This document shows positions 1-32,040 of a DNA stretch of 32,040 nt, one piece after another. Made by a program: the position numbers and the translations under genes. Positions within the stretch are counted from its first letter, which is position 1, and every line of letters starts with the position of its first letter. The DNA is from an uncultured Balneolaceae bacterium. Its GTDB lineage: Bacteria; Bacteroidota; Rhodothermia; Balneolales; Balneolaceae. The stretch is from NCBI GenBank assembly GCA_937125285.1, contig CAKZLH010000377.1:1-32040 (forward strand), written 5' to 3'. A model generated the notes under the pieces. The model saw only the letters and a program-made list of their open reading frames with translations, was not told the origin of the DNA and ran no database searches.

Positions 1-2
1 TA

Positions 3-578
3 TTTGCGGCCGTTAGTGTGCTTATGGGTACCTTAAGTGTGCAAGCTTCGGCCGCTCATCAAGTGGCTATCAATATTGCGGCAACGGTGTTTATGATTCC
101 TCTTGGCTTATCGATGGCCATATCGCAAAGAGTCGGAGTTTCCATGGGAAAAGGATTACTTTCCGAGGCACGATTTCGTGGGTTTACAGGAACCGGACTT
201 TGTATGGGTATTATGAGCATAACCGCCCTAATTTTACTTAGTTTTCCTTCCACCATTGTAGGAGTGTATACCCAGGATGCCGAGGTGATTGATCTTGCGA
301 TACAGCTGGTGTTTTTTGCAGGAGTATTTCAGCTTTCAGATGGCTTACAGGTAGGTGCATTTGGAGCCTTAAGAGGTTTAAAGGATACTCGAATGCCCAT
401 GGTATTTAACTTCATTTCATACTGGTTGATTGGTTTTTCCGTGGGTTACTATTTAAGCTTCACACTAGAATTAGGCCCAAAAGGTTTATGGATTGGACTC
501 ATTGCTGGCTTGAGTATGGCGGCTATCTTACACAATACCCGCTTCTATCGATTAACGAAGTCTGACCGTTCTAACTAA
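3..578 (+). CDS. MATE family multidrug efflux transporter, C-terminal part (5' truncated by window edge)
   Basis: The frame is open from base 3 with no convincing start, so the gene begins outside the window. The first GTG, at 18, is probably internal. The 191 or so visible residues are very hydrophobic, with about five to six membrane segments. They contain the NorM/DinF-like stretch AAHQVAINIAATVFMIPLGL, followed by a GVSMGKG loop and a late FGALRGLKDTRMP segment, all typical of the C-terminal half of MATE transporters. These are inner-membrane Na+ or H+ antiporters that export cationic drugs or metabolites. The gene precedes a polyketide cluster on the same strand by 68 bases, so export of that product is possible, but nothing in the sequence demonstrates it. 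Family call is confident; substrate unknown. Confidence 0.88.
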   Translation, partial: FAAVSVLMGTLSVQASAAHQVAINIAATVFMIPLGLSMAISQRVGVSMGKGLLSEARFRGFTGTGLCMGIMSITALILLSFPSTIVGVYTQDAEVIDLAIQLVFFAGVFQLSDGLQVGAFGALRGLKDTRMPMVFNFISYWLIGFSVGYYLSFTLELGPKGLWIGLIAGLSMAAILHNTRFYRLTKSDRSN

Positions 579-646
579 TAAGCAAAACTAGCACGCTTTA
601 GCTGCTAAGTAGTGAACCAAAGACCTTAATAATTTGTACTTCTATT

Positions 647-1819
647 ATGTCTGTGTATATACATCATATCGAAACAAGCGTTCCAACCATTCAGGGAGAA
701 CAACGAGCACTTCTAGATCGATTAAAGAAGATTCATGAAGGCGATCGAAAAACTCAAGCCATTCTCCATCGGATTTATCAGCAGTCGGGCATTGAAAACA
801 GACATACCGTAATTGAAGACTATTTTTCCGAAGATTCGGATAGCTTTTTCAATCGCTGCTTCAATCCAGAGGCCATTCCCACAACTGGTGAACGCAATCA
901 ACGCTATGAACAGGCCGCAAAAGAGCTTTTTCTAAAAACAGCCGAACAGCTTATTAAACAACAAAAAACAGCTGAGCTCCCCGAAATAACCCATGTAATA
1001 ACGGTTTCATGTACGGGATTTTTTGCCCCAGGACCCGATTATGAAATCGTGAAAAAGCTAGGATTACCCTCCTCTACTCAGCGTTTTCATGTGGGTTTCA
1101 TGGGCTGCTATGCGGCTTTTCCAGCGCTTCGAATGGCGCACGCTTTTTGTGCTCAGGATCCAAATGCGGTGGTGCTCATTGTGGCCACCGAATTATGTTC
1201 GCTACATTTTAGCCCAAAAACAGACCCTGACACCTTAATTGCTGGCTCGGTGTTTAGTGACGGATCGGCTGGAGCATTGGTTTCTGCGATTAAACCAAAG
1301 GGTAAAGGCTTTGAATTAAAGGGTTTCGCGAATGATTTAGCCTATGAAGGTGAGCAGGATATGGCTTGGACCATTGGTGATACGGGTTTCGACATGACCC
1401 TCTCCTCCTATGTGCCAGATATCATTAAGCAGAATCTAAGTACCATTACCGATCGATTATTCACCACCTTTGACATCCGTCAAGAGCATATATTGGATTG
1501 GGCCATTCATCCAGGAGGACGAGCGATCTTAGACAAGGTAGAGCAAAACTTAGACCTGGATAGCGTACAAATTCAGGCCTCACGTAAAGTATTACAAAAC
1601 TATGGGAACATGAGTAGCGCTACCATATTGTTTGTATTAAAAGAACTGCTAGAGGCTGATTGGGACCACAGGTTGCCACTAGTACAAGAGCCGAAACTTG
1701 AACAAGTGCAAAAGCTACAAGATGAGCAAGACCCTGAGTTATCACCTCTGGTGTTAGCTATGGCTTTTGGTCCTGGTTTGAGTATTGAAAGCGCCTTATT
1801 AGCTAAAGTAAAAGGCTAA
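647..1819 (+). CDS. Type III polyketide synthase (chalcone/stilbene synthase family)
   Basis: The 390-residue length is the usual size for a type III PKS. The thiolase-fold Cys-His-Asn triad is visible: C154 in FMGCYAAF, H288 in AIHPGG and N321 in YGNMSSAT. An upstream SCTGFFAPGPDYE segment (about 121-133) matches the conserved CTxSGxxxPGxDY region. Such enzymes condense an acyl-CoA starter with malonyl-CoA to make alkylpyrones, alkylresorcinols or similar rings without an acyl carrier protein. The ATG at 647 gives a normal N-terminus. The next two genes encode a methyltransferase and an FAD hydroxylase, an arrangement resembling known bacterial phenolic-lipid clusters (for example Streptomyces srs), so the product is probably a methylated and hydroxylated alkyl-aromatic or pyrone lipid. 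Starter length and ring type cannot be read from sequence alone. Confidence 0.93.
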   Translation: MSVYIHHIETSVPTIQGEQRALLDRLKKIHEGDRKTQAILHRIYQQSGIENRHTVIEDYFSEDSDSFFNRCFNPEAIPTTGERNQRYEQAAKELFLKTAEQLIKQQKTAELPEITHVITVSCTGFFAPGPDYEIVKKLGLPSSTQRFHVGFMGCYAAFPALRMAHAFCAQDPNAVVLIVATELCSLHFSPKTDPDTLIAGSVFSDGSAGALVSAIKPKGKGFELKGFANDLAYEGEQDMAWTIGDTGFDMTLSSYVPDIIKQNLSTITDRLFTTFDIRQEHILDWAIHPGGRAILDKVEQNLDLDSVQIQASRKVLQNYGNMSSATILFVLKELLEADWDHRLPLVQEPKLEQVQKLQDEQDPELSPLVLAMAFGPGLSIESALLAKVKG

Positions 1820-1876
1820 ACCTAAGTTATGCTTGTATTCCGTTTCCAGATAATACAAGGTGTTAGAAACTGAATA

Positions 1877-2668
1877 ATGATCAAATTTGCAAATCTAGAT
1901 CAAAGGGCCTCCCATCTCAGCGAACTCATGGATGATGCGCAGGCACCTCTATTGTATCTGCATAATACCTATCGTGATTTTTTTTATCTGAATCGACTGG
2001 TTTCTCAGTGGCGTAGAATATACAAACACAAAATTACACCCCTTTTACGTCGTGACCCCAACAAAAGCTTTCGGCTGCTGGATGTGGGATGTGGAGGTGG
2101 CGACATCGCCTATTATCTATTAAAATGGAGTCAAGCTGACGGTTACAACCTCCAAATTACGGCTATTGACTTGGATGAACGCGCCATCCGATGGGCGGAA
2201 CAACAACAGGAAAAACAAATACAACAACAAAACCAGCAACTGGAACAAGGCCGCCAACAAATAGAATTCAGGGTAGCTTCAACCCGAAAATTACTCGACG
2301 AGAAAAAGCATTTCGACCTGGTGATTAGCAATCATGTCCTACATCACCTTAGTGACGAAGAGGTATCGGTTTTCCTAGAAGAATGTCAACAATTAGGGTC
2401 TACGGTAATTTGTAATGACCTAGAAAGACATCCCATTTCATACCTTATATATAGTGCGTGTTTCCCTCTGCGCTTCCGAAAATCGTTTATTTATGAAGAC
2501 GGAAGAATGAGTATACTAAAGAGTTTTACCCAAAAAGAGCTTCAAAAATGGAGTCCTAATAACTGGCAAGTGACTACGTTGTTTCCATTTCGTCTGCTGG
2601 CCATTTACCATGAAAAACCCACCGAAAAAGAGTCCTTGGATAGTCGTGCTCGGGAGGTTTCGGTTTGA
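1877..2668 (+). CDS. Class I SAM-dependent methyltransferase, polyketide-tailoring candidate
   Basis: This 263-residue protein has a Rossmann methyltransferase core. Motif I is LLDVGCGGGD (about 67-76), the acidic motif II is AIDLDERA (about 96-103) and the post-motif region is SNHVLHHLSDEE (about 151-162). Such enzymes move a methyl group from S-adenosylmethionine to an O, C or N atom; its place between a type III PKS and an FAD monooxygenase points to the polyketide ring as substrate (inference). A glutamine-rich helix of about 23 residues (108-130) lies between motif II and the next strand, longer and more biased than usual. The stop codon overlaps the TTG start of the next gene, suggesting translational coupling. 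A ubiquinone/menaquinone-type UbiE role is less likely given the neighbours. Confidence 0.85.
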   Translation: MIKFANLDQRASHLSELMDDAQAPLLYLHNTYRDFFYLNRLVSQWRRIYKHKITPLLRRDPNKSFRLLDVGCGGGDIAYYLLKWSQADGYNLQITAIDLDERAIRWAEQQQEKQIQQQNQQLEQGRQQIEFRVASTRKLLDEKKHFDLVISNHVLHHLSDEEVSVFLEECQQLGSTVICNDLERHPISYLIYSACFPLRFRKSFIYEDGRMSILKSFTQKELQKWSPNNWQVTTLFPFRLLAIYHEKPTEKESLDSRAREVSV

Positions 2669-3915
2669 AACAACCCTCGACCCAATCAGTGAATTCTCCT
2701 GAAGCAAGGAAATCGACCCAACCCTCGACCCAACCAGCAAAAGCAAGTGCAGCCACAGAAAAACAGCCCATCATGATTGCTGGCGCCGGTCCAGCAGGTC
2801 TGTTCATGGGGTTATGTTTGGCTGAAAAGGGATTTGAGGTGCAGATTTTTGAAAAAAGAACAGAGCTCATTTCCGATTCTCGCTCTTTGGGTATTCACCC
2901 TCCAAGTTTACGCATGCTCGAAAAACTAGGAATCTTGAATGAATTCTTAAAAAAAGGAATAGAAGTGCCCATGGGTTGGGCACATGATGGGCGAGACTTG
3001 CTAGGGAGCATTGATTTTTCAGGAATCGACCAGAAACCATCTTATATCCTGATTCACCCTCAAAACGAGACGGAAAAAATCTTAAAGCAAGCATTCATCG
3101 AACGCATGCCTAATGGGATTCAATATGGAACATCCATTGAATCCTTTACCGATCTCGAATCCGAGATAGCACTCGAGGTGCGAGACCATCAGCACGAACT
3201 CCGGACGTACCATACTCCTATCTTAGTTGCCTGTGATGGAAAAAATAGTACGCTTCGAGAAGCCGCTGCGATTTCCTATGAAGGACTTAACTATCCCGAC
3301 ACCTACCTCATGGGAGACTTTCCTGTGGTTGCTTCGGATCCCAAAGAGCCGATGGTCTACATCACTCAAGAGGGATTGGTTGAATCCTTTCCACTACCCG
3401 ATGGGAAACGAAGATGGGTGGTAAAAACCGAGGAGTACATTCGCAACCCCAAGGTCGAGGAGCTTAGCCAAATTATTAAAAATCGCACGCATGTCACACT
3501 TGAAGCTAATCATTGCTCTATGATTAGTAGTTTCGGGGTACAGCATAGGAAAGCGAGCAAACTACAACGTAATCGATTGTTTTTAGTTGGAGATGCCGCC
3601 CATGTGGTAAGTCCTATAGGGGGGCAGGGGATGAACTTGGGATGGTTAGGAGCTTGGCAATTAAGTGAGGATTTAGCAAGCATGAACTTGGAGGTAACCG
3701 GGCCCTTGAAAATCACCAACTATCAGCGCCATTTTTACGCCACAATTAAGGAAGTTGCCAAGCGAGCCGAATGGAACATGAAAATGGGGCGTAAGAGTCT
3801 ATTTCACAGGCTGAAGGTACAGATTATCCGCCTACTACTTAGCACTCCTTTGACCGCAAAGTTTTTAGCCGGACGTTTTACTATGTCCGGCTTATCGTTC
3901 CCAAAACTGCCTTAA
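2665..3915 (+). CDS. FAD-dependent aromatic-ring monooxygenase (UbiH/PHBH-like)
   Basis: This is a group A flavoprotein hydroxylase. It shows the dinucleotide-binding GAGPAGLFMG at about residues 40-49, an internal VACDGKNS (the DG motif that binds FAD and NAD(P)H) and GDAAHVVSPIGGQGMNLG, the second FAD-binding motif. Enzymes of this class use NAD(P)H and O2 to hydroxylate phenols or quinone precursors. The TTG start at 2665 overlaps the upstream stop and is preceded by GGGAGG seven bases away, which favours it over an internal ATG. It adds about 35 low-complexity residues (QPSTQ repeated, Ser/Thr/Ala/Gln-rich) before the Rossmann fold, with no signal-peptide character. It forms the third gene of the PKS-methyltransferase-oxygenase set, likely hydroxylating or oxidising the polyketide ring. 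Confidence 0.88.
   Translation: MKQPSTQSVNSPEARKSTQPSTQPAKASAATEKQPIMIAGAGPAGLFMGLCLAEKGFEVQIFEKRTELISDSRSLGIHPPSLRMLEKLGILNEFLKKGIEVPMGWAHDGRDLLGSIDFSGIDQKPSYILIHPQNETEKILKQAFIERMPNGIQYGTSIESFTDLESEIALEVRDHQHELRTYHTPILVACDGKNSTLREAAAISYEGLNYPDTYLMGDFPVVASDPKEPMVYITQEGLVESFPLPDGKRRWVVKTEEYIRNPKVEELSQIIKNRTHVTLEANHCSMISSFGVQHRKASKLQRNRLFLVGDAAHVVSPIGGQGMNLGWLGAWQLSEDLASMNLEVTGPLKITNYQRHFYATIKEVAKRAEWNMKMGRKSLFHRLKVQIIRLLLSTPLTAKFLAGRFTMSGLSFPKLP
2672..2733 (+). repeat. 14-bp direct repeat in the monooxygenase N-terminal tail
   Basis: AACCCTCGACCCAA occurs at 2672-2685 and again at 2720-2733, with a shorter TCGACCCAA copy at 2713-2721. The 48-base period keeps the reading frame and gives the repeated peptide QPSTQ. 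It looks like local duplication in a non-catalytic tail. Confidence 0.8.
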
Positions 3916-3925
3916 GATCATCTTA

Positions 3926-3948
3926 TTTTAGGCTATAGCGCCCTAAAA
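3926..3948. terminator. Possible bidirectional terminator between convergent genes
   Basis: Exact 7-base inverted repeat TTTTAGG (3926-3932) / CCTAAAA (3942-3948) with a 9-base loop. It sits in the 52-base gap between the convergent monooxygenase and aconitase genes. The position fits a terminator for both, but the stem is AT-rich and there is no long T tract outside it, so the call is tentative. Confidence 0.4.
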
Positions 3949-3967
3949 CGAAGACTAGCCCTAAGGA

Positions 3968-6670
3968 TTAGGCTTTGCTCTTTTGCACGTAGTCGAGTAG
4001 CACGGTATGTAGAATACCACCGTTTCGATAATAATCAACTTCTACTGGGGTATCAATTCTACAATCGGTTGTAAACTCAATCACGCTACCATCGGCTTTG
4101 GTGGCTACCACTTGGATTTCCTGACGAGCTTGCACCTGATCATCTACGGCGATATCGAAATGTTCGGTACCATCTAAACCTAGACTATCGGCGGTAACCC
4201 CTGGCTTGTACTGAAGGGGTAAGACGCCCATTTGTACCAAATTGGATCGGTGAATACGTTCATAGGATTCGGCAATAACCGCTTTCACCCCGAGTAAGTT
4301 TGTTCCTTTAGCTGCCCAATCACGAGAAGAGCCAGTACCATATTGCTTTCCAGCCAAGGCAACCAGAGGTGTATTGGTCGCTTTGTATTTCAGGGAAGCT
4401 TCAAAAATGCTGGTCACTTCATTTTCCGGGAAGTAGGTAGTAAATCCACCTTCTGTTCCAGGAGCCAACTGATTTTTAAAGCGAACATTTGCAAAGGTTC
4501 CACGAGTCATGATGCGATCGTTTCCTCGGCGAGAACCATAGGAATTGAAATCGATACGCGCTACTCCGTGATTTTTCAAGAAAACTCCGGCAGGAGCATC
4601 TTCTTTGATGTTTCCGGCAGGCGAAATATGATCGGTGGTTATTGAATCACCCACCTTCACTAAAGCCCGAGCGCCTTTTATGGGCTGGATAGATCGGTAT
4701 TCTTCCGACATATCCATAAAGAATGGTGGTTCTTGGATGTAGGTAGAGGCTTCATCCCATCCAAACAACTCTCCACCGGTGACTGGGATAGCTTCCCAAG
4801 TAGGAGATTCAAAGACATCTTCGTACATCTTGTTGAACAAATCTGGACGAATGGCATTGTCTAATTCAGCGGCAACCTCTTCGGTGGTTGGCCAGATTTC
4901 TTTCAAATACACATCCTTTCCATCTTTGTCTTTACCGATGGGCTCGGTCGCTAAATCAATATCAACCGTTCCCGCCAAGGCATAGGCCACAACCAATGGA
5001 GGTGAAGCCAAGAAATTAGCTTTCACATAGGGATGAATACGGCCTTCGAAGTTTCTGTTTCCGCTAAGAACACCTGCTACAATCAAATCACCCTCTTTTA
5101 CGGCCTTCTCTACCGGCTCGGGTAGTGGTCCCGAGTTTCCAATACAGGTAGTACAACCGTAACCCACTAGGTTAAATCCAAGGGCATCTAAGTGCTCGGT
5201 AAGGCCTGCTTCGTTCAGATATTCTGTTACGACTCGAGAACCTGGTGCCAAAGAAGTTTTAACGTAGGCGGGAACTTTCAAGCCTCGTTCAACAGCTTTT
5301 TTAGCTACAATACCCGCCCCTAACATCACACTGGGGTTAGAGGTATTTGTACAACTCGTAATGGCAGCAATCACCACATCTCCATGCTTCATTTCAATAT
5401 CCTGACCATTACGATACATGGCTTTATTGGCCAATTGAGACTCATCTAAGTCAAATCCCATGGTAGGATTATCGGAGGTGAGTGCCGCACCAAAAGTCTT
5501 TTTCATGTTGCCTAGGGTAATTCGATCGTGAGGCAACTTTGGACCGGCCAAAGAGGTCTCCACTGTACCTAAATCCAACTCAAGGGTTGAGCTAAATTCG
5601 GGATCGGGGGTATCATCGGTTCGAAAGAGTCCCTGAGCTTTGGTATAGTTTTCAACTAATTGAACCAATTCCTCGGAACGACCCGTTCTTCTCATATAGC
5701 GAAGAGACTCGTGATCGATTGGGAAGAATCCCATAGTCGCCCCATACTCTGGCGCCATATTCGCTATGGTAGCCCGATCTGGCAAGCTCATATTGCTAAT
5801 ACCTTCACCATAAAACTCAACAAATTTACCTACCACACCATGCTTTCGTAGCATTTGTGTAACGGTAAGAGTTAAATCCGTAGCCGTAACTCCTTCCCGA
5901 AGTTTACCGGTAAGTTTCATCCCAGTAACTTCTGGCACCAACATCGAGATTGGTTGACCCAGCATAGCAGCCTCGGCTTCAATACCGCCAACTCCCCAAC
6001 CTAGAATACCCAAACCATTAATCATGGTGGTGTGTGAATCCGTACCCACAAGCGTGTCTGGATAGGCTGTAACTGTTCCATCGGCTTCGGTTCGGCTAAA
6101 AATTCCTCGCGCCAAGTACTCCAAGTTTACTTGGTGCACAATGCCTCGCCCGGGAGGAACCACACGGAAATTATCAAAGGCCTGCTGACCCCATTTCAAA
6201 AATTCATAGCGCTCACGGTTACGCTCCATCTCTTTTTCCACATTGTGCATGAACGCGTATTCTTGCCCAAACATATCCACTTGCACCGAGTGATCAATAA
6301 CCAAATCAACGGGTACCTGAGGATTAATAGCCTCTGGATTCCCTCCCATTCGCTTCATCGCCGAGCGTAGAGCGGCCAAATCCACCACCGCTGGCACCCC
6401 GGTAAAGTCCTGTAATACAACACGAGATGGCTTAAAAGGAATTTCACCCGTTGGGTTTTTAGCCTCGTAGCTCGCAAGCGTTTCAATATCTTTTGCCGTA
6501 ACTAAATAGTCATCATACTCTCGAAGTACAGCTTCTAATAATATCTTAATTGAAAACGGGAGTTTTTCAATTCCCTGAAACCCCATGTCTTTTAGTTTGG
6601 ACAGGCTAAACATGTACGCTGTTCCATTTCCCGTTTCAAAGGCTACTCTTGTGTTTTTGAAATCGCTCAT
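3968..6670 (-). CDS. acnA: Aconitate hydratase A (aconitase)
   Basis: The 900-residue length matches the AcnA/IRP-type monomeric aconitase. The three 4Fe-4S ligands are present: C440 in TSCTNTSNP, and C506 and C509 in [13 protein letters not shown]. Further family marks are [15 protein letters not shown] (about 208-222) and [14 protein letters not shown] in the swivel domain. It interconverts citrate and isocitrate through cis-aconitate in the cytoplasmic TCA cycle, and in some bacteria the apo form binds mRNA. It is monocistronic on the minus strand, facing the PKS cluster. The ATG at 6668-6670 gives the conserved N-terminus. A 2-methylisocitrate dehydratase role (AcnD-like) was considered because propionate genes lie elsewhere in the window, but no prp genes are nearby. 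Confidence 0.96.
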
Positions 6671-6831
6671 TTCGATAATCTTAGGTATGAAATTGGTTCG
6701 TATTCGTTCGTGTAGTGCTAAATAGCCGTGCCAAAACAGAGCCGCGTTAAAACCGACACTTGATCAACCCACTAGAAAAGCATTACAGACTCGAAAGGTA
6801 CAAATTTTTTCTCTTTATAGGGAATAACCAT

Positions 6832-6872
6832 CCATGAAATCCCTGCCTTAATTTAGAAGGATCGTTTCATGG
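6832..6872 (-). terminator. Inverted repeat downstream of the CotH-family gene, weak terminator candidate
   Basis: CCATGAAA (6832-6839) and TTTCATGG (6865-6872) form an exact 8-base inverted repeat with a 25-base loop, just past the minus-strand stop at 6884. The loop is long and no T run follows in the minus direction. It could equally be an operator or chance. The rest of the 213-base aconitase-CotH gap shows nothing else I can support. Confidence 0.25.
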
Positions 6873-6883
6873 ACCGAAGCGGC

Positions 6884-9475
6884 CTATTTCAAAAGTACCA
6901 TACTCTTTATTTCTCGAAGATTAGGCGTAATTAATTCATAGAAATATACCCCACTCGACATCGAGGAGGCATCAGCTTGATAAAACTCACGATACTCTCC
7001 TACCGATCGATATTCATCAACCAGGGTTTGAACAGGTCTTCCAAGCACATCATAAATAGTGAGGCGAACCCATCCTGCTTCGGCTAGTCGAAAAGGTATG
7101 TGTGTATTCGGGTTGAAAGGGTTGGGATAGTTGTTCCCTAAACTTGTCTGCGTAGGCCCTTCCCACTGCGACTCATACGATTGTTCTGGCTCGTTAGATA
7201 CCAATACATCGATGTTGGGTGCGCCTGGCGTCCCCCCGTTAGATGAGGCACTCCAGTACGTCGGTAGCGCATTGTCGAAACCTGCATTAATCAGGGCTAA
7301 GGTGGAACCTTGACCATCGGCTTCGGATGGCCATGGGGCATCATCGGAATAGCGAACCGAATCGATAAGTTGCGCCTGTGCATCAAATAAGCGCAGCAGT
7401 TCACCACTACCCGAAAATCCAAACTCCATTGGACCTTCCACCACCTCTACATTGGGGTAGAAAGAAGAAAAGAGGTCCACACTTTGCGATAGCACTCGAA
7501 ATCCTTTGGCGGGAATCCGGCTATCGGGAGCAAAATAGTATCGATGCGTGTCATCAGAATCCGAAAAATACCAATAGCTCACATCCACATCCGTTTCAGA
7601 TGGATTATACAACTCGACCCAATCTCCGGTATCCATAGCATCGGAGGGGTGGTACTGAATTTCATTAATGACCACCGCACTGGTCTGCTGAAGCGGTATT
7701 TGCTCGAACACTGCGTGCAAGCTCGAAGCGCCGTCAAGGCGTACCCGTATGTGCTCGGCAGTAGACTGATCCAGCCCTTCCCAGCGGACAAATCGATAGC
7801 CAGGATGCGGTACGGCTCGAACCCTTGCCGATAGGTCCTTATATAATAGAAGCTCTTGAGTGGTATCGCTTCGGGCCCCTTCAACCCGAATAATACCCAT
7901 TTCGGGTCGATTGACCGTTGTGCGTAAACCCACCAATTCTGTTGTACTGAAAAAACTCTGAATGTGTTCCCGTTCTTTAGTAGGACGTTCGCTTAAAAAG
8001 TCGCGCATCACTTGCAGATGTTTGTTCCAATCCATATCCGTACCTAAGCGCATGCTCTTCGACCACCTGCGCATATGCTCAGGAACTTCAGAAGCAATTA
8101 AAGCCGCCATAGAATCCAGAAGCGCAAGACTTCGGTTCGGGTTGAAAGAGAGCTGTAAATGCACGCTGTACCGCTGTATGAATGAATCTCTGAATTCTTC
8201 ATTTTCAAATAATTTTCGCATGAGAAGTGTCGCCCAAGCTGGGTGTTCGTAGTCGGTATCGGTGGTGGTATGTATCTTCTCAAACATGTTGGTGGAAAGT
8301 CGACCTCTAGAATGACTATCCATGGTCATGTCGGCATCATAGAGAATCCAGCGCCACTTCCCGGTATCGGCCTGCGCCCTCCAGTATTTAATGTTATTTG
8401 CCGGCCAATCTCCGTTGGCTAGAAAAATTTCGGTGATCAAATAATCCATGTACTGATCCACATCCATTTGCTCGTTCAACCAATTGAAATGTTCTTCGGA
8501 GACCACTCCATTCTGTTCCACATAGTTAATCATGTTTTGATAGTGCTGGGCACTTCCCTCACCCACAGAAGCGTTGCCAGAAAGTAAATCAATGGAATTG
8601 GCATCCACCCCATAGTTAGACTCAATAAAATCTTCGTTCTGCTTCTCTCTTAGAGTGTGAATCCCCCAATATTGACCATTAAAATAGACCGCTACATGCT
8701 TGTAGGATTGATAGGCCAAATCCATACGCCCTCGAACCAGCTCTTGGGAGTACGCATTCCGCACCATCGCTCGATACCAATCCTGCCCACCATTGCGAAG
8801 AGCGAGGCGATTGAATTCGGTGATGGGCTTATCGGGAAATAGTGGATAATTGAGTCGAGACATTCCATATTCGGACCGAAAATAGATATCGAGTGATTTT
8901 TGATCGTAAATTCGCGTACAACCTCCTCCTATTTTCACCCCCGCAGGAACCGAAAAAGATTTTTTGAATCCCTCCACGGATGGATCGAAAAGGGTCAATT
9001 GCACCGGACGCTCCCAATCCTGATTCCAATTGTGCGGAGTGCTTCGACAATAACCTGTGATACCGTTAGATCCCTTGACATAAATGCCCTCTTTCGCCGA
9101 AAAAAAATGATCGGGCTCGAAAACCACCGATAACACGGGAAGCTCATGATCCTCATCGATTAAATAGGTATAAATGGCCTCCACACTATCTTTTGTTTCG
9201 GGTTGAACCGCAAGTACCCGCACCACATTCGAAGACCTTAAGGTGATACCTTGTTCTGGAAAAACCCAGTTGGGTGGCTTTCTTCCCAGCGTGTTAAAGG
9301 TATACTCCCATCCACTTTCCAAGGGTGTGATCTTCAAATGCACAGAGTCTGTATAAAAACCCTCTTCGGGCTCCATTTCAAATGGCAAAGCAGGGGGAAC
9401 CCATTCTTGAGCTTTACTAACAGAAGAGGCTAAGGCAGTTATTATAACTAATAGAATAAGACAAAATCGTGACAT
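6884..9475 (-). CDS. Secreted CotH-kinase/lamin-tail protein with type IX-type sorting domain
   Basis: An 863-residue exported multidomain protein. In order: signal peptide (about 1-22, ending SVSKAQ); a chitobiase C-terminal-like beta domain (about 34-106); a CotH kinase domain (about 112-500) with YFNGQYWGIHTLREKQNEDF and the acidic WILYDADMTMD motif; a divergent InlB-type repeat (about 520-592, ending FEQ); a lamin-tail domain (about 598-755, VVINEIQYHP and WVELYNPS); and a C-terminal sorting domain (about 778-863, with NNYPNPFNP, IYDVLGRPV and SGVYFYEL, ending in Lys). The last is the tag used for type IX-type export and surface attachment. CotH of Bacillus is an atypical protein kinase; whether this homologue phosphorylates anything is unknown. 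It appears monocistronic, transcribed divergently from rplM. Confidence 0.9.
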   Translation of the reverse strand: MSRFCLILLVIITALASSVSKAQEWVPPALPFEMEPEEGFYTDSVHLKITPLESGWEYTFNTLGRKPPNWVFPEQGITLRSSNVVRVLAVQPETKDSVEAIYTYLIDEDHELPVLSVVFEPDHFFSAKEGIYVKGSNGITGYCRSTPHNWNQDWERPVQLTLFDPSVEGFKKSFSVPAGVKIGGGCTRIYDQKSLDIYFRSEYGMSRLNYPLFPDKPITEFNRLALRNGGQDWYRAMVRNAYSQELVRGRMDLAYQSYKHVAVYFNGQYWGIHTLREKQNEDFIESNYGVDANSIDLLSGNASVGEGSAQHYQNMINYVEQNGVVSEEHFNWLNEQMDVDQYMDYLITEIFLANGDWPANNIKYWRAQADTGKWRWILYDADMTMDSHSRGRLSTNMFEKIHTTTDTDYEHPAWATLLMRKLFENEEFRDSFIQRYSVHLQLSFNPNRSLALLDSMAALIASEVPEHMRRWSKSMRLGTDMDWNKHLQVMRDFLSERPTKEREHIQSFFSTTELVGLRTTVNRPEMGIIRVEGARSDTTQELLLYKDLSARVRAVPHPGYRFVRWEGLDQSTAEHIRVRLDGASSLHAVFEQIPLQQTSAVVINEIQYHPSDAMDTGDWVELYNPSETDVDVSYWYFSDSDDTHRYYFAPDSRIPAKGFRVLSQSVDLFSSFYPNVEVVEGPMEFGFSGSGELLRLFDAQAQLIDSVRYSDDAPWPSEADGQGSTLALINAGFDNALPTYWSASSNGGTPGAPNIDVLVSNEPEQSYESQWEGPTQTSLGNNYPNPFNPNTHIPFRLAEAGWVRLTIYDVLGRPVQTLVDEYRSVGEYREFYQADASSMSSGVYFYELITPNLREIKSMVLLK

Positions 9476-9570
9476 GGATGTGCTGTACTGGCTAGTTTAC
9501 CTTTAGTATAGCAATGATTTAACCGACATATTGATAAAGTTTGTTTCGCACACGCAGACCTTAATTGCTG

Positions 9571-9649
9571 GTGAGTGCACCATAGGTGTTTAAGGTGTAT
9601 TTATCTTCTGCTTGGTCGCTTAAACGTTGGAGGGTTTCTGCGAACCAAG
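9571..9649 (+). promoter_or_regulatory. Structured 5' leader upstream of rplM (ribosomal-protein leader candidate)
   Basis: The 280-base divergent gap 9476-9755 contains several potential RNA stems on the rplM side. TGGTG/CACCA lies at 9570-9574/9579-9583; GTTTAAG (9589-9595) pairs with CTTAAAC (9619-9625); CTTGGT (9611-9616) pairs with ACCAAG (9644-9649); GGTT/AACC lies at 9633-9646. Some overlap, so alternative folds are possible. L13 operons are often autoregulated through such leaders, but I recognise no named family here. Confidence 0.35.
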
Positions 9650-9755
9650 GTGATTTTTAGAAAAGAGTAAAGCTTTCGAATTAAAATTGTTGATAAGTAA
9701 ATTTTTTTGCCGTAATTTTCACGTCTTTCCAAAAAAGCAATTAAACACAAGAACT

Positions 9756-10199
9756 GTGGATACTTTAAGTTTTAAAACCTACTCAGCTAAAGCCGGTGAC
9801 ATTCAGAAAAAATGGGTCCTGGTAGATGCCGAAGACCAACCGCTAGGACGATTGAGTAGTGTTGTTGCATCTATTTTACGAGGCAAAACCAAGCCTACCT
9901 TCACTCCGCATATGGATACAGGTGACAATGTAATTGTTATCAACGCGGAAAAAGTGAAATTGACTGGCAAAAAAATGACGGATAAAATGTACTTTCGTCA
10001 CACCTTCCATCCTGGTGGTGAGCGATTCACTAGCGCCGAAGATATGCTGGCAAAAGACCCTACTTCATTGGTAACAAAAGCAGTAAAAGGCATGCTACCT
10101 AAAAACAAGTTGGGCAGACAAACCCTTAAAAATTTACGTGTATATGCTGGCCCCGTACATCAGCATACGGCACAGAATCCAGAAATTGTACAGCTTTAA
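9756..10199 (+). CDS. rplM: 50S ribosomal protein L13
   Basis: L13 is an early-assembly protein of the large ribosomal subunit. The family is recognised from [36 protein letters not shown], the HPGG region and [14 protein letters not shown] chose the GTG at 9756, which gives a 147-residue protein starting [14 protein letters not shown], the N-terminus expected in Bacteroidota-type L13. An in-frame start at 9687 would add 23 phenylalanine- and basic-rich residues with no family match. No clear Shine-Dalgarno precedes the GTG, which is common in this group. It is the first gene of the rplM-rpsI pair, separated from rpsI by five bases. Confidence 0.95.
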
Positions 10200-10204
10200 T
10201 TACT

Positions 10205-10591
10205 ATGGCCCAAGCAAACTACATCGGACGAAGAAAAACCTCTACTGCTCGCTTGTATATCAAGCCAGGCAAGGGAAGCATTGTAATCAACAATACTCCT
10301 ATTGAAGAATATCTACCGGTTAAAGCAATGAGAAATATTGCATTACTTCCTATGCATCTCACCGAAACTCAAGATCAATACGACATCAAAGTAACGGTAC
10401 GCGGTGGTGGAAAAGCTGGACAAGCGGGTGCTATACAACATGCCCTTGCTCGTGCATTGGATGGAGAGCATGAAGGTGTACATACTCCATTAAAAGAACA
10501 TGGTTTACTAACTCGTGACGATCGTATGGTTGAGCGTAAAAAGTACGGACAGCCTAAAGCTCGTAAACGTTTCCAATTCAGTAAACGATAA
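10205..10591 (+). CDS. rpsI: 30S ribosomal protein S9
   Basis: A 128-residue protein with the S9 hallmarks: an early GRRKTSTARLYIKPG, the central TVRGGGKAGQAGAIQHALARAL and the basic tail KKYGQPKARKRFQFSKR, whose terminal Lys-Arg reaches the ribosomal P site and contacts tRNA in characterised ribosomes. The gene follows rplM by five bases, the standard bacterial L13-S9 arrangement, so the two are surely co-transcribed. The start ATG at 10205 yields a normal N-terminus without extension. Confidence 0.97.
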   Translation: MAQANYIGRRKTSTARLYIKPGKGSIVINNTPIEEYLPVKAMRNIALLPMHLTETQDQYDIKVTVRGGGKAGQAGAIQHALARALDGEHEGVHTPLKEHGLLTRDDRMVERKKYGQPKARKRFQFSKR

Positions 10592-10607
10592 GAGTTTATT
10601 CAGCTCT

Positions 10608-10714
10608 CACCTTTCTATTAAGGTGGCAATGAATACCCTGAGCCTCGCTCAAAACAATTAATCACACATGTGTGGTGATCGTAAACCAGGTGTTTGAATT
10701 CAGTGTAATTCGAA
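10608..10714 (+). promoter_or_regulatory. Hairpin-rich spacer between rpsI and rpsB (rpsB leader or attenuator candidate)
   Basis: The 173-base gap holds three stems. CACCTT/AAGGTG is at 10608-10613/10620-10625. ATCAC/GTGAT brackets a CATG-containing loop at 10661-10679. TTTGAATT/AATTCGAA (one G-U pair) is at 10693-10700/10707-10714. None is followed by a T run, so simple termination is unlikely. S2 regulates rpsB-tsf through a leader in other bacteria; that role here is inference. Confidence 0.35.
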
Positions 10715-10764
10715 TAGGTTTTGCGAGCTGACCCACGCAGAGGAACAACCTAACATTTATTACT

Positions 10765-11670
10765 ATGCCTAAAGCAGCCTCCATTCAGGAACTACTTCAA
10801 TCCGGTGCTCATTTCGGTCACCTTACCCGCCGTTGGAATCCCAAGATGAAAGAATTCATCTTTATGCAAAGAAACGGGATTCACATTATCGACCTCAAGA
10901 AAACGCAACACTACCTTCAAGAGGCCCTCGAACAAATTCAAACCCTATCCAGAGCAGGAAAGACTATACTGTTCGTAGGTACCAAAAAGCAATCCACTGA
11001 AATTATTCGCAACGAGGCTGTTCGCGCAGGTATGCCTTATGTAACCCACCGATGGTTAGGCGGTATGCTTACGAATTTCTCTACAGTACGTAAGAGTATT
11101 TCTCGAATGGAAGAAATTGAGCGCATGAAAACCGATGGTACCATGGCCGAGCTTACCAAGAAAGAAGGTTTAATGCTTTCAAGAGAGCAAGAGAAACTAG
11201 AGAATACACTGGGTGGTATTGCTAATATGAACCGTTTACCTGGTGCTATTTTTGTAGTGGATATTCAAAAAGAACATCTTGCCGTTAGCGAAGCGATTAA
11301 ATTGAATATCCCCATCATTGCCATGGTAGATACCAATAGCGATCCTGATGTACCAGATTTTATTGTTCCTTGTAATGACGATTCGGCTCGCACCATTCAA
11401 CTAGTAGCTTCTCAAGTAGCCGATGCTATTATTGAAGGAGCAGCAGAGCGTGAAGCTTACGAAGAAGAAGCCTACATGGAAGAATTGGCTATGGATGCCA
11501 AAGAAGATGCGAACGATGATTTCGAGCCAAAAACGAAACTACGCTCGCGACGTAAGAAAAAAGAAACTACTGATGTAGAAACATTAGAGCCGCAAGATGA
11601 TGCTGAAGCTACTGACGATGCTACCGAAGCAGAAGATTCTGCCGATGAAGCAACAGAAGGCGACGCATAA
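10765..11670 (+). CDS. rpsB: 30S ribosomal protein S2 with long acidic C-terminal extension
   Basis: Residues about 1-228 are a canonical S2: the start [23 protein letters not shown], then [25 protein letters not shown] and the [12 protein letters not shown] motif near 190-201. The protein is 301 residues against about 240 in E. coli. The extra 70 or so residues are highly charged and mostly acidic, interrupted by one basic patch (KLRSRRKKK), and end in an Asp/Glu/Ala/Thr-rich tail. Acidic S2 tails occur in related phyla and are probably disordered. It lies upstream of tsf with a 60-base gap, the near-universal rpsB-tsf pair. Confidence 0.97.
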
Positions 11671-11730
11671 GCAAGATATTCTGAAGAACTAATTCATCTA
11701 ATTAATTACTAAAATCCTGGAGACATACCA

Positions 11731-12564
11731 ATGAGCATTTCTGCTGCAGACGTAAAGAAACTCAGAGACATGACCGGTGCAGGCATGATGGACTGCAAAA
11801 AAGCACTTAGTGAAGCCAATGGCGACTTCGATACCGCTGTTGAAATCCTAAGAAAAAAAGGCCAAAAAGTTGCTGATAAAAGAGCCGATAGAGAAGCCAA
11901 AGAAGGTTTAATTCTCACTCGTATCAGCGATGACGCCAAAAAAGCCGTAGCCATCGAAATCAATTGCGAAACAGATTTTGTTGCCCGTAATGAAGATTTC
12001 CAAGCGCAAGCTAATGCCTTTTTAGACGCAGCCTTTGATAACAATACTGCGGATGTAGATGCACTCCTTGCTATTGATGTAGACGGCAGAAGCATTGCCG
12101 ATCACTTACAGGATATGACTGGCAAAATTGGTGAGAAAATTCAAATCAGCAAAACCATTCTAGCGACCACCGATGGATCGCTTGTAAGTTATATTCACCC
12201 AGGTAACCAACTCGGTGTTTTGGTTGAATTTGACGGACCCATTGCTGACGAAGAAATTGGAAAAGATGTAGCCATGCAAGTGGCCGCCATGAAGCCCATT
12301 GCTGTAACCGAAGCCGAAGTTGATGCTTCTGTTGTGGAAAAAGAACTAGAAATTGCCAAAGAGCAGTTAATAAACGAAGGTAAACCAGCAGATATCGCTG
12401 AAAAAGCGGCTCAAGGTAAACTTCGTAGATTTTATGAGGAACGTGTACTTCTGAATCAGAAGTTCGTAAAGGATAACGGTGTAACTGTAAAGAAATACTT
12501 ACAGGATAGTGGTGCCCCTCTTGCGGTTGCATTTCACCGCATCCAATTAGGCGAAGACGCTTAA
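11731..12564 (+). CDS. tsf: Translation elongation factor Ts
   Basis: EF-Ts exchanges GDP for GTP on EF-Tu. The 277-residue protein begins with the UBA-like N-terminal domain (DVKKLRDMTGAGMMDCKKAL) and carries the CETDFVARNEDF motif that contacts EF-Tu, followed by the dimerisation and core domains and a C-terminal module. A TGGAGA element sits about ten bases before the ATG. It is the second gene of the rpsB-tsf operon, ended by a strong intrinsic terminator 20 bases after the stop. Confidence 0.97.
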   Translation: MSISAADVKKLRDMTGAGMMDCKKALSEANGDFDTAVEILRKKGQKVADKRADREAKEGLILTRISDDAKKAVAIEINCETDFVARNEDFQAQANAFLDAAFDNNTADVDALLAIDVDGRSIADHLQDMTGKIGEKIQISKTILATTDGSLVSYIHPGNQLGVLVEFDGPIADEEIGKDVAMQVAAMKPIAVTEAEVDASVVEKELEIAKEQLINEGKPADIAEKAAQGKLRRFYEERVLLNQKFVKDNGVTVKKYLQDSGAPLAVAFHRIQLGEDA

Positions 12565-12583
12565 TCAAAATTTCACTACATTA

Positions 12584-12618
12584 GGCTGACTTGATACTTT
12601 CAAGTCAGCCTTTTTTTT
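12584..12618 (+). terminator. Strong rho-independent terminator after tsf
   Basis: A perfect 11-base stem, GGCTGACTTGA (12584-12594) with TCAAGTCAGCC (12600-12610), has a 5-base loop and eight consecutive T residues (12611-12618). This separates the rpsB-tsf transcript from pyrH, although pyrH begins only 20 bases later and so must rely on a promoter upstream of or within this element, or on readthrough. Confidence 0.95.
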
Positions 12619-12638
12619 ATCCATAAAACATTACCAGC

Positions 12639-13358
12639 GTGGCACATACATACAAACGCATTCTTTTAAAGCTCAGTGGTGAAGCATTACTGGGTGAACA
12701 AGGACATGGAATCGATGGAACCATACTGCATCAGTATGCCAAAGAAATTAAATCGATTCATGACGAGGGCATTGAAATCTGTATTGTGATTGGTGGAGGA
12801 AACATCTTTAGAGGTGTTAAAGGAGCAACCGAAGGAATGGATCGTGTGCAAGGCGATTACATGGGTATGCTAGCAACCATGATTAACGCCATGGCCCTGC
12901 AAGATGCACTCGAGCGAAGCGGAATCATGACTCGATTGATGAGCGCTATTCGAATGGAAGCTATTGCCGAGCCATTTATTCGCCGACGAGCCGTTCGCCA
13001 TTTAGAAAAAGGTCGTGTTATTATTTTTGGGGCGGGTACTGGGAACCCCTATTTTACCACCGATACCGCTGGAGCCCTGCGTGCTATTGAGGTAGAAGCC
13101 GATGTTATTCTTAAGGGCACTCGCGTAGATGGTATTTATGACGACGACCCCGAAAAAAATCCGGATGCGGTTAAATTTGATCGTATTACAGGAGATGAAG
13201 TATTAAAGCGACGCCTATCGGTTATGGATCTCACCGCTTTCACCCTCTGCCGAGAGAATGAAACTCCCATCATTGTCTTTAATATGAACCATGAGGGAGC
13301 CCTTAAAAAAATTGTTTGTGAGGGGAGTTCGGACGGAACCACCGTTGTTTGGGATTAA
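12639..13358 (+). CDS. pyrH: Uridylate kinase (UMP kinase)
   Basis: PyrH phosphorylates UMP to UDP with ATP and belongs to the amino-acid kinase fold. The 239-residue sequence shows [21 protein letters not shown] at the start, [11 protein letters not shown] (about 50-60), [20 protein letters not shown] and [14 protein letters not shown] near the nucleotide site. The GTG at 12639 gives the normal N-terminus, with no better ATG nearby. It begins directly behind the tsf terminator and is followed by frr, a conserved bacterial order (rpsB-tsf-pyrH-frr). Confidence 0.97.
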
Positions 13359-13368
13359 ATTTCAAAAC

Positions 13369-13457
13369 GCGCTAAACAACCCTACAAATTATTAAGATTT
13401 GAGGGTCAGTTTTAGTATTTTCGAACTGTTTAACGCTTTAAAAGTGCTGTACACTTT
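13369..13457 (+). promoter_or_regulatory. Nested inverted repeats between pyrH and frr
   Basis: GCGCTAAACA (13369-13378) pairs with TGTTTAACGC (13427-13436) at nine of ten positions, and inside it ACCCT (13379-13383) pairs with AGGGT (13402-13406). CTAAA (13372-13376) could instead pair with TTTAG (13411-13415). A third hairpin, AAAGTG/CACTTT, follows at 13441-13457, 37 bases before the frr start. A structured frr leader is possible; no known family recognised. Confidence 0.35.
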
Positions 13458-13494
13458 AATAGCTTACGGAACATAAATTTAGTAGGAGAAACGC

Positions 13495-14064
13495 ATGATC
13501 GCAGACGAACTGCAAGAATTAGTAGATGAAGCAGAAATGAAAATGGACGATGCGGTCCAATACCTGAAGAAAGAATTTTCACATATACGGGCCGGCAAAG
13601 CGAACCCAGCCTTAATTCAAGGGGTTCAAGTTGAATATTACGGTGCCCAAACTCCTTTGCAGCAACTGGCCAATATTTCAGCGCCAGAAGCTAGACTACT
13701 GATGGTTCAGCCTTATGACAAGACCATCATTTCAGAAATTGAAAAAGCCATCATGGCTTCGGGTCTAGGTTTAAACCCGATGAATGATGGAGACCTTATA
13801 CGTATCCCCCTTCCCATTCTTACCGAAGAACGTAGAAAAGAATTGGTTAAAGTGGCTAAAGATAAATCTGAACAAGCTCGTATTAGCATTCGAAATGCTC
13901 GTAGAGATGCCAATGACGCCATTAAAAAAGCAGTGGAAACTCATTCCCTACCCGAAGATTCTAAATACGAAGCTGAAGGGGAAGTTCAGAAGGTTACCGA
14001 CAATCATACTCAGTCGGTAGAAAATCTACTTCAGCAGAAAGAATCCGAAATTATGACGGTATAA
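13495..14064 (+). CDS. frr: Ribosome recycling factor
   Basis: RRF, with EF-G, splits the post-termination ribosome. The 189-residue length is typical. Signatures are the N-terminal MDDAVQYLKKEFSHIRAGKANPAL, the YYGAQTPLQQLANISAPEARLL segment entering domain II, and the C-terminal helix with IRNARRDANDAIKKA. The start ATG has one of the clearest ribosome-binding sites in the window (TAGGAGA, about eight bases upstream). It lies 136 bases downstream of pyrH and 26 bases before smc. Confidence 0.97.
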   Translation: MIADELQELVDEAEMKMDDAVQYLKKEFSHIRAGKANPALIQGVQVEYYGAQTPLQQLANISAPEARLLMVQPYDKTIISEIEKAIMASGLGLNPMNDGDLIRIPLPILTEERRKELVKVAKDKSEQARISIRNARRDANDAIKKAVETHSLPEDSKYEAEGEVQKVTDNHTQSVENLLQQKESEIMTV

Positions 14065-14090
14065 TGTACCCTCAATAACGGACCGAGTCG

Positions 14091-17000
14091 TTGTATATAT
14101 CCGAACTAGAATTACAGGGATTTAAAAGTTTTGCCCATAAAACCAAAGTGAGCTTTGATAGTGGTATCACTTCTATTGTAGGCCCAAATGGTTGTGGGAA
14201 ATCCAATATTGTGGATGCCCTTCGTTGGGTACTAGGAGAGCAGCGACCTTCCCTCCTTCGTTCATCGGCGATGAGCAATGTAATCTTCAACGGAACGGCC
14301 AAAAAAAAGGCCTTGGGTATGGCCGAAGTCTCCTTAACCTTTGTAAATGACAAAGGAATTCTACCTATAGAATATTCGGAGCTAACCATTACCCGAAGAC
14401 TCTATCGATCCGGGGATTCAGAATATCTAATCAACGGAACTCCCTGTCGCCTTAAAGACATTATGGAACTCTTTATGGATACCGGAATGGGCTCGGATGC
14501 TTATTCGGTGATAGAGTTAAAAATGGTTGAAGAGATTCTGAACGACAAAAATAATGACCGAAGAAAACTTTTTGAAGAGGCTGCGGGCGTAACTCGATAC
14601 AAAGATCAGCGCAAACGGAGTCTAAGAAAACTGGAAGAAACCCGTAAAGATTTACAGCGGGTCGATGATTTGCTGGTCGAACTAAGGAAAAAGACTCGCA
14701 GTCTGGAAATTCAAGCCGAAAAAGCCACCAAAGCTAAAGGGTATCGGGACGAGTTGGAGCAGCTGGATAAAGCATTAACGCATCATGAATATGCGAGAAT
14801 TCAAGCCGAGTTAAATCCACTTTTAGAACGAGTCAGTAGCGCTGAAAAAGAAAAAGAAGAACTGCAGCAGAAACTCACGACCCTTGAACATGAAGATGAG
14901 CAGGCCCGCAAAAGCCTACTCGAAAAGGAACGTCATCAAGCCGAAGCCCAGCGGCGGGTTCAATCTCTTCAAGAAGCCGTACAAGAGGCGAATACTCAAA
15001 TACGAATTGCCGAACAAAAAATAGAAAGTGAGAAGAAAGTTCTAAGTGAATACGATCGCGACATTCAACAGGGAGAAAAAGACCGAACAGAACTGCAGAA
15101 ATTACTTGAACACAGTCGTGAGAAATTAGAGGAATTCGCCACCGAACAGGCTCGCTCAGAAAAAAGCCTAGAAGATTCGAAAGTAATTTATACACAAACT
15201 CAGCAGCAATACAGCAAAGAGCGGCATGAAATCTATGAGCTTGAAGTAAAAATGAGCGCTGCTAATAATGAGCTCTCACAACTTCAGGCCAAGCGTATTA
15301 AAATCGAGTCACGACTCGAAAATACCGAAGGTGATTTGGAGCGTATTCAATCCGAAATATCCAAGCTGAATGAAGAGATAGCTCTGATTAATCAACAGCA
15401 AAAAGACGTTGATGAAGAGCTAGAAAAAGCTCTCGGTCTTCGTGAAAAGCGAGAGAAAGAATTAGAAAATGCTCGAGCTAAAAAAGAGCAGTTTACAGGG
15501 ACACTGAACGAAACCAAGGATCAAATTCGTGGGTTGAAAAGCGAGCTGGCTTCTATTCAATCCGAATCTAGGTTACTACAGGATTTGGCTCAGTCCAATG
15601 AGGCATTTCCGAGCAGTGTTCAATACTTATTAGAAGAGCATCGATTTAGTTTTCAAGGGATCACGACCGTAGGGGATGTTTTTTCAACCGAAGAGCGCTA
15701 TGGTTTAGCCCTAGAATCGGCTTTGGGCCCCATGCTAAACTACTTGGTAGTCGATACTATGGAGCAGGCTATTGAAGCCGCGGCATTGTTAAAAGAGCAT
15801 GAAAAAGGCTTGGCTACGTTTATTCCCCTACAACAACTAGCGGCTAAATACGAGGTGAACGATAAGAGTTTGTTTCATCAGGTATCGGCGAAGGCAAAAT
15901 ACTCGGCATTGAAGCAATTGTTGTTAGGGTCGGTCATTTTATTTGAAAGTTCCGATGAATTACACGCTTCTGAGTTAACCCTTGGACAGACAGGAGTGAG
16001 CTTACAAGGCGATGTAAAACAATCCAATTCATTTTATACTTCGGGCTCTAAAAGCAGTCATGCGGGTATACGAGTTAGTTTAAAAACCAAGATTGAACGC
16101 CTCGAAAAACAAGCCATTACCACCGAAAAAGAGCTTCAAAAACTTGAAGATTACCTGCAACAAATAGCCGCCAAAAGTGATCAAATAGATGTTCAAAGTC
16201 TTGTCAAAGCCTTAAAGGAACAAGAGCAAGTGATTCGAACACTGGAGCAGCAAAAGCATTCGATGAGCTCAAAGGTTCAGGTATATCAAAAAAACATAAG
16301 TAATCAGGTAAACCGCAAAGATTCCCTGCAGTCCAATGAGGGCACAGCTCAGCAAGAGCTTGCTAGCATAGCCCCAAACCAGCAGGAAATTGAACAGCGG
16401 CTACATTCGTTTGGGCATGAACTAGAGCAGAAGAAAAAACTGCTAGAATCACTTGAAGATCAACGTTCAAGTGCCCAAAGCCGGTACAATGATGCTCAGC
16501 TAAAGCATCAGGATATCACCAATAAGATTGAGAATTTTGCACGGGAAGCACAACGTGCCGAAATCAGCATTCAAGGTGTGGAGCAGCGTATTCAACACCG
16601 CAAAGAACGAATGGGTAAGGCCGGGGAAAATATTGAACTCTTTGGTGGTCAAGTAACCAACTGGCAAGACAAATTAGCGCAAAGTACCGAGCAGAAAACC
16701 GAAGCCGATCAGGCATTGGAAAAAGCCAAAGAGCTTGCGGCCATAGAGCGAGGTAAAATCAACGAGGCCGAAAAATCACTGAAAGAATTACGCCGGCAAA
16801 AGGAAGTTAATATGGAATTGGTTCATCACTTACAGATGGCCAAAGAAAAAATGGACCTTCAAAGTGAGAGCCTTCGAGACCATGTTTGGGAAACCTATGG
16901 AATTTTGATGAAACAGCTCGAAGAGATTCCTATGCCGGAGGATCAAAATCCAGAACAGGTTAAATCTCGTATTAGCTGGTTACGACAGAAGCTTAACAGT

Positions 17001-17609
17001 CTTGGAGAAGTAAATGCACTGGCTATAGAAGAGTTTGAAGAAGAGAATAAGCGCCTTCAGTTTTATGAGGAACAAATCGATGACCTGACTAAAGCAGAGG
17101 TGCAGCTACTTCAAACCATTGATGAAATTAATATCACGGCTACTGAGCGATTCAATGAGACCTTTGAAGAGGTTCGAGAAAACTTTCAAAGAGTATTCAA
17201 AACCTTATTCTTTGCCGATGATTTTTGCGATCTCATCATAGAGCAAGACGTTGAAGACCCCCTCGAAGCACGCATTGAAATTAAAGCACAACCCAGAGGT
17301 AAACGACCTTCCGGTATTTCTCAACTCTCGGGGGGTGAAAAGACACTTACGGCGATTGCCCTACTTTTCGCAATTTATCTAGTAAAACCCTCTCCTTTTT
17401 GTGTTCTGGATGAGGTGGATGCCCCACTTGATGATGCCAACATCGAACGTTTTGCGAAAATGATTAAAGAATTTTCAAAAGATACTCAGTTCATTATTAT
17501 CACTCACAATAAGAAAACCATGAGTAAAGCCGAAATGATGTACGGTGTTACCATGCCTGAAACTGGGGTTAGTAGACTCGTCGGAGTACGTATGGAGGAT
17601 GTGGCATAA
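14091..17609 (+). CDS. smc: Chromosome segregation protein SMC
   Basis: A 1172-residue SMC ATPase. Its head carries Walker A GPNGCGKSN (31-39). Two long coiled coils, rich in Glu, Lys and Gln, run from about 165 to 500 and from about 680 to 1010, flanking a hinge domain at about 505-640 (SVQYLLEEHRFSFQGITTVGDVF onward). The C-terminal head has the signature LSGGEKTLTA (from about 1079) and Walker B FCVLDEVDAPLDD (from about 1103). SMC with ScpAB loads at the origin and extrudes DNA loops to separate sister chromosomes. The TTG at 14091 gives the conserved N-terminus MYISELELQGFKSFA; no ATG competes. It is placed behind frr with a 26-base gap. Confidence 0.97.
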   Translation: MYISELELQGFKSFAHKTKVSFDSGITSIVGPNGCGKSNIVDALRWVLGEQRPSLLRSSAMSNVIFNGTAKKKALGMAEVSLTFVNDKGILPIEYSELTITRRLYRSGDSEYLINGTPCRLKDIMELFMDTGMGSDAYSVIELKMVEEILNDKNNDRRKLFEEAAGVTRYKDQRKRSLRKLEETRKDLQRVDDLLVELRKKTRSLEIQAEKATKAKGYRDELEQLDKALTHHEYARIQAELNPLLERVSSAEKEKEELQQKLTTLEHEDEQARKSLLEKERHQAEAQRRVQSLQEAVQEANTQIRIAEQKIESEKKVLSEYDRDIQQGEKDRTELQKLLEHSREKLEEFATEQARSEKSLEDSKVIYTQTQQQYSKERHEIYELEVKMSAANNELSQLQAKRIKIESRLENTEGDLERIQSEISKLNEEIALINQQQKDVDEELEKALGLREKREKELENARAKKEQFTGTLNETKDQIRGLKSELASIQSESRLLQDLAQSNEAFPSSVQYLLEEHRFSFQGITTVGDVFSTEERYGLALESALGPMLNYLVVDTMEQAIEAAALLKEHEKGLATFIPLQQLAAKYEVNDKSLFHQVSAKAKYSALKQLLLGSVILFESSDELHASELTLGQTGVSLQGDVKQSNSFYTSGSKSSHAGIRVSLKTKIERLEKQAITTEKELQKLEDYLQQIAAKSDQIDVQSLVKALKEQEQVIRTLEQQKHSMSSKVQVYQKNISNQVNRKDSLQSNEGTAQQELASIAPNQQEIEQRLHSFGHELEQKKKLLESLEDQRSSAQSRYNDAQLKHQDITNKIENFAREAQRAEISIQGVEQRIQHRKERMGKAGENIELFGGQVTNWQDKLAQSTEQKTEADQALEKAKELAAIERGKINEAEKSLKELRRQKEVNMELVHHLQMAKEKMDLQSESLRDHVWETYGILMKQLEEIPMPEDQNPEQVKSRISWLRQKLNSLGEVNALAIEEFEEENKRLQFYEEQIDDLTKAEVQLLQTIDEINITATERFNETFEEVRENFQRVFKTLFFADDFCDLIIEQDVEDPLEARIEIKAQPRGKRPSGISQLSGGEKTLTAIALLFAIYLVKPSPFCVLDEVDAPLDDANIERFAKMIKEFSKDTQFIIITHNKKTMSKAEMMYGVTMPETGVSRLVGVRMEDVA

Positions 17610-17675
17610 GAGCTACATTCTTAGTTTATTGAAGACCATACCGGTCGATTGAAAGAATGAAAGAATAGTATAGCT

Positions 17676-19754
17676 ATGAGTGATACTCCTTCCCAAACGC
17701 CTAATGCCCTTAGCTTACAGGCTCAATATGATGCTTCAGACTTAGAAGCACGCAATTTTAAAGCTTCCAAAGCAGGTGAATTCCCTTTTCGAAGCGGTCC
17801 CTATTCGAGCATGTACACGGGCCGTCCTTGGACCATTCGGCAATATGCCGGTTTTTCTACCGCTGAAGAATCCAATGCCTTTTATCGCAATGCCCTTACT
17901 AATGGGCAGAAAGGCTTGAGTGTGGCCTTTGATTTGGCTACTCATCGGGGGTATGATTCTGATCATCCACGCGTAGTTGGTGATGTGGGAAAAGCGGGGG
18001 TAGCCATCGATTCCGTTGAGGATATGAAACGCTTATTTGAAGGGATTCCACTGGATAGCATGTCGGTTTCCATGACTATGAATGGAGCTGTAATTCCAAT
18101 TTTAGCCGCCTATATCGTAACAGCGGAAGAGCAGGGTGTTTCGCCAGAAAAACTGAGCGGTACCATTCAAAATGATATTCTGAAAGAATTCATGGTTCGA
18201 AACACGTACATATACCCCCCTCAACCCTCGATGCGAATTGTCTCGGATATCATAGATTATACACGGCAGTATATGCCTCGCTTTAATTCCATTTCGATTT
18301 CTGGCTACCATATGCAAGAAGCCGGAGCTAATGAAGTCCTCGAACTTGCCTTTACCTTAGCCAATGGACTCGAATATGTTCGAATGGCTGTTGACCGCGG
18401 AATGGATGTAGATGACTTTGCGCCGCGGCTTTCATTCTTTTTTGGTATCGGGATGAATATGCTCACCGAAATTGCCAAACTCCGAGCGGCTAGGGAACTC
18501 TGGGCGAAGTTGATGCGCAAGCATTTCAACCCGAAAAATCCTAAATCTACCATGCTAAGGACCCACTGCCAAACATCCGGGTGGTCATTAACCGCTCAAG
18601 ATCCGTTGAATAATGTGGTTCGTACTACGGTGGAAGCTATTGCAGCGGTTCTTGGAGGCACCCAATCTTTGCATACAAATAGCTATGATGAAGCTTTATC
18701 GCTTCCTACCGAGACGGCGGCTCGTATTGCGCGTAATACTCAGCTAATTCTTCAGGAAGAAACGGATATTACTAAAGTAGTAGACCCGTTTGCTGGTTCT
18801 TATGCCATGGAATCCCTCACCTCCGATATCATTGAACAAGCTCAGCATTTACTGGATGAAGTGGAGTCGCTGGGTGGAATGACTAGAGCAATAGAACAGG
18901 GATATCCGCAGAATAAAATTGAGGCAGCCGCAGCATTACGACAAGCTCGCATCGATAAGGGAGTAGAAACCATTGTTGGGGTAAATAAATATATTCCCGA
19001 TTCAGTAGAACCCGTTGATATTAGAGATATCGACCACTCTAGTGTAAGGGAATCTCAGGAAGAAGCACTTGCGAAATTGAAAAAAGAGCGCAATAATGAG
19101 AGGGTTCAGGAAGCTTTGGATCGTATCCGGGCAACCGCCAAAACCGAAGATGGAAATATATTGGAAGCGGCCATTAACGCCTCTAGAGTTAGGGCTACCA
19201 TTGGTGAAATATCAGAAGCTTTAGTGGATATATGGGGACGTCATACCGCAAGCCATCGAAGTATAAAAGGAGTGTATAGCAGCGTGTATGTAGCAGATGA
19301 AACATTTGAAGCCTTTCAAGAAAAAGTACGCTCAATGGCCCATCGATTGGGAAGGCAACCTCGCATGCTTATTGTGAAAATGGGACAGGATGGACATGAT
19401 CGAGGGGCAAAAGTTATTGCCACCGCATTTGCCGATTTGGGCTTTGATGTGGATATGGGCAGTTTGTTCTCTACACCTGATGAAGTGGTTAAACAAGCCA
19501 TTGAAAATGATGTGCATATCATAGGAGTCTCTAGCCTGGCTGGGGGTCATAAAGCCTTGGTGCCCGAACTCATTGAAGGTCTAAAAGCAGAGGGGGTAGA
19601 TGATATGATTATTGTGGCTGGAGGGGTGATCCCAGAGCAAGATTATACCGAACTTAAAGCCGCTGGTGTAACGGCTATATTTGGACCGGGCACCCCTGTT
19701 TTAAGTGCAGCTGAGGAAATTTTAACTGCCCTACATAATCGATACCCAGGTTGA
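17676..19754 (+). CDS. Methylmalonyl-CoA mutase, large subunit type with B12 domain
   Basis: An adenosylcobalamin enzyme that interconverts methylmalonyl-CoA and succinyl-CoA. The 692 residues hold an N-terminal substrate barrel and a C-terminal B12 domain with the cobalt-binding DGHDRG (H574) and later GGVIPEQDY. Residues that separate methylmalonyl- from isobutyryl-CoA mutase are of the methylmalonyl type: Y57 in TIRQYAGF, R187 in PPQPSMRI, and Y211-H212 in [10 protein letters not shown]. No small (non-catalytic) subunit gene is adjacent, so the enzyme is either homodimeric or its partner lies elsewhere. meaB follows immediately, as expected. The role is assimilation or breakdown of propionyl-CoA from odd-chain fatty acids and branched amino acids. 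The usual symbols (mcm, scpA, mutB) differ between lineages, so none is assigned. Confidence 0.95.
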
Positions 19755-19759
19755 ACGTA

Positions 19760-20776
19760 ATGACCACTGAAGAATGGGCTGAACTCATACAATCCGGCGA
19801 CCGAAGAAGTTTATCCCGCGCCATTACACTTCTAGAAAGTAGAAAAGAAGAAGACCGTAAACAGTCATCACTTTTGATGAGTCATGTATTAGGTGTACGT
19901 AGAGGAAGCCAACACGCTTCTCGACCTTTTGGCGCAATGGCAACCAATCACGAGGCGCTTCGAATAGGGATCTCTGGAGCTCCAGGCGTAGGAAAAAGTA
20001 CCTATATAGAAGCATTAGGCATGTATTTACTATCGTTAGGCCATAAGGTAGCCGTGCTCGCTATTGATCCAAGCAGCAACATAAGTGGTGGATCTATTTT
20101 GGGCGATAAAACTCGAATGGAACGTCTTTCAGTTGAAAAAAACGCCTTCATTCGCCCATCCCCCACTGGAAAAACGCTAGGAGGCGTGACACATACCACC
20201 CAATCGGCCATTGCCCTATGCGAATGGGCAGGCTACTCAGTAGTTCTCATCGAAACCGTTGGAGTTGGTCAGAATGAGGGCGCTGTAGCAAATATGGTGG
20301 ACTGTTTTGTTTTGCTTAATCAACCTGGTAGTGGTGATGAACTTCAGGGTATAAAGAAGGGAATACTAGAATATGCCGATATTTTATTGGTCAACAAGCA
20401 CGATGGAAAAACTAAAGAACTGGCCGAACACACCCTAGCTCATTTACAATCAGCTTCACACCTATATAGGCATGAACTAAAGGATTATTCGGCACCATGC
20501 ATCTTGGTTAGCGCTTTCGAGTCTAAAGGTATTGAAGAAAGTTGGAATCAAATCCTTGGGTTTATCGATCATTCAAAAAAATTAGGTTTTTGGAAAAAAC
20601 GCAGAAATGAGCAAATCATTCGATGGTTTAAACAGTTAGCTGAACATTATTGGGTTCATCAACTTTGGCAAAATCCAAACAACATAGCTAAGCTCTCCTC
20701 GCTCGAAAATAAGCTACGATCGGAAAAAATAAATGTAATTGAAGCGGTGGATGCTTTTTTACCTCCTTGGTCGTAA
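19760..20776 (+). CDS. meaB: Methylmalonyl-CoA mutase-associated GTPase MeaB
   Basis: A G3E-family P-loop GTPase that gates cobalamin loading and protects the mutase from inactivation. Walker A is GISGAPGVGKSTYIEALG; the switch region includes AIDPSSNISGGSILGDKTRM; Walker B/G3 is VVLIETVGVGQNE; the base-recognition motif is LLVNKHDG. The ATG at 19760, with CAGG nine bases upstream, gives 338 residues. A TTG at 19751 overlapping the mutase stop would add three residues and cannot be excluded. The near-overlap with the mutase gene implies co-translation. Confidence 0.94.
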   Translation: MTTEEWAELIQSGDRRSLSRAITLLESRKEEDRKQSSLLMSHVLGVRRGSQHASRPFGAMATNHEALRIGISGAPGVGKSTYIEALGMYLLSLGHKVAVLAIDPSSNISGGSILGDKTRMERLSVEKNAFIRPSPTGKTLGGVTHTTQSAIALCEWAGYSVVLIETVGVGQNEGAVANMVDCFVLLNQPGSGDELQGIKKGILEYADILLVNKHDGKTKELAEHTLAHLQSASHLYRHELKDYSAPCILVSAFESKGIEESWNQILGFIDHSKKLGFWKKRRNEQIIRWFKQLAEHYWVHQLWQNPNNIAKLSSLENKLRSEKINVIEAVDAFLPPWS

Positions 20777-20800
20777 GCCGTAATAAATCCTTGAAAATAA

Positions 20801-20812
20801 GGTGTTAACACC
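20801..20812. promoter_or_regulatory. Perfect 12-bp palindrome upstream of acyl-CoA dehydrogenase
   Basis: GGTGTTAACACC is an exact palindrome, 100 bases before the dehydrogenase start. A TATTTTTG at 20844-20851 fits the Bacteroidota -7 consensus TAnnTTTG, but I see no -33 element at the right distance. Could be an operator for a dimeric repressor of fatty-acid or propionate genes; unproven. Confidence 0.3.
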
Positions 20813-20912
20813 ATAGGATGGTACCGGGAATTGCAGTGTAAATTATTTTTGTAAAATATTGTCTGATGTTAGTAAAAAAGCGCTTACAATAGTATATTTC
20901 TCTTAATCAAAT

Positions 20913-22076
20913 ATGCCAACATCTTCCTCACATATCACCCATCCAGACTTACTGGGTTCCGACGAAAAACTACTTAGGGATTCTGCTAAAGATTTTGCTC
21001 GACAAATTATTGCTCCTAAAGTTGCTCAAATGGATTCGAATGCTCAACTAGACGAGCATATCCTTCAAGATTTATTTGAAATGGGTTTTATGGGTATAGA
21101 TATACCTGTTGAATATGGAGGAGCGGGCGGTAATTTTATGATGTCCATCTTGGCCATTGAACAAATCTCTCAGGTGGACCCTGCTGTTGGAGTGGTAGTA
21201 GATGTGCAAAACACCTTGGTAAATGACGCCATTCACAGCTATGGTACGGAAGATCAGAAGAATTACTATCTACCCCAGTTATGTGCTAACAGTCTAGGCG
21301 CCTATGCACTCTCCGAGGCTCAGGCGGGAAGTGATGCCTTTGCACTTAGCACAACGGCTCAAGAGTTTGATGATCATTTCGTATTGAACGGCTCTAAGCT
21401 TTGGATAACAAATGCTTTAGAAGCTACTTATTTTATTGTGTTTGCCAATGCTGAACCAACAGAAGGCTACAAGGGCATTACGGCTTTTATCGTAGAACGA
21501 GATAATCCAGGTCTAAGCATTGGAAAAAAAGAAAACAAATTAGGAATTCGAGCAAGCTCCACCTGTGAAATTCATTTGGAAGACTGTATAATCCCAAAAG
21601 ATGCTTTGTTGGGTGCTATTGGACAAGGGTATCAGATAGCTATTAACACATTAAATGTAGGTCGTATAGGAATTGGTGCTCAAATGGTAGGCTTAGCTCA
21701 AGGAGCCTTTGATGCTACCCTAGCTTACATTGAAGAGCGAAAACAATTTGGACGAGCCATTAGTGATTTTCAAGCCGTGCGGTTCGAGCTTGCGCGTATG
21801 GCTACAGAAATAGAAACAGCTCGATTGTTGGTCTATTCCGCTGCCAACCTAAAATCACATAACAAACCATTTTTAAAACAGGCCGCAATGGCCAAATTCC
21901 ATGCCTCTGAGGTAGCTGAGAGAGTTAGCTCAAAAGCTATCGATTTATTTGGTGGCAATGGCTATATAAAAGACTACCCCGTTGAAAAGTTTTTCCGAGA
22001 CGCAAAAATTGGAAAAATATATGAGGGTACAACGAACATGCAGCTGAGCACAATAGCGAAGCTGCTACTTCGATGA
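20913..22076 (+). CDS. Acyl-CoA dehydrogenase (short/branched-chain type)
   Basis: A 387-residue flavoprotein that introduces the alpha,beta double bond in acyl-CoA and passes electrons to ETF. Signatures are AYALSEAQAGSDAFAL (FAD and substrate loop), LNGSKLWITNA, RIGIGAQMVGLAQGAFD, the FGGNGYIKDYPVEKFFRDAKI block, and the catalytic-base motif IYEGTTNMQ with Glu371 in the position used by short- and medium-chain enzymes. Its place after methylmalonyl-CoA mutase and MeaB suggests branched-chain or short-chain acyl-CoA oxidation feeding propionyl-CoA. The exact chain-length preference cannot be read. A strong terminator follows. Confidence 0.94.
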   Translation: MPTSSSHITHPDLLGSDEKLLRDSAKDFARQIIAPKVAQMDSNAQLDEHILQDLFEMGFMGIDIPVEYGGAGGNFMMSILAIEQISQVDPAVGVVVDVQNTLVNDAIHSYGTEDQKNYYLPQLCANSLGAYALSEAQAGSDAFALSTTAQEFDDHFVLNGSKLWITNALEATYFIVFANAEPTEGYKGITAFIVERDNPGLSIGKKENKLGIRASSTCEIHLEDCIIPKDALLGAIGQGYQIAINTLNVGRIGIGAQMVGLAQGAFDATLAYIEERKQFGRAISDFQAVRFELARMATEIETARLLVYSAANLKSHNKPFLKQAAMAKFHASEVAERVSSKAIDLFGGNGYIKDYPVEKFFRDAKIGKIYEGTTNMQLSTIAKLLLR

Positions 22077-22086
22077 GTGAGTGAGG

Positions 22087-22115
22087 AAAGGGGGGCTACG
22101 GTCCCCCTTTTTTTT
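22087..22115 (+). terminator. Rho-independent terminator after acyl-CoA dehydrogenase
   Basis: AAAGGGGGG (22087-22095) pairs with TCCCCCTTT (22102-22110) around a six-base loop, followed by an eight-base T run (22108-22115). G-C core and T tract make this a strong intrinsic terminator, eleven bases after the stop codon. Confidence 0.93.
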
Positions 22116-22249
22116 GTTCGGCATTTGTTCGAATAAAGTCCCATATTGTTCCAACTTTTTTTAGTGAAGGTTTAAAGGAATGATTACTCATGTTTAGTAG
22201 TTTAGTTCCTGACAACATGTTTAAAAGAATAGTACAGTTGTAATAGGCT

Positions 22250-23128
22250 ATGAAGCAGACAAACTCATTAGGATTAGACGACATCAAGAATTTAGCTAAA
22301 GATCAAGAAGCACAGGCAAAGCTTGAACATGCATTTCAGGCTCAAGCCGACGAAATCGCGCAACTAAAGCATCAGCTTAGTCTGCTTGAAAGCGCCATAC
22401 GCAATGACTATGATTCTATCATTATAACAGAATTAGGCTTAGAAAAACCTGGGCCTAAAATAGTTTACACGAATGATGGCTTCACTCGGATGACGGGATA
22501 TACTAAAGAAGAGGTCTTGGGAAAAACGCCACGTATTCTTCAAGGAGAAAAAACCGATCGAGCCATTTTAGATCGCTTGAAAAGAAGACTTATCGAGGGC
22601 CAGGCCTTTTTTGGACATACCATTAATTACCGTAAGGATGGATCAGAGTTCATAAACCAGTGGGACATTCACCCTCTTATGAATGAACAAGGCGAAGTAA
22701 CCCATTGGGTATCCTATCAAAGAGACGTAACAGAGAAAAAAGAAACTGCCAAGGCCATATTTAACACTGATTTTGGTGCATTGCTTAAAAAACGAGAAGA
22801 ATTTATACTTAAGTTCAGCAAGGAAAACGATTCCTTTGTCTGTAAATATGTGAACGATTCTTTTGAAGAGGTTACCGGGATTTCATCTGATCTTGTTTTC
22901 GAGCAAGGCTTAGAACAAATGGTTCATCCCGAAGATGTTTCTATTATTAAAGGTGCCTTAGCTGCCGCTTTAGATGGTAAAACCGTTTCTGAATTAGTGC
23001 GATATACTATCCCTAACACAGATGAGTATCACAGCATCTATCAATCTTTTGCACCAGTAAAGGAAGAGGGTCACTCTAAAATTACAACGATTAAATCGGT
23101 TGGTAAATTAGAGCTTAAAGAAATATAG
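22250..23128 (+). CDS. PAS-PAS sensory protein without recognisable output domain
   Basis: This 292-residue soluble protein begins with a short charged helix (about 10-48). PAS domain 1 (about 50-165) has IVYTNDGFTRMTGYTKEEVLG, GKTPRILQG and YRKDGSEFINQWDIHPLMN. It is followed by a DVTEKKE linker and a weaker PAS domain 2 (about 183-288, with YVNDSFEEVTGIS and HPEDVSII). Domain 1 resembles LOV domains, but the photoactive Cys position is proline (P94 in GKTPRILQ), so blue-light adduct chemistry is not expected. No kinase, GGDEF, HTH or other effector follows, so signalling would need a partner. Its stop is 12 bases before the sufE start, suggesting co-transcription. Confidence 0.8.
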   Translation: MKQTNSLGLDDIKNLAKDQEAQAKLEHAFQAQADEIAQLKHQLSLLESAIRNDYDSIIITELGLEKPGPKIVYTNDGFTRMTGYTKEEVLGKTPRILQGEKTDRAILDRLKRRLIEGQAFFGHTINYRKDGSEFINQWDIHPLMNEQGEVTHWVSYQRDVTEKKETAKAIFNTDFGALLKKREEFILKFSKENDSFVCKYVNDSFEEVTGISSDLVFEQGLEQMVHPEDVSIIKGALAAALDGKTVSELVRYTIPNTDEYHSIYQSFAPVKEEGHSKITTIKSVGKLELKEI

Positions 23129-23140
23129 GTTTGGGTAGTA

Positions 23141-23584
23141 ATGGGGGGCGATGATATTTTAGATATCGAACAGCGTCAAGATCGAATCATACGAGAGTTC
23201 AAGGTATTCGATGATTGGATGGATAAATACAAACATATTATTCAATTGGGAACTCAGCTAAAACCCCTGAGCCCCGAAAACAAGAATGACTCAAATCTTG
23301 TAAAAGGCTGTCAAAGTCAAGTATGGTTAGTTGCCAGCTATGACCATGGACAAGTTAAATTCGAAGCGGATAGTGATGCTGCTATCACCAAAGGTCTGGT
23401 GGCCTTAGTAGTTCGCCTTTACACAAATCAAAGCCCAGAACAAATCTTAAAAACACAACCACGGTTTATACATGAAATAGGAATGACCGAACACCTTTCT
23501 CCGACAAGAGCTAATGGGCTAGCATCCATGGTAAAGCAAATGAAAATTTATGCCATGGCTTTTGCTTCAAAGCATACTAATTAA
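23141..23584 (+). CDS. sufE: SufE family cysteine desulfurase sulfur acceptor
   Basis: SufE receives persulfide sulfur from the desulfurase SufS and passes it to the SufBCD scaffold during iron-sulfur cluster assembly. The 147-residue protein has the acceptor motif KGCQSQVWLVA with C57, the earlier LSPENKNDSNLVKGC region and the C-terminal HLSPTRANGLASMVKQMK helix. No sufB, C, D or S gene is in the window, so it is a stand-alone copy placed behind a PAS protein. The 252-base gap that follows carries AT-rich dyads and then the motor operon. Confidence 0.93.
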   Translation: MGGDDILDIEQRQDRIIREFKVFDDWMDKYKHIIQLGTQLKPLSPENKNDSNLVKGCQSQVWLVASYDHGQVKFEADSDAAITKGLVALVVRLYTNQSPEQILKTQPRFIHEIGMTEHLSPTRANGLASMVKQMKIYAMAFASKHTN

Positions 23585-23684
23585 GCCAGCACCATAATAA
23601 GTATAATTACGTATCCTAAAATGTGGATAAGTCGAGCTATTAGCTACAGCCTAAGTGAGCTAACCTGTCTAAACAGTTAATTAT

Positions 23685-23724
23685 CAATATTTTTCAAGAA
23701 TATTGTCATAAATAGAATATTCTA
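23685..23724. promoter_or_regulatory. AT-rich dyads upstream of the motor operon
   Basis: CAATATT (23685-23691) and AATATTG (23699-23705) form an exact inverted repeat with a 7-base spacer. TAGAATATTCTA (23713-23724) is a perfect 12-base palindrome eight bases further on. AATATT thus appears three times within 40 bases, 112 bases before the first motor gene. The arrangement resembles a repressor or activator binding region, but AT-rich DNA makes such dyads by chance more often. Confidence 0.35.
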
Positions 23725-23836
23725 CTTATTTTTACCCCGAATGTGGAAAACTCATATATTTTTCGCATACTTATACAACTGATTAAATTCATCTACATTT
23801 AGGCTTAAATAAAAAACCTTCTACGGGGGTTAAATC

Positions 23837-25762
23837 ATGGCAGGAAACCTTAAAATTCTTGCTCTTACGGGCATAATTGCGCTTCAGAGTATGATAGTGT
23901 CGGGTCAAATAATACCCGGACAGACTTCGTCTGCAGATGTTCAAGAGGAAGCGGCAAAATACGAACGTTACTATGAAGTAGTCTTAGATAATGCGCTCTC
24001 AGATTACTATCGTGAAGGCACATTTATTGTAGATGTAAAAGCTACTCTAGAGCGAATCTTAGTTCCGAAAGGGTACCAAGTGGTTCAACCCGAAGAAGAA
24101 GTTAAGATCGAAAATTTACCTGGACTACCATTCATTCCCCCAAATCTGCAAAAAAATAGACCCACGGGACAAGATAGTATCAAAGCTTCTGGTTTTGATG
24201 CTCGATTTCGGCTAGTTAGACTGAATATTAAGGTATTGGTTGATACATCATACAGTGATGAGGACGTAGATTTCGTAGAAGAAGCGGCCTCACTAATAGC
24301 GAATGCAGATGAATTTAGGGGTGACATTGTATCGGTTAGCAAAAAAGTCTTCCCTAGAAACAGTCGAGCTATCGAACAAGACATAAAAAAGCCGACGGCA
24401 CCAAGTCCTATGCAGCTCTTGGATAGTACAATGGCTGCCCAAGAAAGTACACTTAATGATGATGATGATGATGAGGAATTAGAAGAGCCTGAAATTGTTC
24501 CAGCAGTTCCTGATACTGTCATTCAAACGGTGATGGCAGAACCTGAGAAAAAAATGTTCTTAGGCATTGATTGGAACAACCCACAGCATTTGTTATTCGT
24601 AATTATTGGTCTTGGAGTATTATTTTTGGCAGCTCTACTTTTTGCTCTACTTCGTAAGCCTAAGAAAAATGAAAGTCTACCTGGCATGTATCCACCCGGC
24701 TATGAAGGAAGCAACATGCCACATATGCCTATGCAAGCAATGGCAAAGCAACCAGAAACGCCAAAAGGACCTAGCGCAAAAGAGTTAGCCATCTTTGAGG
24801 AGAACAAAACCTTTATTGCCAACAATTGTATTAGTAAACCTCAGGTCGTTGCCAATGTAGTGAACAAATGGATTGAGGAAGACGAAGAGCAGGGCGTGGT
24901 TAAAGCAGTACGCAGTTTCGTGAGTGTAGATGATAAATTACTGCATATTTTAAAACCTCATATGAAGTCCAGCACCTTTGAAATGGTGAACTATGGCTTG
25001 GATAATGCAGAGAGTATTCCTTTAGAAGAGCGCATTGAAGAAGTTGAGAATTTCCGCAAGAGTATAACTCAATACAAAGCACCAGAATCAGGTGAAGGTA
25101 GTGGCTCTAGTTTATTTGACTTTGTTGATCAGTTGACCGATCAACAACTTCTGCATTTAATGAAAGACGAATCTGATGAAATGGTATCCATATTATTGGC
25201 TCAAATAGCCGGTGAACGAGCTGGGGTCATTCTTCAGAAAATGGATGATGAAAAACGCATTTCTATTCTACTGAAAATGGGTAAAATTAATAGCATTCCT
25301 ATTTCAGTGTACAAAAAAGTGGCCTCGCATTTCTCGAACAAGGCTCTTGCCGTATCCGATATGAAATATGTGGCAGCAGATGGTATAGAATCTATACTTA
25401 ATACTATTGAAACTATGCCTCTATCCGATCAGGATGCATACGTTCGATCTATTGCTGAAAAAGATCTCGAATTGGCCAAGAAAATTCGAAGATTCTTTAT
25501 TGGCTTTGACGATCTTCCAAAAGTTAAGAATGAGTTTGTTCAATCGGCTCTTGATGAAATTCCTACTGAAACACTCATTTTAGCATTGCGAACTGCGCCT
25601 GCAGCCGTGCGTGAAAAAATATTAAAAGTACGACCTAAACGTGAGCAGCAGCTAATTCTATCTGAAGTAGACAACCCATCGGACGCTACGAAAGCAGACA
25701 TTGAAGATGCTCAAAAAGCTGTATTGTATGCGGTCCGTCGTAAAATGAAAACCGAAGCCTAG
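23837..25762 (+). CDS. FliF-FliG-like fusion: membrane-anchored rotor protein
   Basis: This 641-residue protein combines two flagellar rotor parts. Residues 1-24 are a signal peptide. Periplasmic residues about 40-173 resemble the FliF/YscJ C-terminal domain: YYEVVLDNALSDYY, then RLNIKVLVDTSYSDEDV and RGDIVSVSKKVFP. An acidic linker (about 207-220) leads to a transmembrane helix (251-272). The cytoplasmic part has a FliF-tail/FliG-N-like segment (PQVVANVVNKWIEED, about 335-349), a FliG middle domain (about 425-490) and a FliG C-terminal domain (about 515-641) with DLELAKKIRRFF, IGFDDLPKV and LILALRTAPAAVREKIL. Aligned by eye to E. coli FliG, torque residues K264, R281 and D289 correspond to R585, R602 and E610. 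FliF RBM1 and RBM2 are absent. First gene of an operon with motA and motB; probably forms an inner-membrane rotor ring. Confidence 0.82.
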   Translation: MAGNLKILALTGIIALQSMIVSGQIIPGQTSSADVQEEAAKYERYYEVVLDNALSDYYREGTFIVDVKATLERILVPKGYQVVQPEEEVKIENLPGLPFIPPNLQKNRPTGQDSIKASGFDARFRLVRLNIKVLVDTSYSDEDVDFVEEAASLIANADEFRGDIVSVSKKVFPRNSRAIEQDIKKPTAPSPMQLLDSTMAAQESTLNDDDDDEELEEPEIVPAVPDTVIQTVMAEPEKKMFLGIDWNNPQHLLFVIIGLGVLFLAALLFALLRKPKKNESLPGMYPPGYEGSNMPHMPMQAMAKQPETPKGPSAKELAIFEENKTFIANNCISKPQVVANVVNKWIEEDEEQGVVKAVRSFVSVDDKLLHILKPHMKSSTFEMVNYGLDNAESIPLEERIEEVENFRKSITQYKAPESGEGSGSSLFDFVDQLTDQQLLHLMKDESDEMVSILLAQIAGERAGVILQKMDDEKRISILLKMGKINSIPISVYKKVASHFSNKALAVSDMKYVAADGIESILNTIETMPLSDQDAYVRSIAEKDLELAKKIRRFFIGFDDLPKVKNEFVQSALDEIPTETLILALRTAPAAVREKILKVRPKREQQLILSEVDNPSDATKADIEDAQKAVLYAVRRKMKTEA

Positions 25763-25765
25763 GAA

Positions 25766-26956
25766 ATGAAACGTACGCTCACTTTTTTACTTCTTTACTT
25801 GCTAGGTGGTTGGGGCTTCTCGAATGATGCCACTGCGCAATTATTCACTCATGACCAGGGAGATCCCTATATGGTCGAGAAAATTCAGGAACAATTGAAT
25901 CCTGAGTTAGGTGATTTCCCAGTATCAGTGCGCCGAGTAGCTATCTATAAAATCAACTATTCGGCTTTACGATTTACCAATGAAGAAATTGAGTACATTC
26001 GAGCCGAGATGGAATATTCTCTGCGCCAATTTGCAGGCCTAACGGTGCTTTCTCCTCCAGAATTAGAGCCCAATGATAAGCTCAAAATTGTAGGTAATGA
26101 TTCTACTTTGCAAATCTTAAATATGCAGGGACGTTCTCTTGCCGATGTCTCTCCAGAAATGTTGGAAGAAATTGCTTACAAATATGGTGTACAAGGTCTG
26201 GTTGAACTAAGCCTACAACGACGAGAACCCGAAGGCCTAGTGATTGGGATTCGGGTAATGAATCCGCAGTCCAGAGAAGTGGTATGGAGTAAATCATTTA
26301 TTTCAAATCCCCCGGTTGTATTACCTACACTAGATCAAGGCTCTCAGTATTTGCTAACTTTTGGGGTAACTTCCAGAGGATCCGATAGTTGGTATCGTAA
26401 TCAATATGCAAATACCTCTGGTGCACAAATTGATACTACCGGAGCAGGAGCGGGTGCTGGCGCTGGAGTAGATAGCACAGGTAACGGAAGTAATTTCGTT
26501 CATCAAGCCGATACCTTGTTACGACAGGCTTTAACAGATTTTAGTGTAACCTTCTCTTATCGACAACCTTTAGATCTTAGAAATAGTGCTTATATCGGTT
26601 TCACCGCCGGTTATCATGTATTACGTTCCACCAACAGAGATGTAACTCTATTCGATATGTCTCTATTCGACGTTGGTTTAGTCTATTATCAAGCAATTTC
26701 TGAAAAAGTGCCCGATATCGATGAGTATCGAGTGGTATTTTATTCACGCGCCAATGTTCAATTTCCTCTAGGAAATAACCGCCAAGGTGAAGTCTTCATG
26801 CTTGAACCTGGGCTTCAGTTTCATCTGAGTAAGAACATTGGATTATCCGTATTTGGCAATTTGATGCTGGCCGGAGACACTATAAAACTGTCTAACAAAG
26901 ATCGTTTAACCTACAACAAATCAGGATTTGGATTCCATGCGGTTATCAGATTCTAA
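25766..26956 (+). CDS. Outer-membrane CsgG/FlgO-like protein with putative beta-barrel C-terminus
   Basis: A 396-residue exported protein with a signal peptide at 1-25 (cleavage after NDATA). Residues about 56-180 have the alternating strand-helix pattern of CsgG/LpoB/FlgO-type periplasmic domains: VRRVAIYKINY, EMEYSLRQFAGLTVLSPPEL, YKYGVQGLVELSLQR and IGIRVMNPQSREVVWSKSF. A low-complexity GAGAGAGAG linker (about 227-235) precedes about 140 residues rich in aromatic, strand-like segments ending HAVIRF, a terminal Phe typical of outer-membrane barrels. It begins three bases after the FliF-FliG gene and overlaps the next gene, so it is a component of the same machine. I suggest an outer-membrane ring or anchor. 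Domain assignment is from pattern, not a search. Confidence 0.6.
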   Translation: MKRTLTFLLLYLLGGWGFSNDATAQLFTHDQGDPYMVEKIQEQLNPELGDFPVSVRRVAIYKINYSALRFTNEEIEYIRAEMEYSLRQFAGLTVLSPPELEPNDKLKIVGNDSTLQILNMQGRSLADVSPEMLEEIAYKYGVQGLVELSLQRREPEGLVIGIRVMNPQSREVVWSKSFISNPPVVLPTLDQGSQYLLTFGVTSRGSDSWYRNQYANTSGAQIDTTGAGAGAGAGVDSTGNGSNFVHQADTLLRQALTDFSVTFSYRQPLDLRNSAYIGFTAGYHVLRSTNRDVTLFDMSLFDVGLVYYQAISEKVPDIDEYRVVFYSRANVQFPLGNNRQGEVFMLEPGLQFHLSKNIGLSVFGNLMLAGDTIKLSNKDRLTYNKSGFGFHAVIRF

Positions 26957-27560
26957 CAATTACTATACGTTTGCTTTATTCGCGGCTATCGTGATCAGTC
27001 TAGCATGCGCGACGCCAGAATCGGTTCAGAATACTTCTAACAGTAATCTGAATGACCAAAACAATCGTCGGACGGTCAATACCAATCCTCGAAGTACTTC
27101 AAGCGTGGTGGATGACTCACCTGCAAAGGAAGTCATTACGGTTAATTATTTAAATGAAAGTTCAAATATCCAGATTAAATTGGATCCGTCTAAAGAGCAG
27201 TTCTATTTGGATTTACGAGGTATGCGTCCTGCCGATAAAGACTCTATAGTGGTAGTAGATTCTTCGCTAATACAAACACGTGCACGCGATATTCAAACTT
27301 TGTTATCTAACTATCGCAAAGCTCAGGATTTATTTTATCTAGGAGAATATAAACAGTCCTTAGAATTTATCGACAAAACTCTAGAAATACAGGAAACGGC
27401 CGATGCCTATGCCCTCAAAGGCACCGTATTCTTTATGTTGGAAAATATTACAGCAGCTCGCGCCAATTGGAATCGTGCGGTTCAAATGGATCCAAACATT
27501 CCAATTCCAAGTATACCTGAATTAGAAACTTTAATTCAAGAGATCCGCGGAGGTCAATAA
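26937..27560 (+). CDS. TPR-repeat lipoprotein of the motor operon
   Basis: I chose the ATG at 26937, inside the end of the preceding gene (20-base overlap); an upstream TTG at 26928 would add three residues. The 207-residue product has a signal sequence ending in VISLAC, where C24 is a plausible lipidation site, though the -3 residue (Ser) is atypical. An Asn/Thr/Ser-rich linker follows (about 25-60), then a short beta segment (YLNESSNIQIKLDPSKE). A C-terminal helical part (about 120-195) carries about two TPR-like repeats, LFYLGEYKQSLEFIDKTLEI and AYALKGTVFFMLENITAARA. Such lipoproteins often scaffold envelope machines. It sits between the outer-membrane protein and MotA, so it may bridge the two. 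Confidence 0.7.
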   Translation: MRLSDSNNYYTFALFAAIVISLACATPESVQNTSNSNLNDQNNRRTVNTNPRSTSSVVDDSPAKEVITVNYLNESSNIQIKLDPSKEQFYLDLRGMRPADKDSIVVVDSSLIQTRARDIQTLLSNYRKAQDLFYLGEYKQSLEFIDKTLEIQETADAYALKGTVFFMLENITAARANWNRAVQMDPNIPIPSIPELETLIQEIRGGQ

Positions 27561-27563
27561 ACC

Positions 27564-28379
27564 ATGAAAATTTCAATCGGAAGTGTTATTGGGGTCTTAT
27601 TTTGTTTGGGCCTACTGGTATTCGGAGTTACCGAGACAATCGGGGTAACTACCTTCGTAGAATCTATACCTGCCCTCTCAGGTAATCCCTTTTTAAACAT
27701 CCCTAGTTTATTTATCGTATTGGGTGGAGTGCTTCAAGCATCGTTAATTACCTATCAACCTCGTTATGTGGGTAAAGCTTTGATGGGTATCATTTATTTG
27801 TTTAGTCAAGCCAGAACATCCAAAAAAACGCTCCAAAAAGATTTTGAAACCATTGTAGAATGGAGTGACGATATTAAAAAAGATCGTGTTGGGGCGCTAA
27901 ACAAACTAGAAAGTGAGTATGGAGGTGAAATCTCGGGATATCTCTTCTCTCTTCTCAGCACCAACTACTCTAGTGAAGATATTGAGACCTTTGGGTCGAA
28001 TCACATTGAGGAAAATTACTTCCGTCAAATGGTCATTGTAGATGTGCTACGAGCAATGGGTGGTGCGGCTCCTTCTTTTGGAATGTTTGGTACGCTCTTC
28101 GGTCTAATCGTAATGCTTGGAGAACTGGACGACCCCTCCAACATGGGGCCTGGTCTTGCAGCAGCACTTATGACTACGTTATATGGTATCATTTTTGCGC
28201 GCTTTGTATTCTATCCTATAGCTGAAAAAATTAAAAATGCGGCTCAGATGAATAAATTCCGTGAATATTTTGTATTGGAAGGTATTGTGCTCATCAATGA
28301 CAAAAAATCGTCCTTTTATATTCAGGATAAACTGAGTACCTACTTACAACGAGATTTCAAGAAACAAAAGGCAGAGTAA
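27564..28379 (+). CDS. motA: MotA-type stator proton/sodium channel subunit
   Basis: This 271-residue inner-membrane protein has four hydrophobic segments (about 5-25, 46-64, 160-186 and 196-219) and a large cytoplasmic loop. The channel signature APSFGMFGTLFGLIVML contains P170, and P218 lies in FVFYPIAEK, matching E. coli MotA P173 and P222. In the loop, R108 and E116 keep the eight-residue spacing of E. coli R90 and E98, which contact FliG charges. The sequence is much closer to MotA/PomA than to ExbB, TolQ or GldL. It starts three bases after the TPR lipoprotein gene. With MotB it should form an ion-driven stator acting on the FliF-FliG fusion. Confidence 0.92.
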   Translation: MKISIGSVIGVLFCLGLLVFGVTETIGVTTFVESIPALSGNPFLNIPSLFIVLGGVLQASLITYQPRYVGKALMGIIYLFSQARTSKKTLQKDFETIVEWSDDIKKDRVGALNKLESEYGGEISGYLFSLLSTNYSSEDIETFGSNHIEENYFRQMVIVDVLRAMGGAAPSFGMFGTLFGLIVMLGELDDPSNMGPGLAAALMTTLYGIIFARFVFYPIAEKIKNAAQMNKFREYFVLEGIVLINDKKSSFYIQDKLSTYLQRDFKKQKAE

Positions 28380-28418
28380 GTTTAGTAACACTAACCGATA
28401 TTCTGAGCATAGTAAATC

Positions 28419-29087
28419 ATGAAACGACGACAACAAAATAGTTCTTTTGACGATGCCGAAGAGGATCAGGAGTGGCTACTCACCTATAGTGATATGATCA
28501 CCTTGTTACTGGCCTTCTTCGCTATGCTTATCGCTGTTTCCCAAACCGATATCGCACTTTGGGAGCAGATGAAGCAGGGAATGCGCTCCGATGTTGCCGG
28601 TAAAGAAAAAGTTGAAACTCCTTTGGCCGAAATTAAACTGGACCTGGACTCTTTACTGGTTGAAGAACGGAATCAGGGTTTAGTGGGTGTAATTTTAGAT
28701 AAAGATGGCATTAAATTATCCTTCAATAGTAGCTCATTATACAACTCTGGAGAGGCGATTCTTCTACCTTCTGGAGAGCGTATCATCAACAAGGTGACCC
28801 AGGCATTGAATCTTTTGGATTATTATCAGTTCCGAGTCGATGTGGAAGGTCATACTGATAATGTACCCATTAATACCGCAAGGTTTCCTTCTAACTGGGA
28901 GCTATCCGTAGCCCGAGCCTCTGAAGTAGTTAAGTTTTTTATTCGTGAGGGCATTGAGGGTGACCGATTGAAAGCCTCTGGCTATGCCGATACCAAACCA
29001 GTTTTGCCCCATGTCGACGAATTTGGACGAGATATTGTAGAAAATCGTGCGGCCAATCGTCGGATCCTAATTCGTATCTATTACTAA
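28419..29087 (+). CDS. motB: MotB-type stator subunit with OmpA peptidoglycan-binding domain
   Basis: A 222-residue protein with a short cytoplasmic N-terminus and one transmembrane helix (about 18-41) in the motif WLLTYSDMITLLLAFFAML. D25 is the essential ion-binding aspartate (E. coli D32). A linker of about 50 residues leads to a C-terminal OmpA/MotB domain: VEGHTDNVPI, WELSVARASEVVKFF, ASGYADTKPV and NRAANRRILIRI, which anchors to peptidoglycan. Length is shorter than E. coli MotB (308) but usual for many species. Last gene of the motor operon, 39 bases after motA. Confidence 0.93.
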   Translation: MKRRQQNSSFDDAEEDQEWLLTYSDMITLLLAFFAMLIAVSQTDIALWEQMKQGMRSDVAGKEKVETPLAEIKLDLDSLLVEERNQGLVGVILDKDGIKLSFNSSSLYNSGEAILLPSGERIINKVTQALNLLDYYQFRVDVEGHTDNVPINTARFPSNWELSVARASEVVKFFIREGIEGDRLKASGYADTKPVLPHVDEFGRDIVENRAANRRILIRIYY

Positions 29088-29088
29088 A

Positions 29089-29109
29089 CTGCTTTCGCTC
29101 GTTAAGCAG
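29089..29109 (+). terminator. Hairpin at the end of the motor operon
   Basis: CTGCTT (29089-29094) and AAGCAG (29104-29109) form an exact 6-base stem with a 9-base loop immediately after the motB stop. There is no T tract, so termination efficiency would be low, and the next gene starts 24 bases later. Confidence 0.3.
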
Positions 29110-29132
29110 CGCAGCCACACTTCATCTCTGCC

Positions 29133-29846
29133 ATGTGCGGACGTTATACCTTGTTTAGTGAACCAGAAGCTATTGACGCCTTCTTTGATCTAGAGGAAGC
29201 GGTTGATTTACCTTCTAACCAAAATGACGATTTATTTGGGGCCCCTCCTATTCTTCACCCTCTTCCCTCTTATAATATTTCTCCAAGCCATGTAGTGCCT
29301 ATTATTCTCGGAGGCCATACAGACCACTACCCCACCCGCATTCGTACGGCTATGCATTGGGGCTTTATGGGCTGGAAACCAAAAGGTAATGAGCGGCCAT
29401 TTCTGCCTATCAATACCCGATCCGAACAAATACTCGCGAAACCTATGTGGCGAAATGCTTCCCATCAACGATGCTTAGTGCCTATGAATGGATTCTACGA
29501 ATGGTCGGGAATCAAAGGACATAAAATACCCCATTATATTCATTCTAGCACCGATGACTTATTGGTAGCCGCTGGCCTATACTCTCCAATTAGTCCTATA
29601 TCAGGTTTTGCTTCTTTTTCTATTCTAACCACTCGGCCAAATCGCATTATGGAGCCCATACACCATCGAATGCCCGTATTTCTACACACCTCGGAATGGA
29701 ATAACTGGTTAGATCACACACGTCCGCTCCAGGAGCTTAGCTATCTCATGGATCCCTACCCCGATGCAGCACTTAGCGAATATACGGTGGGTACCTCGGT
29801 GGGAAATGTGCGAAACAATTCTCCCGATCTCATACTCCCTAGCTAA
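29133..29846 (+). CDS. SRAP family abasic-site DNA-protein crosslink enzyme (HMCES/YedK)
   Basis: The SOS-response-associated peptidase family shields abasic sites in single-stranded DNA by forming a thiazolidine crosslink through Cys2. The 237-residue protein starts MCGRYTLF, so the initiator Met is followed directly by the required Cys2. The other active-site positions are N94 in NTRSEQ, E123 in GFYEWSG and H177 in HHRMPVF, matching YedK N75, E105 and H160. It is next to a Y-family polymerase about 750 bases downstream, consistent with damage tolerance. It follows motB by 45 bases on the same strand, which may be accidental rather than functional. Confidence 0.95.
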   Translation: MCGRYTLFSEPEAIDAFFDLEEAVDLPSNQNDDLFGAPPILHPLPSYNISPSHVVPIILGGHTDHYPTRIRTAMHWGFMGWKPKGNERPFLPINTRSEQILAKPMWRNASHQRCLVPMNGFYEWSGIKGHKIPHYIHSSTDDLLVAAGLYSPISPISGFASFSILTTRPNRIMEPIHHRMPVFLHTSEWNNWLDHTRPLQELSYLMDPYPDAALSEYTVGTSVGNVRNNSPDLILPS

Positions 29847-29881
29847 GGTATTTCTTCCGGCTGAATAGATACATACTAGCG

Positions 29882-30544
29882 TTATGGCCTAATACGATGA
29901 AACAAAAACTGCTCATCTACCTCTTGAATAAAACGCCAGTCTCCCTGATCCATAATGTATACCACATGAAAAAAACGACTTTCGCTGTCTTCCAGCACAT
30001 AGTGCAAATGCCGGGTAACCATAACATCTTCCAAATGACGAGTCTCGACTCGAGCTACCTGAACGGAGAAATTTTTCGCCTTTAAAAAACGATACGGGTG
30101 CATACGATCTATCTTTGCGTGCTCGAGAGGGCTTTGACGAAAGCACTGGCTCAGTGGCAACCATTCAAACCGAATAGGACGCATACGATGGGCTGGGGAA
30201 GGTTGATGTTTGTGACGCTGATGATGGATTAACATTCTATCAAGAACATAATGCGTACCGTCATCGCTCGTTAGAGGAAGTTCCGAACCCTGAACAGATA
30301 GCACATCCCACAATAATTCATCATGATTAAACCGCAGGTCCATAAGCTCTCCCTGTTGGGTTTGTATACTGTAAAAAGAGTGTAGAATTCCACCCACTGT
30401 TTTGGTGTGACAGGATCGAATCTGGCGCACATTACGCACATACTTTGCCCGCCAATCCAAGGTATTCGTGCCTGAATAGCGTGGGAAAAAAGCCAACATT
30501 TCTATGAGTGGGTAGGTATTCATGACCAATTTTTGTTTGGTCAT
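29882..30544 (-). CDS. Unrecognised protein between SRAP and Y-family polymerase genes
   Basis: I do not recognise a family. It is 220 residues from the ATG at 30544, or 213 from the ATG at 30525 (MNTYPLIEML), which I think more natural because the first seven residues come from one arm of an inverted repeat. It is soluble, without signal peptide or membrane segment, and rich in His, Arg and aromatic residues (HHQRHKHQ near 108-115; RHLHYVLEDSESRFFHVVYI near the C-terminus). The last 45 residues look like an antiparallel beta unit ending WRFIQEVDEQFLFHRI. It is transcribed divergently from the polymerase with only a short shared promoter gap, which suggests co-regulation and a damage-tolerance role (inference). 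It converges with the SRAP gene. Confidence 0.65.
   Translation of the reverse strand: MTKQKLVMNTYPLIEMLAFFPRYSGTNTLDWRAKYVRNVRQIRSCHTKTVGGILHSFYSIQTQQGELMDLRFNHDELLWDVLSVQGSELPLTSDDGTHYVLDRMLIHHQRHKHQPSPAHRMRPIRFEWLPLSQCFRQSPLEHAKIDRMHPYRFLKAKNFSVQVARVETRHLEDVMVTRHLHYVLEDSESRFFHVVYIMDQGDWRFIQEVDEQFLFHRIRP
30522..30544. repeat. Exact inverted repeat at the divergent start region
   Basis: ATGACCAA (30522-30529) and TTGGTCAT (30537-30544) are exact inverted repeats separated by seven T-rich bases. Each arm contains an ATG in opposite orientation. It lies between the unknown minus-strand gene and the polymerase, followed by an AT-rich near-palindrome ATATTGTACATAT at about 30562-30574. Either dyad could be a LexA-type or other operator. 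Confidence 0.6.
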
Positions 30545-30590
30545 TTTAAATTACACACATATATTGTACATATCAATAGCGAATATATGT

Positions 30591-31934
30591 ATGCCTCCAA
30601 AAAAAGACTATTCTTATCAAGCCGAACAAGATGTACACCGAATTACCCTGTACAATACCGTCTATCCCGAGCATCAACATCGGGCTCGAAAAGATCGATT
30701 GTATATTCACTTCGATTTTGCATGCTTCTATGCTCAGGTGGAACAGCTGCGTAAAAATCTCTATGGCATACCATTAATTGTGGGCGGTTGGCGCAAAGAA
30801 AATGGAACCGTTAAAGGGATTGTGGCTACCTCTTCTTATGAAGCTAGAGCGATGGGAATCAAAACTGGAATGAGTGCTTATGAAGCCTATAAACACTGCC
30901 CCTATGTTTGTATGCTGCAAGTAGACTATGCGAGTTACACCGCTATATCAAAACAAGTTCATCATATTTTAAACCGTTACTCACACCGGATTGAGCGCTA
31001 TTCTATGGATGAATATTTTATGGATGGAAGCTTTCTACTGGGTAAGGAAGAACCTCAAATCCGTCGATTTGGAGAACAGCTGCAACGAGACATCTATGAA
31101 GCGACAGGCCTATATGGATCTATTGGTATCGCACGGTCTAAAACCTATGCAAAATTAGCAAGCGGGCTCAATAAACCCAGAGGTATTTCTCTTATTCTCA
31201 GCGATGGTGATGAACGTATGTATATTCATCCTTTACCACTAAACGAGGTGTGGGGCGTGGGTCGGAGGCGATACGAACATCTTCTGGCCGAAGGCTATGC
31301 CACAATACGCGACGTGGTCAAGCACAATCAAATCGATACCTTTGTACGGCTTTTTGGACCTCATTTTGGGCAGATGCTCTTTCAAACCATTACTGGCCAA
31401 GATCAGGGCCGAATTTTGGAAGAAAATGATGAATATTCTCCAAAATGGGGGGTAAGTTACGGCCACACCTTCTCGGAAGGGAGTACCGACGCTGAAGCGA
31501 TTAAAGGAGAATTCGCCATTGGTATTGAAATGATCTGCTATCGTATGCGAGCTTATGGTATTCGTGCCAGTAGCTTTGGCGGAATTATTGGCTTTGATCA
31601 GGACCGTTATCCCAGTATAGGGTTTCGGTTTATAACCCCCAGCTATACCCATATAACCAAGTATGTGTATGATGCTTTCATCAAAGAATTAGGCCCTAAA
31701 ATTGACGCTTTTTGTGCTCAGGGGATGGCTATCCGAAACCTTGTCCTAGGAACTCAGGATATGGACAAAACGAGTCAAATGAATCTTTTTTTTCGGGATG
31801 AAAGCGAACAAACCGAACGATACAAAGCGATTGATCACATCAATAATCGATATGGAAAAGGAACCATACAAAGTGCGAGAAGCCTTTATCGGGTAGAAGG
31901 AAATACCCATTTTTTAGAGCGAAATTCCGGCTAA
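30591..31934 (+). CDS. Y-family translesion DNA polymerase (DinB/UmuC superfamily)
   Basis: A 448-residue translesion polymerase from the ATG at 30591 (MPPKKDYSYQ); an in-frame ATG at 30522 would add 23 hydrophobic residues unlike the family. The palm motifs are HFDFACFYAQVE with D42 and the FY steric-gate pair, and YSMDEYFMD with D140 and E141, the metal-binding acids, so it should be active rather than an ImuB-like inactive paralogue. GSIGIARSKTYAKLASGLNKP and the helix-hairpin-helix WGVGRRRYEHL follow, then the little-finger domain. QMNLF (about 397-401) fits a beta-clamp-binding motif, and DHINNRYGKGTI is the tail seen in UmuC-like members. Exact subfamily (DinB or UmuC) is uncertain, so no symbol is given. 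No umuD gene is adjacent. Confidence 0.92.
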   Translation: MPPKKDYSYQAEQDVHRITLYNTVYPEHQHRARKDRLYIHFDFACFYAQVEQLRKNLYGIPLIVGGWRKENGTVKGIVATSSYEARAMGIKTGMSAYEAYKHCPYVCMLQVDYASYTAISKQVHHILNRYSHRIERYSMDEYFMDGSFLLGKEEPQIRRFGEQLQRDIYEATGLYGSIGIARSKTYAKLASGLNKPRGISLILSDGDERMYIHPLPLNEVWGVGRRRYEHLLAEGYATIRDVVKHNQIDTFVRLFGPHFGQMLFQTITGQDQGRILEENDEYSPKWGVSYGHTFSEGSTDAEAIKGEFAIGIEMICYRMRAYGIRASSFGGIIGFDQDRYPSIGFRFITPSYTHITKYVYDAFIKELGPKIDAFCAQGMAIRNLVLGTQDMDKTSQMNLFFRDESEQTERYKAIDHINNRYGKGTIQSARSLYRVEGNTHFLERNSG

Positions 31935-32040
31935 ACACCCATCCAAGCTATAAACTGAAAAGTTGTGTTTATTTCAAATTCATTTCGGTTTGAGTGCCGG
32001 AAAAAGCTACATCATCTTGAAATTTAGTCAATGAAAAACT

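Follow-up and report, generated by a model that had tools for sequence, protein, structure and literature searches.

Five adjacent genes of an uncultured Balneolaceae bacterium, a set carried by marine members of this family, probably encode a rotary motor that works in the cell envelope on its own, apart from any flagellum. The genes lie at positions 23837-29087 of the window (the whole stretch of 32,040 nucleotides that was analysed, contig CAKZLH010000377.1 of assembly GCA_937125285.1), all on the forward strand, and encode a FliF/FliG fusion (FG), an outer-membrane protein, a TPR lipoprotein, MotA and MotB. Their sequences make the motor parts well supported as a dedicated rotor and stator outside the flagellum, from which torque or force would reach the outer membrane; from the sequences we infer ring formation, rotation, coupling to the outer membrane and a biological role.

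FliF/FliG, the rotor of the flagellum, has to our knowledge been credited with a function only there. For the stator and the export apparatus, by contrast, relatives in non-flagellar systems are known, and the injectisome reuses the export side. The operon family offers a concrete candidate, a minimal motor of FliG and MotAB whose gene partners are fixed and which occurs in genomes without a flagellum, among them that of an apparent isolate (Balneola sp. EhC07). Such a motor would mirror the injectisome on the motor side, and it bears on the modularity of motor evolution. A search of the open-access literature found no earlier description of it.

Operon organization

The sequence-only reading described five tightly packed genes, and the open reading frames agree with it in gene content, strand and spacing, with intergenic gaps of 3, -29, 3 and 39 bases. 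The operon has paralogous classes; in class II, a chaperone-usher-like cassette replaces the outer-membrane protein found in the window's class I. Mapping the gene order across relatives, proposed earlier as a check, shows the same five-gene order at every class I locus (here and below, all loci means all loci that were read), which rules out chance adjacency. The class I loci are fewer than their list suggests, because some of L066-L080 belong to the same genomes as L035-L052. Contamination of the assembly is an unlikely origin, since a cleaner genome of the same genus (93% complete, 1% contamination) carries the operon at about 90% identity and in the same local context. A scan for promoters and terminators scored scarcely above shuffled sequences.

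A one-piece rotor candidate

FG (23837..25762, + strand, 641 aa) is identified as a one-piece rotor candidate by Pfam, PDB profile and fold matches. It begins with a signal peptide, followed by the C-terminal part of FliF (an RBM3-like ring domain, a TM2 equivalent and a FliG-binding tail) and then by FliG. Whereas a complete FliF M-ring protein has two transmembrane helices and RBM1-3, FG has a single transmembrane helix besides its signal peptide, and TM1, RBM1 and RBM2 are missing. The FliF-FliG fusion first read from the letters is real in both halves, with FliG recognised by Pfam, although FliF is represented by its C-terminal part alone.

The FliG half has Pfam matches to FliG_C (4e-19; 25448..25750, +) and FliG_M (4e-8; 25142..25357, +), the latter also aligned with 12 flagellar FliGs. 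For the FliF half, the YscJ_FliF_C family matches the N-terminal parts of 16 of the 20 family members, at best with 1.4e-4, and the window's own protein at E=0.19 only. Moreover, FG profiles match standalone FliF genes that adjoin fliG in other genomes, and a profile-profile comparison of class II FG with FliF gives an E of 1.6e-8, where a shuffled FliF control returns nothing. PDB profile searches match FG to FliG (1e-32) and FliF (0.005). The predicted FG structure, which is weak overall (pLDDT 57, with the periplasmic part mostly below 50), matches the folds of C-ring FliG and MS-ring RBM3.

In particular, residues 33-173 (23933..24355, +) form a putative RBM3-like periplasmic domain, assigned by alignment, by fold matches to FliF rings and by the topology of the low-confidence model (helix-strand-strand-helix-strand, with an insert between strands); its RGD at 161-163 is invariant in the alignment. 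The helix at residues 249-271 (24581..24649, +), modelled with a pLDDT of about 80, is the predicted equivalent of FliF TM2, and the profile alignment of class II runs colinearly with FliF here. Further, residues 324-351 (24806..24889, +) resemble the FliF C-tail and are a putative FliG-binding helix, matching FliF 515-542 (probability 84%, E 7e-6) and, weakly, 5tdy_A.

The stator-facing domain of FG keeps most of the charges that contact the stator. E. coli FliG residues K264, R281 and D289 map to R585, R602 and E610; the R281 equivalent is invariant across classes I and II, D289 is replaced by E, and K264 is not conserved in class II. The modelled FliG_C has a TM-score of 0.83 against T. maritima FliG-C and of 0.76 against stator-bound FliG (8ucs). 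The FliM-binding motif EHPQ..R is lost in every FG examined (ESDE..K in the window), and the flagellar FliGs form a clade that excludes FG.

A dedicated stator

Genes 4 and 5 are predicted to encode a MotAB-type stator pair, to which an A5B2 stoichiometry and ion-driven rotation may be ascribed. MotA (27564..28379, +) is supported by Pfam (MotA_ExbB, 1e-18), by a tree and by individual residues: P170 and P218 are the counterparts of E. coli P173 and P222, with equivalents conserved in all classes, and basic residue R90 is K or R in class I, where the aligned column of E98 is not conserved. In the tree, FG-linked MotAs from classes I and II group as one clade that leaves out flagellar MotA, and the window's MotA is nearer to the flagellar MotP/PomA/MotA models than to TolQ/ExbB. 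MotB (28419..29087, +) contains a plug/transmembrane region and an OmpA peptidoglycan-binding domain (MotB_plug 3e-14, OmpA 1e-13, and alignment), and its D25, within the transmembrane helix, is invariant and occupies by motif the position of E. coli D32.

Rotor and stator also co-occur. A MotA gene is found near every locus whose FG has FliG_C, except two on truncated contigs, and the three usher loci whose FG has no FliG_C also have no MotAB. ExbBD, TolQR, GldLM, AglRQS and ZorAB likewise have a MotA/MotB-class stator outside the flagellum; we know of none with a FliF/FliG rotor. A PADLOC search for Zorya defence returned generic ZorB matches to MotB and none for MotA or the other genes; with no ZorA or other Zorya component found, that candidate was rejected.

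In the proposed mechanism, copies of FG would assemble into one ring through the RBM3-like domain, the single transmembrane helix and an internal junction between the FliF tail and the N-terminal part of FliG, merging the M-ring and the FliG ring without a FliM/FliN switch. MotA5B2 units, held to peptidoglycan by MotB's OmpA domain, would draw on the ion-motive force and act through FliG_C to turn or push this ring, and a periplasmic collar together with the TPR lipoprotein would transmit torque or force to the outer-membrane barrel protein.

Independence from the flagellum

The window's listed open reading frames include no recognisable gene for a flagellar switch, export apparatus, rod, hook or filament, in accord with the sequence-only reading, whose phrase "without the rest of a flagellum" is right for the window and wrong for the genome. 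Flagellar genes are present on contigs C336, C216 and C175, with FliF and FliG on C336, MotAB, FliM, FliN and FlhA on C216, and a further piece of FlhA on C175. The operon is thus neither the flagellar motor nor its relic, because the flagellum has its own FliF, FliG, MotAB, FliM, FliN and FlhA; the case named earlier as a refutation, in which these genes would be the flagellum's only rotor and stator, does not apply. In the cleaner assembly of a relative (G001), the FG operon is likewise separate from the flagellar genes.

Within a survey confined to Bacteroidota, 14 of 23 FG-bearing genomes have neither FlhA nor FliM/FliN, two of the 14 being single-contig assemblies. Among the named records, 6 of 10 have no FlhA, including Balneola sp. 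EhC07 and the chromosome record CP051242. Close relatives without a flagellum keep the operon, and it is therefore probably a separate, undescribed ion-driven machine. The flagellum's own gene set and these relatives support the earlier proposal of a non-flagellar, ion-driven rotary machine that may act on the outer membrane. That the window's genome is flagellated would suit an accessory or spare flagellar motor module, or a decaying flagellar duplicate, but such an origin is very improbable: genomes that have neither FlhA nor FliM/FliN carry FG operons in intact, conserved form, FG no longer has the FliM-binding motif, and the FG-linked MotA is a separate clade. On the flagellum-less genomes and the MotA clade, a relic or accessory of the flagellum was rejected.

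Compared with the flagellar motor core, the operon shares a homologous FliF C-terminal part, FliG_M/C, MotA, and a MotB with plug and OmpA domains; in contrast, its rotor is one fused protein, it has no FliM/FliN and no export apparatus, and it adds the outer-membrane barrel protein and the TPR lipoprotein. Another natural combination of a reduced FliF with part of FliG is the Chlamydiaceae fusion of about 330 aa, from a bacterium not thought to be flagellated, in which FliF, FliL and FlhA are the flagellar proteins named (PMC4768692). That fusion has homology to FliG_M only and is missing part of the SctJ domain as well as the SpoIIIAG-like (RBM3) domain (PMC4768692), whereas FG, compared with it by description, keeps an RBM3-like domain and FliG_C and has a dedicated MotAB.

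Predicted partners at the outer membrane

The AlphaFold2 model of the outer-membrane protein (25766..26956, +), of modest confidence (pLDDT 63) and searched with Foldseek, has an LpoB/TolB-N/PelC-like periplasmic domain (residues ~57-179; TM-score to LpoB of 0.62, normalised by target) followed by a C-terminal 8-stranded beta-barrel (~194-396). The earlier label "CsgG/FlgO-like" is reasonable as a statement about this modelled fold and finds no support in sequence, as none of 16 members has a CsgG or FlgO match in Pfam at E up to 10. Pfam returns no match for the window's protein, and OMP_b-brl matches weakly in 5 of 16 relatives. Comparisons of the family profile by hhalign with E. coli CsgG (not significant) and with TolB gave nothing useful, and a PDB sequence search gave nothing or weak matches only. 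The gene for the TPR lipoprotein (26928..27560, +; Pfam TPR_1 2e-8, and alignment) overlaps its upstream neighbour by 29 bases, and Cys27 is invariant in 11 orthologues. A coupling of FG to the outer-membrane protein is suggested by their membership in one operon and by analogy with class II.

The same partners could serve a non-rotary energiser of the Tol/Ton kind, in which MotAB would push a static FG ring, FliG would be a docking site and not a turning track, and the lipoprotein and outer-membrane protein would spend the force on holding or remodelling the outer membrane or on opening a channel. The modelled resemblance to LpoB/TolB-N/PelC suits this alternative, as do the TPR lipoprotein, a type typical of envelope-maintenance complexes, and the absence of a filament gene linked to class I. 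However, the conserved FliG_C charges are those that face a turning stator, FliG_C and MotA co-occur across loci, and FG carries parts of the FliF ring, which makes a static energiser unlikely, though it keeps an appreciable share of the probability.

The neighbours of class I and class III operons are mostly housekeeping or strain-specific genes, and no pilin, chaperone or usher gene lies in or beside class I operons. One protein encoded in the window does bear a C-terminal sorting motif of the T9SS type, and the second FG locus of the same genome has a SprA gene nearby. These two observations would fit a motor for gliding or surface motility whose ring would drive a surface adhesin through the outer-membrane protein, as in Gld/T9SS or Agl/Glt; non-flagellar 5:2 motors do drive gliding elsewhere (PMC9389320, PMC13104615). 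Yet no gliding is reported for Balneolaeota or Rhodothermaeota (PMC5167729) and class I operons show no consistent linkage to any adhesin gene, and a gliding function is quite improbable.

Class II operons

In class II, the cassette consists of an usher with a C-terminal TPR, a PapD_N-like chaperone and DUF4402 pilin-like genes, and at most loci the genes for FG, a TPR protein and MotAB follow it immediately downstream. The TPR of the class I lipoprotein is homologous both to the class II TPR and to the C-terminal TPR of the usher. The Usher family of Pfam matches 4 of 16 class II usher members, two of them over the cut-off. Single-sequence hhalign comparisons of the usher, chaperone and pilin-like profiles with E. 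coli FimD, EcpC, FimC, EcpB and EcpA were weak or empty, and PDB sequence searches with the chaperone and pilin-like profiles gave nothing or weak matches only; the usher label consequently rests on the Pfam matches and the gene context. Class II thereby resembles the chaperone-usher pathway, from which it differs in the C-terminal TPR of the usher and the downstream motor genes; the window's operon, with no usher, chaperone or pilin, does not share the likeness. We know of no such motor in known chaperone-usher pathways.

Usher pili are regarded as independent of energy at the outer membrane, and class II bears on whether some of them are powered by ion flow. Its outer-membrane partner would be the chaperone-usher-like pilus system, and the general design would be an ion-driven motor that energises an outer-membrane assembly, for its assembly, secretion, rotation or retraction. 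We tentatively suggest, as a possibility that falls somewhat short of probable, that Balneolales and some relatives have a separate class of trans-envelope rotary machines with interchangeable versions (a barrel complex in the window, a chaperone-usher pilus elsewhere), which would take over rotor and stator from the flagellum but not its type III export, switch, rod, hook or filament. If so, the pilus version would provide ion-driven rotation or assembly for pili thought to be energy-free at the outer membrane. A distant family in the same phylum has the same five components in a different order.

The operon and the flagellum of the same genome

The operon lies on contig C377 of a metagenome-assembled genome of 2.68 Mb (completeness 87%, contamination 7%), whose closest named relatives are the Balneolaceae. 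Five open reading frames run in one direction at 23837-29087 with intergenic gaps of 3, -29, 3 and 39 bases, bearing out the tight packing described in the sequence-only reading. Pfam assigns FliG_M and FliG_C to gene 1, TPR to gene 3, MotA_ExbB to gene 4, and MotB_plug and OmpA to gene 5; gene 2 (OMP) has no family match. The OMP model (pLDDT 63) combines an LpoB/TolB-N/PelC-like domain with an eight-stranded OmpA/NspA/OmpW-like barrel, and the lipobox cysteine of the TPR protein is invariant in the alignment.

The genome search suggested by that reading located fliM, fliN and flhA on contigs other than the operon's. In particular, C336 carries flgB, flgC, fliE, fliF, fliG, fliH, fliI and fliJ (names from reading the open reading frames, fliG by profile), and C216 carries MotAB, FliM, FliN and FlhA; a further piece of FlhA lies on C175. 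The rival possibility of a flagellum whose only FliF, FliG, MotA and MotB come from the operon is contradicted, because the flagellum has its own set on C336 and C216 and because other genomes bear the fusion protein encoded by gene 1 (FG) without FlhA or FliM/FliN. FlhA is absent from 14 of 23 FG-bearing genomes, and FliM/FliN from the identical 14, including the single-contig genomes G231 and G042; FlhA was also absent from the named records Balneola sp. EhC07 and chromosome CP051242. In a relative (G001; completeness 93%, contamination 1%), the flagellum and the FG system are both present on separate contigs. Since the tests for switch, export and full FliF fail, we reject the operon as a flagellum and classify it as a variant of the FliG-MotAB motor; it is very probably a dedicated non-flagellar FliF/FliG-MotAB system.

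A FliF C-terminal part joined to FliG

At 641 aa, FG comprises a signal peptide, a periplasmic domain, a single transmembrane helix (249-271) and a cytoplasmic FliG. Because the window's own FG scores only E = 0.19 against YscJ_FliF_C, its FliF identity required further analysis. Across the family, 16 of 20 N-terminal parts match YscJ_FliF_C (best 1.4e-4), and FG profiles match standalone FliF genes that adjoin fliG elsewhere in the phylum, with open reading frames confirmed in ten genomes. With hhalign, residues 186-343 of class II FG (paralogous systems, below) align with FliF 378-542 (E 1.6e-8), and residues 324-351 of class I FG (the window type) align with the FliG-binding tail of FliF (7e-6); shuffled FliF, as a control, gave no match to FG. 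An FG profile search of the PDB found FliG (1e-32) and FliF (0.005). The low-confidence periplasmic model is helix-strand-strand-helix-strand with an insert between two strands, and Foldseek placed C-ring FliG first, followed by FliF RBM3 rings. FG is therefore the FliF C-terminal part joined to FliG; the proposed FliF-FliG fusion stands for FliG (FliG_M, FliG_C) and this part of FliF, and not for the first transmembrane helix and ring domains RBM1 and RBM2, which are missing. The FliF half is firm at the family level, the window sequence by itself being insufficient.

Gene order and usher-linked systems

The order FG-OMP-TPR-MotA-MotB is constant in all class I loci read, down to ~45% FG identity. 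A distantly related family within the phylum has the order OMP-TPR-MotA-MotB-FG, flanked by housekeeping genes, and its OMP and TPR match their class I counterparts by profile (E 4e-7 and 4e-17).

In class II systems (L046, 669-12047; also L051, L054, L056 and L126-L130), pilin-like genes come first, followed in order by a PapD-like chaperone, a ~1000-aa protein with a C-terminal TPR and, directly after it, FG; a TPR lipoprotein, MotA and a MotB that often carries a SPOR extension complete the set. The ~1000-aa protein matches Pfam Usher in 4 of 16 members (two above the cut-off), the chaperone weakly matches PapD_N (best 0.003), and 13 of 18 pilin-like genes match DUF4402. Because none of the comparisons with individual ushers, chaperones and pilins of E. 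coli reached significance, we apply the label usher-like with moderate confidence. Homology between the usher C-terminal TPR and the class I TPR lipoprotein (E 1e-20) marks the TPR as a candidate adaptor connecting the rotor to the outer membrane. The window genome itself has a second, divergent FG-TPR-MotA-MotB operon of this class on contig C334 (L042, 921-4924), with a truncated usher-like fragment upstream at the contig edge and a SprA (T9SS) gene ~3 kb downstream.

Further, three usher-linked FG relatives lack FliG_C (L041, 7814-8635, 273 aa; L060, 7892-9430, 512 aa; L061, 6857-7888, 343 aa), and none has MotA within ~6.5 kb, making them possible motor-less versions. MotA is nearby in all loci with FliG_C, save two where the contig ends on that side. 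This co-occurrence, across loci that are not independent, links FliG_C to MotAB function within FG systems.

The rotor-stator interface and a possible mechanism

FG R602 (E. coli FliG R281) is invariant in classes I and II and is Lys in class III, a further FG class. E610 (D289) stays Glu throughout classes I and II; the exception is the second, divergent FG found in the window's own genus, with a non-acidic residue in L042. At R585 (K264), class I mostly has R/K/Y, and class II has hydrophobic residues in most cases. The FliM-binding EHPQ..R motif is retained in 12 of 12 flagellar FliGs (one H-to-Q change) and gone from every FG examined. The MotA R90 position is K/R in class I, prolines at MotA 173 and 222 are retained in all MotA classes, and MotB D25 is invariant in the alignment. 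Class I and II MotAs group as one clade (95/97) and flagellar MotAs of the same order as another (99/100), subject to a long-branch warning; flagellar FliGs, including that of E. coli, form one clade (100/99) without FG.

The sequences establish which parts are present, how they are ordered, that they are independent of the flagellum and that interface residues are kept. By analogy with flagella, FG would form a ring driven by MotA5B2, with MotB anchored to peptidoglycan; the system probably rotates. From operon and class II context, the TPR lipoprotein and OMP may receive the torque or force, and we consider it an even call that the system drives an outer-membrane partner. No adhesin or pilin was linked to class I among the loci read, and gliding is unreported for the phylum (PMC5167729).

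The excerpts consulted from reviews of 5:2 motors and gliding make no mention of a FliG rotor outside flagella. Full-text searches of open-access PMC papers, pairing FliG or MotA with terms for the chaperone-usher pathway, FliG-like proteins or Balneola, turned up no description of the system (preprints excluded; an unseen report is possible). Among natural proteins, the nearest precedent is a FliF-FliG fusion of chlamydiae; as described, it differs in having no RBM3-like domain and a match to FliG_M only (PMC4768692).

Elsewhere in the window, the C-terminus of an 863-aa protein (6884-9475) resembles a T9SS sorting signal (NYPNPFNP...), an indication that the organism may have a type IX secretion system. 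At 647-3915, a type III polyketide synthase, a methyltransferase and an FAD monooxygenase, named by eye, lie in a row as an apparent small biosynthetic cluster.
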